From NCBI RefSeq assembly GCF_020782115.1, contig NZ_JAJGMW010000001.1:186001-250000 (forward strand): a stretch of 64,000 bases of DNA, in the 5' to 3' direction. The translations under genes were made by a program, and so were the position numbers. The notes below the pieces were generated by a model, which saw only the letters and a list, made by a program, of their open reading frames with translations, did not search any database and was not told where the DNA came from. This document shows, in pieces, positions 1 through 64,000 of the stretch (its first letter is position 1; the number at the start of each line of letters is the position of its first letter). The stretch is from Leeuwenhoekiella parthenopeia (GTDB taxonomy: Bacteria; Bacteroidota; Bacteroidia; Flavobacteriales; Flavobacteriaceae).

Positions 1-1050
1 AACCCGGTATGTGGTTTTTTCACTACCTCCTGAAAATGAGAAATTGTGATTCATTACCGGTGCCGAAGTTAAAACCACATCTGCCCAGTTGGTCTCCGAA
101 AACTGATCAGGTAAAGACCCTGTTCTAATGGCTTCTAATTGTTCATCAGTATAGCGCGGTAAAAAACCGGGGCCATCCTGATTTCTATATTTCTCGTTCA
201 TTAGGGTGGCATAATCTAATGAACCTAAAAATTCTGGTTTAACAGTGGCTTCCTGTATTCCATAATATCCATTATACCTTATCTCAAAGGTATCGGCTTT
301 ACCTCGCTTTGTAGTTACCAAAACAACTCCATTTGCACCTCGTGCGCCGTAAATTGCAGCAGCAGAGGCATCTTTTAAAACTGTTATGCTTGCGATGTCT
401 GATGGATTAAGGTTATTGAAAGCTGCAAGATTGTCATATTGTATATTGTCTATCACTATTAAAGGGGTGTTATTGCCAAAAGTTCCTATACCCCTAATAT
501 TTATAGAAGAAGCATCTGCACCCGGGTTACCCGAGGTTTGCGTGAGCTGCACCCCCGAAAATCTTCCGTAAAGCAATTGGCCCGATTGGGTTACCGGTTG
601 GTTGACCGCCTCATCAAAAGTAACAGTCTCTACGGCACCGGTTAGGTTTACTTTTTTCTGTGTACCGTAACCTACAACGACAACCTCATCTAATGCGGCT
701 ACATCTGTAGATAAAGTCACATTAATCACGTTACGACCAGACACCTCAATCGTTTTCGTTTGAAAGCCCACATAACTTATAGTTAGGGAAGTGTTTGAGG
801 GTACCGTAATTTCATAATTTCCATCAAAATCTGTACTGACACCATTAGTTGTATTATTAGCGTCAATAATTGTAACGCCAGGAAGAGGCATCCCATCTTC
901 TTCGGAAGTAATGGTACCCGTCACACGCAATTGCTCCTGTGCAATCGCCTGACTTAAGTTGGGGACTCCTAAAAAACCCAGCAAAATCAAAAACAGAAAT
1001 TTGGAGCTGACCACCCTGTTTTTAGTAATTTTTCGTGACTTCATAAGCAT
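1..1050 (-). CDS. SusC-like TonB-dependent receptor, N-terminal part (cut by window edge)
   Basis: The frame stays open from the left edge to an ATG at 1044, or an in-frame ATG two codons upstream at 1050. The product begins with a basic N-terminus and a hydrophobic signal peptide. A carboxypeptidase-D-regulatory-like domain follows (VTGTITSEEDGMPLPGV, later FDGNYEITV, SYVGFQTK), then the SusC hallmark DEVVVVGYGTQKK and a plug domain with NIRGIGTFG and KDASAAAIYGARGANGV. These are the standard parts of an outer-membrane SusC transporter that imports oligosaccharides with a SusD lipoprotein lid. About 348 residues are visible of a usual 1000 or so; the barrel and any SusD partner lie beyond the left edge. 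It follows the hybrid regulator gene with about 145 bp between, so it is the probable regulated transporter of the left locus. Confidence 0.93.
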   Translation of the reverse strand, partial: MLMKSRKITKNRVVSSKFLFLILLGFLGVPNLSQAIAQEQLRVTGTITSEEDGMPLPGVTIIDANNTTNGVSTDFDGNYEITVPSNTSLTISYVGFQTKTIEVSGRNVINVTLSTDVAALDEVVVVGYGTQKKVNLTGAVETVTFDEAVNQPVTQSGQLLYGRFSGVQLTQTSGNPGADASSINIRGIGTFGNNTPLIVIDNIQYDNLAAFNNLNPSDIASITVLKDASAAAIYGARGANGVVLVTTKRGKADTFEIRYNGYYGIQEATVKPEFLGSLDYATLMNEKYRNQDGPGFLPRYTDEQLEAIRTGSLPDQFSETNWADVVLTSAPVMNHNFSFSGGSEKTTYRV

Positions 1051-1194
1051 AGATTTGAATCTTATCAATTTGTTAAAAATCTTAAGAGTTAGTTATGACA
1101 TCAAATCTCATAAATACATCATTTTGAAGGCAGGGCATATCATTCAAGAGAGGGTACAAATCAATCAATATCAGTAAAATCAATACGTTACAGG

Positions 1195-4100
1195 CTATAC
1201 CTGCTTTATTTTTGACTTTTTAATATCCCGGTATTCTGAAGGAAGGCAATCAAACTGATCTACAAAAGATTTCTTAAAATATTTATAATCATTAAATCCT
1301 ACCTCGTAGGCAATATGACTCAGTTTGGTGTTTGAAGTAAGTATAATTTGAGCTGCTTTTTTGAGTCGTATAGACCGAATAAAAGCGGTAAGCGATAAGC
1401 CGGTAAGTGATTTGATTTTTCGATACAGTGTAGATTGACTCATATACAGTTCATCAACCATATTTTCAATTCCAAAATCTGGATTTTGAAGGTTCTCTTC
1501 AACCAGTAAGATGGCCTTTTCAATAAAATCATCTTCCGGATCTTTTATGGTGGCATTTACATCTGCCTTTGTAGGTTCAAAGCGCACTTTATTGAGCAGG
1601 TGTTCCTGAATTTTTCTTCGGTTTTCCAAAAGGCTGTTTATACGGGCCTTAACAACATTGGCATTAAAGGGTTTGGTTATATAATCATCAGCCCCCGTGT
1701 TTAAGCCATTGATTTCAAAAACAGTAGAACTGCGTGCTGTAAGTAAAATGACCGGGATGTGCGAAGTGCTGATTTGTGATTTTAATTCCTTACAAAGCGA
1801 AATTCCATCCTTTTCGGGCATCATAACGTCGCTTACAATAAGATCTGGCACTTGTTTGGTTGCGATTTCAAGCCCCTCTACTCCGTTACGCGCTTCCAAA
1901 ATGGTATAGCTTTCGGAAAGCAGGGATTTTAAATATTCGCGAATCTCCGCATTATCGTCAATGATTAACAGCGTGTATTCCTGGCTGTTAACCTGTAGGG
2001 TATCTACATAGGTTTTTGAAAGGTCTGAAGAATAGGCGCCTATATCGTCTGTCTTCATAAACTGCGTATCAATATCATTTTGCAGCATTCGGCTTTCTAA
2101 CGGAAGTTTTACAGTAAAAACAGTTCCCTCATTCAACTTACTGGCTACCGAAATCTCACCGTGATGCAGGTTTACGATGTTTTTTGAAAAGGACAATCCC
2201 AGACCACTACCTACAACTTTGGCCGTTTGTGCAGTCTGAATCTGGTAAAATTTATCGAAGATGTTATTGAGTTCCCGGGCATCCATACCCATCCCGGTAT
2301 CTTTGACCTGAATGACACAAAAGCCATCGTTCTTGCTGATTTTAAGGGTGAGCTTGTCTTTGGGCTCACAGTATTTAATCGCGTTAGAAAGCAGATTGCA
2401 CAAGACGATTTCCATCTTGTTTCGGTCAAAAAGAAATTCTATTTCTTCAGGCTCTGCTTTAAACGTATAGGTAATGTCTTTTCGCTCTGCGGAATCTTTA
2501 AAATACAGAAAAACCTCACTGGCAAATCGCACAAAATTACCCTGAGCTACACGCAGTTTTAAAAGTCCGTGGTCTGCTTTTCTAAAATCAAGCAGTTGAT
2601 TGATTAGATTGAGCAGGCGTTTCGCATTTTTTTCAATTGCGTTTAATTGATACGAAACTTTTGGTGTAAAATCGTTGGCTTCAAGCAATTCGGTAAGTGG
2701 ACTTAGAATGAGTGTAAGCGGAGTGCGTAACTCGTGAGAGATGTTTGTAAAGAAACTGATTTTTGCCTCATTAAGTTCCTGCTGTTTTTCTTTCTCAATG
2801 CGGATAATCTCCAGATTATTTTTCAACCGGTTTTGTCTTCGGAAGAAATCAATCAAAATTATGGCTATTACAAGAATTACTAAGAAATAGGCTATAAAAG
2901 CCCAGATACTAAACCAGGGAGCCGGAAGAATCTTAATAGCTATGGTTTTAGCCTCGCTCCAGTTGATATTATTGCGCGTTGCCTGTACTTTGAGTATATA
3001 ACTGCCCGCATCAAGCCCTGTAAAAAACAGCTCATTGGTGCTTTGCAGATCTATCCAGTCTGATTGAAATCCCTCTAGCTTATACCGGTACTTGATATTG
3101 GATTTCCCCAGGTAATCATTGCTTGCAAAACCTATGGAAAACAGCTTGTCCTTATGGGTTAATTCAATCTTATCTACATAACTGAAGTCTTTTTCAAGTA
3201 TGACCTCTCCATTCACAACATCTCCGGCAGTTACTATTTTGTTATTCACCTTGAGATTAGTAAGAATAACCTCACTGGTAGTCTGCATTTTCCCAATGCT
3301 TTCGGGATTGAAAAAAACCACGTTGTCGCTTCCTCCAAAATAAATGGTCTCATTATTAAAATTAAAGCACGAACGTAGGTTAAATGAGGTCGTTATAACC
3401 CCATTGAGTTCTCCGAAAGAAACGATTTCTCCATTTGGACTTAAGCGTACAATCTCCCGCTGATTGGTGAACCAGAGATTATCCTGCCCGTCAAGGGTCA
3501 TTGCATTTATAAAGTCATTACTTAATCCCCGTCCGGATGTAAATTCCTCTATGATCTGCAGTTTTTTATCCCGGTATTTGGTCTTAATCAAACCTCCCGG
3601 GGTTCCCAGCCACAAATAATCGGTATCCGGTAACAGATTATTTATAATTACGCTGGGCAACTGCCCCTCAAGAAACTGAGATTGATGGTAAAAAATTTCC
3701 TTTCGGGGATCAAAAAGGTGAACACCATTATAAGTACCTACCCAAATATTGCCCTGATTGTCTTCCACAATACCGGTTATGCGGTCACTTTCTAATTTGT
3801 GCTGCTTGTCTTCTGAATCTCTATAATAGGTGTAGGCAGTCTTATCTCTGAACTTTCCGCCTCTTACGATCATCAAACCTCGTTGCTGGGTCCCCAGTAT
3901 AAGATTATTATGAGAATCTATATAGATGGCCGATATTTTATTCAGGTTTTCATCTGCAAAAATGCGTTTTCGGGTATTTCTATCGTATATGTGTAATCCT
4001 TTTTGTGTGCCCACGTAAATAAGATTGTTTTTACGGTAGATGATATTGATTTTTAAATCTGACAATTCAGTTATGTTTGTCAAGTTATCACTGATATCTC

Positions 4101-5223
4101 CCACATACAGACCATTGCTTAAAGTGCCCAACCAGAACGACGAGTCATCTGCATATAAACTGTGTACGTTTAAATTGGCCTGAATAGCACCAAGGGAAGC
4201 AATTCTTCCCATACTTTGAAAGCCTTCATTCTCAATCAACTTTACAACTCCTCCATAAGCGGTTGTTACCCAGGTGATGTCATTTTCATCTCTATGCAAA
4301 TCCAGTATAGTGGCGTAGTTAATTGCCTTTTTATTTAAATCCTGATTGACGAGATCTACTTTTTCAAAACGGGTAAGCTCGGGGTTGCTCATATAAAGAC
4401 CATTACCCCAGGTACCAATCCAGATTCGGTGATAGTTGTCTAAAAGGAGTGTTTTAGAAAAGTCGCTGGTCACATTAGTTTCAATAGAATCCAGTTTTTG
4501 ATTCTTAGTGTCCAGAAAATAAAGTTTTGTGTTTTTTGACATGGGTACGGTCACCCAAATTTTATTACGCCGTTCATCGGGAAGAATATCAAAAACACTT
4601 TTGTTGAAATTAAACTTTACAATTTTTTTCTCTGTAGCATCATATTTTGACAAAACCCGATTATTTGTAAACCAGACATTGTCGTACGCGTCTTTTTTAA
4701 TAGCATAAACGGCTCCCTGAAGTGGATAATGCTCCACCAATTTATTAGTTTCAGAATTGATAACAAACAGACCATTTTCCCAGGTACCTATCCAGATTTC
4801 ACCCTTTTTCCCTTCGGCAATAGCGGTAATACGTAGGTCACCCTGATTATTTAGGTCTATAATATCATTGTAAGACACGATTTCGTCCGTCTCAATGGTG
4901 AGCTTAGAGAGTCCGCCACTTTTTGTACCTATCCACAGATTATTAGCACTGTCTATAAACAGGGTTTCAATATTTTCATTTTTAAATTCAGGATAGGTAT
5001 CTCCAGGTTTTAAAACATTAAAATCGTAACCGTTGTATTTTGTAATTCCGTTTTCGGTGCCAAACCATTTTACGTTCAGACTATCGCTAACCACTGAGGT
5101 TACGTAATTATTGGATAGGCCTTCTTTGGTAGTTATATATTCTAAAATATACTCGCGTTCATCTAATTGACCATAGATTAAAAAACATTTGAAAAGAATA
5201 ACCAATGTGAATAGAGTACGCAT
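1195..5223 (-). CDS. Hybrid two-component system sensor/regulator (HTCS)
   Basis: A 1342-residue one-protein signalling system of the Bacteroidota HTCS type. It has a signal peptide, then a periplasmic sensor built of beta-propeller Reg_prop repeats (recurrent motifs such as NLWIGTKSGGL, IWIGTWENGL and NIWVGTYNGV), then a Y_Y_Y-type domain before a membrane span at about 766-790. The cytoplasmic half holds a HisKA domain with the phospho-acceptor His at 830 in ISHELRTPL, a HATPase domain (NLLSNAIKY, GSGLGLS), a receiver domain with phospho-Asp 1132 in SDVMMP, and a C-terminal AraC-type helix-turn-helix of about 100 residues (GFNDYKYFKKSF). The family binds an oligosaccharide in the periplasm and activates the adjacent locus. 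It lies between a sulfatase and a susC, so it probably controls the left PUL. The ATG start gives a good signal peptide. Confidence 0.97.
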   Translation of the reverse strand: MRTLFTLVILFKCFLIYGQLDEREYILEYITTKEGLSNNYVTSVVSDSLNVKWFGTENGITKYNGYDFNVLKPGDTYPEFKNENIETLFIDSANNLWIGTKSGGLSKLTIETDEIVSYNDIIDLNNQGDLRITAIAEGKKGEIWIGTWENGLFVINSETNKLVEHYPLQGAVYAIKKDAYDNVWFTNNRVLSKYDATEKKIVKFNFNKSVFDILPDERRNKIWVTVPMSKNTKLYFLDTKNQKLDSIETNVTSDFSKTLLLDNYHRIWIGTWGNGLYMSNPELTRFEKVDLVNQDLNKKAINYATILDLHRDENDITWVTTAYGGVVKLIENEGFQSMGRIASLGAIQANLNVHSLYADDSSFWLGTLSNGLYVGDISDNLTNITELSDLKINIIYRKNNLIYVGTQKGLHIYDRNTRKRIFADENLNKISAIYIDSHNNLILGTQQRGLMIVRGGKFRDKTAYTYYRDSEDKQHKLESDRITGIVEDNQGNIWVGTYNGVHLFDPRKEIFYHQSQFLEGQLPSVIINNLLPDTDYLWLGTPGGLIKTKYRDKKLQIIEEFTSGRGLSNDFINAMTLDGQDNLWFTNQREIVRLSPNGEIVSFGELNGVITTSFNLRSCFNFNNETIYFGGSDNVVFFNPESIGKMQTTSEVILTNLKVNNKIVTAGDVVNGEVILEKDFSYVDKIELTHKDKLFSIGFASNDYLGKSNIKYRYKLEGFQSDWIDLQSTNELFFTGLDAGSYILKVQATRNNINWSEAKTIAIKILPAPWFSIWAFIAYFLVILVIAIILIDFFRRQNRLKNNLEIIRIEKEKQQELNEAKISFFTNISHELRTPLTLILSPLTELLEANDFTPKVSYQLNAIEKNAKRLLNLINQLLDFRKADHGLLKLRVAQGNFVRFASEVFLYFKDSAERKDITYTFKAEPEEIEFLFDRNKMEIVLCNLLSNAIKYCEPKDKLTLKISKNDGFCVIQVKDTGMGMDARELNNIFDKFYQIQTAQTAKVVGSGLGLSFSKNIVNLHHGEISVASKLNEGTVFTVKLPLESRMLQNDIDTQFMKTDDIGAYSSDLSKTYVDTLQVNSQEYTLLIIDDNAEIREYLKSLLSESYTILEARNGVEGLEIATKQVPDLIVSDVMMPEKDGISLCKELKSQISTSHIPVILLTARSSTVFEINGLNTGADDYITKPFNANVVKARINSLLENRRKIQEHLLNKVRFEPTKADVNATIKDPEDDFIEKAILLVEENLQNPDFGIENMVDELYMSQSTLYRKIKSLTGLSLTAFIRSIRLKKAAQIILTSNTKLSHIAYEVGFNDYKYFKKSFVDQFDCLPSEYRDIKKSKIKQV

Positions 5224-5296
5224 AGTTGTTTTTTAAATCGAATGAAAAACGGAATGAAAACGTTGTAGTAAAAATAATGTTAAATCAATCCTAAGA

Positions 5297-5318
5297 AAAA
5301 AATGCTTCTGCATTTTTT
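5297..5318 (-). terminator. Intrinsic terminator after the sulfatase
   Basis: A perfect 9-bp inverted repeat (AAAAAATGC / GCATTTTTT) with a 4-base loop. It lies just downstream of the sulfatase that stops at 5371 and upstream of the regulator start at 5223. The stem arms themselves supply T-runs on both strands. It suggests the sulfatase and the regulator are separate transcription units. Confidence 0.6.
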
Positions 5319-5370
5319 ATCTAGTATTTTAAAAATTGGATTTTGAGGGACGAAAGGCAAAATCTCCAAA

Positions 5371-6951
5371 TCAATTACCCAGAACTACGCGCTCCGCAAC
5401 AATTGGTTTGACCGCTTTGATGGAATCCAATTTACTTTTGAGCGTTTTGACCAGTTCGGGATGGTCTTTAGCGATATTAATCTGTTCTGAAGGATCGAGA
5501 CTCAGATTGTACAGTTGCATCTCATGACTCGCCCCATCTTCGATACCTTTTCGGGCTATAAAAGTCGGAAGGCCCTTTTTTCCAGGCATAGCATCAATAA
5601 ATTTCCAATTTTTATTTCGAAGCGCCAGTGTAAAAGACTCCTCAACCATAACAGACCTTCCGACGTTTGATTTCCCAAGTAAAACTTCAGAAAGATCCTT
5701 ACTATCAATAGCCTCCCCCTTTTGTAACGGAGATGCAGTAAGGTTTGCCAACGAGGCATAAAGATCTACCTGACTAATAAGCGCATCATTCACGCCTGGA
5801 ATAGCCTTTCCTTCCCAATAAACAATTGTGGGTACACGCGTACCGGCCTCAAAGGCACTGTATTTACCACCTCTATATATGCCGCCCGGCTTGTGTTCAC
5901 CCAACAGTTCGACAGCCTGATCTTCATAGCCATCATTTAAAACCGGACCATTATCGCTGGTGAAAATGATCAGGGTATTTTCAAGAAGATTTTTCTGCTT
6001 TAAACTTTCAATGACTTTTCCTGTGATCCAGTCCATTTGTACAATAGCATCTCCTCTGGGGCCCATGCTACTTTTCCCTTGAAACCGCGGATGCGGTAAA
6101 CGCGGAACGTGAATATCGTGAAAGGAGAAAAATAAAAAGAAAGGCTGTTCTGCTTTTTCGCTTATAAATGTATCTGCTTTAGCGGTAAGAACATCTGCAA
6201 AATCTTCATCGTTCCAATACGCGCTGGCTCCTCCGGTCATAAACCCAATGCGGCTTATTCCATTTACAACGGTATTGCTGTGTTCGGGATCGGCCGGTTG
6301 CCTTAATAGTTCAGGGTTTTGCATGCCATCCGGAAGATTTCCTATTTTCCGGGAATAATTTACCTCAAGAGGGGCTTCCCTTTTATTCAGCCCTACTACC
6401 CTGTCATTCTCTACATATACTGAAGGAACCCGGTCACCGGTTGCGGGTATTAGAAAACTATAGTCAAAACCGGTTTCATAGGGGCCCGGTTTGATTGTGG
6501 TGTTCCAATCTACATCCCCGTTACCCAAACCTAAATGCCATTTACCCACTACTCCCGTACGATAACCAGACCGCTTCAGCATTTTTGGCAAGGTCTCCAG
6601 ACCGGGATCAATTATTAAAGGAGCATCACCCGGTAACACCGACGCATTATTTCTAAACGCATATTGACCGGTAAGTAGAGAATATCGCGACGGGGTGCAA
6701 GTAGCCGAAGTACTGTGCGCATCGGTAAACACCACTCCATTTGCGGCAAGTTTATCTACGTTAGGAGTACTAACGCCCTGAGCACCGTATACGCCTAAAT
6801 CGCCATAACCCAAATCATCAACGTAAAAAATGACAATGTTGGGCAGGGCATCTGGAGAGGCATTAGTTCGGGTAGTACTGGGTTCCTGAACATGTTTACA
6901 GGAAAGCTGAAACAGCATAAAACCTAAAAGGCCGATACAATACTTTGACAT
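5371..6951 (-). CDS. Family S1 sulfatase (formylglycine-dependent), lipoprotein, paralogue group A
   Basis: A 526-residue sulfatase that hydrolyses sulfate esters on a carbohydrate. The signal peptide ends in a lipobox (FQLSC, Cys18), so it is probably membrane-anchored. The metal-binding DD is at 45-46, and the formylglycine site CTPSR starts at Cys85, followed by YSLLTG. GKWHLG and FTSDNGP motifs follow, with a basic/acidic C-terminal region (QLYNLSLDPSEQ) typical of S1 enzymes. It is clearly paralogous to the sulfatase at 39235-40761: both share PATGDRVP, SSMGPRGD and an unusual long middle section. The sulfate position is not readable from sequence alone. It needs a maturase not seen here. 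A CAAATTTA element at 6977-6984 (TAAATTTG on the coding strand) matches the Bacteroidota -7 consensus and could be its promoter. Confidence 0.95.
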   Translation of the reverse strand: MSKYCIGLLGFMLFQLSCKHVQEPSTTRTNASPDALPNIVIFYVDDLGYGDLGVYGAQGVSTPNVDKLAANGVVFTDAHSTSATCTPSRYSLLTGQYAFRNNASVLPGDAPLIIDPGLETLPKMLKRSGYRTGVVGKWHLGLGNGDVDWNTTIKPGPYETGFDYSFLIPATGDRVPSVYVENDRVVGLNKREAPLEVNYSRKIGNLPDGMQNPELLRQPADPEHSNTVVNGISRIGFMTGGASAYWNDEDFADVLTAKADTFISEKAEQPFFLFFSFHDIHVPRLPHPRFQGKSSMGPRGDAIVQMDWITGKVIESLKQKNLLENTLIIFTSDNGPVLNDGYEDQAVELLGEHKPGGIYRGGKYSAFEAGTRVPTIVYWEGKAIPGVNDALISQVDLYASLANLTASPLQKGEAIDSKDLSEVLLGKSNVGRSVMVEESFTLALRNKNWKFIDAMPGKKGLPTFIARKGIEDGASHEMQLYNLSLDPSEQINIAKDHPELVKTLKSKLDSIKAVKPIVAERVVLGN

Positions 6952-6976
6952 AATCTGATTTTTTGAATCTTGTAAT

Positions 6977-6984
6977 CAAATTTA
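6977..6984 (-). promoter_or_regulatory. Possible -7 promoter element of the sulfatase
   Basis: On the minus strand it reads TAAATTTG, matching the Bacteroidota TAnnTTTG element, 26 bp upstream of the sulfatase ATG. No clear -33 TTG partner is visible, so this is only a candidate. Confidence 0.3.
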
Positions 6985-7211
6985 GTTTAGCCACTCAGGC
7001 TTAAGGGGTATCATTAATTCAGCAGAGGGGGTAAAAAGGGCGTTTTAGTCATTTGTACTATCAGAGTACTGAATATGGATCGTTTTTTTAAAAAATACAG
7101 GCTATTGAACGTTTTATACCCGCAACTGAATGATACAGCTATTTTAAAGCCTGGGTAAATTCTTAATTTCCGTGAAGCGCTATCAAGTAATTTTTATTCT
7201 AAGTTTTACCT

Positions 7212-8849
7212 ATGAATCTTATGTTTAACCAAAAGCTTTTGTTTTTTTTCGCAGTCCTGATTTTTGTCAAGACCTATTCTCATTCCTATTACGTGCACCC
7301 CATTCTGGGTGATGATACCCATACCGGTTTAAGTAAGGCAGAAGCATTTAAAAGTCTGGAAAAAATCAATCAACTGAATCTCAAAGCAGGTGACTCAGTC
7401 TTTCTGGCAAAAGGTCAAGTTTTCTACGGAAGCCTGATCCTTACGAATTTAAACGGTGAGGAGCAAAATCCCATTTATATCGGCTCAAAAAATTGGGACG
7501 CTAATTTGATTGATGCTCCTGCGCTAATCGATTTTAAGAATTACAGCTATGGTATTCAAATTCAAAATTGCTCCTATATAGAGCTTAATGATTTTAATAT
7601 CACCGGCGATGGTTATACCGGCTTAAAACCCAGTCAAAATATGACCTGCGGGGTCTTAATTCATACGCAGGGCGAGGTTAGCACCAGTAATATTGTATTG
7701 AAACATTTGACGTTGAAAGGAATTTTTCACGAAAACAAAGGCTTTACGCGTGGCGCTGATGAGGTGAACACAGCGAATGGCACGCAGGCCTATGGCTGGG
7801 GTATACGCGTCATTAGCGACAATCCTCTTGCCAGCATCAGCAAGGTACGTATTACCGGCTGTAGCGTTACTGACGTAAGTCATACCGGTATTAAGCTTAC
7901 CGGCAACAACCAGAACATTAGCGATGTAGAAATCTCCAATAATGTGATTTACAAAACCGGCGGGCCCGGCATTCAAATGTCTGAAGTCGCATCGGTTTAC
8001 GTTGCTGATAATTTGGTTTCCCATTCGGGAAGCGATGACGACAGCCGCAAATGGGGTCGCGGCAGCGGTCTGTGGACCTGGGGATCGTCAAACGTACTCA
8101 TCGAAAAAAACAAATTTTTATACGCCAACGGCCCCGGTGACTCTGCCGGTGCGCATATTGATTTCAATTGCGATCAGATTGTGCTGCAGTACAATATTTC
8201 AGCATACAATGCCGGCGGATTTTGTGAGATTTTAGGTAATAACTACAACTGCGCCTACCGTTTTAACCTCAGCATCAATGATGGCAATCGTACCAAAGGT
8301 AAAGACGGCGCTTTTCAGGAAGGTAAGATCTTCTGGCTGAGTGGTTATCAGGGAACCAGCAAAAAACGAAAAGGCCCGGTTAACACCTACTTCTACAACA
8401 ATACCATTTACAGCGATGGCTCCTACGAGCCCAAAGTGGCGATCGAAAGAACGAGCAGTGGAATCCTGATTGCCAATAATATTTTCTGCATTAAAGGCGA
8501 AAACAAACTGGTTCTCGGCGATCAATACCGTCCTGAGGTTGAAGATTCACAAATCGCGTCTAATGTAGTTTTTGAAAACAACCTGTTCTGGAATTCCAAA
8601 AGCTGGCCTGCAGAACTAAGCCTTCAGGATACAAACCCGAAATACGGCGATCCGGTTTTTAAAAATCCGGGTGGGCTGAATGCCTCAGATTATATCCCTT
8701 TAGATTCAAGCTTGATTAATAAGGGAATTAGCATACCTCAGCTCCCCGGGGATACTCAGGGTTTGCCGGGAGGTCTTCAAATGTCTCACGATCTTTTAGG
8801 GAAAACCATCGAAGACGCTGCATTTCTGGGAGCTATCAAACCCGAATAG
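7212..8849 (+). CDS. Secreted right-handed parallel beta-helix protein, probable polysaccharide lyase or hydrolase
   Basis: A 545-residue exported protein; the signal peptide ends near SHS/YYV. It opens with the YYVHPILGDDTHTGLS pattern common at the start of parallel beta-helix polysaccharide-active proteins, followed by AGDSVFLAKGQVFYGSL. The body is made of short beta-helix coils rich in Asn, Gly, Ile and Val (YIELNDFNITGDGY, NISDVEISNNVIYKTGGPGIQMS, NVLIEKNKFLYANGPG). Known enzymes with this fold include several lyase families and the carrageenan/galactan-active families GH82 and GH110. I cannot assign this protein to one of them. The next gene, 46 bp downstream on the same strand, is an esterase, so they probably form a two-gene operon. 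A second in-frame ATG lies three codons into the gene. Base composition is richer in G+C here than in the 18-24 kb spacer. Confidence 0.8.
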   Translation: MNLMFNQKLLFFFAVLIFVKTYSHSYYVHPILGDDTHTGLSKAEAFKSLEKINQLNLKAGDSVFLAKGQVFYGSLILTNLNGEEQNPIYIGSKNWDANLIDAPALIDFKNYSYGIQIQNCSYIELNDFNITGDGYTGLKPSQNMTCGVLIHTQGEVSTSNIVLKHLTLKGIFHENKGFTRGADEVNTANGTQAYGWGIRVISDNPLASISKVRITGCSVTDVSHTGIKLTGNNQNISDVEISNNVIYKTGGPGIQMSEVASVYVADNLVSHSGSDDDSRKWGRGSGLWTWGSSNVLIEKNKFLYANGPGDSAGAHIDFNCDQIVLQYNISAYNAGGFCEILGNNYNCAYRFNLSINDGNRTKGKDGAFQEGKIFWLSGYQGTSKKRKGPVNTYFYNNTIYSDGSYEPKVAIERTSSGILIANNIFCIKGENKLVLGDQYRPEVEDSQIASNVVFENNLFWNSKSWPAELSLQDTNPKYGDPVFKNPGGLNASDYIPLDSSLINKGISIPQLPGDTQGLPGGLQMSHDLLGKTIEDAAFLGAIKPE

Positions 8850-8895
8850 TTTCGGTCAACCTATAAATCATCCATGCTTTTAATGACAGGTACTT

Positions 8896-10314
8896 ATGAA
8901 AAAACTAGTTCTCCTCACATTTGTTTTACTGCTGAAAAGCTCCTTCTGTTTTTCCAAAATTATTCTGCCTCAGGTGCTTTCAGATCATATGGTATTACAG
9001 CAAAATACGGAAGTGAAAATTTGGGGCTGGACGACCAATACTTCCGAGAAAATTGAAGTTTGGGGTTCCTGGAATACAGATACGGTAAGCACACTTGCAG
9101 ACAAAGGCCGCTGGATGGTAAAACTTAAAACACCCGCTTACGGTGGGCCCTTCACACTTCACATCAAGGGTCATGAAAAACTGCAAATTAACGATGTTTA
9201 TATTGGGGAGGTCTGGCTTGCTTCGGGCCAAAGCAATATGCAAATGCCACTTGATTCGGTTTCTCAGGGCTATCGAGGCGTAACGCATTTTCGCAACGAA
9301 CTGCAAAAAGCAAATTATCCGAAGATTCGGTTTTTTGACGTACATCGAAAAATGGCAGAAACCCCTCAGGATGATGCTCCGGGAATCTGGAGTGTGTGTA
9401 TGCCTGAAAATGCCCGAAACTTTTCCGCAGTGGCTTACTTTTTTGCCGAACAATTGCATCTGAACTTAGAGGTACCCATCGGGATTTTGCACAGCAGCTG
9501 GGGCGGTACCAATGCCGAAACCTGGGTACGCAAAGACCTTATAATCAGTGATTCGATCCTGAATACCCATAAGCTGCAGCGCGAAGGAAGAGCACGACCT
9601 ACAGAGCCCGGCCTGGCTTTTAACGCGATGATTGCACCATTACAGAATTACAGCATTCAGGGAGTGATTTGGTATCAGGGCGAGGCCAATATTGAAAATT
9701 ACCAGATCTACCATCCTTTAATGCGAAAACTCATCAGCAGCTGGCGTAAGCAGTGGGAAATCGATTTCCCGTTTTATTTTACCCAAATTGCACCTTTTTC
9801 CTACGGGAAACGCACAAAACCTCCCTATTTACGGGAAGCACAACTTCAGGCTTTAGACATTCCGCTTACCGGTATGGCTATCACCAATGACGTGGGTGAA
9901 GCCGGTGATATACACCCGCGAAACAAACGCCCGGTAGGTGAACGTCTGGCCAAACTAGCCTTGTCAAGAACCTACAACAGAACTGCGGTAAATGATATGG
10001 GTCCCGTTCCGGATACTGTAATCTTTAAAAAAGGAAAGGCTTATGTTTCATTTAAATATGCTTCAGGCGGTCTTACAGGCAGGGTCAACGAGACCAGTTC
10101 TATCAAACTGGCAGGAGCTGATCGCAAATTCTACCCGGCTCAGGCACAAATCAAAGATTCCATTTTAATTGTGCAAAGCGAAAAGGTTCAGGAACCGGTT
10201 GTTTTACGGGTTGGTTTTGATAATCTGGGAGAAGTTAAAATAATTAATAGCGCGGGCATCCCGGCCTCGCCTTTTAGAACCGATGACTGGCCTTTAATTG
10301 AGCCCGAAGATTAA
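8896..10314 (+). CDS. SGNH-family esterase, sialate O-acetylesterase-like
   Basis: A 472-residue secreted esterase expected to remove acetyl groups from sugars. A signal peptide of about 20 residues is followed by LPQVLSDHMVLQQ, the usual opening of sialate O-acetylesterase-like proteins. The nucleophile block GEVWLASGQSNMQMP puts the catalytic Ser at 113. A WYQGEAN block lies at 259-265, and the catalytic Asp/His pair is D338 and H340 in GDIHPRNK. Length and motif order are normal for the family. In PULs such enzymes deacetylate plant or algal glycans rather than sialic acid. It is co-directional with the beta-helix gene, and the pair is the only plus-strand enzyme unit in the window. A bidirectional terminator follows. 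Confidence 0.9.
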   Translation: MKKLVLLTFVLLLKSSFCFSKIILPQVLSDHMVLQQNTEVKIWGWTTNTSEKIEVWGSWNTDTVSTLADKGRWMVKLKTPAYGGPFTLHIKGHEKLQINDVYIGEVWLASGQSNMQMPLDSVSQGYRGVTHFRNELQKANYPKIRFFDVHRKMAETPQDDAPGIWSVCMPENARNFSAVAYFFAEQLHLNLEVPIGILHSSWGGTNAETWVRKDLIISDSILNTHKLQREGRARPTEPGLAFNAMIAPLQNYSIQGVIWYQGEANIENYQIYHPLMRKLISSWRKQWEIDFPFYFTQIAPFSYGKRTKPPYLREAQLQALDIPLTGMAITNDVGEAGDIHPRNKRPVGERLAKLALSRTYNRTAVNDMGPVPDTVIFKKGKAYVSFKYASGGLTGRVNETSSIKLAGADRKFYPAQAQIKDSILIVQSEKVQEPVVLRVGFDNLGEVKIINSAGIPASPFRTDDWPLIEPED

Positions 10315-10370
10315 CGGAATGAGCTTAACTAAAAAGGTTAAAACCTTTCGGTAGATTACTTTATTAAACA

Positions 10371-10409
10371 AAAAACCGGTTCTAAATCTTGTGTTTAGAG
10401 CCGGTTTTT
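10371..10409. terminator. Bidirectional intrinsic terminator between convergent genes
   Basis: A 16-bp stem (10371-10386 with 10394-10409) with a single G-T type mismatch and a 7-base loop. The stem is GC-rich in its centre and flanked by an A-run on one side and a T-run on the other. It sits between the esterase ending at 10314 and the convergent gene ending at 10431, so it can terminate both. Confidence 0.85.
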
Positions 10410-10430
10410 GCTTTGATATAGAGCTAAGAC

Positions 10431-13400
10431 TTACTGAATCACAAATCGCTTAACGAGTTGATCTTTTTCGTTAGATACCCTTAACAAATACATTCCCGAT
10501 GCGAACTGAGATGCCTGTAAGTCCAGATTGTTCGCACTCTTGTTCTCTTCCTTATACAGCACCCTTCCGGAAACGTCTAAAACCTCCAGTTTTACTGCCG
10601 AATCCCAGGTTACCGGCAACTGAACACGAAGTAAAGCGCCACTTCTTAACGGATTGGGATATATTCTGAACTCTGAATCGAGTATCGCTGATTCAGGAGT
10701 TTCGGAAATTGATGCGACGGCTGGTGCAGTGGTTTTCCCTGCTTTTGATTTGGATACCGCCGAAGCACTTGCCTCTACCAGCCTGATGCTTATCTTATCA
10801 ATTAATGGAGCAACAACACCTGCATTTACGAGACTTATGCGATTAACACCGGCATTAAGGCTTACACGTTGCACCAGTTGGCCGGGCTGCCCGCCATTAA
10901 AGCACCATTCTCCGGAATCTGCAAAATCAAGCGACTCAACCTGAGCGTCATTGAGTTTAAGGCCCATAGATCTGGGCACTGCACTTACGTAATCGATTTT
11001 CAGATCATACTCCCCGGCCTGAGTAGTGGTTATGTTTTCAAAAACAATAGCGTTGCCATTAAATTCACGCGTGTTTACATAAGCTCCCTGCGAAGCCGCG
11101 TCGCAATATTGTACAAAACTGCCTCCTGTAAGTGTCGCGTTTTCGGCCTCCAACTCATAAATCAGTTCTTTTACTACAACAATTTTATCGAAGAAGGGAG
11201 CATCGCCTGAAGCTCCGGTGAGTTCAATGCTATTTTCACCGGCTACAAGATTAATTTCCACCTCATAAACAGCAGGCACTCCGCTTTCAAAGCACCATAG
11301 TCCTGATGATGCGATGGGGCGGTTACCCAAATTTTCTTCGTTGACCCGGAGTCCAAAATTGCGGATGTTTTTACTCATATAATGTACCTTGAGTGTATAG
11401 GTCCCTCCCTGAGCCACGGCAATACCTTCAAAACGAATACGGTTAGAATTGAACGCAGCCGGGCGTACCTGCTGCCCGTTTGATGAACTTTCACAATTCT
11501 GAAACGCTGCATTCCCAATTATAATCGCATCTTCTGCCTCAAATTCTAATGCAGTATTTGGAAACAAAACATCGGGATCAACAGTAGCGGGATTCTGATT
11601 GAAACCGGCAAGTGCGATACGGTCTAATTTGGTTCCCGCTTCGGCATAAGCAACACTTACCTGATGATTCCCCGCGGTTAAGAAATAGCTCAAAGCCTGT
11701 TCTTCATCTGCTATCGCATTGTAAACCTTACTCCATTTCCACATAAACGCACTGGCTTTAAGTCCATCCCATTTTAAAAAGGGACCGTTGTCTACGCTTA
11801 CCCAAAATGCGTCAGAAGCTTCGGTGAGCGCCTGTACCTTACCCCAAAGATTATAACGACCTGCTTCGGTCACATCGATCTCAAAAACAGCTAGTCCTGT
11901 TCCTGCCGGAGGAGTACTCGCTGCATTCAAATTACTTTCTATATATGCCTGGTTTATTGCTGTGGGGCTGGTTTTAACAGTCCAGTCGCTTCCCAAGCCG
12001 GCCTGTTCGGCTTCCGCAAAATATAGAGCTGTGGTTTCGGTAGCTCCCCAACGCTCTTCAGCAGTTACACAGGTATCTGCTGCTGCACCGGCAAAATCAA
12101 TAGTCTCACTGCCCGTGGTTAGTGCGATTCCGTCAATAAGCATACGCTCATTAGCCGGTTCCAGGGTAATTCGGTGTGTGCCCGCAGTGAGGTCTACAAA
12201 ACGGGGAAGTTGTTCCCAGTCAAACTGAGCGTTGCGTAAACCGCTTATGTTTTCGGCGACTTCGGTTTCATCAATGTACATACGCACGCCGGTATTTGCT
12301 GCATTTGAAGACTTATAGCGCAACCAGATCCGGTAATTTTGCGCCTTGGGGATGCTGATGTCAAAATGCAGCTGTTTAGCCAGTACTGAAGCACCTTCGC
12401 GACCGGAATCTAACTTAAGATAATATCCGTTTGAGGCATTGGTGTCTTCTACAGCCACTAATTGATTACCCAGGTACGAGGTGCATTCGGCTTCATAAAC
12501 CAAAACAACCGGCTCCTGCTCTTCAAAATTAAGATCCAGACCTTCCAGATTATTTGGTGCTGCATAGGTGCTATTTGCAATTGACGGGCTCGAAATATGA
12601 TCCCGGTAGAGCAATCCTATATTGGTTAAATTTCCGGCCTCATCCTGATAATTTGCTGATTCTACTGGATTGCTAGACAGGTTTGAATTGGGTTGAAAGT
12701 AGGCGTAGCGCTCTACATAATCAAGACTTTCAAGATAGGGTAAAGCCAAGCGTAAAAATTCGTCCTGAATCGCATTGGTTCGGTTGGGATTGGCATTAAA
12801 CTCGGTGATCCAGATGGGTAATTGATACGCATCGTGAACCCGTTTTAAGTAAGCTTTAAACCGGTTAAAAATATCCTGAGCTGAAGCGTTTGGCGTGTTT
12901 TGGGGATTGCTGGCCCAGTCATACCAGTGCACAGCGACATAGTCAAAACGAATGTTTCGGGCAGTAGCAAGCTCGCTGAATTCTGCCAGCCAGCCAAACG
13001 GACCGTTCTCACGAGGTGCAGGTGTGCCTATACGCAGGCCGGTTTTCATCAGATTTTCAAAATACGCTACTGCAACTTCGGGCTCGCAGAGGTTATTAAA
13101 TTGCCCCGATTGATCCTCGCAGTTATCAGACTCGTTAAAACCAAGAATATGGTTCACTTCGGCCTTGGCGGTCATACGTTTAACCGCATCTGCCGTAGCG
13201 CCACTCGCTCCCCAGGCCATTGGGACGTACTTATAATTTGTTTGGGTTTCCTGATTGTTATTCCAGTTGTAAAACCAGCCTGCATTTACAACTGCTATAT
13301 TACCGCCGGTACCTTTCTTAACAATCCACTCCCAGGGAAGTACCCGAATAAAACTTACCGTATTATTAAGAGCAGCAGGCAACTCTTCAACGACTAAATC

Positions 13401-14303
13401 TTCTTCGGAAGCGATATACACTTTACTCATACTCGTACCATTTTCCTGAACCGCTAAGGTAACCTGATAACCTCTTTTAAGCACAAAAGAAGAAATACTG
13501 TTATCCAGACCACCGGGAATTGCCGCGCCCGAATGTATCTGGAACGGTTTTACGGTAGCCGAATTACCACTAAGACCCGAACCCTCAAAAATCTCGAGCG
13601 GCTCATAAGCATCATCCTGCTGAAGCAATAAAGTACCCTGCTGATAGTATTGATCTAATCTGAAGTTTGCTTTGTAAACACCCGGAAGATCGGCTACATA
13701 AATCTGATTTAGCGCTTCAGCCTCCAGCATTACCGGATCATTTTTAATAAAATATACCCAGCTTTCCGAATCAAGCAGGTTAAAGCGCGACTGAGGCAAC
13801 GACTCCTGTTTTACACTAAATTTTGCGGTACTTCGGTTATCAAGACTGAGTACCCCGTTTGACCACTGCCCGTCAACACGTAAATCGCTTTGCGATACCG
13901 TCAAGCCTTTGGTATCACAGCTAAAATGAATAGCTCCGCTTACCTGAATCTGAGCCCCTGAGGCATACAGATTGTAAGCAATGGGAAGACCGGGCTCGAG
14001 CGTTCCGGCAGCGGGGTGTTTATCAGAACCCAAATCATGATCTCCCAGACAGATCTGATAATCTTCTTTATTAGCTCCGGGTAAACAGCGGTGATTTTCA
14101 ATAGGATCTGACGGATTTATAGGTTTCTGTTTTGCTAATCTCCAGTTATTTTCATTGAAAAAGTCCTGATTTTCCTCACCTGTCCAGTACAGGTACTGCG
14201 CAGTTTGATTGCAGTTGTAATCGTCTAGAGGAGGTGCGCCTGCAAATAAGAATTGCCCTAAAAAGCAATTCAGGCAAAATAAGAGGAGGTAATTTTTTTT
14301 CAT
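10431..14303 (-). CDS. Modular GH128-like (Asl1-type) glycoside hydrolase with four CBM-like modules and T9SS tail
   Basis: A 1290-residue secreted protein. After the signal peptide comes an N-terminal region of about 320 residues that I do not recognise. Residues about 325-590 form an Asl1-like/GH128-type catalytic core: AGWFYNWN, VPMAWG, the presumed acid/base Glu391 in ILGFNESD, VAVHWYD, and the presumed nucleophile Glu501 in ITEFN. The family usually has NEPD; here Pro is replaced by Ser. Four beta-sandwich, CBM6/35-like modules follow (about 602-730, 760-905, 920-1055 and 1060-1180). The last two are close repeats of each other (LEFEAEDA and YELEAENA openings). The final 75 residues (YPNPLRSG, LDVSGRVLY, ASGMYLLRV) are a type A T9SS sorting domain, so it is exported to or beyond the cell surface. 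Known GH128 members cut beta-1,3-glucans; a galactan-type target here would be new. Confidence 0.82.
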   Translation of the reverse strand: MKKNYLLLFCLNCFLGQFLFAGAPPLDDYNCNQTAQYLYWTGEENQDFFNENNWRLAKQKPINPSDPIENHRCLPGANKEDYQICLGDHDLGSDKHPAAGTLEPGLPIAYNLYASGAQIQVSGAIHFSCDTKGLTVSQSDLRVDGQWSNGVLSLDNRSTAKFSVKQESLPQSRFNLLDSESWVYFIKNDPVMLEAEALNQIYVADLPGVYKANFRLDQYYQQGTLLLQQDDAYEPLEIFEGSGLSGNSATVKPFQIHSGAAIPGGLDNSISSFVLKRGYQVTLAVQENGTSMSKVYIASEEDLVVEELPAALNNTVSFIRVLPWEWIVKKGTGGNIAVVNAGWFYNWNNNQETQTNYKYVPMAWGASGATADAVKRMTAKAEVNHILGFNESDNCEDQSGQFNNLCEPEVAVAYFENLMKTGLRIGTPAPRENGPFGWLAEFSELATARNIRFDYVAVHWYDWASNPQNTPNASAQDIFNRFKAYLKRVHDAYQLPIWITEFNANPNRTNAIQDEFLRLALPYLESLDYVERYAYFQPNSNLSSNPVESANYQDEAGNLTNIGLLYRDHISSPSIANSTYAAPNNLEGLDLNFEEQEPVVLVYEAECTSYLGNQLVAVEDTNASNGYYLKLDSGREGASVLAKQLHFDISIPKAQNYRIWLRYKSSNAANTGVRMYIDETEVAENISGLRNAQFDWEQLPRFVDLTAGTHRITLEPANERMLIDGIALTTGSETIDFAGAAADTCVTAEERWGATETTALYFAEAEQAGLGSDWTVKTSPTAINQAYIESNLNAASTPPAGTGLAVFEIDVTEAGRYNLWGKVQALTEASDAFWVSVDNGPFLKWDGLKASAFMWKWSKVYNAIADEEQALSYFLTAGNHQVSVAYAEAGTKLDRIALAGFNQNPATVDPDVLFPNTALEFEAEDAIIIGNAAFQNCESSSNGQQVRPAAFNSNRIRFEGIAVAQGGTYTLKVHYMSKNIRNFGLRVNEENLGNRPIASSGLWCFESGVPAVYEVEINLVAGENSIELTGASGDAPFFDKIVVVKELIYELEAENATLTGGSFVQYCDAASQGAYVNTREFNGNAIVFENITTTQAGEYDLKIDYVSAVPRSMGLKLNDAQVESLDFADSGEWCFNGGQPGQLVQRVSLNAGVNRISLVNAGVVAPLIDKISIRLVEASASAVSKSKAGKTTAPAVASISETPESAILDSEFRIYPNPLRSGALLRVQLPVTWDSAVKLEVLDVSGRVLYKEENKSANNLDLQASQFASGMYLLRVSNEKDQLVKRFVIQ

Positions 14304-14369
14304 CTTCGGAATTATTTAGGATTAGTGTTGGTGAAATTGCCCCGATTTTGTCTCTAGTTCCTAAAAACA

Positions 14370-14403
14370 AAATCTGCCTAAAACTAGAGTTTCAGGCAGA
14401 TTT
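14370..14403 (-). terminator. Stem-loop terminator downstream of the sulfatase pair
   Basis: A 10-bp stem (AAATCTGCCT / AGGCAGATTT). After a single mismatch the stem continues with AAACT/AGTTT around a 2-base loop. It lies 3' of the sulfatase that stops at 14470 and 5' of the GH128-like gene starting at 14303, so the GH128-like gene probably has its own promoter in the 66 bp left. Confidence 0.6.
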
Positions 14404-14469
14404 GTTCTGGTTTAAATCATTCAACACGAGGGATATATCATTCATTCCCTAATCATTGCTGAAAAATTC

Positions 14470-15906
14470 CTAATCCCGGTTTATACGAATCCGATTTTTT
14501 TTGAAGGCATCACTGTGAATGTCCTCGTAAAGCGGTTGTTTATTTTGCATCAGACTTTTCTGAATTTCATACGTGACATCCATCCACTCATCTCCTTCAT
14601 CCCAAAGCGGAGCAATGAGAGTTTCTTCCCATTTGCGGTAGGCCTCTTCCAGCTCTTTAAGCATTGCCAAATTAGATCCGGCCAGATTCTCTGTTTCCTG
14701 AATGTTTTCGTCAAGATTGTACAGCACCGTCTCTACATTATGAAGCCTTACGGTTTTGAATGCACCCATACGTGCCGCAGACTCCTCCAGTTTTCGCCAG
14801 AATAATTGCTGATGTGGATCACCCTGTAGTTCCCCGGTTAAATAAGGCAGCAGATTTACCCCGTCAAGCTGAAGGTCTTTCGGTAGTTTAAGAGTTGCAG
14901 CAGCTGCCGAGGTTTTAAAAATATCGAGTGAAGAGCTGAGTCCGTCAAAAGTTTTACCCGGCTCTACCTTTGAGGGATAACTCAGAATAAAAGGAACCCG
15001 GTGCCCACCTTCAAAGTGATTGCCTTTCCATCCTTTGAGCATACCGTTTTGAGACTGGTTGTTATGAGCCCCGCCGTTATCGCTTAAAAAGTAAATCAGC
15101 GTGTTTTGACGCAATCCTAAAGCCTCTAATTTATCGAGAAGCTTACCTACATTTTGATCTAATGACCAGGTCATAGCAGCTAAATCCTGACGGGGATGGT
15201 TCCTGTATTTTTCCAGATCTTCCGGTTTCGCTTCCATTGGAGTATGCACAGCGTTGTAGGCCAAATACATAAAAAATGGCGTTTCTTTTGACTCTTCAAC
15301 AAATCGTAAACTTTGGTCCCCTAAAACATCGGTGAGATAGCCTTCAAAAACCATCCGCTCCCCGTTGTACTGAAGCATATTTTTTTCGCCCGGATCTTTA
15401 AGCGGAAAGTACGACCTGCTTCCGCTTAGAAAACCATAGAATTCATCAAAGCCTCTTTGATTGGGATGATCTGATTCTTCTTCGCCTAAATGCCACTTAC
15501 CCAACGCGTAGGTGTTGTAACCATTAGCCTGAAAAACATCAGCCATAGTAACCACCTCATTACTTAGGCCAATGCCACCGGTATTATTAGCCTCAAATCC
15601 AAAGCGTTGCTGGTATTTACCGGTCATGAGCCCGGCACGGGATGGCGCGCATACGGTAGCGCTTACGTGGGCATCGGTAAATACAACACCACTTGCCGCC
15701 AGCTCATCAATACGCGGAGTTTCTAAATCTTCGGAACCCATAAAGCCAAAATCGGCATAACCTGCATCATCAATAAGGATGATAATGACATTAGGTGGGA
15801 TAGGGTTTTCGGAGCTGGGTGTATTTTGCTGCTTTTCGGTTGGTGTTTTGCAGGAAGTATGAAACACGCAAATGGCCAAAAAACAGGTGATAGTAAAGGT
15901 TTTCAT
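14470..15906 (-). CDS. Family S1 sulfatase, lipoprotein, paralogue group B
   Basis: A 478-residue sulfatase with a lipoprotein signal peptide (lipobox HTSC, Cys19). The metal-site DD is at 46-47 in LIDDAGYADFG, and the formylglycine site CAPSR starts at Cys86. GKWHLGEEESDHPNQRGFDEF and YFLSDNGGAHNN follow, as in galactosamine/galactose-type arylsulfatases. It is a close paralogue of the sulfatase at 30459-31907; the two share long stretches including DAHVSATVCAPSRAG and KYQQRFGFEAN. It lies about 120 bp downstream of the next sulfatase in the same direction and is probably co-transcribed with it. Which sulfate it removes cannot be told here. Confidence 0.95.
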   Translation of the reverse strand: MKTFTITCFLAICVFHTSCKTPTEKQQNTPSSENPIPPNVIIILIDDAGYADFGFMGSEDLETPRIDELAASGVVFTDAHVSATVCAPSRAGLMTGKYQQRFGFEANNTGGIGLSNEVVTMADVFQANGYNTYALGKWHLGEEESDHPNQRGFDEFYGFLSGSRSYFPLKDPGEKNMLQYNGERMVFEGYLTDVLGDQSLRFVEESKETPFFMYLAYNAVHTPMEAKPEDLEKYRNHPRQDLAAMTWSLDQNVGKLLDKLEALGLRQNTLIYFLSDNGGAHNNQSQNGMLKGWKGNHFEGGHRVPFILSYPSKVEPGKTFDGLSSSLDIFKTSAAAATLKLPKDLQLDGVNLLPYLTGELQGDPHQQLFWRKLEESAARMGAFKTVRLHNVETVLYNLDENIQETENLAGSNLAMLKELEEAYRKWEETLIAPLWDEGDEWMDVTYEIQKSLMQNKQPLYEDIHSDAFKKNRIRINRD

Positions 15907-16029
15907 AATAGTTTAAGATACGTTTAGTAACTAAGCAGGTATTTAAAATAATCAGAGAATAAAACGGTCTACTTTACAATTTCAGAACGGGAAAGCTTAG
16001 GGAACCCTCCCGAATTACCTGAAAAAAAA

Positions 16030-17610
16030 TTAATCTCGCGTTATTTTACTTCCCCACCAGGTTTGATTAGGAGTATAGGTTTTAGATAACATCTGAAGGC
16101 GTTCCTCTTCCAGTTTTGGCAGCAGAACTTCTAATCGCTCCCGATCAAGTTCATTGCGTTTATGTTGATCAAACTGCGGGTCTCTTTTAGGCCGAAGTGC
16201 ATTGGTTTCTTCGAGAAAAGCCATCAATTCTTCCTTTAGTTCACGAGTCCGTTCAGGTTCAACTGCGGAAAGATCCCGTTGTTCACCGGGATCATCTTCC
16301 AAATTATACAATTCATCGTGATCATCTTCCCAATAGTGAATAAGCTTGAACGCTGCTCTTCGAATAATAGATGAAGGCAGACCTCCCTGATTACCGTAAT
16401 GCGGATAGTGCCAAAACAGCGCTCGCTCCTCAAAATTCTCACCTTCTATCAGCGGTCTAAGGCTTTTACCATCAACTGCCTGCTCTGGGATTTGAGGTAT
16501 GCCTGCATAATCGAGCAGCGTAGGATAAAAGTCAGCCCCCGTAACCGGAACATCTGAACTTTTTACGGCGTTATAGTTCCCGGGCAATTTGATAAAAAAT
16601 GGCTCTCTGATACCTCCCTCCCATTGATAGCCTTTACCACCACGCAGGGGAAGATTTGAAGTTGAAAAAGCATCGCCGGAAGCCACACCTCCATTATCTG
16701 AAGTAAATATTATAATGGTTTTTTCATATAGTCCGCTTTGCTTAAGCTGCTCGATAACCAAACCAACCGCATCGTCCATTTGTTCTACTAAGCCTGCATA
16801 AACCGGATTATCCTGTTCTGTTCGAATGGGCAGCATTTGCTCCATTACGAAAGCGCGTTGAGCCATCCCCAGCGAATCTGCCTTATTTCGGTATTTAGCC
16901 CATTTTTGCTCTGTGGTTTGAATAGGTCCGTGTACAGCATAAAAGGAAAGCATGGCAAAAAAAGGAGTGTCAGCATGCCCGGCAATAAATTGTGAGGTTT
17001 CTTTGGCGAGGCGCAGGGAAAGATTCTCTCCCGGTTCTGTATTCGGGAGTCTAGGATTATCCCAGGGAGAAAAGTATCCCCCTTTAGGACTGCCTACTTC
17101 CCAGCCTCCTTTGTTAATATCGTATCCATTTGTTTCAGGGGAAGAATCGCCATCGCCCAGATGCCATTTACCGGCAAAGAAAGTAGCATAGCCACCGGCC
17201 TTTAAGGCTTCGGGTAGTGTGATTGCCTGCTGCCGCAACTGATGCCTGTAAGTTGCAGGAAGCGTTTTGTCATATCGGTTTAAATCGCGCCAGGCTTCGC
17301 CTTCCGGTGCTCCGATCCAATCTGTAATTCCGTGACGGGCGGTAAACTGCCCCAGCATAATACTGGCCCGCGATGGACTGCAAACCCGACTGGCCGCATA
17401 ACCCTGAGTAAAAACGGTTCCTTCGTTAGCTATACGGTCAATATTGGGGGTCTCATAATACCGGCTGCCCGTGATACCCAGATCGTGATACCCCAAATCA
17501 TCTGCAAGAATAAAAAGAATGTTGGGACGCGAAGAAGAATCAAAGGTTTGAGCTTCCAGAGAATTTGAAAAACCCAAAAGGAATAGCCAAAATAATAGCG
17601 GTTTATACAT
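16030..17610 (-). CDS. Family S1 sulfatase, secreted, paralogue group C
   Basis: A 526-residue sulfatase. The signal peptide ends LEAQ without a lipobox cysteine, so it is expected to be soluble in the periplasm. The metal-site DD lies at 37-38 and the formylglycine site CSPSR starts at Cys77 (SRVCSPSRASIM). GKWHLGDGD, GGYFSPWDNP and FTSDNGGVASGDAF follow. Its close paralogue at 51218-52822 shares the GYDINKGGWEVGSP and RLAKETS blocks and the TWWGSK/TWWDSK end, but is a lipoprotein. It is first in the two-sulfatase unit with the gene at 14470-15906. The sulfate position is not determined. Confidence 0.95.
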   Translation of the reverse strand: MYKPLLFWLFLLGFSNSLEAQTFDSSSRPNILFILADDLGYHDLGITGSRYYETPNIDRIANEGTVFTQGYAASRVCSPSRASIMLGQFTARHGITDWIGAPEGEAWRDLNRYDKTLPATYRHQLRQQAITLPEALKAGGYATFFAGKWHLGDGDSSPETNGYDINKGGWEVGSPKGGYFSPWDNPRLPNTEPGENLSLRLAKETSQFIAGHADTPFFAMLSFYAVHGPIQTTEQKWAKYRNKADSLGMAQRAFVMEQMLPIRTEQDNPVYAGLVEQMDDAVGLVIEQLKQSGLYEKTIIIFTSDNGGVASGDAFSTSNLPLRGGKGYQWEGGIREPFFIKLPGNYNAVKSSDVPVTGADFYPTLLDYAGIPQIPEQAVDGKSLRPLIEGENFEERALFWHYPHYGNQGGLPSSIIRRAAFKLIHYWEDDHDELYNLEDDPGEQRDLSAVEPERTRELKEELMAFLEETNALRPKRDPQFDQHKRNELDRERLEVLLPKLEEERLQMLSKTYTPNQTWWGSKITRD

Positions 17611-17890
17611 ACGCCTAAAATAATAGTAGTCCTTTAAGGATAGGGGTACTTCAAATTCAAATACGGGGTTAAATCAATCAACCAGCAATGGCATATCTGT
17701 TTATTTTTACTTAACGTAAAAATTACACTGCAACCTTCAAGTCACTTAATGCTGCAACACCCTATTAAGTTGGAAATCGTTCAAATACTTACGCATTTTC
17801 AGTTTAGATTTAGCGAAAAACTGCGCTACTGAACCGGAGAAATTCGTTTCAACGACTACTATTTTGAAATTGAAACTTAAACTAAAAGTT

Positions 17891-19582
17891 TCAGCCTAGA
17901 TTTTTAATAAAAACAGATGGGTATAAATTGGTGATTCTTTTGAAGGCTTTTGAGAAAGATTCAGCACTAGAGTAACCAAATTCTTTGGATATAGCTTCTA
18001 TTGTATAGGATCTTAAAATGGTGTCGCTCTTTAATTTATTTACTGCTTCAGCAATTCGAAGCTCGTGTATATAATTTGCAAAAGATTGCTTTTTGTAGGC
18101 ATTTATAACTTTTGAAAGATAAGAGCTGTTGGTTTTTAAATGAGAAGAAACATTTCTCAATCCTCCTATTTTGATAAATTCTTTTTTAGCCTCAAAGTCA
18201 TCTAGTTTTTTGAGAATATCTTTTACTACAACAACATCAATACCTAAATCAAGGGTAGAATCTGCATCCTTTTGCTCATATGTAACTACCTGCTCAGCCT
18301 GCTGCACTTTTTGTGATGTATCCTTATTTTTAGGATCAGGGCCCCTAAATAGAAAGCCTCCCTCCAAAAGCATGGAGAATTTATCAGCTACTTCAGCCCT
18401 CTTAATGAATAGAATTATTAAAACAAAGAGCAATAAAGTCGCTATGATCAATAAAAAAACAAACCCTGCTTTATTGAATTCTGATTTTGAAATGATTGCA
18501 GAGGAATGATTGAGGGAGTTACTTTTGCTGTTAATGTATTTATTTAACTCTTCAAAACGAGATTTTTCTTCATTCTGAACGCGAATAAAACGATCTATAT
18601 ATACCTGCTGCATTTCAAAATTTTTTGAGTCGCTGGCATCGCAGATTAGAAAACTGTATAAATCATTCAACTGCTCCGGAAAAACCCCACTATCAACAAA
18701 TAATGAGTCGGCTCTAATAAAATCTTTTTTAGCTCCTGCATAATTTCCAAAAAGTTGCTTCGCATTAGCCCTATCAATTAAGAAAGTTATTCTTTTACTT
18801 AAATCAAAATCAGAAACAGAGGCCTTATTAAAAAAATCAAGTGCAGAATCATAATCCTGATTCTCAAAGGCAAGAATTCCTCTGTCGTGGAATATAAAAC
18901 TTTCATAATCATCAAGATTTAACTTATCAACTAGTTTTTGTCCTTTTAAAAAATAAAATTCTGCATTTTTAAGATCATTTAGATCAAGATAGGAATAAGC
19001 AATTCCTTCGCAAATATTAAAGAAAGCATCGTAATATACCAATTCAAAATCATCCTGATCTTCGATGAGTTGAAGCGTCCTTTTCTGAAATTCTATACTA
19101 CTGCTACCAATCAATTTATGGATTGCAGAAACTCCTAATCTATATGTTAGAATTTTTTCGAAATCATTCTTCAAAATAAACTGCTCTGACTCCTCAAAAT
19201 TAACTAACGCATTTACAAAATCATCTTTGATATAGTAATAAAACCCCTTTAGTAAATAACCGATTGCAGGGTAATTTTTATGATTTTCCAGATTTTTACT
19301 TACCTGAATAATAGAATCGGCATATTTTAAATTGGTGTCCGTATCATATACCCTCGCCATAAGGTCATATCCTCTGGCTAACTTGATTTTATCATTTGAT
19401 GCTTTAGCTAATTCTAAATAGCGATTAGCAATAAATTGTAAACTATCTAAATCAGCAGTTGAATCGTAATACTTTAAAAGTTCCTCTTCAGAAAGTCTTT
19501 CAAACCTGTTACTTTTCTGTGCCTGTAAGCTTACTGATATGAGTAAAATAATGATGAAACAATATTTTATATTAAAATACAC
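17891..19582 (-). CDS. TPR-containing membrane-anchored AraC-family transcriptional regulator
   Basis: A 563-residue regulator of a kind common in flavobacteria. An N-terminal signal/anchor segment is followed by about 330 residues of TPR-like helical pairs (YLELAKASNDKIKLARGYDLMARVY, ENQDYDSALDFFNKA). A transmembrane span lies at about 368-392 (FVFLLIIATLLLFVLIILF). The C-terminal AraC helix-turn-helix lies at about 455-560 (NSSYLSKVINAYK, AISKEFGYSSAESFSKAFKRIT). The layout places the TPR sensor outside the cytoplasmic membrane and the DNA-binding domain inside. The start codon is GTG, followed directly by the hydrophobic segment. It stands alone between the left PUL and the gene-poor spacer, so its target could be either PUL or neither. 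A TATATTTG -7-like element lies at 19648-19655. Confidence 0.88.
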   Translation of the reverse strand: MYFNIKYCFIIILLISVSLQAQKSNRFERLSEEELLKYYDSTADLDSLQFIANRYLELAKASNDKIKLARGYDLMARVYDTDTNLKYADSIIQVSKNLENHKNYPAIGYLLKGFYYYIKDDFVNALVNFEESEQFILKNDFEKILTYRLGVSAIHKLIGSSSIEFQKRTLQLIEDQDDFELVYYDAFFNICEGIAYSYLDLNDLKNAEFYFLKGQKLVDKLNLDDYESFIFHDRGILAFENQDYDSALDFFNKASVSDFDLSKRITFLIDRANAKQLFGNYAGAKKDFIRADSLFVDSGVFPEQLNDLYSFLICDASDSKNFEMQQVYIDRFIRVQNEEKSRFEELNKYINSKSNSLNHSSAIISKSEFNKAGFVFLLIIATLLLFVLIILFIKRAEVADKFSMLLEGGFLFRGPDPKNKDTSQKVQQAEQVVTYEQKDADSTLDLGIDVVVVKDILKKLDDFEAKKEFIKIGGLRNVSSHLKTNSSYLSKVINAYKKQSFANYIHELRIAEAVNKLKSDTILRSYTIEAISKEFGYSSAESFSKAFKRITNLYPSVFIKNLG

Positions 19583-20313
19583 GGGCTCTGGTTTTAGTCA
19601 AAATCAATAGTGAAGAACCTGATTTTATTACAAATGTTAATTAAATGCAAATATAAATAATACATCAGTCATTTTTCGATCTTTTAAATGATTGCACATA
19701 ATATAAAGCTCCCCAACATAGAAGTACTAAAAAATATCTGCCACCACATAAAAAGAAGCCTGCGGAGATTCCTGAAAAATTAAAAGATACAAGGAGTATT
19801 AGTTCTTATGCGATGTCCTTAGAGATAAAAGGCGTTTAGATCCTTTACGCTTTGCCGCTTTTACAATTACTTAATTTTCCAAACATGGTTTAAAATTACT
19901 TCGACTCCTAATTGAAGTAAAATTGAGGTTTTTGGAATCGAAATTACTGTCCCGGATTTAGAGATACCTAACTTATAAATGTTGTGGTAATTGCAAACAT
20001 TTTACATCCTAATAAAAGCATACGCTTTGAGATTTATTTATTGATCTGAATAATTATCTTAGGAGGGTCTTGAATAAGGCTCTTTCAAGTCAAAGCCTAC
20101 CCATCCCCTAGAATGGTTTATGAAGAGTGTATGAAAACGGGTTTTGAAAAACGAAAAATTAAAATTTCATTGACAATACAGGAGACCAAGTACCTTATGG
20201 GCTAATTGAAAGCAGGCATCTTAATTAGTTCACCAACTCCTTCATTTCTGGAATTCTACAGATGAAATGTTCGATCTGTTTACCGAATCCTTCACTAAAC
20301 TGCTTGATATCAA
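19583..20313. other. Gene-free AT-rich spacer, first part
   Basis: No reading frame of convincing length or composition lies between the AraC-type regulator and the palindrome at 20314. I see a -7-like element for the regulator at 19648-19655 and otherwise only AT-rich sequence with scattered stop codons in all frames. It may contain decayed mobile DNA, but no family is recognisable. Confidence 0.5.
19648..19655 (-). promoter_or_regulatory. Possible -7 promoter element of the AraC-type regulator
   Basis: On the minus strand it reads TATATTTG, a full match to TAnnTTTG, 66 bp upstream of the GTG start. The -33 partner is not obvious. Confidence 0.3.
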
Positions 20314-20333
20314 ACCCTATCAATTGATAGGGT
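20314..20333. repeat. Perfect 20-bp palindrome
   Basis: ACCCTATCAATTGATAGGGT equals its own reverse complement, with no loop. It lies just before the minus-strand terminator at 20343-20376. Such gapless palindromes are typical binding sites for dimeric DNA-binding proteins; the binder is unknown. Confidence 0.7.
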
Positions 20334-20342
20334 GTAAAATAA

Positions 20343-20376
20343 AAAAGCCTGTAAATCAATAGATTAACAGGCTTTT
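20343..20376 (-). terminator. Strong intrinsic terminator with no gene attached
   Basis: A 10-bp stem (AAAAGCCTGT / ACAGGCTTTT) extended by 4 bp after one mismatch, with an AATA loop. On the minus strand it is followed by a T-rich run. There is no protein gene upstream on that strand; only the tRNA-like 3' end at 20400-20426 precedes it, at the spacing expected for a tRNA gene and its terminator. Confidence 0.75.
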
Positions 20377-20399
20377 AGTTTCCACTTGTATGTGGTTCG

Positions 20400-20426
20400 T
20401 CGGGGTGGCAGGTAATTTGAAAACCT
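20400..20426 (-). other. Possible tRNA 3'-end fragment (integration scar)
   Basis: On the minus strand 20412-20400 reads CCTGCCACCCCGA. It looks like the 3' half of a T-stem, an acceptor-stem 3' strand (CACCCCG) and a discriminator A, as in proline-type tRNAs. The T-arm before it is degenerate (AGGT...ACCT around a 9-base loop instead of TTCGAAT), and no anticodon arm or 5' half follows. An intrinsic terminator lies about 25 bp further on. A tRNA 3' end with its terminator but no tRNA body is what an element integrating at a tRNA can leave behind. The match is short, so this is tentative. Confidence 0.4.
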
Positions 20427-20748
20427 CCTTACCCCCTATATTTCCTGTATCTAACAGCTGAATTACTAGGTCTATTCACCGAATAATTCACTATACTTAA
20501 TAGAGCATTCAAAATGATCTGAATTGATCGTATTTGATATTATAAAGATATAAAAAAGATTGCTTTATTTAAAAGTAATCCAACCTTGTTAAAAGCCATT
20601 TTAAAACTCTTAGGCCAATCACAGCTCAACCTTCTCAATTTTTTTGATAAATAAAATAATGAGTTAGAAAGACGGTAACACCTGAAATTCATTCATTAAC
20701 CGAATTTTCATAACTTACAGTTTGATTGATTTATCTCAAAATATAAGT

Positions 20749-21093
20749 ATGAAAAATATACTCTTAACATTTGGACTTCTAATCGGGTTTTACTCATTTG
20801 GACAAAAAAATGAATATATCGTATCTGATAAAGAAGAACCATCATTTAGTTCTGAAACAGCCAAATATGATCCAGAAAATAATACTATAGAATTTCGGGG
20901 CAATGTAAATTTTCAGTCAGAAATAATTCAGTTGGAAAATGCAGATAAAATTTTACTGAATAAGAACACAAATGAAATAGTTGTTACCGGTTTGAAAGAT
21001 TTTACAATTGATGGAGCAATCCAAATTAAGGGTGAAGCAAAAAGGAAAATCTTAAAGTATACCTTAGGTGACCGCATAGCATATTTGGAATAA
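20749..21093 (+). CDS. Small exported OstA/LptA-like protein
   Basis: About 114 residues from the ATG at 20749, preferred over an upstream TTG at 20722 because it gives a compact signal peptide (MKNILLTFGLLIGFYSFGQ). The mature part resembles one OstA/LptA beta-jellyroll repeat: FSSETAKYDPENNTIEFRGN, then IIQLENADKILLNKNTNEIVVTG. LptA-type proteins form periplasmic bridges that carry lipopolysaccharide, but real LptA is longer and normally sits with lptB/lptC genes. Here it stands alone in a gene-poor spacer, so a role in LPS transport is only suggested by fold. It could equally be an orphan derived from a longer gene. Confidence 0.6.
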   Translation: MKNILLTFGLLIGFYSFGQKNEYIVSDKEEPSFSSETAKYDPENNTIEFRGNVNFQSEIIQLENADKILLNKNTNEIVVTGLKDFTIDGAIQIKGEAKRKILKYTLGDRIAYLE

Positions 21094-21199
21094 TAAGGAT
21101 CAATGTTCTTTACCCGTAATAAAATTAAAAGAACTGGTAGTAGCTTAAACTAGTTAACCATAAGCCGACTATTCTAGAAATACCTTTAGTAAGACAGCT

Positions 21200-22303
21200 T
21201 TAGTCCTCAAAGTTGATTTCATAACGTGTACTACGTCCCTCTCCTATAGGTATAAATACTTTTTTTGCTGCTAAATCCTGAAGGTCACGCGTTGCTGTGG
21301 CTTTTGATGTTTTGGTGAGTGCTATATACTTTTTTGCAGTCATTCCCCCCTCAAACCCTTCCGGTTCTTCATCAAGCATACGATTAACGACCTTTAACTG
21401 ACGTTCATTAAGGGAATTTCTATTGCGATCAAAAAAACGAGCTTTTCTCAAAGTAAAAGCAACAAGCTCTTCCGCTTGAGATTGAGCTTCTAAAACAGTA
21501 TTGACAAAATAGATAATCCAATCGGTAATTTCATTGGACTGCTGGGCTTTTTTTAAAGCCTTATAATAGGCTTGTTTATCGTGCTCTATTGCTTTTGAAA
21601 GACTCAGCAGAATGGGGCGATTTAAGTCTTGAGATAGCGCTTTTTCAGAAAGCGCTCTTCCTATCCTTCCATTACCATCTTCAAAAGGATGAATGCTCTC
21701 AAAATACAGATGTGCAATCGCTGAACGGATAAGTGGCTTTTTTATAGGGTTGACTCCTTCTGGATGAGATTCATTGAACCATTTTATAAAAGCTTGCATT
21801 TCATTCGGAAGCAAATGGGAAGGCGGAGCTTCAAAATGGATCTTCTCCCTGCCCCAGCTCCAGGATACGATCTGCATAGGTTCACTGTGCTTACGCCATT
21901 GCCCGGTATTAATACGTTTAGCACTCCCTAATAGCGTTCTGTGCCATTCGAATAATGCCAGGTCTGTCAAAGGTTCTGCAAAATTTTGCCTAACCCGCAC
22001 CATTAAATCCCCCACACCCCGCGCCATTGGATCTTTGACCGCTTTAGGTGTACCATAACCCATATTGTTTCGTATAGAAGACATCACATCTTCCCTGCTC
22101 AGGTATTCTCCCTCGATTTCTGATGTTTTTACAGCCTCAGCAACCATTAGCGATAAGATAGCTTCCATTTGCATCTTATCTGAAAGTCCTTCCAATATAC
22201 CATTAACGCGACCAGCCCTTTGGCTGAATTCAAAGAGTTTCTCTTCAATTTCAGTTGTTGTATACTTAAAATTTGGCCAGTCTTCGTATTGCCAATTATA
22301 CAT
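21200..22303 (-). CDS. Fic-domain protein (probable AMP-transferase) with C-terminal winged helix
   Basis: A 367-residue cytoplasmic protein. Its N-terminal region contains the likely auto-inhibitory motif (S/T)xxxE(G/N) as T60-S-E-I-E64-G65, the arrangement of class II Fic proteins. The complete active-site motif HPFEDGNGRIGR starts at His205. A C-terminal winged-helix region follows (MTAKKYIALTKTSKATATRDLQDLAAKKV). The family transfers AMP from ATP to a hydroxyl group on a target protein; the target is unknown. All catalytic residues are intact and the inhibitory Glu is present, so activity would be held in check. No separate antitoxin gene is seen next to it. Its promoter lies between two matching palindromes (22306-22380), suggesting tight control, possibly by its own winged helix. 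Confidence 0.95.
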   Translation of the reverse strand: MYNWQYEDWPNFKYTTTEIEEKLFEFSQRAGRVNGILEGLSDKMQMEAILSLMVAEAVKTSEIEGEYLSREDVMSSIRNNMGYGTPKAVKDPMARGVGDLMVRVRQNFAEPLTDLALFEWHRTLLGSAKRINTGQWRKHSEPMQIVSWSWGREKIHFEAPPSHLLPNEMQAFIKWFNESHPEGVNPIKKPLIRSAIAHLYFESIHPFEDGNGRIGRALSEKALSQDLNRPILLSLSKAIEHDKQAYYKALKKAQQSNEITDWIIYFVNTVLEAQSQAEELVAFTLRKARFFDRNRNSLNERQLKVVNRMLDEEPEGFEGGMTAKKYIALTKTSKATATRDLQDLAAKKVFIPIGEGRSTRYEINFED

Positions 22304-22305
22304 GA

Positions 22306-22334
22306 TGAGCCGATTAAACTAGTTAATTGGCTCA
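22306..22334. promoter_or_regulatory. Operator-like palindrome 1, next to the Fic start codon
   Basis: A 12-bp inverted repeat (TGAGCCGATTAA with TTAATTGGCTCA, 11 of 12 matching) around a 5-base spacer. It begins 3 bp upstream of the Fic ATG and would cover the transcription start implied by the -7 element at 22333-22340. The half-site is the same as in palindrome 2. Confidence 0.75.
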
Positions 22335-22340
22335 AATATA
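22333..22340 (-). promoter_or_regulatory. -7 promoter element of the Fic gene
   Basis: On the minus strand it reads TATATTTG, matching TAnnTTTG, 30 bp upstream of the Fic ATG. It lies between the two palindromes, overlapping the edge of the first. Confidence 0.5.
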
Positions 22341-22347
22341 GTGAAAA

Positions 22348-22380
22348 TATGAGCCGATTAGTACTTCTAATCGGCTCATA
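22348..22380. promoter_or_regulatory. Operator-like palindrome 2, upstream of the Fic promoter
   Basis: A perfect 14-bp inverted repeat (TATGAGCCGATTAG / CTAATCGGCTCATA) with a 5-base spacer. The half-site TGAGCCGATTA is shared with palindrome 1. The two centres are 44 bp apart, about four helical turns, so bound dimers would lie on roughly the same face. The site would cover the -33 region of the Fic promoter. Confidence 0.8.
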
Positions 22381-24129
22381 CTGCTATTTAAACCTAGAAT
22401 TTGAGTTTAATTTATTATTATTTGGGAAAAGTAAATTTGTTGAGGACAGCCTTGTATAGCTATTTTAGGACGGTACAAACCAATCCAACGGAAATCGAAT
22501 TTAATGTAGCCGATGTTATAGGGATTGCTATTAAACTGCTTCCATTTTCCGAAATGCAGTTTATAGATGAAACAATGGAGTTGTTAAGCGAAGAATCATC
22601 AACGCATACCGAACGCTAAACCATTTACTTATTTCATCTTGAGCAAATCCTTTTTTGCTCAATTGAAATAGCATCCTAGATCAAAACGCACACGGGGTTT
22701 TGGTGTTTCATTTACTTCCTCCAGAGCCGTCGCAATACCTTTTTTGATAGTTGTAACCTTCGGGATTTTAAATTAGAAGAGGGCTATAAATAGGAAGGCA
22801 AAGCCGACCGGTTTATGCGCCCGACTAATTTAGAATCCTGTACTTTTGCTATCATAAAAGGTATGCTGTGGGGAGTGTATTAAAAAGAAAATAAATCACG
22901 AAAGTAAAAGATTGTCCATTTCAAGTTAGGATGCCCCGGCGAACTCAGGCCGAAAAAATCAAACTCGATGTCACACTATAAAATTGATATTTTTGGCCTG
23001 TGTTCAAGACCTTCTGGACGAACCTCTTTCCCCGAAACCCCGTGCAGGGGAATGTGGTGAGGACTATCTAAAAATATCCTTCTTTACCCCCAATCTAAAT
23101 AGAATTTGTCGCAAAAATCAGCCTATTTATAGGGCTTAAAAGCACATTTGTCGCAAATTGTTCAAAATCCATCAGAAAACACATGCGTAAAACACTGAAA
23201 TAAAATGAGTTATATCCCTGTAACATCGCGCAGCGTGTTACCCTCTTGCTATTCCTTTTCGTTCGCCGCAGGCGAACAAAAATCCCTACAATTTAGTTGC
23301 CAAATTATCATCTGCAACCATCGGCTTTTCTCTTGGAAAATTTCCGATATGTTAATGTTTGCTGGGTAGGTTTATCGGCGAAAGTCAAATAAATGGATAT
23401 CCCTAATTTAAAAACCTGAGCTGCTTTCCAGCCTTTTAAAAATACGTTATTTTATAAAATTCCGAGCCTTCGTAAATACATAGGTATATGAAGATAAATT
23501 CAGCATCGCCTATTCGTCCAAAAGTTTATCGATATTGGTGCGATGCTGCCGAGGTACCTTTTATTTAAGAGTGATGAAATGTATCTAAAAGCGTAGCAAG
23601 TCGGTAAATGAAATGAAGAAATCAAAATAATAGATGGATCCAAGATTTTGAATGAAGCTATTTTACGGTAATGGGGCCTTAGCGGAATTTTGGGAAATGG
23701 ACTAACAGGGATTAGCTAATCATCAAGAATATACAAATTACTAGTAAAAAAAAATCCCGCCTAGGTTCTCTTGAAAAGGGGATGATTCTGCTAAGGTAGA
23801 ATTTCAATACGCTTTTAAGCCCTGAAAACACGAATAAGATTGGTTTTTGGATAGCTTTTCTTTCCTCCGCTAAATGACCTAAAATTGGTAACACAAACGC
23901 TATGAATATTTGATTTACAGGTTTTGCTATTTTTGTTGATTTTATTTAAAATTATTTAAGTTAGTAGTTACAGTACCATCTCCATTTTGAAATGATCTTA
24001 TTAATGTTGATGGAATTATAAGGAATAGGATTGAAGATTAGGAAACAGAATTTTCAATTTTATTAATCCCATACCGATTTCAATTATCGAAACGCCCACC
24101 CAAGACATCTACCATTTAAAAACAATACT
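22381..24129. other. 1.7-kb region without recognisable genes
   Basis: All six frames are broken by stops and no conserved family is visible. The region holds a direct repeat ATTTGTCGCAAA (23104-23115 and 23146-23157) and two stem-loops. At 23220-23241 GTAACA pairs with TGTTAC around a GC-rich centre, and at 23261-23277 GTTCGCC pairs with GGCGAAC around GCA. A short coding-like stretch with a frameshift lies at 22659-22855 on the minus strand. The structured, repeat-bearing but gene-free character is what decayed or non-coding mobile-element DNA looks like; no transposase or recombinase remains. Confidence 0.5.
23261..23277. repeat. Short GC-rich hairpin
   Basis: Perfect 7-bp arms GTTCGCC and GGCGAAC with a 3-base GCA loop, 20 bp from a second inverted repeat (23220-23241). 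There is no T-run, so it is not an obvious terminator. Its function is unknown. Confidence 0.5.
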
Positions 24130-25509
24130 TTATAAAAGGCTTAGTTCAAAAACCTCAACTGGTGTAGGTTCACCTATTTTTTTTGGATTATACTGAATTG
24201 TGAAATTTAGAAAACCCGCATTCAGTCTGTCAAAATCCCACTGAATACTTCCGCTATCAATGTCAAAAGGAAAATCTAGCTTCTGCCAGGTTTCATATCC
24301 TTCAGATTCTTCAGAATAGAAAATTCCAGTAGTATTACAAATCAATAATTTATTGCCTAAAAACGCCATACTGCCACCAAATTTTATTTCTGACTTCTGT
24401 TTACTCCAGTTTCCGTCTTTATCTCTAACATATAAATAGTTATAAGTATCTTCCATTGTTTCATTTAAGTGTTTCAACATAAAAAGAAGATGCTCCTGAT
24501 TCTTGTCATAAATAGAGGTAAACCCTACATTGCTAGGATCTAATCTCATAGGCACAGAAATAGGCGGTGTCCCTAAATTGTTAATTGACATACGCAGACT
24601 GTTATCAGCATCTGCCACCAGGACTCCATTTTCAGAAAACCATGTTTTGCCGCCGTCAGAACTTTGAGCATATGAAATGCCATGATTGCCCAAAGTGTTC
24701 TTAAAATCTCTTTGATCATATGCCTCGCGCCACAACCAGCCTATGTGAATAACTCCCGAGTTATCTGAAACGAAACCTGCATGATAAGGACCTCTTGTTC
24801 CTTTTGCAGAATTATATAAACCCTCTCTAGAAGAGATCTGACCTATAAAATTCCATCTGCCGGCAGATGACTCGTATCTCGCTAAATTCATTTCTCCGCC
24901 AGTAGCACCACCGGTACGCCAGTACATCAATAAATCTCCTGAATTTTTAATCTCATAAAAATTGGGATACGTTATTAGGCCAAACTGCTCTGTCAACCCC
25001 AGATTAGGCTGTAACTGAAAAAGATCTGACTTCCACTCAAAGCTTTGTGGATCGTTGGCAACTCCAGCTATACTTTTTGAATAGTTGAATGTTTTTGAAT
25101 TGTGATGGTCAAAAGACAAATGGATAACCCCGTCTGCTTTTGAAATACCCAAGGCAATTTTATTATGACGGTCTTGAGAGGTCATTTTATAATCTGGAAG
25201 GATTAACTTTTCCCACTTTTCTTGACCTATCTCATTCCTCGCTACAACTATATCGCCGTTAGCCTCATAATAGCTAACATATTGATAACCCTTGTGAGAA
25301 TTGATTCTTGCAACCATTGGTCCGTGAAATCTTGGCTTACCTTCTCTGGCACGGTCACTACCGTCTGAACAATATGCCGTAGTTGTCAGTACGGTTCTCT
25401 TGAGTAATTTGACTTGATTCAGCTGAACCAGCTTTTCTTGAGCACGGATAGTTAATGGCTGAAGCGTGATCAGAAATATCAATATTCCAATCTGTGTTAT
25501 ATAGTTCAA
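24130..25509 (-). CDS. Secreted BNR_4-type seven-bladed beta-propeller, candidate polysaccharide lyase or glycosidase
   Basis: A 459-residue exported protein of the BNR_4 propeller type. After the signal peptide it shows GPMVARINSHKGYQYVSYY, then the His-rich block QDRHNKIALGISKADGVIHLSFDHH. TYPNFYEIKNSGDLLMYWRTG, HIGWLWREA and SSDGGKTWF follow. This fold and His-rich block occur in ulvan lyases (PL24, PL25), the rhamnose-glucuronate lyases of PL42 and the alpha-rhamnosidases of GH145. Motif reading alone cannot separate these. No unsaturated-uronyl hydrolase (GH88/GH105) is in the window. It is the last gene of the long minus-strand enzyme block, 284 bp after the esterase gene. The frame has no ATG near its start: the likely start is TTG at 25509, although basic residues suited to a signal peptide lie just upstream in the same frame. 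Confidence 0.8.
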   Translation of the reverse strand: MNYITQIGILIFLITLQPLTIRAQEKLVQLNQVKLLKRTVLTTTAYCSDGSDRAREGKPRFHGPMVARINSHKGYQYVSYYEANGDIVVARNEIGQEKWEKLILPDYKMTSQDRHNKIALGISKADGVIHLSFDHHNSKTFNYSKSIAGVANDPQSFEWKSDLFQLQPNLGLTEQFGLITYPNFYEIKNSGDLLMYWRTGGATGGEMNLARYESSAGRWNFIGQISSREGLYNSAKGTRGPYHAGFVSDNSGVIHIGWLWREAYDQRDFKNTLGNHGISYAQSSDGGKTWFSENGVLVADADNSLRMSINNLGTPPISVPMRLDPSNVGFTSIYDKNQEHLLFMLKHLNETMEDTYNYLYVRDKDGNWSKQKSEIKFGGSMAFLGNKLLICNTTGIFYSEESEGYETWQKLDFPFDIDSGSIQWDFDRLNAGFLNFTIQYNPKKIGEPTPVEVFELSLL

Positions 25510-25793
25510 ACTTATCGATCTTTGTTTTAGTTTCTGTAGTGTAAAAGGGGCTGTATTAATTTATTGAGCTATTTTAAGTTTCCCAGGGTCACTATCAAAA
25601 CTATCATTTTTTACATCAGAATTTTTGGGCTCTTAACAGTTATTCCTAATGAACTATAGCGTGACAATAGCTATAAGGCACTAAATAGATTTCAGTTTTC
25701 ACAAAATAGCCAAAGTTGTTTTAAGCAATTGAGATCGTGCTAACTTTTAAAATAAAAATATCTCGACTAGTTACAAATAGACTTTCCATTTCG

Positions 25794-26717
25794 TTAATCA
25801 ATCCAACCATTAGCAATCATCCAGTTTTTACATTCAACAAACCATTTAGATGGCGTTGATGGATTGTCAAGACCATAACCGTGACCACCCTCAGGATAAA
25901 TAAGCAACTGCGAATTGACTCCATTTTTGTTTAAAGCCTCGTAAAATTTTATGCTGTTCTCAACTTTCACCGTTTTATCATTTCCTGAATGAAAAATGAA
26001 TGCAACTGGAGTTTGCGGAGTTACGAGTAATTCGTTGGAAAAAGAATCTATTAAATCTTGAGAAGGATTCTCTCCAAGAAGATTATTTCTAGATCCCATA
26101 TGTGTTAGCCCTTCAGAAAAACTGATCACCGGGTATCCCAGAATCATAAAGGCAGGCTTTAGAATAACCTCATCGCTATCTTCAAGGTAGTTTTTATCAT
26201 AATGTGTAGCAGCTGATGCTGCCAGGTGTCCACCGGCTGAGAAGCCCATAATCCCTGTTCTAGAAGTATCTATATTCCATTCACGTGCTTTTTCGCCTAA
26301 AATCTGAAAAGTTCTTTGCACATCCTGTAATGGCCCAATAGCAGGTTTATGCATTGTTTTTTCTGAAGGTGTTCTGTATTTTAAAACAAAAGCAGCAACT
26401 CCAATATTTTGAAATGCTCGCGCCACTGTGTAACCTTCGTGATCTACTGCAACTACCCTATACCCCCCTCCGGGACAGATAATTACTGCAGTGCCTGTTG
26501 CAATTTCAGAATCAGGTATAAAGGCTGTCAATGTGGGTTTTGTTACGTTTCCAAAATAAAAATGATCGCCCCCCCAATTGCCCTTTATTTCTTTGAAATC
26601 ATTCTCTTTTGAGTTTGGGACCGATCCTTCATATATGGGAAACTCCTTTTGCTGCCCAAAACCGGTCTGAGCAAATAATATAACTACAGTCATAAAAAAA
26701 AACTTCATAGGTAACAT
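25794..26717 (-). CDS. Alpha/beta-hydrolase, acetyl-xylan-esterase/BD-FAE-like
   Basis: A 307-residue secreted alpha/beta-hydrolase. It has a signal peptide (a second ATG three codons in also fits), an oxyanion-hole block CPGGGYRVVAVDHEG, the nucleophile elbow GFSAGGH with Ser160, and a C-terminal PEGGHGYG carrying the catalytic His. This is the pattern of carbohydrate esterases that cleave acetyl or feruloyl groups from plant polysaccharides. It follows the CE2-like esterase after 44 bp, so two esterases of different folds are made together. The ester group and sugar position are not known. Confidence 0.85.
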   Translation of the reverse strand: MLPMKFFFMTVVILFAQTGFGQQKEFPIYEGSVPNSKENDFKEIKGNWGGDHFYFGNVTKPTLTAFIPDSEIATGTAVIICPGGGYRVVAVDHEGYTVARAFQNIGVAAFVLKYRTPSEKTMHKPAIGPLQDVQRTFQILGEKAREWNIDTSRTGIMGFSAGGHLAASAATHYDKNYLEDSDEVILKPAFMILGYPVISFSEGLTHMGSRNNLLGENPSQDLIDSFSNELLVTPQTPVAFIFHSGNDKTVKVENSIKFYEALNKNGVNSQLLIYPEGGHGYGLDNPSTPSKWFVECKNWMIANGWID

Positions 26718-26761
26718 TTTAATATTACAGTCGTGCTTTATTTTGATACGTATTCCATTAT

Positions 26762-27772
26762 TTAATTTTTTACAAGATATTGATTTAAAATAGGCGCAAG
26801 TTTCTTTGCTATCTTTAAATGTCCCTGATCATTGGGATGATTGGTATCTACAAAATCTTGTGAAGGTAACAGCCAGCCGGTTGTGTCAATAAATTGTATG
26901 TGAGAATCTAAAGATTCAGAAAATCGAACTACGGCATTTTTGGTTTCCTTTATATAAAAACCTCCTAAAGTTCCCATTGCAACAATAAACGTCTCGGGAA
27001 ACTCATCACGAATGTTTTTCAAAAATTGGTAATAAGTTTCTTCAAATACAGAATTGGGAACCTTTAAGTTATGATCGTTAGTACCCAGGTTTATAACAAC
27101 AATCTTTGGTGTGTACTTACTAAAGTCCCATTTAGGACAGTCCTGATGACCCGGGCTTTTGGCGCTAAAGTATTGAAATTCCTGACCTTTTTTTGATGCC
27201 CAGTCTCCCGTATAGTGATATCCATCGGTTAGGGTAATGCCGGGGTACGAAATTTGGGTATGATTTACTTCTAAATTTTCTCCTGTAATCCAGGAATACG
27301 CCGATAAATTCTTATATGTAGTGTGCTGACCCGAAGTAATGGAATTTCCTATGAATTCAATTAGTTCTTTTTGAGGCTGGGCTAATGTAGTAGCGCCCTT
27401 GTCCAGAATCAATCCTTTAAAAAGGATCTCGTCGTTAGCATAACTGGCAACAACCATTAATTGATGCACCTGATCATCTAAAGATTCTGGAGTTAAATTG
27501 AGAATGCCCGGCTCTGCTCGATACAGTTTAAAACCGGTATTATCAATATTTACATAAATGTTTACCGCCTTGCCTAAATTAAGCTGCACTGTTTTGCCTG
27601 AAAATCGGGCTTTAAGATATGCTCCTCCCCAATAGCTGTGATAAGCCTGCGAATTGGATTTATCCCAACGCCCAAGATATTGAATATTTGAGTCACCGGG
27701 TGAGCCATCACCATAGTTTGAAAACAGTATTAAAGGTATAAACAGAAAGACCACTAAAAACCATTTTTCCAT
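26762..27772 (-). CDS. CE2-like SGNH esterase with N-terminal jelly-roll domain
   Basis: A 336-residue secreted esterase with the two-domain layout of carbohydrate esterase family 2. After the signal peptide, about 110 residues form a jelly-roll domain (YLGRWDKSNSQAYHSYWGGA). The SGNH hydrolase then starts with IEFIGNSITSG, nucleophile Ser144. INLGTND near 228-233 gives the Gly/Asn oxyanion blocks, and VDTNHPNDQGH gives Asp309 and His312. CE2 enzymes deacetylate sugars at chain ends or O-6. It lies between the GH35 gene (184 bp upstream) and the alpha/beta-hydrolase. Confidence 0.88.
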   Translation of the reverse strand: MEKWFLVVFLFIPLILFSNYGDGSPGDSNIQYLGRWDKSNSQAYHSYWGGAYLKARFSGKTVQLNLGKAVNIYVNIDNTGFKLYRAEPGILNLTPESLDDQVHQLMVVASYANDEILFKGLILDKGATTLAQPQKELIEFIGNSITSGQHTTYKNLSAYSWITGENLEVNHTQISYPGITLTDGYHYTGDWASKKGQEFQYFSAKSPGHQDCPKWDFSKYTPKIVVINLGTNDHNLKVPNSVFEETYYQFLKNIRDEFPETFIVAMGTLGGFYIKETKNAVVRFSESLDSHIQFIDTTGWLLPSQDFVDTNHPNDQGHLKIAKKLAPILNQYLVKN

Positions 27773-27956
27773 GTAAGATATTTTAAGACTGTTCCATTTG
27801 GAAAAAATTAATCTTGGAGACTTGTTTTGATTTTTGATTATTTGAAATCTACAGTTCTAATTTGGTGTCTCTTTTCGTCTTTCAACTTAATTTTGAAAAC
27901 TGAAATATTCATCAATAATTTCTACGTTCAATTTTATAGCCAATTCTTTTAAACCA

Positions 27957-30407
27957 TCAGTTTGACAATAGTGACATAGAGGTTTGATACTGCGGAATGA
28001 ACTTGATGTCTTTAATCAGGACCTTACCTGTACTTCCCGTAAAATACGCACTTTCTTTAAGATCTACTAAATACGGAGCGTCTTTATAAATGGGTCTGAA
28101 GTAAAAGTTCATTTCTTCTGCTCCTTTTAGATTAATGAGTTCCCGTAAGCCTATTTCCCACGGCATTCCCAGATACAGCTGATCAGAAACTAATTGATTA
28201 TCATAGAATCCCATAGCTGTATCGGCCTCATAATCTAACTTTATAAAGACGTCATTCAGGCTTTCCGGTATTCCACCCTTAAAATCAAAAACCAATCGTC
28301 TTTCAGAAAAACGGCTGCTTGTAAACTCGAGTTGCGCTTCAGGCAGATGCACTTCAAATCCCGTAAAGAGATTCATTGATTGTAGCTTGTTTAGTTTTCC
28401 GAAGCTCAACCTAGGCACCTGTTTCGTCTTAGGAAAAATTTCAAGATCAAAATCATTTTTCCCCTTGGATATAAACTTTAAGGAATCTTCATTCTTCAAA
28501 ACAAGGGCATCTGTAAATAGGAGTTGCGATTCGGTTGGTCCGGGAATAAGCCAACTTTTCAGTGCTTTTTCCTTTGATAATACTAATATGCTTGTCTTTT
28601 TCTTGCCTTTAGTAAAAGTAAACAGGCTCTTATTTGTGGAAATAGGTTTCACCAACCATCTCCTGGAATTTTGATCTACTTCAATTGATCTGTTTGAAAG
28701 CATTTTAAAAGATTCATCAAAGCGAAATGAAAATTCAGCTGAAGTTCCTTCGGGAGAAAAGAATACGTAATAGGTTGTTCCTGAATTCTCAAAACGGGTC
28801 ATCAATTGTGCAGTAGCATAGTTAAGATGAAGCCCTTCGATATCCAAATGAAATGGAAAAATCGCATTTTCATCAACAGCAAGGTCAAAACCTCCATGTT
28901 CCGGAATTTGAAGATTTCCCTCCTCTAACTGCAGGTTTACCTGCACATTTTTTTGAGTGGTCATCTGGGTGTCATCCTGAAAATTATTGAGAAATAAGAA
29001 ACCAGATTGATCCTTAAAACGAACCGCATAACGCAATAATACCGTATCAGCAGGTTTAATACTTTCGCTATTTTTTGGCAAAACAGTCTGCATAGGTGCA
29101 AGCTGCTCACTAAAGGAATTGATGAAATAATGTAGAATCCTTAGTCTGTGAAAAGATTCATTGATATTGCCAAACTCGCCAATAGGTGCCTGAAAATCAT
29201 AGGAGATTTTAGGAGATCCAAAAGCCTCATCGCTAAAGAAATTGGTTTGTCCTCTTGGTGTGGAACCTCCGTGATACATGTAATAACCTATTCCATTGGC
29301 TCCACTCCCCAGACACCTGTTTATTAAAGCATCCAGACTTTTGGCAGGTACTAAAGGTCTTCTGGTATAAGTGGCCATTATACCCCCTCCTAATTCTGCC
29401 GTAAAGGCCGGGTAATCTGATACCGTGTATTTCACCGGACTATAATCAGGCGTTTTATGCAAATCGGCATACAGATAAAATGGAGATAAATCGGGAGATT
29501 TAGTCCAGGTAGGGTATGGATAAGCGGCAGTTACCGGCAAGGTCTCATTGGGGATTATAGCTCCTCTACTCCAACCAGTAGCAGTATAAAAGGGCGTTAT
29601 GATTCCTGCTTGCTGTGCTAAGGATTTTAAAACACGCATATGATCTGTTCCCAAATCTGCGTAAGGGTTTTCTTGTGTAGAAGTGCCCACTCCATTTAGA
29701 ACAAAATCTTTATCACGCTCTGCACTGGTATAGTCCAAAGGTTGACCGGGATACGTTAATCCCCAGGGAGCGGCAGACGCCTGATATTCATTTTCAAGTT
29801 GTGTCGCAATAATGGGACCTCCATCTTTAAATAAAAGACCTTCTATTTGCTTACCGATCTCGTCATATAACCGTTCTGCATAGGATAAATAATTAGGATC
29901 ATTTGAACGTATTGTAATGGGCTTTGCCAAAAGCCAATCGGGTAATGCTCCATTGCGTATCTCTCCGTGACCAAAAGGACCGATACGTAAAATAACCGGC
30001 ATCTCGTATTGTGCGCATAATTTGATGAACTTTCGTAAATCCCTGTTTCCATTCCAAATAAATTCTCCCTCAATCTCCTCATGCATATTCCAAAAAACAT
30101 AAGTCGCCAGCATATTGATGCCTCCTGCTTTTATTTTTTGGATTGCTTCTTCCCAGTAAGCTTCAGGATATCTTGAGAAATGAAACTCGCCGGTTATTGG
30201 AATACTGGGTTTTTCATTTTTTGAAATGTAAAAATTATTGACCTCATAGCTTGTTCCTTTGAAATTTTTACCTCCTAGTTTTAAATGCTCTGAAAATATA
30301 TCTTTCTCAGGAACACGTAAATCAATCTCATAACTTGTCACGCCCTCATTTTGAGCATTCAATAATATTGGAATAAGTAGCGTGTAAAGAAAAGTTACGT
30401 GTTTCAA
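27957..30407 (-). CDS. GH35 family beta-galactosidase-like protein
   Basis: An 816-residue exported protein with a GH35 (beta/alpha)8 barrel at the N-terminal side. PITGEFHFSRYPEAYWEEAI near 70-90 is the classic family opening, followed by YVFWNMHEEIEGEF and the acid/base block ATQLENEY (Glu207). The presumed nucleophile is Glu338 in FTAELGGG. Beta-sandwich domains fill the C-terminal half. GH35 enzymes release galactose, more rarely other sugars, from non-reducing ends. The context of sulfatases and GH2 enzymes fits a galactan. The frame has no ATG at the start; TTG at 30407, directly before a good signal peptide (KHVTFLYTLLIPILLNAQ), is the likely start. The divergent AELGGG nucleophile block hints at an unusual specificity. 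Confidence 0.88.
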   Translation of the reverse strand: MKHVTFLYTLLIPILLNAQNEGVTSYEIDLRVPEKDIFSEHLKLGGKNFKGTSYEVNNFYISKNEKPSIPITGEFHFSRYPEAYWEEAIQKIKAGGINMLATYVFWNMHEEIEGEFIWNGNRDLRKFIKLCAQYEMPVILRIGPFGHGEIRNGALPDWLLAKPITIRSNDPNYLSYAERLYDEIGKQIEGLLFKDGGPIIATQLENEYQASAAPWGLTYPGQPLDYTSAERDKDFVLNGVGTSTQENPYADLGTDHMRVLKSLAQQAGIITPFYTATGWSRGAIIPNETLPVTAAYPYPTWTKSPDLSPFYLYADLHKTPDYSPVKYTVSDYPAFTAELGGGIMATYTRRPLVPAKSLDALINRCLGSGANGIGYYMYHGGSTPRGQTNFFSDEAFGSPKISYDFQAPIGEFGNINESFHRLRILHYFINSFSEQLAPMQTVLPKNSESIKPADTVLLRYAVRFKDQSGFLFLNNFQDDTQMTTQKNVQVNLQLEEGNLQIPEHGGFDLAVDENAIFPFHLDIEGLHLNYATAQLMTRFENSGTTYYVFFSPEGTSAEFSFRFDESFKMLSNRSIEVDQNSRRWLVKPISTNKSLFTFTKGKKKTSILVLSKEKALKSWLIPGPTESQLLFTDALVLKNEDSLKFISKGKNDFDLEIFPKTKQVPRLSFGKLNKLQSMNLFTGFEVHLPEAQLEFTSSRFSERRLVFDFKGGIPESLNDVFIKLDYEADTAMGFYDNQLVSDQLYLGMPWEIGLRELINLKGAEEMNFYFRPIYKDAPYLVDLKESAYFTGSTGKVLIKDIKFIPQYQTSMSLLSN

Positions 30408-30458
30408 AGGTTTATTTTTTGCTGTTTAAGGATACTCTTAAAATGGTTTGAGCCTGAA

Positions 30459-31907
30459 TTAATGCTTGATATACTCCCGGTCCGTTTTAAACGCAGGATC
30501 CCAAATGTCTTTATACAAAGGTTCTTTATTCTGCATCAGACTTTTATTAATATGATAAGTCACATCCATCCATTGATCTCCTTCATCCCAAAGCGGCGCC
30601 ATTAAATTGCTTTCCCATTGCCTATAAGCAGTCTCCAGCTTTTTAAGTTGGTCTTCTTCCTCCGAAGAAAGATCAATAGTCTCTCCCAGATTTTTTTCAA
30701 GATTATACAAATTGACTCCAAAATCTTTAACACGAACTGTCTTATAGTCTCCAATGCGCGCACCTCCTTCTTCTAATTTTCGCCAAAACAATTGCTCGTG
30801 TGGATTACCATGTTCAATCTCCTGTAAATACGGCAAGAGATTGGCTCCATCCAGAACAAGACCTTCCGGTTTCTCAATATTTGCTGCTGCAAGAGACGTA
30901 GTGAAAATATCCAGAGAAGAAGAGAGTCCGTTAAAGGTTTTTCCTCCCGCAATCAGTTTTGGATAGCTTACTACAAAGGGTACTCTATGACCACCTTCAA
31001 ATTGATTTCCTTTCCAGCCCTTTAGAGGTCCTCCCATAGAATCATTATTGTGTGCACCACCGTTATCACTTAAAAAGTAGATTAACGTATTTTCTCGTAG
31101 ATTAAGTTCTTCTAGCTTATCTAGTAATTTGCCTACGTTCTCATCAAGAGACCAGGTCATCGCTGCAAGCTTTTGACGGGGATGATCTTTATATTTTTCT
31201 AAATCTTCTTCTTTCGCATCCATTGGGGTATGCACGGCATTGTAAGCGAGATACATGAAAAAAGGCTTTTCGGCGCTTTGTTCAACATACTTCACAGATT
31301 GGTCACCCAGCACATCTGTCATATAGCCGTCAAAAATCACACGCTCTCCGTTATGCTGAAGCATGTTTTCTTCGGAAGGATTTTTTAATGGAAAATACGA
31401 GCGACTACCTGCCAGAAAACCATAAAAATCATCAAAGCCACGCTGATTGGGATGGTCTGAATCTTCTTCTCCAAGATGCCATTTACCTAAAGCATAAGTA
31501 TTGTAACCATTTGCCTTAAATACATCGGCAATGGTTTCCACTTCATCACTTAGCCCAACACCACCGGTTCCGTTGGCTTCAAAACCAAAGCGCTGCTGGT
31601 ACTTTCCGGTAATTAATCCTGCTCGGGAAGGAGCACAGACTGTGGCACTTACATGCGCATCTGTAAACGCAGTACCACTTGCTGCGAGTTCATCAATACG
31701 CGGAGTATCCAGGTCTTCACTTCCCATAAAGCCAAAATCAATATAACCGGCATCGTCTATTAAAATCACAATAATGTTCGGCGGTCTTTCGGTAGTTGTA
31801 ATTGGTGAGCTAGCCCCATCCTCAGACGACGTATTAGTTTTACAGGCAGTGCTTGTTGCCAAAAAGACCAGAGTGACTATTTTTAAATATAATTTCATTT
31901 TGTGCAT
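30459..31907 (-). CDS. Family S1 sulfatase, lipoprotein, paralogue group B
   Basis: A 482-residue sulfatase with lipobox STAC (Cys22), metal-site DD at 51-52 and formylglycine site CAPSR from Cys91. GKWHLGEEDSDHPNQRGFDDFYGF and YFLSDNGGAHNND follow. It is a close paralogue of 14470-15906 and shares almost all blocks and the WDEGDQWMDVTY end. The start codon follows directly after the stop codon of the GH43 gene, so translation is probably coupled; an alternative ATG lies three codons in. The GH35 gene follows after 51 bp. The presumed substrate is a sulfated galactose or similar, not proven. Confidence 0.95.
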   Translation of the reverse strand: MHKMKLYLKIVTLVFLATSTACKTNTSSEDGASSPITTTERPPNIIVILIDDAGYIDFGFMGSEDLDTPRIDELAASGTAFTDAHVSATVCAPSRAGLITGKYQQRFGFEANGTGGVGLSDEVETIADVFKANGYNTYALGKWHLGEEDSDHPNQRGFDDFYGFLAGSRSYFPLKNPSEENMLQHNGERVIFDGYMTDVLGDQSVKYVEQSAEKPFFMYLAYNAVHTPMDAKEEDLEKYKDHPRQKLAAMTWSLDENVGKLLDKLEELNLRENTLIYFLSDNGGAHNNDSMGGPLKGWKGNQFEGGHRVPFVVSYPKLIAGGKTFNGLSSSLDIFTTSLAAANIEKPEGLVLDGANLLPYLQEIEHGNPHEQLFWRKLEEGGARIGDYKTVRVKDFGVNLYNLEKNLGETIDLSSEEEDQLKKLETAYRQWESNLMAPLWDEGDQWMDVTYHINKSLMQNKEPLYKDIWDPAFKTDREYIKH

Positions 31908-33086
31908 TTATTGATTATCAAAAAAACTCAAATCCCATTGCGGGTACCATTTTAGTATGGGTTTTCCGTCTTCAAATTCTATGGGTAGAAAAATGTATTC
32001 GCCTTTGATCGCATCCTGTGGTGTCCAACGGTCTGCTACAAAAATAAATGCATCCTCCTTGCCCTCAACCGGTATGACGTGAGTGCTTTGAGTTCTAAAA
32101 GTAGTTTTACGCTCTTCTTCACTACCACGCACGGGATTACCCAAAGAAGTCCACGGCCCCAGCATGTCATCTGCAACGGCAGATCGCGCGGGATTGGGAG
32201 CCCAACCGGTGAGTCCGCTGGTGATCATATAGTACTTTCCATCCTTTTTAAAGACTGCAGGAGCCTCATTATTACCTCCGGGAAATACGCGTACATATTC
32301 ATCTGAGAGCGATAAATAATCTGAAGCTAATTTTGAAATGATCAGGGTCCCGTTCTCTTCTGAAGCAGTAATATGATAAGCCGTACCGTCATCATCTTTA
32401 AACAACGTCATATCGCGAGACATCTGCCCTACTTCAAAATCCCGGACGAGATAAACCCCATTCTCTAAAGCTTCCACCCGTTTTACATCCCCGCTGCGTA
32501 ATGTTTTTGCATTGTTTGGATCATCATTTTTACCCAACATTGCTTTTGCTTTTTCCTGTTGTTCTTCAGTAAAATTTAAGGGCCAAACTCCCGGATGCAT
32601 TCTAAAACTATCAATGTATTCATAGGGTCCTGTAACTTCGTCAGCAACAGCCACACCTGTAAGCGCCGCATCATAACCCTGATCTTTCAATTCGTGATGA
32701 AACCACATTACAAATTTACCCGTACTGTCATTATAAATAATTTTAGGCCGCTCAATTACTGAGCCTTGCTGTAGTTTGCTGGTGGTGTCTTTCACAACCT
32801 TGAGTGCAACTCCTTCATTTTTCCAGTTATAAAGGTCTTTTGAGGAATATATACGAACCCCCACCCAGGATTTGTTACCACGTCCGCCAGCTACTTTATG
32901 CTCACCTACCCAATAATAGGTATTATCGTAATAAAGCATTCCTGCTCCGTGAGCATTTATGTGTGTCCCCTCTGTATCTGCCCAGACCGGATTTTCATTA
33001 TCGAAATGCGCGATTTTTTTCTGAGCACAAACACTCAGGGTAAAACTAACAAGAGTGAGCAACGCATATTTTTTGAGACTTATCAT
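31908..33086 (-). CDS. GH43-family five-bladed propeller glycosidase, exo-galactanase-like
   Basis: A 392-residue exported protein. After the signal peptide it reads INAHGAGMLYYDNTYYWVGEHK. This resembles the His/Ala/His-Gly opening of GH43 members related to exo-beta-1,3-galactanases (GH43_24 type) and GH43_34, rather than the usual xylosidase pattern. GSVIERPKIIYND, MSRDMTLFKDDDGTAYHI and NNEAPAVFKKDGKYYMITS are further GH43 blade motifs with conserved acidic residues. If the exo-galactanase reading is right, it would strip galactose from a beta-1,3-galactan backbone. The subfamily call is tentative; the family call is good. It lies 10 bp after the GH2 beta-galactosidase and touches the sulfatase gene. 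Confidence 0.85.
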   Translation of the reverse strand: MISLKKYALLTLVSFTLSVCAQKKIAHFDNENPVWADTEGTHINAHGAGMLYYDNTYYWVGEHKVAGGRGNKSWVGVRIYSSKDLYNWKNEGVALKVVKDTTSKLQQGSVIERPKIIYNDSTGKFVMWFHHELKDQGYDAALTGVAVADEVTGPYEYIDSFRMHPGVWPLNFTEEQQEKAKAMLGKNDDPNNAKTLRSGDVKRVEALENGVYLVRDFEVGQMSRDMTLFKDDDGTAYHITASEENGTLIISKLASDYLSLSDEYVRVFPGGNNEAPAVFKKDGKYYMITSGLTGWAPNPARSAVADDMLGPWTSLGNPVRGSEEERKTTFRTQSTHVIPVEGKEDAFIFVADRWTPQDAIKGEYIFLPIEFEDGKPILKWYPQWDLSFFDNQ

Positions 33087-33096
33087 AGTAAATGAT

Positions 33097-36330
<3,234 letters not shown>

Positions 36331-36412
36331 TTAATTAGATGAATTATGTATAGGTTACTTACTTGAATTTGTAGGTTTGAGAAATCTAGCTCATTGAGCT
36401 ACACAATCAATA

Positions 36413-39238
36413 TCATTTTTTCAGGCTCTGTAATTGCGATTCGGTTAACGTAATTTCCGGTTTGAACGAATCGCTTTCCATGTACCGTAGTAAACTGCTT
36501 CGTAATTGACGGGCAGCGGGGCGTTTCTCAAGATTGTTTGAAATATCCATACTACTAAAGATGAGTTTACCCGACCCGATTCTGGCTTCAAAAACATCTC
36601 CCAGTTTGCGGTTTGTAACAAAATTATCTACTACCCCTACAATGGGGTCAATTTCCAGATCTCCGAGATTAACCGAGGTGGACTGTTTACACAAATCCCA
36701 CCACTGCCATTGGGTGTATTTTTCAGTAGGGAATAAAGCAAGAGCAGGGTGATTCTTCTGGATCAAGAGCCCCATTGTTGCGGGCTGATCGGGAAAATGT
36801 ACAGGACTCCAAAAAACAGGAACAAATCTCCCGGTAACACCTTTAAGTTCCTTGTAATCGGGATTGAGTAAAACCGTTTTTCCTTCTTTTAATAAACGTA
36901 TTGCCTTTTCAAAAGATCGCGTTTCAACAATAGCATCATTTGAAATTTCAACGCCTGATTTAGGATATACCCACAGCGGCCAATGATTTTTATAATTTGA
37001 ATCGAGTAAACTGATTTCTAAACTCCATGCTTCGGCCTGATCGACATTTACGGGGAATTCAATAGATCCAAGATTTATGTTGTTACCAATCTTAAGGTCA
37101 ATGTTTTCGAGTACCTTTTCAAGTAACGGTTTTCCATCATCGTCCTTCAAACTGATTTTAATTTTCTGATTAGTTTTCTCTTCTAAAAAATTAGCAATTT
37201 CAATACCTGCTTTAAATGTTTCTCCACTTTCATAAACCGCTTTTTTAAACCGTGCCAAAGGAACCAGCGGACTATTGAATTCTCGGAATTCTTCGCCTGA
37301 AACGACTCCTTTTGATTCCCAAAAAGCATTCAAAATTCCCACGAGTGCAGTCCCCTGACCCGGAAAGTCCTGCAATTGCAGCAATTGAAAACCATCAAAA
37401 CTGGGTGTTTTTAGTGCGCGTTCTATTTCTTCTTTATAAAGCATCGTAGCGAGCTTTCCGGAAACATAGGTAAAGTCTTTTGCCTTATCAAGCATCCCTT
37501 TTTGCTCCAGATCATTACGAACGGCAATGAAATTAAGCGGCATTAAAACCCCGGTATAATCTTCAATTTCGCTCATATCTGGATACACAGAGTACTGCCC
37601 TATTTCATGTGAAACGAGCGGAACATCTATATGGGCACTATTGGCCGAAAAGTCTTCATCAAAACTGGGGTATTTGTGATTAAATACGCCCTGACCGCGT
37701 ATCCAGCCTTTGTCCGTCCACTGCGCTATGAAAACTTCATCTTCAGGTTGTGGCAATATGCCTGCCGGTTTTTGAAAACTGAACGAGGTAGTTGCATATA
37801 AATGACGGCTATCCTCTGCTTTAAGCTCTTTAACCATTGCATTTAACACGTCAAAATTGCCTTGCAACTCATTACCCATCGAGAAAAATAAAAACGAAGG
37901 ATGATGCCCATATTCTTTGAGTATTTTTTGTGCTTCTTCTTTCAGAAAAGCAGTGGTTTGTGCATCCTCGCCTACGGTTAAACTCCAATGGGGCAATTCT
38001 ACCTGTAAATACATTCCAACTTCATCTGCTGCTGCAAATGCTGCTTCCGGCGGACACCAAGAATGAAAACGTATGTGATTGAGACCATAATTTTTTGCCT
38101 GCTCGTAAAGCTTAGCCCATTCCTCTACCTCCATGGGAGGATGCCCGGTTAATGGAAATATCACACACTCCAAATTTCCTCTTAAAAAGATACGTTTGCC
38201 ATTTAGAACTAAATCTCCATCCCTGGCTTCCAGAACGCGATGTCCGTAAGTTTGGGAAATTTGAGAATCACCACTTGTCAATTTTACCTGATAGAGGTTT
38301 TGATTGAATTCATCCCAGGGCGCTAAGCCTTCAGGGCGTTGAATGGAAAAGTGTACATACTCCCCTTCTACCACGGGCCGTTCAATAGTCTCATCAAATA
38401 AACTTTTACCGGAAGCATCAGAAATTTCAAGTCTAACGCTCTTAACTTCAACATCCCTATGTTGGTAAACCACCTGTATTGCATCGTTCAAGTCATCTGG
38501 ATACAATTTGAGGCTCTCAGGTTTATTTTTAGGAGATGCGCTTATTTTTAGGTCTCCTAACATACCATTCCACTTAATTTGAGTATGATTAGTATACGCG
38601 TGAGCCATATCCTGATTGACCTCAAGTGGATATTTATCCCCTTTTACATTAATTTGGGGATACAGATTAGAATTATCAATTACCACAGTAATGAGGTGTT
38701 TACCCGGGGTTAAGATTTCACTCAGGTCATACTTGTGACTACCCACAAGACTTTCTTCAGAACCTACTTGCAGACTATCTACATAAAGAGTAGAACTCCA
38801 TAATACCCGTTCGAGACTTAAAATTTTATCCTGATTGGACCAATTTTGAGGAACCTCAATCTGCTTTTGATACCAGGCTTTACCAATATATGCATGTTTA
38901 CGGGCCAGATTAGAAAGTACATAATTATTAAGGGCCGGAGTAAGTGTGTCTTTTATACCAATACCGGCATCATCAAGTGTACCGGGTAAGTCTATAGCCT
39001 GCCCTTTAAAAGCTTCTGCAAACCAGTTGTTTTGCTTACCCTGATCTAGTGAATCGAGTTTTACGCGCCAAAGACCTGCCAGACTCAATTCATCACCTGT
39101 TGTTGTAGCAATAGTGTCTTCAGAAGCCATACCAAAACCATTCTGACCAGGTTTTGTTTCTTCTGTACAGGCCGTAAGAATCAAAAATGCGACCAGTATA
39201 AAAAAACGTTTGAAGTTTAGATTTTTAGTGGGGTTCAT
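36413..39238 (-). CDS. GH2-family glycoside hydrolase, lipoprotein, paralogue of the gene at 46116
   Basis: A 941-residue lipoprotein (lipobox LTAC). A GH2 sugar-binding domain (SLAGLWRVKLDSLDQG, KAWYQKQIEVPQNW) and an immunoglobulin-like domain precede the barrel. RGNLECVIFPLTGHPP and HIRFHSWCPPEAAFAAADE lead to SMGNELQG (acid/base Glu457) and the nucleophile Glu545 in SHEIGQY. The last 250 residues are extra domains, with RIGSGKLIFSSMDI near the end. It lacks the LacZ small-chain domain, so it is a different GH2 branch from the gene upstream of it. Which sugar it releases is not clear. Its ATG overlaps the end of the sulfatase gene by 4 bases, giving translational coupling. Confidence 0.9.
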   Translation of the reverse strand: MNPTKNLNFKRFFILVAFLILTACTEETKPGQNGFGMASEDTIATTTGDELSLAGLWRVKLDSLDQGKQNNWFAEAFKGQAIDLPGTLDDAGIGIKDTLTPALNNYVLSNLARKHAYIGKAWYQKQIEVPQNWSNQDKILSLERVLWSSTLYVDSLQVGSEESLVGSHKYDLSEILTPGKHLITVVIDNSNLYPQINVKGDKYPLEVNQDMAHAYTNHTQIKWNGMLGDLKISASPKNKPESLKLYPDDLNDAIQVVYQHRDVEVKSVRLEISDASGKSLFDETIERPVVEGEYVHFSIQRPEGLAPWDEFNQNLYQVKLTSGDSQISQTYGHRVLEARDGDLVLNGKRIFLRGNLECVIFPLTGHPPMEVEEWAKLYEQAKNYGLNHIRFHSWCPPEAAFAAADEVGMYLQVELPHWSLTVGEDAQTTAFLKEEAQKILKEYGHHPSFLFFSMGNELQGNFDVLNAMVKELKAEDSRHLYATTSFSFQKPAGILPQPEDEVFIAQWTDKGWIRGQGVFNHKYPSFDEDFSANSAHIDVPLVSHEIGQYSVYPDMSEIEDYTGVLMPLNFIAVRNDLEQKGMLDKAKDFTYVSGKLATMLYKEEIERALKTPSFDGFQLLQLQDFPGQGTALVGILNAFWESKGVVSGEEFREFNSPLVPLARFKKAVYESGETFKAGIEIANFLEEKTNQKIKISLKDDDGKPLLEKVLENIDLKIGNNINLGSIEFPVNVDQAEAWSLEISLLDSNYKNHWPLWVYPKSGVEISNDAIVETRSFEKAIRLLKEGKTVLLNPDYKELKGVTGRFVPVFWSPVHFPDQPATMGLLIQKNHPALALFPTEKYTQWQWWDLCKQSTSVNLGDLEIDPIVGVVDNFVTNRKLGDVFEARIGSGKLIFSSMDISNNLEKRPAARQLRSSLLRYMESDSFKPEITLTESQLQSLKK

Positions 39239-40761
39239 AGTCGCGGCTTCTTAAAAATTGTATTGAGTTTGTCTTCCATTTCAATAACCACCTGAGGGAA
39301 ATCTTCAGCGAGATTAGTGGTTTCACCGGGATCTGTTTCTAAATTATACAGTTGCGGGTGGGTACTGAAACCCGGGTCCACGTATTTCTGAGTAATCCAA
39401 CCCGGTACGGTAGCATTTTCTTTAGGCTGAATGTATTTCCAGTTGTTTTTCCTTAAACCAAAAGCGTAAGCTTCTTCCAGTAAAAATTCACGTCCTTTTT
39501 GCGTTTTGCCCAGCCAGGCATCGATGTGGTTCTCACTATCAGGAGCTTTTTTACCCGGATTTTTTTCGGCCAAAAGATTAGCAAGACTGGCGTATAGGTC
39601 CACTTGAGACAATAGGGCATCTGAGATACCCGGTTTTATGACCCCCGGCCAACTTAGGATGGTGGGTACCCGGGTTCCTGCTTCAAAAACTGAATATTTT
39701 GAACCTTTATAAGGTCCACCCGGCTTATGATCTCCCACCAATTCACGTGCATAATCTACATAGCCATCGTCTAAAATGGGACCGTTATCACTGGTAAAAA
39801 TGATTAGGGTATTCTCCAGCAAGTCTAACTCCCTGAGTTTTTTTTCAATTTCACCCACGCACCAGTCCATCTGGGCAATTACATCCCCTCGAGGTCCCAT
39901 ACTGCTGGCTTCAATAAAATTGACATTCGCAATGCGCGGCTGATGGATATCATGAAAGGAATAGTATAAAAAGAACGGATGATCCTGATTCTTTTCAATA
40001 AATCTCTTAGCGGTATTAGTAAGGACATACGGTGTTTGCTCATCAACCCAAAGCGCGCTGCTACCGCCCTTCATATATCCTATACGGCTAATCCCGTTTG
40101 TTACCGCTCCCAAATGGTAATTGTCTGCATATTGCTTAAGCAGTTCGGGATGTTCGCGACCGGTAGGATAAGCATTTTCGATTGCCTTCCCATAACTTAC
40201 TTCAATAGGATCTTGCGGATCAAGATTTACAACGTATTGATTTTCTATAAATACCGTAGGTACGCGGTCTCCGGTAGCGGGAATCAAAAAGCTATAATCA
40301 AAACCTACTTCTGCCGGACCCGGTGAAACCCGTTGATTCCAGTTGGTATTTCCGTCACCCAACCCCAAATGCCACTTCCCTACCACCCCGGTGGTATAGC
40401 CCGCATTTTTAAGCATATCGGGCAGGGTATATCTGGTCGTGTCAATAATAAGTGGAGCATCGCCTTCTAAAATTGCAGCGTTATTTCGAAATGCATAACT
40501 ACCCGTCAATAACGAATACCTTGAAGGTGTACAGGTTGCCGCGGCGCAATGTGCATCGGTAAAATTTAGGCCATTTTTTGCCAGTGCATCAATATTGGGC
40601 GTTTTAACCCCAACAGCCCCATTTATTCCAATATCGCCATAGCCCAAATCATCTATATATATTAAAATGATATTGGGTTTCTTTAAATCGGTCTGGGTAT
40701 AACCTTTAAGACCTGAAATCAAGCATACCAAAACAACCCCGAATATTTGTAATACTTTCAT
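39235..40761 (-). CDS. Family S1 sulfatase, secreted, paralogue group A
   Basis: A 508-residue sulfatase; the signal peptide ends GYTQT with no lipobox cysteine. The metal-site DD is at 37-38 and the formylglycine site CTPSR starts at Cys77. It shares GDAPLIID, GKWHLGLGDG, PATGDRVP, SSMGPRGD and GDHKPGGPYKGSKYS with the sulfatase at 5371-6951, but it is soluble where that one is a lipoprotein. It overlaps the GH2 gene after it by 4 bases and follows the large sulfatase after 9 bp, so it is part of a tightly packed group. The sulfate position is not determined. Confidence 0.95.
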   Translation of the reverse strand: MKVLQIFGVVLVCLISGLKGYTQTDLKKPNIILIYIDDLGYGDIGINGAVGVKTPNIDALAKNGLNFTDAHCAAATCTPSRYSLLTGSYAFRNNAAILEGDAPLIIDTTRYTLPDMLKNAGYTTGVVGKWHLGLGDGNTNWNQRVSPGPAEVGFDYSFLIPATGDRVPTVFIENQYVVNLDPQDPIEVSYGKAIENAYPTGREHPELLKQYADNYHLGAVTNGISRIGYMKGGSSALWVDEQTPYVLTNTAKRFIEKNQDHPFFLYYSFHDIHQPRIANVNFIEASSMGPRGDVIAQMDWCVGEIEKKLRELDLLENTLIIFTSDNGPILDDGYVDYARELVGDHKPGGPYKGSKYSVFEAGTRVPTILSWPGVIKPGISDALLSQVDLYASLANLLAEKNPGKKAPDSENHIDAWLGKTQKGREFLLEEAYAFGLRKNNWKYIQPKENATVPGWITQKYVDPGFSTHPQLYNLETDPGETTNLAEDFPQVVIEMEDKLNTIFKKPRL

Positions 40762-40770
40762 AGTTTTTTG

Positions 40771-42765
40771 CTAATCGCCGGCTTCTGCGAGCCCTTCTAA
40801 ATTGAGAAAATCAAGTGCCGAAGCTTTTAGTTTATAGGGCGCATCAGACTGGTTAATATCCTGAACCTTTTTGATAAAAGGAGTTCTATTACTTGTATAA
40901 AGCAAATAATTGATTGCCATAAGTGCCAATTCCGGTTCGGCTTGGTCCAGAGTACTTTTAAGCATTTTTTCAGCTACTGCATTGCCACTTAGATCATAAT
41001 ATAAAGCAGAAAGGGTTACCTGTACCGGACCATAGTCGTCAATAAGATGAGCGCTGATTTTTTTCAGAGCTGCATCCGTAAGACTTTTACGCGCAGCATA
41101 TAGACCCATTGCAGCCCAGTAACGCACAAACTTATTGTCATGTTCCAATTTGCTTAATGTTTCCGTTATACTGGCTGAATCTTTTTTGCCTACCAGCATT
41201 GCTGTTTCTAAAATCTCGTTTAATGGGTAATACTGATTATCGGCTTTTGCATCGTAAGGCGTACTGTCTTCCGAGATTTTTGAAAGCTCATATTCCGGCA
41301 TAAACTGTACATCGCATTCCTGAAGTATATTTTCCTTTAAGGCAGCACGCATTTTAGACAATAAAGAAGCATACTCGGGATTAGTTGCCAGATTATCAGT
41401 TTCCCAGGTATCGTTTTTAAGGTCGTAAAGGACCTCTACAGGTCTGGGTTCAAACAGACTTCGCTGAGTTTCGTTAAGCTTATCATTGGCTAAATCTTCG
41501 CGCATATGCTTAGTAATTTCTCCTATTTCGATATAGTTTATGTATTTCATTTCCGGGAAAAACGGCATAAAATTGCGGGAATACATATAGCGCCCATCAG
41601 TTACTGAACGCACTAAATCAAGACCATTATCTGCCCGGTCTGAAGCTAAAAAGAGATATTCAGGTTCGGGTTGTTTATCCTTACCAAAAAACACGCGACC
41701 ATCCATATAGTTTGGAAGTTCAACTCCGGCCAAATTCAAAACCGTCGGCGCTAAATCCTCGAAACTTACCAATTCATCATTTACAATTCCGGTTTTTCCA
41801 TTTAGAGCCAGATACTTGTATCGTTGTGGAAGCCAAACCACAAATGGGACACGATAGCCTAGGCCAATCCCATTGGTTTTCATACGGGGCATTCCCTCAC
41901 CGTGATCGGCAAAAATGAAAATGATGGTGTTTTCCATTAACCCTTCCTGCTGTAGCCGATTGAGCAGTTTGCCAATCTTTAGGTCGGTAAGCTTGAGCGA
42001 ATTGTAAACACGAGCCATTTGCTTACGCATCTCCGGTGAATCCCTATAAATAGATGGCATCGCAAAAGCGCTATCGGCAATCCAATGCTTTTGATGAAGT
42101 CCTGCAAAATCGCCTGTATTTGCTCCCGATATTGAAATTTCGTTCTCGGCTGAAGCCTGTTTATCGGGCAATTCTGATGAATTCTTAGATTCCAGTGGCA
42201 AGTAGCCCAATACATTTTTCTCGTACCACTCATAAGACATTGACATGGTACGTGATTGATGCGAATCATTAATGTTGAAAACTGAAAAGAACGGTTGATC
42301 CTTACCCCGCTTCCACCAGCCGGCTTCATTAGAACTTTCATCCCAAGCTTCGTCTATAAATGCTTGATCATTAGCAACATTATAATCTGTTTTGTAATTA
42401 TTTGAGGTATAATAACCTGCTTCGCGTAAATATGCAGGAAAGCCTTTTATAAAATCAGGAATAGCGTATTTACTCCGATGATGCCCTGTCCCTAACTTAA
42501 AAGTAGGCACCCCGGTAATAATCGAAGTACGGCTTGGCGAGCAAACCGTATTGGTAGAAAAGGCACTGGTGTATCGAATACCTCTTCTAGCCATTTCATC
42601 AATTACCGGAGTCTCTGCATTCTCGTTACCGTAACAGCCTATGAATTGAGAAGAAGTGTCCTCAAACGTGATCCACAGGATATTAGGCCGTTCCTGAGCA
42701 GTTATAATAAAACCTATCAGCAGTAACAGAACCAGACAAATCGTACTTTTTAGTTTCAAAATCAC
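40771..42765 (-). CDS. Family S1 sulfatase with C-terminal HEAT-like helical domain
   Basis: A 664-residue sulfatase, the only one of the seven without a paralogue in the window. The signal peptide ends ITAQ. The metal-site pair is Glu35-Asp36 (ITFEDTS) where most S1 enzymes have DD; the formylglycine site CSPSR starts at Cys75. FADHGEGMPRMKTNGIG replaces the usual SDNG pattern. After about residue 500 a helical, HEAT-like extension follows (HDNKFVRYWAAMGLYAARKS). This architecture is known in a subset of S1 sulfatases. The start codon is GTG. The gene directly abuts the DUF5107 gene, with no bases between stop and start, so translation is probably coupled. Confidence 0.92.
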   Translation of the reverse strand: MILKLKSTICLVLLLLIGFIITAQERPNILWITFEDTSSQFIGCYGNENAETPVIDEMARRGIRYTSAFSTNTVCSPSRTSIITGVPTFKLGTGHHRSKYAIPDFIKGFPAYLREAGYYTSNNYKTDYNVANDQAFIDEAWDESSNEAGWWKRGKDQPFFSVFNINDSHQSRTMSMSYEWYEKNVLGYLPLESKNSSELPDKQASAENEISISGANTGDFAGLHQKHWIADSAFAMPSIYRDSPEMRKQMARVYNSLKLTDLKIGKLLNRLQQEGLMENTIIFIFADHGEGMPRMKTNGIGLGYRVPFVVWLPQRYKYLALNGKTGIVNDELVSFEDLAPTVLNLAGVELPNYMDGRVFFGKDKQPEPEYLFLASDRADNGLDLVRSVTDGRYMYSRNFMPFFPEMKYINYIEIGEITKHMREDLANDKLNETQRSLFEPRPVEVLYDLKNDTWETDNLATNPEYASLLSKMRAALKENILQECDVQFMPEYELSKISEDSTPYDAKADNQYYPLNEILETAMLVGKKDSASITETLSKLEHDNKFVRYWAAMGLYAARKSLTDAALKKISAHLIDDYGPVQVTLSALYYDLSGNAVAEKMLKSTLDQAEPELALMAINYLLYTSNRTPFIKKVQDINQSDAPYKLKASALDFLNLEGLAEAGD

Positions 42766-45700
42766 TTAATTAGAGCTCATTTGTTTTTCTGATACCATCT
42801 TATGATGTAAATGCGCAGAGAGGTGATACAGGTCTTGCTCTTTAACCGCATCAAATGCCGCTTCTGCCTGTTCTAAATCCTGGAGACCTAAAGCTCCCAA
42901 ACCGATAAGATATTGACAGTGAATACGGTTGCGCACCTGCAAATCTTCTTCCCAAATTAATAAATCGGGTAGTGAAATTGCAAAATAATCGAGTTTAACC
43001 CGGTCATCAATGTGTTCTTTCCCGTAATTCACGAGATTTGTAAATCGGGCTATGGCTTCCTTCTTCTTATCTAATTTTATTAAAGCGAGTCCCTGATAAA
43101 AAATCTTATCAGGTTGCTGGTCGTTGTAAAATATTGCGGGACTTGGATCGCTCAAACCTTCTGAGGCAATTTGCCAGGCTTTCTTCGCCTTTTTAAGGTC
43201 ACCCAGTTGCTCCCAAGCGCAACCCAGCCAATAGAAAATATCATTTTCCTGAGCTCCAAAAAGTTTTCCTTCGCCCAGATTATGTGGATAAACCTGTGCC
43301 GCTTGCAGGTGCTCAATGGCTGCTTCGGGCTTGTTTGCTTTTAAAAGGTTTTTGGCTAGTTCTACATGGGTATTGATATGCTGAAAGGGCACTTTACCCT
43401 CTCCTCCTTCCCAGGGATGAAACTGCCTCGATTCTAAAAGTCGTAGGGCTTGTTTGTGATTTCCTTTGAAATTATAAAGGGCTATACGCTCCAGGTATAA
43501 ATCATCACGAGATTCGGTGAGATTGCTATTTCCTTCTAGAATAGAAAGTCTGTCGTCAACCGAAACGTTAACTTTTTTATACAATTGATCCAATTCCATC
43601 AATAGTCGTGCGTCTTCCGGATCAAGACTAAAAGCGTATTCCAAATGCTTGCGGGCACGACCTCTTTCATTGGTTTTATTGTAATACAGTAAGGATAAAT
43701 TACGGTGTGCGATCGCATTTTTATCGTCTAGCGTTATAGCTCGTTCCCAACATTTCTGCGCCTCTTTGTATTGTCTATTTGCATACCAAAAATTACCTAA
43801 ATAGTAATTCGCCTGGGCATCAGCATCATCAAAGTCTATTGCTGCCTGCAAGGCCAAAACTTCTTCAAGACGGTTGGGAAAACAATAATCGGATTTGGCA
43901 CTTTGCGCCTTTTTGTACCAGGCTGCAGCTTTACTGTTATCATTAGCTTTTTCGAAGAAATAACCGGCAAAGTAGCAGATCATTGGGTAGCAATCTGCAT
44001 CTTCAAGAGTATCGCTTAATAAAACTTCGATGGCAGTCTCATACTCACCAGCTTGGGCATAATCTAATGCAAACTCAATGTAGTTGTGCTCATATCCCCT
44101 TAGCATTTCATGAAACATCTTTAAATCTTTGGCATCGCTGCTCAGTAAATATTTTTCATAAAGTACACCAAAATTGAACCGATCTATTTCTAATGAATCG
44201 TCAACCAGTTTTTGTGCTTCCTGTACACGCCCCATTTTTCTAAGAATAATAACTTTTAAGTGACGGGCTTTATGATTGTGCCAGTTATTAATAAGGGCTT
44301 TATCTACAAGTTCTAACGCTTTAATCAGATCATTTCTGTCACAATCTATTTGAGCAAGATTGAAGTATCCCGCCGCCTGCCAGGCAGCATTCCAGCAAGA
44401 TTTAAAAAACGCCGCATAGGCCTCATCCTTTCGACCTAAATAATTAAGAACGACACCTTTGTTGAAGTAAGGCTCCCCATCATAAGGATTAGGATTACGT
44501 GTCGTCAACGTTTCAATCGCCGTATCAAAATAGGCTAAAGCTTCTTCAAATTTCCCACGCTTCAACTTCCATAAACCCATCGCGTTATTGTTACGTACGT
44601 CTCCGGGAGCACGGCGCAGGGCTTCCAGATAATAGGCAGTGGGATCAAAAGTAGCATGGCGGTATTGCTCCAGATGCAGGCCATTTAAAAATAAATCTTC
44701 TACACTGTCTATCTCTTTCGGCTCTTTTGCTGCCTTTGCTGCTTCCGGGATATCGCCTACTTCGTCATTGCCTGGTGACCAGCTAACCAATATATTTCCG
44801 TTGGTATCTTGAACTTCTGCTTTAAGATCCTGGTATTTTGAGTTTCCGGTATCAATCAATGTATCAAAGCCGTGAGCCGGATCTAAATCTAAAGTCTCAT
44901 CAAGGCAAAGTGTATCTCCACAGGCTAGGGTAATGCGGCAATTATCATATACCGAAGTCACATAGACCTTTAAATGTGCCTTCCCGTCTTCAAGTTCTAA
45001 ATTGAGGAGCGCCTCTTTAGTCGCATTTTTTACGACACCTACATTGTAGTAAGGCATAAAATATTGCTTAAAGCTTTTCTCTTCATAGGGATGCATCCAC
45101 GAGAAATCGGGCTGATTATCGGTATAAACACCACACATCAATTCGATATAGGGACCATCCTCATCAGTAAGATTGCGATCCCATGCATGGCCAAAATCTC
45201 CATTCCCCCAGGTCCATTGCTTTTTACCCGGAGAAACATTGTGATCCGCAACGTGCAGAAGTCCACCTTTAGAATCATTCTCGTAGCCTCCTACAAAATC
45301 GTACTTTGAGGTAATCGCCATATAGGATGTAGGTACCGGAATATTCTTGTATCGTGAAATATCGGTTCCCGGAGCATAATCTACCTTATAGTATTCACCT
45401 TTAGCAATAGGAAATTCTGAAACATCGCGCTTACCGTGATCAAAAACAGCATTTACATCTGGCGGAAAAACCGATTGGTAATGGTCATTTACCGCAACAG
45501 CCGGATTGGCCCACCATAAAAAAGTTTGTGGGTGCGGCGTGCGGTTGTAAAGCTGAGCTTTTATTTCCAGATAGGCTTTATTAGGATGTAACGTAAAACC
45601 AGCCATGCCTTTAGTTCGAAACATACGCTCTACTTCACTTACCCATACGGTAACACTCCCGTCTCCATTTTCTTCTATATACGAGTCTGTAGGATCATAG

Positions 45701-46080
45701 GTGCTGGGCCGGTGATGTTGTGGCCAGTTAAACTCGATACCTCCCGAAATCCAGGGACCTGTTAAGCCAACTAGTGCAGGCTTAATCACATGATTGTAAT
45801 ACACAAAATCACGTTCTCTGATCTTATCATAAGCCCGCTGAATCCTTCCGCCTAAAGCTGGTAGAATCATTAGTTTGAGGTAATCATTCTCTATAAAAAT
45901 AACGTCCCATTCCTTATCTACCTTTTCATCACTTATTTTCTCAATTACCGGGTGTGGATAAACAGATCCGGTACTGGCCTGATAAACACGTTTTTCTAAA
46001 AAAACCGGATATTTTTCAGGAGTTCCCACTTCATAAGTAGGAATTGTTATGGTCTCTCTCCAGGCTTTAACTGTATTCAT
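42766..46080 (-). CDS. Large DUF5107 plus TPR protein, probably cytoplasmic
   Basis: A 1104-residue protein with no signal peptide, so it probably acts in the cytoplasm, unlike most neighbours. The first 330 residues or so match the DUF5107 type, which has a galactose-mutarotase-like beta-sandwich: IFIENDYLKLMILPALGGRIQ, GPWISGGIEFNWPQHHRP and FLWWANPAVAVN. The rest is a long run of TPR helical pairs (for example GEPYFNKGVVLNYLGRKDEAYAAFFKS and ANYYLGNFWYANRQYKEAQKCWERA). The mutarotase fold binds sugars, so it could be a sugar epimerase, an unassigned glycosidase or a sugar-sensing scaffold. Its place between a GH2 and a sulfatase gene in the densest part of the enzyme block argues for a direct role in using the released sugars. 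No function is established. Confidence 0.85.
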   Translation of the reverse strand: MNTVKAWRETITIPTYEVGTPEKYPVFLEKRVYQASTGSVYPHPVIEKISDEKVDKEWDVIFIENDYLKLMILPALGGRIQRAYDKIRERDFVYYNHVIKPALVGLTGPWISGGIEFNWPQHHRPSTYDPTDSYIEENGDGSVTVWVSEVERMFRTKGMAGFTLHPNKAYLEIKAQLYNRTPHPQTFLWWANPAVAVNDHYQSVFPPDVNAVFDHGKRDVSEFPIAKGEYYKVDYAPGTDISRYKNIPVPTSYMAITSKYDFVGGYENDSKGGLLHVADHNVSPGKKQWTWGNGDFGHAWDRNLTDEDGPYIELMCGVYTDNQPDFSWMHPYEEKSFKQYFMPYYNVGVVKNATKEALLNLELEDGKAHLKVYVTSVYDNCRITLACGDTLCLDETLDLDPAHGFDTLIDTGNSKYQDLKAEVQDTNGNILVSWSPGNDEVGDIPEAAKAAKEPKEIDSVEDLFLNGLHLEQYRHATFDPTAYYLEALRRAPGDVRNNNAMGLWKLKRGKFEEALAYFDTAIETLTTRNPNPYDGEPYFNKGVVLNYLGRKDEAYAAFFKSCWNAAWQAAGYFNLAQIDCDRNDLIKALELVDKALINNWHNHKARHLKVIILRKMGRVQEAQKLVDDSLEIDRFNFGVLYEKYLLSSDAKDLKMFHEMLRGYEHNYIEFALDYAQAGEYETAIEVLLSDTLEDADCYPMICYFAGYFFEKANDNSKAAAWYKKAQSAKSDYCFPNRLEEVLALQAAIDFDDADAQANYYLGNFWYANRQYKEAQKCWERAITLDDKNAIAHRNLSLLYYNKTNERGRARKHLEYAFSLDPEDARLLMELDQLYKKVNVSVDDRLSILEGNSNLTESRDDLYLERIALYNFKGNHKQALRLLESRQFHPWEGGEGKVPFQHINTHVELAKNLLKANKPEAAIEHLQAAQVYPHNLGEGKLFGAQENDIFYWLGCAWEQLGDLKKAKKAWQIASEGLSDPSPAIFYNDQQPDKIFYQGLALIKLDKKKEAIARFTNLVNYGKEHIDDRVKLDYFAISLPDLLIWEEDLQVRNRIHCQYLIGLGALGLQDLEQAEAAFDAVKEQDLYHLSAHLHHKMVSEKQMSSN

Positions 46081-46115
46081 GATATTCTTAATTTCCTTAT
46101 TTTCTACTATTTATC

Positions 46116-48992
46116 TTATGACGCATACAATTGCTTTACGTCTTCTGCTGTCAACTCGTTTTTAGGTTGAAATTTGTCTCCAGACATATATTTCTTCAAG
46201 CTGTAAAGCAATTGCCGCGCTTCAATACGCTCTTCAAGGTCAGTATGCAAGTCGATACCCGATATCAAGAGTTTCCCCTTACCTATTTTCACTTCAAAAA
46301 GCAAAGCCAGTCTACGGTTCTCAAACCAGTCATCCACTACCCGAACAATTGGTTTTAGAGCGGGGGCAAAATCATCAAGTATTATGGCATTACTATGAGA
46401 CATCGCATCCCACCATTGCCAGTCTGAATGGTATTCTGTTGGAAAATTTTCAAGAGCCGGATGGTCGGGATCACAAAGAATACCAAGGGTATGTGGTTTT
46501 TGACCATTAGTCCAAGAGGTATTCCAGAAAATACTTGAAAAACCTATGCCTATATCCCCTCCTTTATCTGCTGCAACGGAACCTTTATCACCATTAAGCA
46601 AGACCTTGCCTCCTGCTTCAAGATATTTTAGGGTATTGGCGTCAAGACTCTTTACTACACGAATATCCCTATCAATTGGTTCTGTAGTTGCTGGATATAC
46701 CCAGATATTCCAGCTGTTCTCAAAAGATTCGACTTCAATACTCAGTTTTAGTTGCTGGGCTGTTTTGATTTCGCGAAGCGGAAAGTTTATAGTGCCAAGT
46801 TGCAGACCATTTCCAATAGGGACATCTAAACTTGCAAAAGTCCCTGAGGTTACAAGGTTGCCTGACTCATCGGCGAGTGTCCATTTTGGAGTAACATCAA
46901 CCATTGCTTCAGCACCAAAATGCGCCAATTCAACCGAAGCTTTAAGCGTGTCAGCACTTGTAAACGTACGTTGGTCTAAGCGCGCCAGGGGTACAGTCTG
47001 CCCACTGAAAGACCTGAATTCTTCCGGTGAGATGTATCCCTTTTCATCCCAAAAGGCATCAAGCACTCCCACAAGGGCGGTTCCCTGACCGGGAAAATCG
47101 TGAAGGTCTAATAACTGAAAACCGGCAAAGCCTTTAGTACGCAATGCAGCCTCAATATCTGCTTTGTAACATAAAGCCTGAAGCTTACCTGAAGCTAAGA
47201 GCAAACTATCAGCCAGATCTCCCATCTCATTCTGCTCAAGTGTTTCTTTAAAAATTTCAAAATTCTTTGGCTTTAAAACCCCGGTGTATTTCTCGATCTC
47301 TTTAAAATTAGGATAGACACACCATTGGCCTATTTCGTGGCTTACTACAGGCATTGGGGTATTATCTATAATATCCTGATAGTCGAACCGGGTTTGTGGC
47401 GGTTCTGCATTTATTATGCTATTCAAATTCTGATTCCACTGCTGAATACGCGGTTTAGGAGTATTGAAATAGTCTGCAGATTCAATAAAAGGCCAGCCGG
47501 CTGCACTGGTGTACATTTTTGTGGAATCTAAACCTTTAAAATGAGCTATGTATTTGGTTAAATAATCCTTATGATTCTTACCACTGGGCTCATTACCGTA
47601 AGCCATCATCACAAATGAAGGATGGTTACCATATTCTTTTAAAATGGCTTCCCCTTCTTTATAATACCATTTATCAACAGGTGCTCCATCACCAATGGTT
47701 CCCCAACCGGAAGCTTCTACCTGCAGGTAAATCCCAGCTCGATCTGCAGCTTCAAAAGCAGCCTCTGGAGGACACCAGGAGTGAAAGCGCATATGGTTTA
47801 AACCATGACTTTTTATTACGTCAAAAATATGAGCCCAGGAATCTACATCTACAGGTGGGTATCCCGTTAGTGGGAAAATTGAACACTCGAGTGTACCTCT
47901 TAGAAAGACAGGCCTTCCGTTGATTGTAAAGCGCGTTTTGTCGGCCTTAAAATCGCGCATCCCAAAGGTTTCTCGCTGCTCGTCTTTGAATTTATTTGCT
48001 GCTACCTGTACAACCAATTCGTATAAATTGGGCGAAAACTCATCCCACAAAACAGGACTACCACCCATTTTGTAAGTAAACGAAATTTCATTAACACCGG
48101 GTTTGAGACTTAATTCTTCAGTATGTCCAGCGACGTCTTTGATATTTTCAGAAAGTCCAAATGCCTCAAGTGTGACTTTTGCATCTGCTATTTCATTTGT
48201 AGTATTTTGAACCTGTAATTGAACCTGAATATTTTTTGCAGCCACATCTGGATAAATACGTGATGATTCAATGTAAATTTTAGGTTTGGCAGTCAGGCTT
48301 ATTTCGCCTACCAGGCCATTCCAGTTAGATTGCGTGTTGTCTGTAATACTATGTGCATCAAGACCTACATCGATATCTTTTACGCGGTTATCCATACGCA
48401 CAGTAAGTGTATGTTTACCGGATTTTAAATTCTCTGGCAGCTTATACTTATGCGCTGTACCTAGCGTATTTTGCGATCCCAGTTTTTGATCATCAAGCCA
48501 TACGGTAGATTCCCAATGCGCACGTTCTATATTAAACTCAAGAACCTTGTCTTGCCAATTTTCAGGGATATCTATTGTTTTTTGATACCAGGCCGCGCCG
48601 TAATACTTTTTATCAGGTTGTAACCAAAAAGTAACTTTAATGTTATCAGGCTGACGGTACCTGGCATATTTAGGGCTGGTGTACCATAAGCTATCGTTCC
48701 ACATATTGCCCGTCCACTTGGTTTGAAGATCAATGTCATCGCCTTTACCATTCTCAACCATTGAACCCGGCAGTTGAATATTTTCCGCCAGCTCTTTAGA
48801 AAACCACCCCTTTTCTTCTCCCTGATCTAATGAGTCTATTTGAAAACGCCAGTTTCCAGACAAGTCCATCTTAGTATTCTCGGGTTGTTCACAAGAACCT
48901 AAAGCACAACTCATCACAATCACCAAAAGAAATTGCGCTGATCGTCTTAAAATCAATAAGTTATAAGTATTTATTGAATTTAGTCGTTCCAT
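46116..48992 (-). CDS. GH2-family glycoside hydrolase, lipoprotein, paralogue of the gene at 36413
   Basis: A 958-residue lipoprotein (lipobox LGSC) with a GH2 sugar-binding domain (LSGNWRFQIDSLDQGEEKGWF), an immunoglobulin-like domain and a barrel. Catalytic blocks are YGNEPSGK (acid/base Glu468) and SHEIGQW (nucleophile Glu553). The shared RGTLECSIFPLTGYPP and MRFHSWCPPEAAFEAAD blocks and matching C-terminal domains show it is a paralogue of 36413-39238. An insertion near residues 85-105 (GNMWNDSLWYTSP) is missing from the partner. The start overlaps the end of the SGNH esterase gene by 13 bases. The two paralogues may act on differently substituted forms of the same linkage. Confidence 0.9.
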   Translation of the reverse strand: MERLNSINTYNLLILRRSAQFLLVIVMSCALGSCEQPENTKMDLSGNWRFQIDSLDQGEEKGWFSKELAENIQLPGSMVENGKGDDIDLQTKWTGNMWNDSLWYTSPKYARYRQPDNIKVTFWLQPDKKYYGAAWYQKTIDIPENWQDKVLEFNIERAHWESTVWLDDQKLGSQNTLGTAHKYKLPENLKSGKHTLTVRMDNRVKDIDVGLDAHSITDNTQSNWNGLVGEISLTAKPKIYIESSRIYPDVAAKNIQVQLQVQNTTNEIADAKVTLEAFGLSENIKDVAGHTEELSLKPGVNEISFTYKMGGSPVLWDEFSPNLYELVVQVAANKFKDEQRETFGMRDFKADKTRFTINGRPVFLRGTLECSIFPLTGYPPVDVDSWAHIFDVIKSHGLNHMRFHSWCPPEAAFEAADRAGIYLQVEASGWGTIGDGAPVDKWYYKEGEAILKEYGNHPSFVMMAYGNEPSGKNHKDYLTKYIAHFKGLDSTKMYTSAAGWPFIESADYFNTPKPRIQQWNQNLNSIINAEPPQTRFDYQDIIDNTPMPVVSHEIGQWCVYPNFKEIEKYTGVLKPKNFEIFKETLEQNEMGDLADSLLLASGKLQALCYKADIEAALRTKGFAGFQLLDLHDFPGQGTALVGVLDAFWDEKGYISPEEFRSFSGQTVPLARLDQRTFTSADTLKASVELAHFGAEAMVDVTPKWTLADESGNLVTSGTFASLDVPIGNGLQLGTINFPLREIKTAQQLKLSIEVESFENSWNIWVYPATTEPIDRDIRVVKSLDANTLKYLEAGGKVLLNGDKGSVAADKGGDIGIGFSSIFWNTSWTNGQKPHTLGILCDPDHPALENFPTEYHSDWQWWDAMSHSNAIILDDFAPALKPIVRVVDDWFENRRLALLFEVKIGKGKLLISGIDLHTDLEERIEARQLLYSLKKYMSGDKFQPKNELTAEDVKQLYAS

Positions 48993-49693
48993 GAGAAATA
49001 GTTTTCAAAAATTAGATCGGCAACAAACTGATGCCCTTTTTGATTGATGTGGTTATTTTGAGCCATATAGGCTTTTAAATCTTCCGTTTCAGTGAGTTTT
49101 TTGAAAAACGCATAACTATCAACCAGTCCCACTTTGTATTTTTTAGCCAGATCCCGTATTTGCTGACTATGCATTTCAAGATTTGCCTCTTCTGAAGCAA
49201 TATCTTCCCGCAAATCCGGGGTTGGGGTAAGCAAAATGAGTTTGATATTGTGGGCCAATACTTCTTTAATCATAGTTTCCCAAGCAGTTTTAGCGCGTTC
49301 TAATCCTATGCTACGATCGTTTAAAGCATAATCGATAAAAACTACATCAGGCTTGTGATTGAGAACCTCAGTCATTCTAAGCGCTCCCTGCTCTGCCTGC
49401 TCCCCTCCGATTGTTGTAGTAATACTGTTAACAACCGAATAAGGATAATGATTGTTTACGTGTTGTAAGGTTCTAAAAGGATAAGCAGCCAGACGGTCTG
49501 TGACACCTCCTGTAAGGTATCCGGAAGGCACAGAGTGCCCGTGAAAGACCAGGTTTATCATATGATTATTTGGCCATTTAACCCGTAGCTCATGCTTCAA
49601 AGAATCGAGATAATCTTTACCCGCTATCTGCCCGAAAGACATGGTATGACTCAATGCAAAAACAAAAAGAATAAGCGCTAGTTTATTTTTCAT
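48980..49693 (-). CDS. SGNH/GDSL-family hydrolase
   Basis: A 237-residue secreted hydrolase, single domain. A signal peptide ending about residue 21 precedes LVFHGHSVPSGY, a GDSL-like nucleophile block with Ser54 (GHS in place of GDS). DYALNDRS supplies the Asn block and NNHINQKGHQ the catalytic His. Such enzymes in PULs are usually carbohydrate esterases. It overlaps the transporter gene by 11 bases and the GH2 gene by 13 bases. It is a third fold variant among the esterases of the window. Confidence 0.85.
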   Translation of the reverse strand: MKNKLALILFVFALSHTMSFGQIAGKDYLDSLKHELRVKWPNNHMINLVFHGHSVPSGYLTGGVTDRLAAYPFRTLQHVNNHYPYSVVNSITTTIGGEQAEQGALRMTEVLNHKPDVVFIDYALNDRSIGLERAKTAWETMIKEVLAHNIKLILLTPTPDLREDIASEEANLEMHSQQIRDLAKKYKVGLVDSYAFFKKLTETEDLKAYMAQNNHINQKGHQFVADLIFENYFSWND

Positions 49694-51101
49694 CTGTTAG
49701 ACCGGTTTTGTTAGACAATTCAAATTCAATTTCCTCGAGGCTTTTCCCTTTGGTTTCGGGAAGCTTGCGTTTGATAAACAGAAAGCCTAAAACGCAAATA
49801 CCACTGTATACCCAGAAGGTACCGTAAGACCCCAGTAAATCGTTTAGAATTGGGAAGGTAAACGTGAGGATAAAAGACGCCACCCAAAGCGAAAAGGTTG
49901 CAATCGACATCGCAACTCCACGTAAGCGATTGGGGAAAATTTCTGACAATACCACCCAGGTGATAGGCGCCAGTGACATGGAATAGATAGCAATCGCCAC
50001 AATCACTAAAATAAGAACCGGAAGACCATTGAATTCAAAATAATAAGCCCCACCCAGCAATGCGTAAACAAATGCAAGACCTATAGATCCAAAAAGCATA
50101 AGCTTACGTCTGCCCCAGCTGTCAACCGTGCGCATCGCCACAAACGTAAATACGAGATTGACACTGCCGGTAATGATAATATTAAACAGCATATCGCCTA
50201 CGCTATACCCGGCAGCTGTAAAAATTTCTTCGGCGTAATTGAAAATAATATTGATTCCGCACCATTGCTGAAAGAATGCCAGGACAATACCAATAGTCAA
50301 AATAGGAAGGACTTTAGCACTTCTCAATTCTGAAAGTTTAATCTTTTTGTTACTGCTTTCCTGAAGCGTTTGCTTCATGTTTTGCAGCTCGTGTGCAGCG
50401 TAGGTTTCGCCACCAATGGCCTGAAGTACTTTTAGAGCTGCCTGATCTTCATTTACCTTCGCAAGAAAACGTGGACTTTTAGGAACGATAAACATCAGGA
50501 TAAAAAACAAACCTGCAGGGATTAATTCTGCCCAAAACATCCAGCGCCATCCGGTTTGACCATTCCAGGATGTGAGTATTTCGGCAGGGGTCATTCCTGC
50601 TGGTATACTGTCTGCGATTGCATAATTAGTAATTTGTGCTGCGAGTATTCCCACAACGATTGTCAATTGATTGATGGCTACAAACTGGCCTCGGTATTTT
50701 GCAGGAGCTATTTCTGCAATATACATAGGCGAAAGTGTGGAAGCCAGACCGATACCGAGACCTCCAATCAATCTGTAAATAATAAATGGAGTAAACGAGT
50801 CAACGTATCCCGTACCGAAAGCCGATACCGTAAATAATAAAGCAGCGAGTATGAGTGGATTTTTTCTACCATATCGATCTGCTACCACTCCCGAAAGTAC
50901 TGCCCCTAAAATACAACCAACCAAAGCACTACTCATGGCCCAGCCTTGAAGCGATGGTAGTTCATTAATTCCAAAATACAACTCATAAAATGGCTTTGCC
51001 CCACCTATGACCACCCAGTCATAGCCAAATAAGAAGCCTCCCATTGCCGAGACCAAGGCAAGGAATAGCAGGTATTTAAAATTGAATTTTATGTCTTCCA
51101 T
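49683..51101 (-). CDS. Sugar-porter family MFS transporter
   Basis: A 472-residue inner-membrane protein with 12 predicted transmembrane segments. It carries the sugar-porter signatures: DRYGRKNP after the second segment (75-82), a PKSPRFL block in the central loop, QQWCGINIIFNY in segment 7, and PETKGKSLEE at about 448-457. This is the proton-linked monosaccharide importer family (xylose, arabinose, galactose and glucose types). In this locus it should take up the monosaccharide released in the periplasm, perhaps galactose or an anhydro or methylated sugar. It is coupled by overlap to the SGNH hydrolase gene and lies 116 bp after the first sulfatase of the block. Confidence 0.95.
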   Translation of the reverse strand: MEDIKFNFKYLLFLALVSAMGGFLFGYDWVVIGGAKPFYELYFGINELPSLQGWAMSSALVGCILGAVLSGVVADRYGRKNPLILAALLFTVSAFGTGYVDSFTPFIIYRLIGGLGIGLASTLSPMYIAEIAPAKYRGQFVAINQLTIVVGILAAQITNYAIADSIPAGMTPAEILTSWNGQTGWRWMFWAELIPAGLFFILMFIVPKSPRFLAKVNEDQAALKVLQAIGGETYAAHELQNMKQTLQESSNKKIKLSELRSAKVLPILTIGIVLAFFQQWCGINIIFNYAEEIFTAAGYSVGDMLFNIIITGSVNLVFTFVAMRTVDSWGRRKLMLFGSIGLAFVYALLGGAYYFEFNGLPVLILVIVAIAIYSMSLAPITWVVLSEIFPNRLRGVAMSIATFSLWVASFILTFTFPILNDLLGSYGTFWVYSGICVLGFLFIKRKLPETKGKSLEEIEFELSNKTGLTDEK

Positions 51102-51217
51102 TGATAAGGGTTGAGAAATTATAGGATAAACGTATTTGTGTCTTTTAATATGATTGGATTCCTTTAAGAATTCGGAAGATTATCGACCAGGTGGATAAAA
51201 CGTCTTGTCCCATTTTA

Positions 51218-52822
51218 TTAATCTTTAGTAAGCTTGCTATCCCACCAGGTTTCATTAGGCTTATAATCTTTAGAAAGCATTTGTTTACGCTCAGTCTCGA
51301 GTCTGGGTAATAATTTCTCCCGACGGTCTATTTGTTGCTGTCTGGCTTTTGTTTCATCAAAATCAGGATTAGGAACCGGCTTATTAGCACCTACTTCGCC
51401 TAAATAAGCTAACAGTTCTGCCTGCATATCCTGTGTACGACCTGCAGCTTCTGAGGCGATATTATTTTGCTCTGCCGGATCCTCTTTTAAATTATAAAGC
51501 TCACTGGTATTGCTTTCGTAATAATAAATAAGCTTATAATCTCCTTTACGAATGATCGATGAAGGCTCTCCTCCCTGATTACCATAATGTGGATAATGCC
51601 AGTAAAGCGAACGGTCTTCAAGGTTTTCATTTTCAAAAAGAGGCTTTAAACTTTGACCGTCAAGAGCGATACTCTCAGGTTGCGCAATACCTGCTAAATC
51701 TAATAGAGTGGGATAAAAATCGGCTCCGGTTACCGGGGCGTTTATTTCTTTAGGAGCATTTTTCAGTTGGGGAGCCTTGATAAAATAAGGTTCTCTGATA
51801 CCACCTTCCCATTGATAGCCCTTGCCTCCACGTAAAGGCAAGTTTGATGTTGAAAAAGCGTCTCCAGATGCCACCCCGCCATTATCTGATGTAAAAACTA
51901 CGATAGTATTATCTGCCAAACCCAATTCCTCTAATTTATTAAGAACCAATCCAACAGCAACATCCATTTGCTCAATCAGACCTGCATAAATGGGATTGTC
52001 CTGTTCTACTCGAATGGGAAGCACACGTTCCATTTCAAATCCTGAAGGAGCAATGCCCTGAGCTTCGGCTTTGTCCCGATATTTTTTCCAGCGTTCCTCG
52101 GTTGTTTCTATAGGACCGTGCACAGCATAAAAAGAGAGCATTGCAAAAAAGGGCATACCGTTCTGATCCTGAATAAATTTGCTAGTCTCTTTTGCTAAAC
52201 GTAAGGACAAATTTTCTCCGGCTTCCTTATTAGGCAACATCGGATTCTCCCAGGGAGAAAAATATCCGCCAATAGGACTACCTACTTCCCAACCCCCTTT
52301 GTTGATGTCGTAACCGTTATTTTCAGGTGTTGATGGAGTATCACCTAAATGCCATTTACCGGCGAAAAATGTAGTATAGCCGGCAGACTTAAAAGCTTCA
52401 GGCAAAGTAATAACTTCATCACTTAAAGCATGATTGTACGCTGCGGGTAATACTTTATCATTACGGTTCCAATCAGTTCCCGAAGCTGCACCAATCCAAT
52501 CTGTTATACCGTGATGCGCTGTAAATTGTCCCGTCATGATGCTTGCCCGGGAAGGGCTACACACCCTACTTGAAGCATATCCCTGGGTGAAAACGGTTCC
52601 TTCGTTTGCTATACGGTCAATATTTGGAGTCTCATAGTAGGTGCTGCCTGTAACACTCAAATCGTGCAGACCCAAATCATCAGCCAAAATAAACAGGACA
52701 TTGGGCTTTGATGTTCCTACTGTTTGATTTTGATCTGAATTTGTGGTTTTACAAGCCATTAAACAGAAAGCTAATAATGCACAGAATCCCAGATTTTTAA
52801 TTTGTTTTAAATGTTTTTTCAA
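51218..52822 (-). CDS. Family S1 sulfatase, lipoprotein, paralogue group C
   Basis: A 534-residue sulfatase with lipobox LMAC (Cys24), metal-site DD at 48-49 and formylglycine site CSPSR from Cys88. GGYFSPWENP and FTSDNGGVASGDAF follow. It is a close paralogue of 16030-17610 over the whole length. It is the first gene of the long minus-strand enzyme block; a -7-like TATATTTG lies at 52851-52858, 29 bp upstream of the start. The frame has no ATG at its start: TTG at 52822 followed by KKHLKQIKN and a hydrophobic stretch is the likely start. Confidence 0.94.
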   Translation of the reverse strand: MKKHLKQIKNLGFCALLAFCLMACKTTNSDQNQTVGTSKPNVLFILADDLGLHDLSVTGSTYYETPNIDRIANEGTVFTQGYASSRVCSPSRASIMTGQFTAHHGITDWIGAASGTDWNRNDKVLPAAYNHALSDEVITLPEAFKSAGYTTFFAGKWHLGDTPSTPENNGYDINKGGWEVGSPIGGYFSPWENPMLPNKEAGENLSLRLAKETSKFIQDQNGMPFFAMLSFYAVHGPIETTEERWKKYRDKAEAQGIAPSGFEMERVLPIRVEQDNPIYAGLIEQMDVAVGLVLNKLEELGLADNTIVVFTSDNGGVASGDAFSTSNLPLRGGKGYQWEGGIREPYFIKAPQLKNAPKEINAPVTGADFYPTLLDLAGIAQPESIALDGQSLKPLFENENLEDRSLYWHYPHYGNQGGEPSSIIRKGDYKLIYYYESNTSELYNLKEDPAEQNNIASEAAGRTQDMQAELLAYLGEVGANKPVPNPDFDETKARQQQIDRREKLLPRLETERKQMLSKDYKPNETWWDSKLTKD

Positions 52823-53087
52823 CCTACAGAAACTTAAAATATTGTTAACTCAAATATATCTGATTGAATCCTGGAATAAAATGGACATATCAATTCATAA
52901 AATGGATAATTTTACACTCGCTCTTTTTTAAAACTTACAATTGATTTAAATCCTAAAAATCCTCTTGAAACACCTTTAAATAGTAGGATTATATCACAAT
53001 TAGAGCGAATTTTTAAAAATTCATCTTAAAAACGAAATATTTCGAAATCGATAGATATATTTTTTTATCGTAAAATTTTACAAAAAA
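52823..53087 (-). promoter_or_regulatory. Intergenic promoter region of the enzyme block
   Basis: Together with the terminator that follows it, this is a 328-bp gap without a gene. It holds a -7-like element (TATATTTG on the minus strand, 52851-52858) and a long AT-rich stretch. A regulator site would be expected here, but I see no clear direct or inverted repeat. Confidence 0.4.
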
Positions 53088-53115
53088 CAAAAAGCCATTA
53101 CTAAACGGCTTTTTG
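53088..53115 (-). terminator. Intrinsic terminator after the SusC/SusD pair
   Basis: A perfect 9-bp stem CAAAAAGCC / GGCTTTTTG with a 10-base loop, followed by a T-rich run on the minus strand. It lies 35 bp after the SusD stop codon, separating the transporter pair from the enzyme block. Confidence 0.85.
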
Positions 53116-53150
53116 CTTGACTAAAAATTAAGTACAGACCTTATTATGAT

Positions 53151-54641
53151 TTAATATCCAGGGTTTTGTGCAAGATTTGGATTGCTGTCCAGCTGATCCT
53201 GAGGTATGGGATACAACACATGAAATGGCTGAGCAGGGAATCCTCGCTCTACAGCTCTGCTTATGTATTTATCGTGTCTTATTAAATCTTCACGGCGCAA
53301 TATACCTTCTGTATATAATTCACGGGCGCGTTCTGCCAATATGAAATCATTCAATGCATCCATGGTGGCAAATTGATTAAGTGTTACAGGTGATGCTTTT
53401 GCACGATTTCTAACGCGATTAATTAAATCAATTGCTTCCTGGGTGGGACCGTTATTAACTTCATTGAGTGCTTCGGCACGGGCAAGTATGATATCTGCCA
53501 GTCTTATAACCGGTATGTCATTACCATGATTTACACCTTGTGCGTCAGGGTCAGGAGTGTATTTAAAGCTTCGTGCATTATTAAGAGGATTACCATTATT
53601 ATCACGTACCAGCTGAACAGGTTCGGTTCGATTATCAGGAATATACTCGGTTAAAAATAGTTTTCGTCGCTCATCCTGCTCTTCAAAAGTTTCATAAAAT
53701 GCCGTGTATGTTCTAAACTGAGCGGCAAAATTTACCCAATTTGGCTGCACTCGAAATCTTGGAGGAAAAGCATGGGGCATATATTGATTAACCTGATTGC
53801 TGCCCACTTTACATTCTGTTCTAAAAATATACTCTTTATTATTCTCGCCCTGAATAGAAAATAGGGTTGTATAGTCATTATAGAGCTCGTAATCCAGCTT
53901 TAAAACTTCGGCGGCGGCATCTGCTGCTTTTTGCCATTCGCGATTGCTTAAATAAAATTTAGTGAGTAATGCATATGCACTTCCTTTATTAGCACGACTG
54001 CTTAATGTACCAGGATCTAAAGTCGTGGCAGCAAATATCAAATCTGCTTCTACGTATGCCCTATAATCTGCCTCTGTAGGACGAGGCGTCTCTTTCCCTA
54101 TAGTTTCAATCTCATCAATTGTTGCTCCTGCAGGAATCTCTATAATTGGAGTAGTACCAAAAAAGTTATGTAGAATATAATACGAATATGCTCTTAGAAA
54201 GCGCGCTTCAGCATTAATTTTCTCCACCACATCAGCATCAATACCCTGAAGACCTGAGGTTACCAAAAGCACATTATTAGCTCTGGCAATTGCAGCGTAA
54301 AACTTAGAATATGCTCCTGAAATAAATGGGATAGATGGATTGAGGTTAAACTCCTGAATAGGTTTTACCTGACTAGCAAAACCTCCATCGGTCTCAAAAG
54401 AAACATCTGTAGGAAACTCACTTAACGCGTAATAAATATTTCTCGCATCACCTCCTGAAATTTCTGTAGATGCATAAACCCCGGTCAAGAGAGCATCTAC
54501 CCCTTCCTGATCCTGAAGAAAACTGTCAGGGTCGTATTGCGTGTAAACTTCTTCCTCTAAAAATTCTGAACAGGAAGTAAAGTTTAAAACACTCATTATA
54601 GCTAATGATGTTAATATTGATCGTTTCAAATATGTTTTCAT
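53151..54641 (-). CDS. SusD/RagB-family glycan-binding lipoprotein
   Basis: A 496-residue outer-membrane lipoprotein (lipobox FTSC, then SEFLEEEVYTQYDPDSF). It has the helical SusD N-terminal part (INAEARFLRAYSYYILHNFFG), TPR-like middle helices, and the family C-terminus: RLADIILARAEALNEVN, INRVRNRA, ILAERARELYTEG, ending in LYPIPQDQLDSNPNLAQNPGY. SusD proteins cap the SusC barrel and bind the incoming oligosaccharide. It lies 11 bp after its SusC partner, so the two are one unit. Confidence 0.97.
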   Translation of the reverse strand: MKTYLKRSILTSLAIMSVLNFTSCSEFLEEEVYTQYDPDSFLQDQEGVDALLTGVYASTEISGGDARNIYYALSEFPTDVSFETDGGFASQVKPIQEFNLNPSIPFISGAYSKFYAAIARANNVLLVTSGLQGIDADVVEKINAEARFLRAYSYYILHNFFGTTPIIEIPAGATIDEIETIGKETPRPTEADYRAYVEADLIFAATTLDPGTLSSRANKGSAYALLTKFYLSNREWQKAADAAAEVLKLDYELYNDYTTLFSIQGENNKEYIFRTECKVGSNQVNQYMPHAFPPRFRVQPNWVNFAAQFRTYTAFYETFEEQDERRKLFLTEYIPDNRTEPVQLVRDNNGNPLNNARSFKYTPDPDAQGVNHGNDIPVIRLADIILARAEALNEVNNGPTQEAIDLINRVRNRAKASPVTLNQFATMDALNDFILAERARELYTEGILRREDLIRHDKYISRAVERGFPAQPFHVLYPIPQDQLDSNPNLAQNPGY

Positions 54642-54652
54642 AGTATACTTTT

Positions 54653-57600
54653 TTAAAATTTGATATCAAGGCCCAGTCTGTAAACGCGTGCCAAAGGATA
54701 AGCGTTATATGTTTTTGCTTCAAGGCTTCCTCCCTGAATGTTCGCTTCAGGATCATACCCTAAAAAGTCTGTCCATGTTGCAAGGTTATCACCAGCAACA
54801 AAAATATTTAAAGAGGATAGGAAGCTATCTTTCAATGGAAAATTATAAGATAGTGTTACGTTTTTTAAACGAACATAGGAAGCATCAACTACAGTCAAAG
54901 TATTGACTGCCTGAGCACCCCCATAAAGGGTGAAATTCTGTCCCGAAGGAATATTTGTGTTCGTATTCTCGGGAGTCCATCTGTTATAATAATATGTTGC
55001 CAGCGGATTACTGAAGTTATTTTGTGGATAAAGTGTTTCTGCAATATCTGATTGATACCTGTCTACACCTTCAACCCCATTAATAAAAGTACTCAGGGTA
55101 AAGTTTTTATAGGAAAAGGTATTGCGCATTCCGTAGGTATAATCTGGGAAAGGACTACCTATGATCACACGATCTTCGGCATTAATTGTACCGTCCCCAT
55201 TTTGATCAACAAAACGTGGCATTCCCGGTTGAAAATTAGGTGCCGGAGTAGGTGAATTTGCTATATCATCACCTTCCTGAAAAAGACCATCAATAACATA
55301 ACCGTAAAAAGAGCGTAAGGCGGCTCCTTCCTGAACAATCCAGAAAGCGCCCACATTATTTCCGGCATAGCCACCTATAATCTCCTGAGTGAAATCAGGC
55401 AAGCTTGTAACTTCGTTTTTTAAGTAAGAAAACGTAATATCAGTATTCCACTTAAATGCTCCGGTTAGGTTTTTGGTACTTAAACTGAAATCAACACCGG
55501 TATTAAGTACCTCGCCAATATTGGTTCTAACAGAACCAAATCCCACAACCGCCGGTAAGGGCTTGAAGAATAACTGGTCTTTAGTAACGCGATAAAAATA
55601 ATCGATCGCACCTGTGATACGATTATTTATAAAGCCGTAATCTAAACCGACATTGAGTTCTGAAGTAGTCTCCCACCTTAAGTCTGAATTTGGTAATCTT
55701 GCAGGTACAACTCCTATCGCAATCTGATCGTTAAATACAGAGTTTCCGCCGGCTACTAATGTTTGTATGGTCTCAAAGTTATTGATACCCTGATTTCCTA
55801 ATTCTCCATAACCTACTCTTAGTTTTAGTTCATCAACCCAATCAACAGAATTTAAGAAAGCCTCTTCTCCTAATCGCCAACCTAAAGATGCAGAGGGGAA
55901 GAAGGCATATTTATTTTCATCAGAGAAACGGGAAGACCCATCTAACCTAAATGAAGCTGTTAGTAAATATTTACCATCATAAGCATAAGTCATTCTACCC
56001 AGAAAACCATTAAGTTGATTGGCAGAGCGATCGCTACTCACGTTATCACCATTGTCGCCATCACCACTTTCTAACGCATTAGTACCCAAAACATCAGAAA
56101 TAAACCCGCGACTGTTCGCTCCAAGTCCTCTCGAATCAAAACGCTCCCAGGTTGCTCCACCAAGGATTGAAAAATCGTGAACGTCGTTAAACGTGTTTTC
56201 ATATTTTAAAAGACTTTCAACAAGCCAATGTGTTGATTCTCCAGCACTGATAGAAGCAACACCTCCCTGACCTAAGCCACCCATGGTAATACGGCTATTA
56301 TAGGCATCCTGACGACTATTATTAGATTCAGCTCCCAGGCGTAATGTAGCTGTAAGATTATCAACAACTTCATAGTCTGTTGTCAAAGAAGTATAAAACC
56401 TGCGAATTACATTCTTATTACTTATACCGTTTGCAAGAGCCAAAGGATTGTCAGAAGTAGAAGAACCAATATTGTAATACCTGCCAGTTTCAGGATCAAG
56501 TCCTGCAGGAATAGTGGGATCTGCACGCTGCGCAGCCGAGAGTAACCCTCCATCTGCACCTGCACTAAGAATACTTCTTATTGTTTCTTCGGTATAGTTA
56601 ACACCCAAAGAAAGCTTTAAGCGATCTAAAGGATTTGATTGAACATTGGTTCTTAAATTGTATTTTTTTGTGCCGGAATTGATGACGACACCATCCTGAT
56701 CAAAATAGTTAATCCCAACATAATATTTGCTTCTTTCATCACCACCGGAAACAGAAATCTGGTGATTCTGAACAACAGCCTTTCTAAAAATTTCCTGTTG
56801 CCAATTTGTTCCTGCTCCAAAACCGGCTATATCTTCATCAGTGAATTCCGCTGGGCGATTGTCAAACTCAAGTCTTTGATTTACTAGTCGCGCATAATCC
56901 TGTGCGTTTAAAACCTCTACAATATTTGGAACATCCTGAATACCAGTGTAAGTACTGTAGCTTATTTGAGCGGTACCAGACTGACCCTTTTTTGTAGTGA
57001 TAAGCACGACACCATTTGCCGCACGCGTACCATAAATGGATGCAGCAGACGCATCTTTTAATATTTCAACAGACTCTATATCACCGGGACTTAATGAATT
57101 AGGATCTACTCCGGGCAAACCATCTACTACATAAAGAACCCCATTAGAACTATTTATAGAACCTGCCCCCCGTATTCGCACCGTTTGACCAGCACCTGGA
57201 GCAGAACTCGTTTGAGTTACTGCTACTCCTGATGCAGTACCTTTTAGCAAATCTGCAGCACTTCGGTTTGCTCCCGGACTAAAATCTTCTGAACTCACAC
57301 GGGATATTGCACCCGTAAGATCTCTTTTCTTTTGTGTACCATAACCCACAACTACAACTTCATCAAGTGAAGCAACATCGGTTTGCATATCGATATCGAT
57401 TTCGCTTTGTGAGCTAACCCTCATTTCCTGTGTTTTAAATCCTACAAACGAAAACTCCAAAATTGCTCCATCAGCAACATTAAGGCTATAGTTACCGTCA
57501 AAATCTGTAACGGTACCGTTAGATGTGCCCTTCTCTACAACAGAAACTCCAGGTAACGCAGTGTTATCCTCTGCAGAGCGCACCGTCCCTGTAATAGTCT

Positions 57601-57730
57601 TTTGAACGGCTAATTCTACAGGACGCTCAAAAGTTCTAGCATATGTATTAATGGTACATAGACACATAAATAATAAGAATAAACCTGAACACCTATTTAA
57701 GCCAGGTTTAAAGTAATTAGTATAAATCAT
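54653..57730 (-). CDS. SusC-family TonB-dependent oligosaccharide transporter
   Basis: A complete 1025-residue outer-membrane receptor. After the signal peptide come the carboxypeptidase-regulatory-like domain (ITGTVRSAEDNTALPGVS, FDGNYSLNV, FVGFKTQEM), the SusC signature DEVVVVGYGTQKKRDLTGAI, the plug (VRIRGAGSINSSNGVLYVVDG, KDASAASIYGTRAANGV) and a 22-strand-type barrel. It ends with the aromatic terminus LGLDIKF. It imports oligosaccharides using TonB energy. The pair with the SusD gene has its own terminator on the downstream side. The upstream gap of 260 bp holds the previous operon's terminator and presumably its promoter. Confidence 0.97.
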   Translation of the reverse strand: MIYTNYFKPGLNRCSGLFLLFMCLCTINTYARTFERPVELAVQKTITGTVRSAEDNTALPGVSVVEKGTSNGTVTDFDGNYSLNVADGAILEFSFVGFKTQEMRVSSQSEIDIDMQTDVASLDEVVVVGYGTQKKRDLTGAISRVSSEDFSPGANRSAADLLKGTASGVAVTQTSSAPGAGQTVRIRGAGSINSSNGVLYVVDGLPGVDPNSLSPGDIESVEILKDASAASIYGTRAANGVVLITTKKGQSGTAQISYSTYTGIQDVPNIVEVLNAQDYARLVNQRLEFDNRPAEFTDEDIAGFGAGTNWQQEIFRKAVVQNHQISVSGGDERSKYYVGINYFDQDGVVINSGTKKYNLRTNVQSNPLDRLKLSLGVNYTEETIRSILSAGADGGLLSAAQRADPTIPAGLDPETGRYYNIGSSTSDNPLALANGISNKNVIRRFYTSLTTDYEVVDNLTATLRLGAESNNSRQDAYNSRITMGGLGQGGVASISAGESTHWLVESLLKYENTFNDVHDFSILGGATWERFDSRGLGANSRGFISDVLGTNALESGDGDNGDNVSSDRSANQLNGFLGRMTYAYDGKYLLTASFRLDGSSRFSDENKYAFFPSASLGWRLGEEAFLNSVDWVDELKLRVGYGELGNQGINNFETIQTLVAGGNSVFNDQIAIGVVPARLPNSDLRWETTSELNVGLDYGFINNRITGAIDYFYRVTKDQLFFKPLPAVVGFGSVRTNIGEVLNTGVDFSLSTKNLTGAFKWNTDITFSYLKNEVTSLPDFTQEIIGGYAGNNVGAFWIVQEGAALRSFYGYVIDGLFQEGDDIANSPTPAPNFQPGMPRFVDQNGDGTINAEDRVIIGSPFPDYTYGMRNTFSYKNFTLSTFINGVEGVDRYQSDIAETLYPQNNFSNPLATYYYNRWTPENTNTNIPSGQNFTLYGGAQAVNTLTVVDASYVRLKNVTLSYNFPLKDSFLSSLNIFVAGDNLATWTDFLGYDPEANIQGGSLEAKTYNAYPLARVYRLGLDIKF

Positions 57731-57945
57731 AATTTAAGTAGTTAGAAATTGCCAAAACATGACTCAACCTGGAAATGATTTTGAACAATGATTAAAATTT
57801 TGATATTAATTTTATGAATATTTTAATAAATGTATAAGGAAAGTATCTAAATCAAAATGGATGAATTCACGGAAAAACTAGACATTCTGACGTTATAAAT
57901 GCGAGGTGAACTTATAAATGAGCTGACCTATATAGATTAAAAAAA

Positions 57946-57962
57946 GTCCCCAAAGTGGGGAC
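57946..57962 (-). terminator. Intrinsic terminator of the right-hand transporter operon
   Basis: A 6-bp GC-rich stem (GTCCCC / GGGGAC) with a 5-base loop, directly followed by seven T residues on the minus strand. It lies 28 bp after the end of the last binding-lipoprotein gene. It shows that the second SusC/SusD pair starts a new transcript. Confidence 0.9.
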
Positions 57963-57990
57963 GTAGAATTCAAAGGTTCATAAAACCTCA

Positions 57991-59223
57991 TTATTCTTTT
58001 GTCAAACTGAACGAATTGACCGGCATATATCTGCTGGTGCCGGGTACATTGGAAGCGACTAGCCCTACAGCAACTTGAGTAGTTTCTGTTAAGGTGAAAG
58101 ACATTGTATACGTGAAATTATTGGTCTGCCCTATACCATTAGCAACGCGTTCAAAAGCCAAAGTTTGAGCTGATGTTTCAATATCATCAACATCGGGCAA
58201 TTCGGTTCCCAATGCCGCGAGAACATAAAGCTTATCGTTCAGATTCCAATTACCTGCCTGTGAAACAAAGGTATAGGTGTACGTACCGGATTCCAGGTTA
58301 AGGCGTTGAAATAGTTTAGCATTTACTAAATCGGGTACGCCTCCATATCCCGTTACGATATTCATTCTATTTGCAGATTGTTTATCAACATTACCATAGC
58401 TACCTTGGTAAATAAGTGCTGCGGCGTTGTGAACCCAGTTAGATGGAGTAGAATAACGTTGACCCGAATCATCTGAAATAGCAAATGGTGCACTTCGATT
58501 TTCAAGATAGGGTGCCTCGGTAAGTGGAAGAATCGGCACGATGGTATCATATGGTGTGTAAAAGTTGTCAATACTCGTACTGTCTGGCTTAAATCCTGAA
58601 CGGTATCTGAAAAATTCTCCAGATTCAAAATTTCTCAAAACAAGATTGGTGGAGTCTACAGGTACAACGATAGAATTCATAATCCCATTGTTATCAGTAT
58701 ATTCTAACTCTGTAGTGAAAATACCTGAAGTTAAGTCAGACTCTACAAAATCTATTACTACTGAATCGCCGCGCAAGGCACTTTCAGCTATAGGTCTGTT
58801 TCGTAACGAACTACTATAACGATCCCCATATACTCTGCCCGTTTCAAATACCGGGATAGATGTATTCCCCTGATCGTCTAAGGTTCGTATTTCAAAATTG
58901 TAAATGTTTTCAGGTAAATTATCTATAATTTGGATTATAGTGTCATTTGTACGATTGGGATCAACCGGAAAAACAATGCTGTCTGTCCTATTTGCCCAAT
59001 AGACCCTATATGAAGTGACTTTAGGGTCTGCGGATAGTAATGCTTTTAATTGAACACGATTACGTCCTGAAAAGACAGTTACTGAATCCATTTTACCAGT
59101 ATAGAGTATTTCTCCACCCTCAGTAAACTTCAGATACTCATCTTCTTCTGCACAGGAGCATACCATAAGTATTGCTATTAAAACTCCTAAAACGCCTTTT
59201 ATCTTATTATTCATTTTTATCAT
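57991..59223 (-). CDS. Surface glycan-binding lipoprotein candidate, DUF4998 type
   Basis: A 410-residue lipoprotein (lipobox MVCSC, then the acidic AEEDE typical of surface-exported flavobacterial lipoproteins). Residues about 35-160 match the DUF4998 type (FSGRNRVQLKALLSADPKVTSYRVYW). The C-terminal 150 residues form a second beta-rich domain (SNWVHNAAALIYQGSYGNVDK, TYTFVSQAGNWNLNDKLYVLAALG) that may be carbohydrate-binding. Such proteins sit after susD in PULs and act as extra surface binding proteins; direct evidence here is only position and domain type. It follows the next gene after 26 bp. Confidence 0.8.
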   Translation of the reverse strand: MIKMNNKIKGVLGVLIAILMVCSCAEEDEYLKFTEGGEILYTGKMDSVTVFSGRNRVQLKALLSADPKVTSYRVYWANRTDSIVFPVDPNRTNDTIIQIIDNLPENIYNFEIRTLDDQGNTSIPVFETGRVYGDRYSSSLRNRPIAESALRGDSVVIDFVESDLTSGIFTTELEYTDNNGIMNSIVVPVDSTNLVLRNFESGEFFRYRSGFKPDSTSIDNFYTPYDTIVPILPLTEAPYLENRSAPFAISDDSGQRYSTPSNWVHNAAALIYQGSYGNVDKQSANRMNIVTGYGGVPDLVNAKLFQRLNLESGTYTYTFVSQAGNWNLNDKLYVLAALGTELPDVDDIETSAQTLAFERVANGIGQTNNFTYTMSFTLTETTQVAVGLVASNVPGTSRYMPVNSFSLTKE

Positions 59224-59249
59224 AATCTTTAACTTTTAAGCTATTCAAT

Positions 59250-60449
59250 TTATCTGGGATCCCCGTAAACACGCATTTCTGCTATAGCTAGGCGACCAGT
59301 GCCACCCCAGTTTTCCAGGTTATTAATTCTCAAATACCTGTATTTAGGAGCCGTAATGGGTATGGCCCAATTGAAACCGTCCTGTGCAAATTCAACATCC
59401 TCATTATTCTGCTGCGTCAGTGGCAAGCCGGAGGGTTTAATAACCTCATAAGTTCCTAACTTATCCCAACTATCATAGCTACCATCAGGCGAAGGATTGT
59501 TTGAACCCCAAATTTCAAATTTGCGCATATTAAACTGCCAATAGTAAAATCTCGCGCTTTGTGGATGATCCCAGATTTTCACACGACTTATTTTAATGGC
59601 CTCACCAAGATCAATTGTAAACGAATGCGGCGCCGGAGCTGCAGCATCAGTTATATAAAGAGAAGGCCAGGCTATAAAATTACCATCAAACATTCTGGAA
59701 ATTGGAAAGGGAAATTCAGTAGTAGGTGCATCTCCGGGAAGCGGATATCCCGAATACTGTCCTGCTGGTATCTCAACTTCATAAATCGGTTTAACAGTTT
59801 GAAATAAAGTGTCTGAAGTATTTAAAAAACGGTCTCTTACCGTAAATGCGAAATTATAATTAATTGTATCTAGCCCGCGCACGGTCCTAAAAATACTGTC
59901 TGTAGAAGTATAAATACTATTACCAGTAGTCTCCCAATCTCCTTCATTATTTTTTTCCATTAGTAAGATGGCCAATTGAGCCCGCTCCGGATTATCTGCC
60001 TGTATAAAAACCCCACCAAAATCAGGTCCAACTTCAAGACTTCTAAATACATCAAAAAGAGGCGACTCTTTAGGATTAATGGTTACCGTGATCGGTTCTG
60101 ATTCTACTTCACTACGATTTACAGTATATAACTTAACCTCGTGCTCTCCAGGTTCAGCGTAACCTTCTATTAAGAGGCTCCTTTGGTAATACGAGGCCTT
60201 AACCTCCATCTCACGTCCTGTATCTAAAACGTAGGTAGCTTTTACATAAAGCAAGTTGGGATCATCGGGTAATTTATACTTAATTTCTGATTTACCGGCA
60301 AGATCAACTATCTGAATATCTGCCAGCTGGCCGGGAGCATTACTATCTGCAGTAAGCGGTTCATTTGCATTCTCATCACTAGAACAAGCTGAGAGAATCA
60401 ACGCAAAGAAAACTAAAAGACAACTGTTATTAAGCATTACATTTTTCAT
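59250..60449 (-). CDS. Surface glycan-binding lipoprotein candidate with discoidin-like C-terminus (DUF4959/DUF5000 type)
   Basis: A 399-residue lipoprotein (lipobox LSAC, then SSDENANE, an acidic surface-export-like stretch). An N-terminal DUF4959-like fibronectin-type domain (APGQLADIQIVDLAGKSEIKYKLP) and a middle domain precede a C-terminal F5/8 discoidin-like domain of about 140 residues. That domain reads SRMFDGNF, APHSFTIDLGEAIKISRVKIWDHP, RKFEIWGSNNPSPDGSYDSWDKLG and YRYLRINNLENWGG. The discoidin fold commonly binds galactose-type sugars, which suits the proposed galactan substrate. It lies between susD and the DUF4998 gene in one operon. Confidence 0.85.
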   Translation of the reverse strand: MKNVMLNNSCLLVFFALILSACSSDENANEPLTADSNAPGQLADIQIVDLAGKSEIKYKLPDDPNLLYVKATYVLDTGREMEVKASYYQRSLLIEGYAEPGEHEVKLYTVNRSEVESEPITVTINPKESPLFDVFRSLEVGPDFGGVFIQADNPERAQLAILLMEKNNEGDWETTGNSIYTSTDSIFRTVRGLDTINYNFAFTVRDRFLNTSDTLFQTVKPIYEVEIPAGQYSGYPLPGDAPTTEFPFPISRMFDGNFIAWPSLYITDAAAPAPHSFTIDLGEAIKISRVKIWDHPQSARFYYWQFNMRKFEIWGSNNPSPDGSYDSWDKLGTYEVIKPSGLPLTQQNNEDVEFAQDGFNWAIPITAPKYRYLRINNLENWGGTGRLAIAEMRVYGDPR

Positions 60450-60476
60450 AATTTCTTTTTTTTAATTTCTTTTTTA

Positions 60477-62408
60477 TTACCAACCCGGGTTTTGAACCAG
60501 ATTGGGGTTTTGCAATAGGGTATTTTCAGACAAAGGCCATAAATAATCACGTGGAGCAACAAAACGTTGCTGACTTAAAGTCCTAATTTGATAATACTCA
60601 GATTCCTCATCTCCTAAAAAATTCCAGCCCGTAATATCTGTGTTAAACTCTTCCACGGCTCTTTTCCATCTTCTTAAATCCCAAAAACGTTTGCCCTCAA
60701 AGGCAAATTCAATTAGGCGTTCTTGCTGAATGATATCGCGCATTCCTTGTTTAGAAGTATATTTTGAAGGGCTGGATGAATACGTTGTCCAGGAATCTGC
60801 TACCCCTTGCAATCCAGCACGTTCCCGTATACGGTCTACATAATCTAAAACGGTAGGGGTTGGGCCTTCCACTTCATTGAGTGCCTCAGCGTACATCAAA
60901 TACAAATCTGATAATCGAAGTATTGGCCAGGCATAAGCTCTGTAAGGTGTACCAGTAGTATTTGTCATTCGCCAATCTACCAGTTTCTTAATATAATAAC
61001 CGGTTACATTGTATAAAAGCCCCGCATTACTTCCACCATAATCATCATATTTCGCACGTACGACCCAGGTATTTTCATCTGATCTCGAGGGACTATCTTG
61101 TTTGTAAAAAGTACTTCCGTCAAATGCTAAACTGGCATAAAATCGAGGTTCTCTGTCAAAATTGAGACGCGCTGTGCGATACCCTTCAAGTATGTTATAT
61201 TTGTCTTCATTTGTTGCCACTCTGAGCTCTGTATCATTGTTAAAGCTGAGCGTTTTATCCTCGTCAATGGGAACTCCATTTTTAGTATGGAATTCTTTTG
61301 CAATTTTAATAGGCGGCGATAGAATCTTTTGACATAAGGTGTGGGTATAATCTGTACTAACCGGAACCATGCAATAATATTGTAGAGTTGCTGTACGACT
61401 GTTTGGATTAGACCAGATAATTTCAGAATTCCAACGCTCTGTAAATGCCTGGCTATAACTTAATTTTGTTAATGTGGTATCTGATAAGTCAAACTGGTTT
61501 TGTTCAAACTCATAGAGTGACGCCCCTACACCTTCAGCTGCCTGAATGGCCTCTAGAGCCGCATCTGCGGCCAACTGCCATTTCTCAGGATCTGGTGTGG
61601 TATTGATTAGCTGTACACCTCTAGTATCTACAAAGCCGGCATAGTCTGGATTTCCATTATAAAGAGGACTGGCTGCAAGCAAAAGCACTTCGGCCTTTAT
61701 ACCCAGAGCTATAGGCTGGGTAATTCTACCCAATTCATTACCGGTATCCAGTATTTCTGCGGGTAAATCGGTAACACTTTCATCAAGCAGATTTACTATA
61801 AAATTAACAACCTCATCAACCGGTTCTCTATAAACATTAATTTCTTCTGTAGAAGCTTCAATGGGAATATTTTGATCAATTATAGGTATTGGACCATACA
61901 TCCGCATCAAATAGTAATGGTAGTATGCCTTTAAAAATTTGGCTTCCGCAATCCATCTGCTACGCTCAAAATCTGGTAAATCCCGTACTTTAGACTCATC
62001 CTGAAGGTTTTCAATGAAAATATTACAATTGCGGATACCCTGATAAATAGCATAGTTATTACCAGGACCAGCACCCCAATTTGTACCGTCCCAAACGTTA
62101 AATTCAGGAGTGCCTACGTTCTGATTTCCTTTTGCGATTTCAAAGTTTCCAAGATCAGGTAGAATTAATTCATTTTTCCACATTTCATCTCCGGCAAGCA
62201 TCCCAATATTGAATCTAATGTCTCCTTCCTGTGGAAGGTAAGAATAGCAAGTAAACAAATACTTTTCAGCTTCGTTTCGTAAGGTAAAAGCATTGTCTAT
62301 AGTAGCCACATTATCTGGCACTACATCCAAATGTGATTCACAGGACTGTAAGAATACTGCTGCGGCAAATGTGATTATTAAGTATGATTTAAATATTGAT
62401 GATTTCAT
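60477..62408 (-). CDS. SusD/RagB-family glycan-binding lipoprotein
   Basis: A 643-residue lipoprotein (lipobox LQSC, then ESHLDVVPDNVATID), larger than the other SusD. Family marks are AEAKFLKAYYHYYLMRMYGPIPII, LRLSDLYLMYAEALNEVEGP, YVDRIRERAGL, IIQQERLIEFAFEGKRFWDLRRWK, and the typical end LWPLSENTLLQNPNLVQNPGW. It partners the truncated SusC 31 bp upstream. The extra length lies in the middle of the protein and may shape a different binding site from the first SusD. Confidence 0.97.
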   Translation of the reverse strand: MKSSIFKSYLIITFAAAVFLQSCESHLDVVPDNVATIDNAFTLRNEAEKYLFTCYSYLPQEGDIRFNIGMLAGDEMWKNELILPDLGNFEIAKGNQNVGTPEFNVWDGTNWGAGPGNNYAIYQGIRNCNIFIENLQDESKVRDLPDFERSRWIAEAKFLKAYYHYYLMRMYGPIPIIDQNIPIEASTEEINVYREPVDEVVNFIVNLLDESVTDLPAEILDTGNELGRITQPIALGIKAEVLLLAASPLYNGNPDYAGFVDTRGVQLINTTPDPEKWQLAADAALEAIQAAEGVGASLYEFEQNQFDLSDTTLTKLSYSQAFTERWNSEIIWSNPNSRTATLQYYCMVPVSTDYTHTLCQKILSPPIKIAKEFHTKNGVPIDEDKTLSFNNDTELRVATNEDKYNILEGYRTARLNFDREPRFYASLAFDGSTFYKQDSPSRSDENTWVVRAKYDDYGGSNAGLLYNVTGYYIKKLVDWRMTNTTGTPYRAYAWPILRLSDLYLMYAEALNEVEGPTPTVLDYVDRIRERAGLQGVADSWTTYSSSPSKYTSKQGMRDIIQQERLIEFAFEGKRFWDLRRWKRAVEEFNTDITGWNFLGDEESEYYQIRTLSQQRFVAPRDYLWPLSENTLLQNPNLVQNPGW

Positions 62409-62439
62409 AGAACGTTCTAAGTTTAAATACTATCTTTTT

Positions 62440-64000
62440 TTAAAGTCTCGCGGTTATACCTAGATTGTATACCGATTGTATGGGATAACCCAAGCCATTT
62501 GCCCCCTGTTCGGGATCCCAAAGATCAAATGCGCTCCAAACTGCAAGATTTATCCCGCTAGCATAAATTCTAAAACTTTTTAAGCCAAATTTTTTGGTAA
62601 ACTTTTCAGGGGCATTATAGCCTAACTCGACATTTTTGAGTCTTATAAAATCCCCACTACGCATCCACCAGGTAGAGGGCTGGTTATTATTTACTTCCTG
62701 TTGTGTACTCAATCTGGGCCAGAAAGCATAAACATCTCTATTTTCTTCAGACCAATGACTATTTGCGATGGCTTTAAGCAAACCGCTTTCTGAACGGCCA
62801 TTTATAAAAAACGGTTGAATGAGTGCAGGATTAATGAAGAATGAAGAACCTGCGGATCCCTGTACAAAAAAGCTGATATCAAAGGCTTTGTATCCAACCG
62901 TTCCTCCAAAACCATAAATTAACTCGGGTGTTTGTGGTTTACCAATAGGCACACGATCTGAATTGGTTATTTGTCCGTCACCATTAACATCGCGGTATTT
63001 TATATCTCCTCCCCTTACATCTCCAAACTGTGTGGGGGAATTTGCTACCTCTTCATCATCAACAAATAGACGCTCTGCAATAAGACCGTAACCTTGAGAA
63101 ACATTATCTCCTTTACGTTGTAAAAAGGATAAATTATCCGGATAATCTATTTCTGCAAATTCTTTAATCTCACTAGTAGCAAAGGTAAAATTACCCCTTA
63201 GACTGGTCCACCAGTCGCTAGAAAATTGCTTATTGTATTCAATTGCGCCATCAATACCTCTACTTTGAACCTCTCCAAAATTTGTAGATGGAGTTACCTG
63301 AAGCCCAAGAGTAGGACTTACATCTGCTCGTTCCTGAAGAATATTGGTTCGGTTTTGAATAAAGGCATCAAAAATAAAGTCGACCGAATTGAAGAGTTCA
63401 AAATCTAATCCCAAGTTAATCTGCTCTGATCGCTCCCAGGTTATTCTACTGTTTGCATAACGGCTTATGGAAACTCCAGGTCTTGTAAAACCAAAATCTT
63501 CTCCAAATGTTGCTCCGTAGGTCGCATTGTTCAGATTAACATTTGACAGATAAAAAAAACGATCCTGAGTTCTGCCTATCTCATCATTACCTATAAAGCC
63601 GTAAGTAGCTCTCAACTTTAAATCTGTAACAATATTCTTATTTTTAAAGTTTTCAAAATAAGGCTCATTAGAAATACGATAGGCTACACCAAAAGAGGGG
63701 AAAAATCCGTAACGGTTTCCTTCTGAAAATTTTTCAGATCCATTATAACCAAAATTTAGTTCTGCAAGATAACGATCGTCATATCCATAGGTAAATCGTC
63801 CGGAAATACCGTGGTTTCGGGTGGGCAAAGAAGCCTGAACACTACCACTATTTCCGGTTTGATAGCTGCTTATTAAATTTAAAAGCAAACCTGAAACTGC
63901 GTGTTTTTCATTAAAGGTGCGATTATAATTTATAGCTGTTTCATTATAAATACGCGAGTCGAGGTTTTTACCTAATTCCTGGAAATCTAGAAACTCAGTA
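62440..64000 (-). CDS. SusC-family transporter, C-terminal part (cut by window edge)
   Basis: The frame is open to the right edge, so the gene starts outside the window; about 519 residues of the C-terminal barrel are seen. Marks are ISGRFTYGYDDRYLAELNFGYNGSEKF, FFPSFGVAYRISNEPYF, LKLRATYGFIGNDEIG, DVNGDGQITNSDRVPIGKPQTPELIYGFG, and the end YPIQSVYNLGITARL. An internal TTG near 63888 is not the start, because in-frame coding continues beyond it. It forms an operon with the SusD and two binding lipoproteins that ends at the 57946 terminator. Confidence 0.95.
   Translation of the reverse strand, partial: TEFLDFQELGKNLDSRIYNETAINYNRTFNEKHAVSGLLLNLISSYQTGNSGSVQASLPTRNHGISGRFTYGYDDRYLAELNFGYNGSEKFSEGNRYGFFPSFGVAYRISNEPYFENFKNKNIVTDLKLRATYGFIGNDEIGRTQDRFFYLSNVNLNNATYGATFGEDFGFTRPGVSISRYANSRITWERSEQINLGLDFELFNSVDFIFDAFIQNRTNILQERADVSPTLGLQVTPSTNFGEVQSRGIDGAIEYNKQFSSDWWTSLRGNFTFATSEIKEFAEIDYPDNLSFLQRKGDNVSQGYGLIAERLFVDDEEVANSPTQFGDVRGGDIKYRDVNGDGQITNSDRVPIGKPQTPELIYGFGGTVGYKAFDISFFVQGSAGSSFFINPALIQPFFINGRSESGLLKAIANSHWSEENRDVYAFWPRLSTQQEVNNNQPSTWWMRSGDFIRLKNVELGYNAPEKFTKKFGLKSFRIYASGINLAVWSAFDLWDPEQGANGLGYPIQSVYNLGITARL

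What the first reader, a model, noticed from the sequence alone, without database searches (positions are those of the whole stretch)
22303..22380. Fic gene promoter enclosed by two matching palindromes
Two inverted repeats share the half-site TGAGCCGATTA: one nearly perfect (12-bp arms) next to the start codon, one perfect (14-bp arms) upstream, centres 44 bp apart. A TATATTTG promoter element lies exactly between them. A protein bound to both would block the start and the -33 region and could form a loop. The Fic protein's own winged helix is the obvious candidate binder, which would make it an auto-repressed enzyme. This specific layout is not one I know as described.
Basis: partly seen in the sequence, partly recalled or inferred. 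Interest (0 to 1): 0.6.

Follow-up and report, generated by a model that had tools for sequence, protein, structure and literature searches.

The report
Fic enzyme's conserved self-binding promoter switch
A bacterial protein-modifying enzyme (Fic) carries around its own promoter two matching DNA palindromes that recur in the same layout in front of most of its close relatives in several bacterial phyla, where their letters change together with the enzyme's own DNA-reading residues, so the enzyme very probably switches off its own gene.

Summary
Two palindromes (half-site TGAGCCGATTA, centres 44 bp apart) flank a Bacteroidota -7 element and end at the start codon of a DUF4172-Fic-winged-helix gene. 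They score 43/44; the next place in 64 kb scores 35. It held in 16 of 17 further independent loci. Half-sites differ between clades, agree within a promoter, and track the protein's winged helix: base 10 with wing residue 357 (54 of 55), base 4 and base 5 with residue 334 (54 of 55, 44 of 45). No conserved neighbour was found. Best explanation: the Fic enzyme represses itself, two dimers covering the core promoter. Fic autorepression as such is known (CccR, 2022; suggested 2009). The stereotyped double-palindrome operator, its spread, its base-residue couplings and its fit to the DNA-stimulated relative CbFic2 were not found in print. Binding and repression are inferred, not measured.

The parts
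21200..22303 (-). fic gene, 367 aa: DUF4172 + Fic + C-terminal winged helix (stop codon included)
   Evidence: ORF; Pfam DUF4172 E 5.6e-25, Fic E 3.9e-16; AlphaFold2 model mean pLDDT 93.6; best Foldseek match 8cil, TM 0.88
22306..22334 (.). proximal palindrome (operator 1), arms 22306-22317 / 22323-22334, runs from the end of the -7 element to 2 bp before the ATG
   Evidence: same place in homologues
22348..22380 (.). distal palindrome (operator 2), arms 22348-22361 / 22367-22380, over the expected -33 region; in register with operator 1 as 22350-22378
22333..22340 (-). -7 promoter element TATATTTG (fits TAnnTTTG); its TG is the start of operator 1's half-site
   Evidence: TAnnTTTG at exactly this register in 39 of 49 Bacteroidota loci with the layout and 1 of 54 others; consensus from PMC7366714 (passages)
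21266..21304 (-). recognition helix, residues 334-346; residue 334 couples to half-site bases 4 and 5
   Evidence: DSSP of the model
21215..21256 (-). wing, residues 350-363; residue 357 couples to half-site base 10 in clade II
21665..21691 (-). Fic motif HPFEDGNGR (residues 205-213), intact
   Evidence: motif intact in 142 of 147 homologues
22109..22126 (-). class II inhibitory motif TSEIEG (residues 60-65)
   Evidence: present in 146 of 147

Best explanation
The 78-bp element is the auto-operator of the fic gene. The Fic protein dimerises; its two winged helices read the two half-sites (18 bp apart, centre to centre) of one palindrome, so two dimers sit next to each other on the promoter. 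The distal dimer covers the -33/-35 region, the proximal dimer covers the end of the -7 element, the predicted transcription start and the start codon; RNA polymerase is kept off and the enzyme holds its own level low. Shown here: the layout, its conservation, and the co-variation of half-site with the protein's recognition helix and wing. Inferred: binding, dimer per palindrome, direction of control (repression), and the position of the transcription start.
For: Layout in 103 of 145 homologue promoters, centre distance 44 (68), 45 (26) or 43 (9), palindrome spans mostly 29; rule met by 3 of 4350 shuffled upstreams and 2 of 144 downstream windows (both one and the same contig, a GC-rich repeat). 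Among proteins with Thr at position 338 of the recognition helix, 98 of 104; among the other 41, 5. Distal and proximal half-sites agree at positions 3-10 within a locus to 0.830, between shuffled loci 0.548 (maximum of 500: 0.617): one reader for both. Half-site base and protein residue: base 10 G with Arg357 (wing) 54 of 55, the top pair of 3033 positively associated pairs in clade II; base 5 C with Lys334 44 of 45, the top pair of 2078 in clade I; base 4 T with Ser334 54 of 55; 0 of 649, 6 of 3563 and 0 of 3916 neutral simulations on a tree built without the winged helix reach these. New loci: rule met by 16 of 17 independent ones, and Arg357 to G 9 of 9, Lys357 to A 1 of 1. No neighbour gene shared by more than 6 of 147 loci. 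Own genome has no further copy. Precedents: CccR represses its own promoter through palindromes (PMC9755527, passages); CbFic2, the nearest solved relative (8cil), dimerises on DNA of 20 bp or more (PMC10628234, sections read).
Against: No binding or expression data. 42 of 145 promoters miss the rule: 36 belong to proteins without Thr338, most of which have other repeated half-sites, and 6 have it (L013, L059, L096, L098, L104, L145). The deep split into two clades confounds mutual information: of the 40 top corrected pairs only 13 fall in residues 295-365 (18% of columns). The strict independent-pairs test has too few supported switches to be significant (1, 6 and 2 pairs; sign test p not below 0.25). 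CbFic2 bound random DNA with high affinity, also without its HTH, so sequence-specific binding by the family is not shown. The operator geometry differs from CccR's. Activation instead of repression is not excluded by sequence.
Confidence: 0.85

Rival explanations
1. Another regulator, not Fic, binds the palindromes and controls fic.
For: Palindromes alone do not name their binder.
Against: The only gene shared by the loci is fic: the largest neighbour family is in 6 of 147 loci, with 1.5-2 kb flanks and ORFs of 80 aa or more examined. Half-site letters track Fic's own recognition helix and wing. Operator patterns in the window's family lie at intact or broken fic genes in 20 of 27 places, and 4 of the other 7 show fic remnants or the double-site layout.
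Confidence: 0.05
2. The repeats act as RNA hairpins (terminator, attenuator or leader structure).
For: The distal repeat is listed as terminator-like on the + strand, 1 found against 0.3 expected in shuffles.
Against: Hairpins need pairing within a repeat, not the same letters in both repeats, yet distal and proximal agree within loci. Spacing is fixed at 43-45 bp and registered to the -7 element. The distal repeat lies upstream of the predicted promoter. No energy comparison of the fold was run.
Confidence: 0.04
3. Fic binds the operator but as an activator, or as a switch that activates at one site and represses at the other.
For: The two sites flank the promoter, and direction of control cannot be read from sequence.
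Against: The proximal site covers the predicted start and the start codon, a blocking position; CccR, with sites near -35 and -10, represses (PMC9755527).
Confidence: 0.05
4. Chance or a dispersed repeat family.
For: None beyond 3 of 4350 shuffles meeting the rule.
Against: Unique in the window and genome; conserved in homologues.
Confidence: 0.01

Closest known systems
CccR of Yersinia pseudotuberculosis (Fic-HTH, T6SS effector; PDB 7XUX; PMC9755527, passages read)
   Same: Fic domain plus C-terminal HTH; binds palindromic repeats over its own promoter and represses it (3.3-fold lacZ rise in the deletion); dimer needed for regulation.
   Different: Distant in sequence (phmmer E 6.4e-5) and fold (TM 0.54-0.55). 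Its operator is one pair of 10-bp repeats 26 bp apart, AGATAATCAT-N26-ATGATAATCT; here there are two full palindromes, four half-sites, with another sequence. Secretion was not examined here.
CbFic2 of Coxiella burnetii (DUF4172-Fic-wHTH; PDB 8CIL; PMC10628234, abstract, passages, section 13 and part 1 of section 15 read)
   Same: Same domain order, full-length match (phmmer E 2.8e-75; TM 0.88); DNA of 20 bp or more dimerises it and stimulates activity, which fits one dimer per 29-bp palindrome.
   Different: Tested with random DNA only, per its Discussion; presented as a histone-modifying effector; no native operator is given in what I read.
SoFic (Shewanella Fic, 3EQX and others; anti-phage Sofic, PMC12249575, passages read)
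   Same: Fic plus winged helix; PADLOC SoFic profile E 3.1e-51.
   Different: TM 0.54-0.60; NCBIfam SoFic 71 bits against a cut-off of 550; DNA binding not shown for SoFic according to PMC10628234.
Type II toxin-antitoxin autoregulation (for example Phd-Doc; recalled, and mentioned in PMC2686095)
   Same: A Fic-fold toxin whose promoter is repressed by its own module.
   Different: No antitoxin partner: one gene carries enzyme, inhibitory motif and DNA-binding domain.

Membership tests
DUF4172-Fic-wHTH class II Fic enzymes (CbFic2 type) | DUF4172 N-terminal domain | tested here: met
   Pfam PF13776 E 5.6e-25, 87.9 bits against cut-off 25
DUF4172-Fic-wHTH class II Fic enzymes (CbFic2 type) | Intact Fic motif and N-terminal inhibitory motif (S/T)xxxE(G/N) | tested here: met
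   HPFEDGNGR 205-213, TSEIEG 60-65
DUF4172-Fic-wHTH class II Fic enzymes (CbFic2 type) | C-terminal winged helix | tested here: met
   Model, helices 323-330 and 334-346, strands 350-353 and 360-363; full-length fold match to 8cil
DUF4172-Fic-wHTH class II Fic enzymes (CbFic2 type) | AMPylation/deAMPylation activity | not testable with these tools
   needs biochemistry
Auto-repressing Fic proteins (CccR kind) | Palindromic operator over own promoter | tested here: met
Auto-repressing Fic proteins (CccR kind) | CccR operator geometry (10-bp repeats, N26) | tested here: not met
   half-site gaps 18, 26, 18 and another sequence
Auto-repressing Fic proteins (CccR kind) | Binding to and repression of own promoter | not testable with these tools
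   supported indirectly by co-variation
SoFic anti-phage system | NCBIfam equivalog score | tested here: not met
   71.4 bits, cut-off 550
SoFic anti-phage system | Phage protection | not testable with these tools
   needs an assay
Two-gene toxin-antitoxin module | Conserved adjacent partner gene | tested here: not met
   largest neighbour family 6 of 147 loci; partners under 80 aa would be missed

The most novel reading that the evidence does not exclude
A one-gene, self-contained toxin switch in which the operator DNA is both the repressor site and the allosteric antidote: operator-bound Fic dimers are held in the deAMPylating/inactive state and free protein is the AMPylase, so loss, destruction or dilution of the operator (plasmid loss, phage attack on DNA, replication arrest) both derepresses the gene and arms the enzyme. 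It rests on the published CbFic2 model (monomer AMPylates, DNA-bound dimer deAMPylates), the universal layout found here, and 442 plasmid records that carry a homologue. None of the coupling between operator and activity is shown.
Probability: 0.13. Interest if true: 0.9.

Novelty: new variant of a known kind. Interest (0 to 1): 0.62.

Why it matters
It gives a concrete DNA target to a large family of Fic-winged-helix enzymes whose nearest solved member has been studied with random DNA only, so specific binding and its effect on AMPylation become directly testable. Because the operator travels with its gene and differs between clades, it yields residue-to-base rules (357 to base 10, 334 to bases 4 and 5) that can be tested by swaps. 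It suggests that the native role of DNA binding in this family is control of its own gene in the bacterium.

Tried and rejected
A regulon beyond fic: the operator pattern (up to 2 mismatches) is in 18 of 148 family genomes at 27 places (control pattern: 3 forward matches); 17 places are at fic genes found, 3 at truncated fic copies (G144:C21, G037:C240). Of the other 7, L154 and L161 show fic remnants by tblastn (weak for L154, E 0.002-0.04), L158 and L160 show the double-site layout by eye, L152 is doubtful, L156 and L166 are unexplained. No second target is claimed.

Phage-borne origin: no match in 50,697 phage records at E 1e-10.

Mutual information over all columns was dominated by the deep clade split, so I turned to within-clade tests and simulations. 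The simulations assume a symmetric two-state model and keep only draws with similar prevalence and number of changes; they are rough.

Free DNA loop: not favoured at 44 bp.

Rows dropped: L025 (truncated copy) from the locus table; L089 and L136 (upstream too short) leave 145 of 147; L062 and L095 (no winged helix read) left out of tree and coupling, leaving 101; L137 (X at 357) out of the clade II tests, leaving 55. L036/L141 and L058/L091 have identical upstreams, so 102 of 143 distinct. L175 of the held-out set repeats L095 (compared by eye), hence 16 of 17, or 17 of 18 with it; L174 has score 43 but spacing 41 and counts as a miss; three held-out loci of the other clade (L186-L188) do not have the layout. 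Several held-out plasmid loci are close kin of earlier ones.

Full report
1. The observation. The two palindromes are in the sequence as described: proximal 22306-22334 (11 of 12 pairs), distal 22348-22380 (14 of 14), centres 44 bp apart, in front of a minus-strand gene 22303-21200. The -7 element TATATTTG (22340-22333) shares its TG with the proximal half-site. A scan of the window for four matching half-sites puts this place at 43 of 44 and the next at 35; ten block shuffles peak at 34-36. In the genome the palindrome pattern with up to 3 mismatches is found only here.

2. The gene. Pfam gives DUF4172 (E 5.6e-25) and Fic (E 3.9e-16). The Fic motif HPFEDGNGR and the class II inhibitory motif TSEIEG are intact. 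The AlphaFold2 model (51 sequences, mean pLDDT 93.6) ends in a winged helix with recognition helix 334-346 and wing strands 350-353 and 360-363. The best sequence and fold match is 8cil, CbFic2 of Coxiella burnetii (phmmer E 2.8e-75; TM 0.88). PADLOC gives SoFic (E 3.1e-51), but the NCBIfam SoFic cut-off is not reached.

3. Homologues. Matches were found in 21 of 149 family genomes, 46 of 395 phylum genomes and 24 of 296 order genomes, all counting the window's own, at E 1e-20, with overlap between the sets. One scan of genome contigs returned its best 80 of 564 confirmed stretches. Upstream regions of 145 of 147 loci were scored by one rule: four-half-site score 36 or more of 44, palindrome spans 28-30, centre distance 43-45. 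103 of 145 meet it (102 of 143 distinct); distances 44 (68), 45 (26), 43 (9). Three of 4350 shuffled upstreams and 2 of 144 downstream windows meet it; the two are one contig seen twice, with a GC-rich repeat. 111 of 145 beat the best of their own 20 shuffles. By protein type: 98 of 104 with Thr338, 5 of 41 without.

4. Register. In 88 of 103 the A of an ATG is the last base of the proximal palindrome (in the window it follows by 2 bp). TAnnTTTG with its TG shared with the proximal half-site is in 39 of 49 Bacteroidota and 1 of 54 others. This is the Bacteroidetes -7 consensus (PMC7366714, passages). In the other phyla the spacer of the proximal palindrome is often AAGG, like a Shine-Dalgarno sequence (27 loci).

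5. Who reads it. Distal and proximal half-sites agree within a locus (0.830) more than between loci (0.548, maximum 0.617). On a tree made without the winged helix the family with the layout falls into clade I (45 loci, half-sites of the TGAGCCGAWTA kind) and clade II (56 loci, TGANNNATARA kind), one change. Within clades the top base-residue pairs lie in the winged helix: base 10 G with Arg357 in clade II (30/1/1/24, p 1.4e-13, first of 3033), base 5 C with Lys334 in clade I (first of 2078), and base 4 T with Ser334 (third in clade II). Simulated neutral traits on the tree reach these in 0 of 649, 6 of 3563 and 0 of 3916 draws. Against: the strict independent-pairs test is too small to be significant, other columns also correlate, and in the all-column ranking only 13 of 40 top pairs lie in residues 295-365.

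6. Held-out check. 21 loci not used before (6 genomes, 15 plasmid regions): 17 of 18 of the window's kind meet the rule (16 of 17 without a duplicate; the miss has score 43 at spacing 41), 0 of 3 of the other kind. In the 10 of clade II, Arg357 goes with G in 9 of 9 and Lys357 with A in 1 of 1; the one Ser334 goes with T.

7. Nothing else to read it. No neighbour is shared by more than 6 of 147 loci. In the window's family, operator patterns sit at intact or truncated fic genes in 20 of 27 places.

8. Mechanism. I take it that one Fic dimer binds each palindrome and that two dimers side by side close the promoter. The 18-bp half-site distance fits CbFic2's need for 20 bp of DNA to dimerise (PMC10628234). 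The fixed 43-45 bp (about 4.1-4.3 helical turns) suggests contact between dimers or with RNA polymerase; inferred.

9. What is known. Kinch et al. suggested in 2009 that HTH domains fused to Fic may regulate fic (PMC2686095, passages). CccR was shown to repress itself in 2022 (PMC9755527, passages). CbFic2 was studied with random DNA, and its authors left specificity open (PMC10628234). A 2026 review adds no other autoregulated Fic in the passages I saw (PMC12894286). Paper searches showed no account of this operator; subscription papers and preprints are not held.

10. Verdict. Real, ordinary in kind (autoregulation), but with a conserved layout and a base-residue code not found in print. New variant of a known kind.

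Noticed in passing
L019-L024, L037-L053, L063-L070 upstreams: Homologues of another type (recognition helix TALRD and similar) lack the 44-bp layout but often carry 3-6 repeated half-sites of other letters (TGCGGMGAATA, TGCAACGAATA, TACGGCAAATA), a different array. Of the 42 promoters without the layout 18 have 4 or more such repeats, against 11 of 420 shuffles.
   Followed up: partly
G144:C21 (L025), L155, L161, L154: Truncated or decayed fic copies whose operator is still intact.
   Followed up: partly
L156:1501-1529 and L166:1501-1529: Single palindromes of the operator type with no fic remnant found nearby.
   Followed up: no
plasmid collection; e.g. L168, L178, L188: 442 of 72,556 plasmid records hold a homologue (119 conjugative, 52 mobilizable by prediction); some lie next to replication genes; none in phage records.
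   Followed up: partly
window 22401-24129: About 1.7 kb upstream of fic without a convincing gene, only ORFs up to 72 aa.
   Followed up: no
L036 downstream of fic: GC-rich dispersed palindromic repeat (GTCGGCCGACGA), which caused the two control hits.
   Followed up: partly
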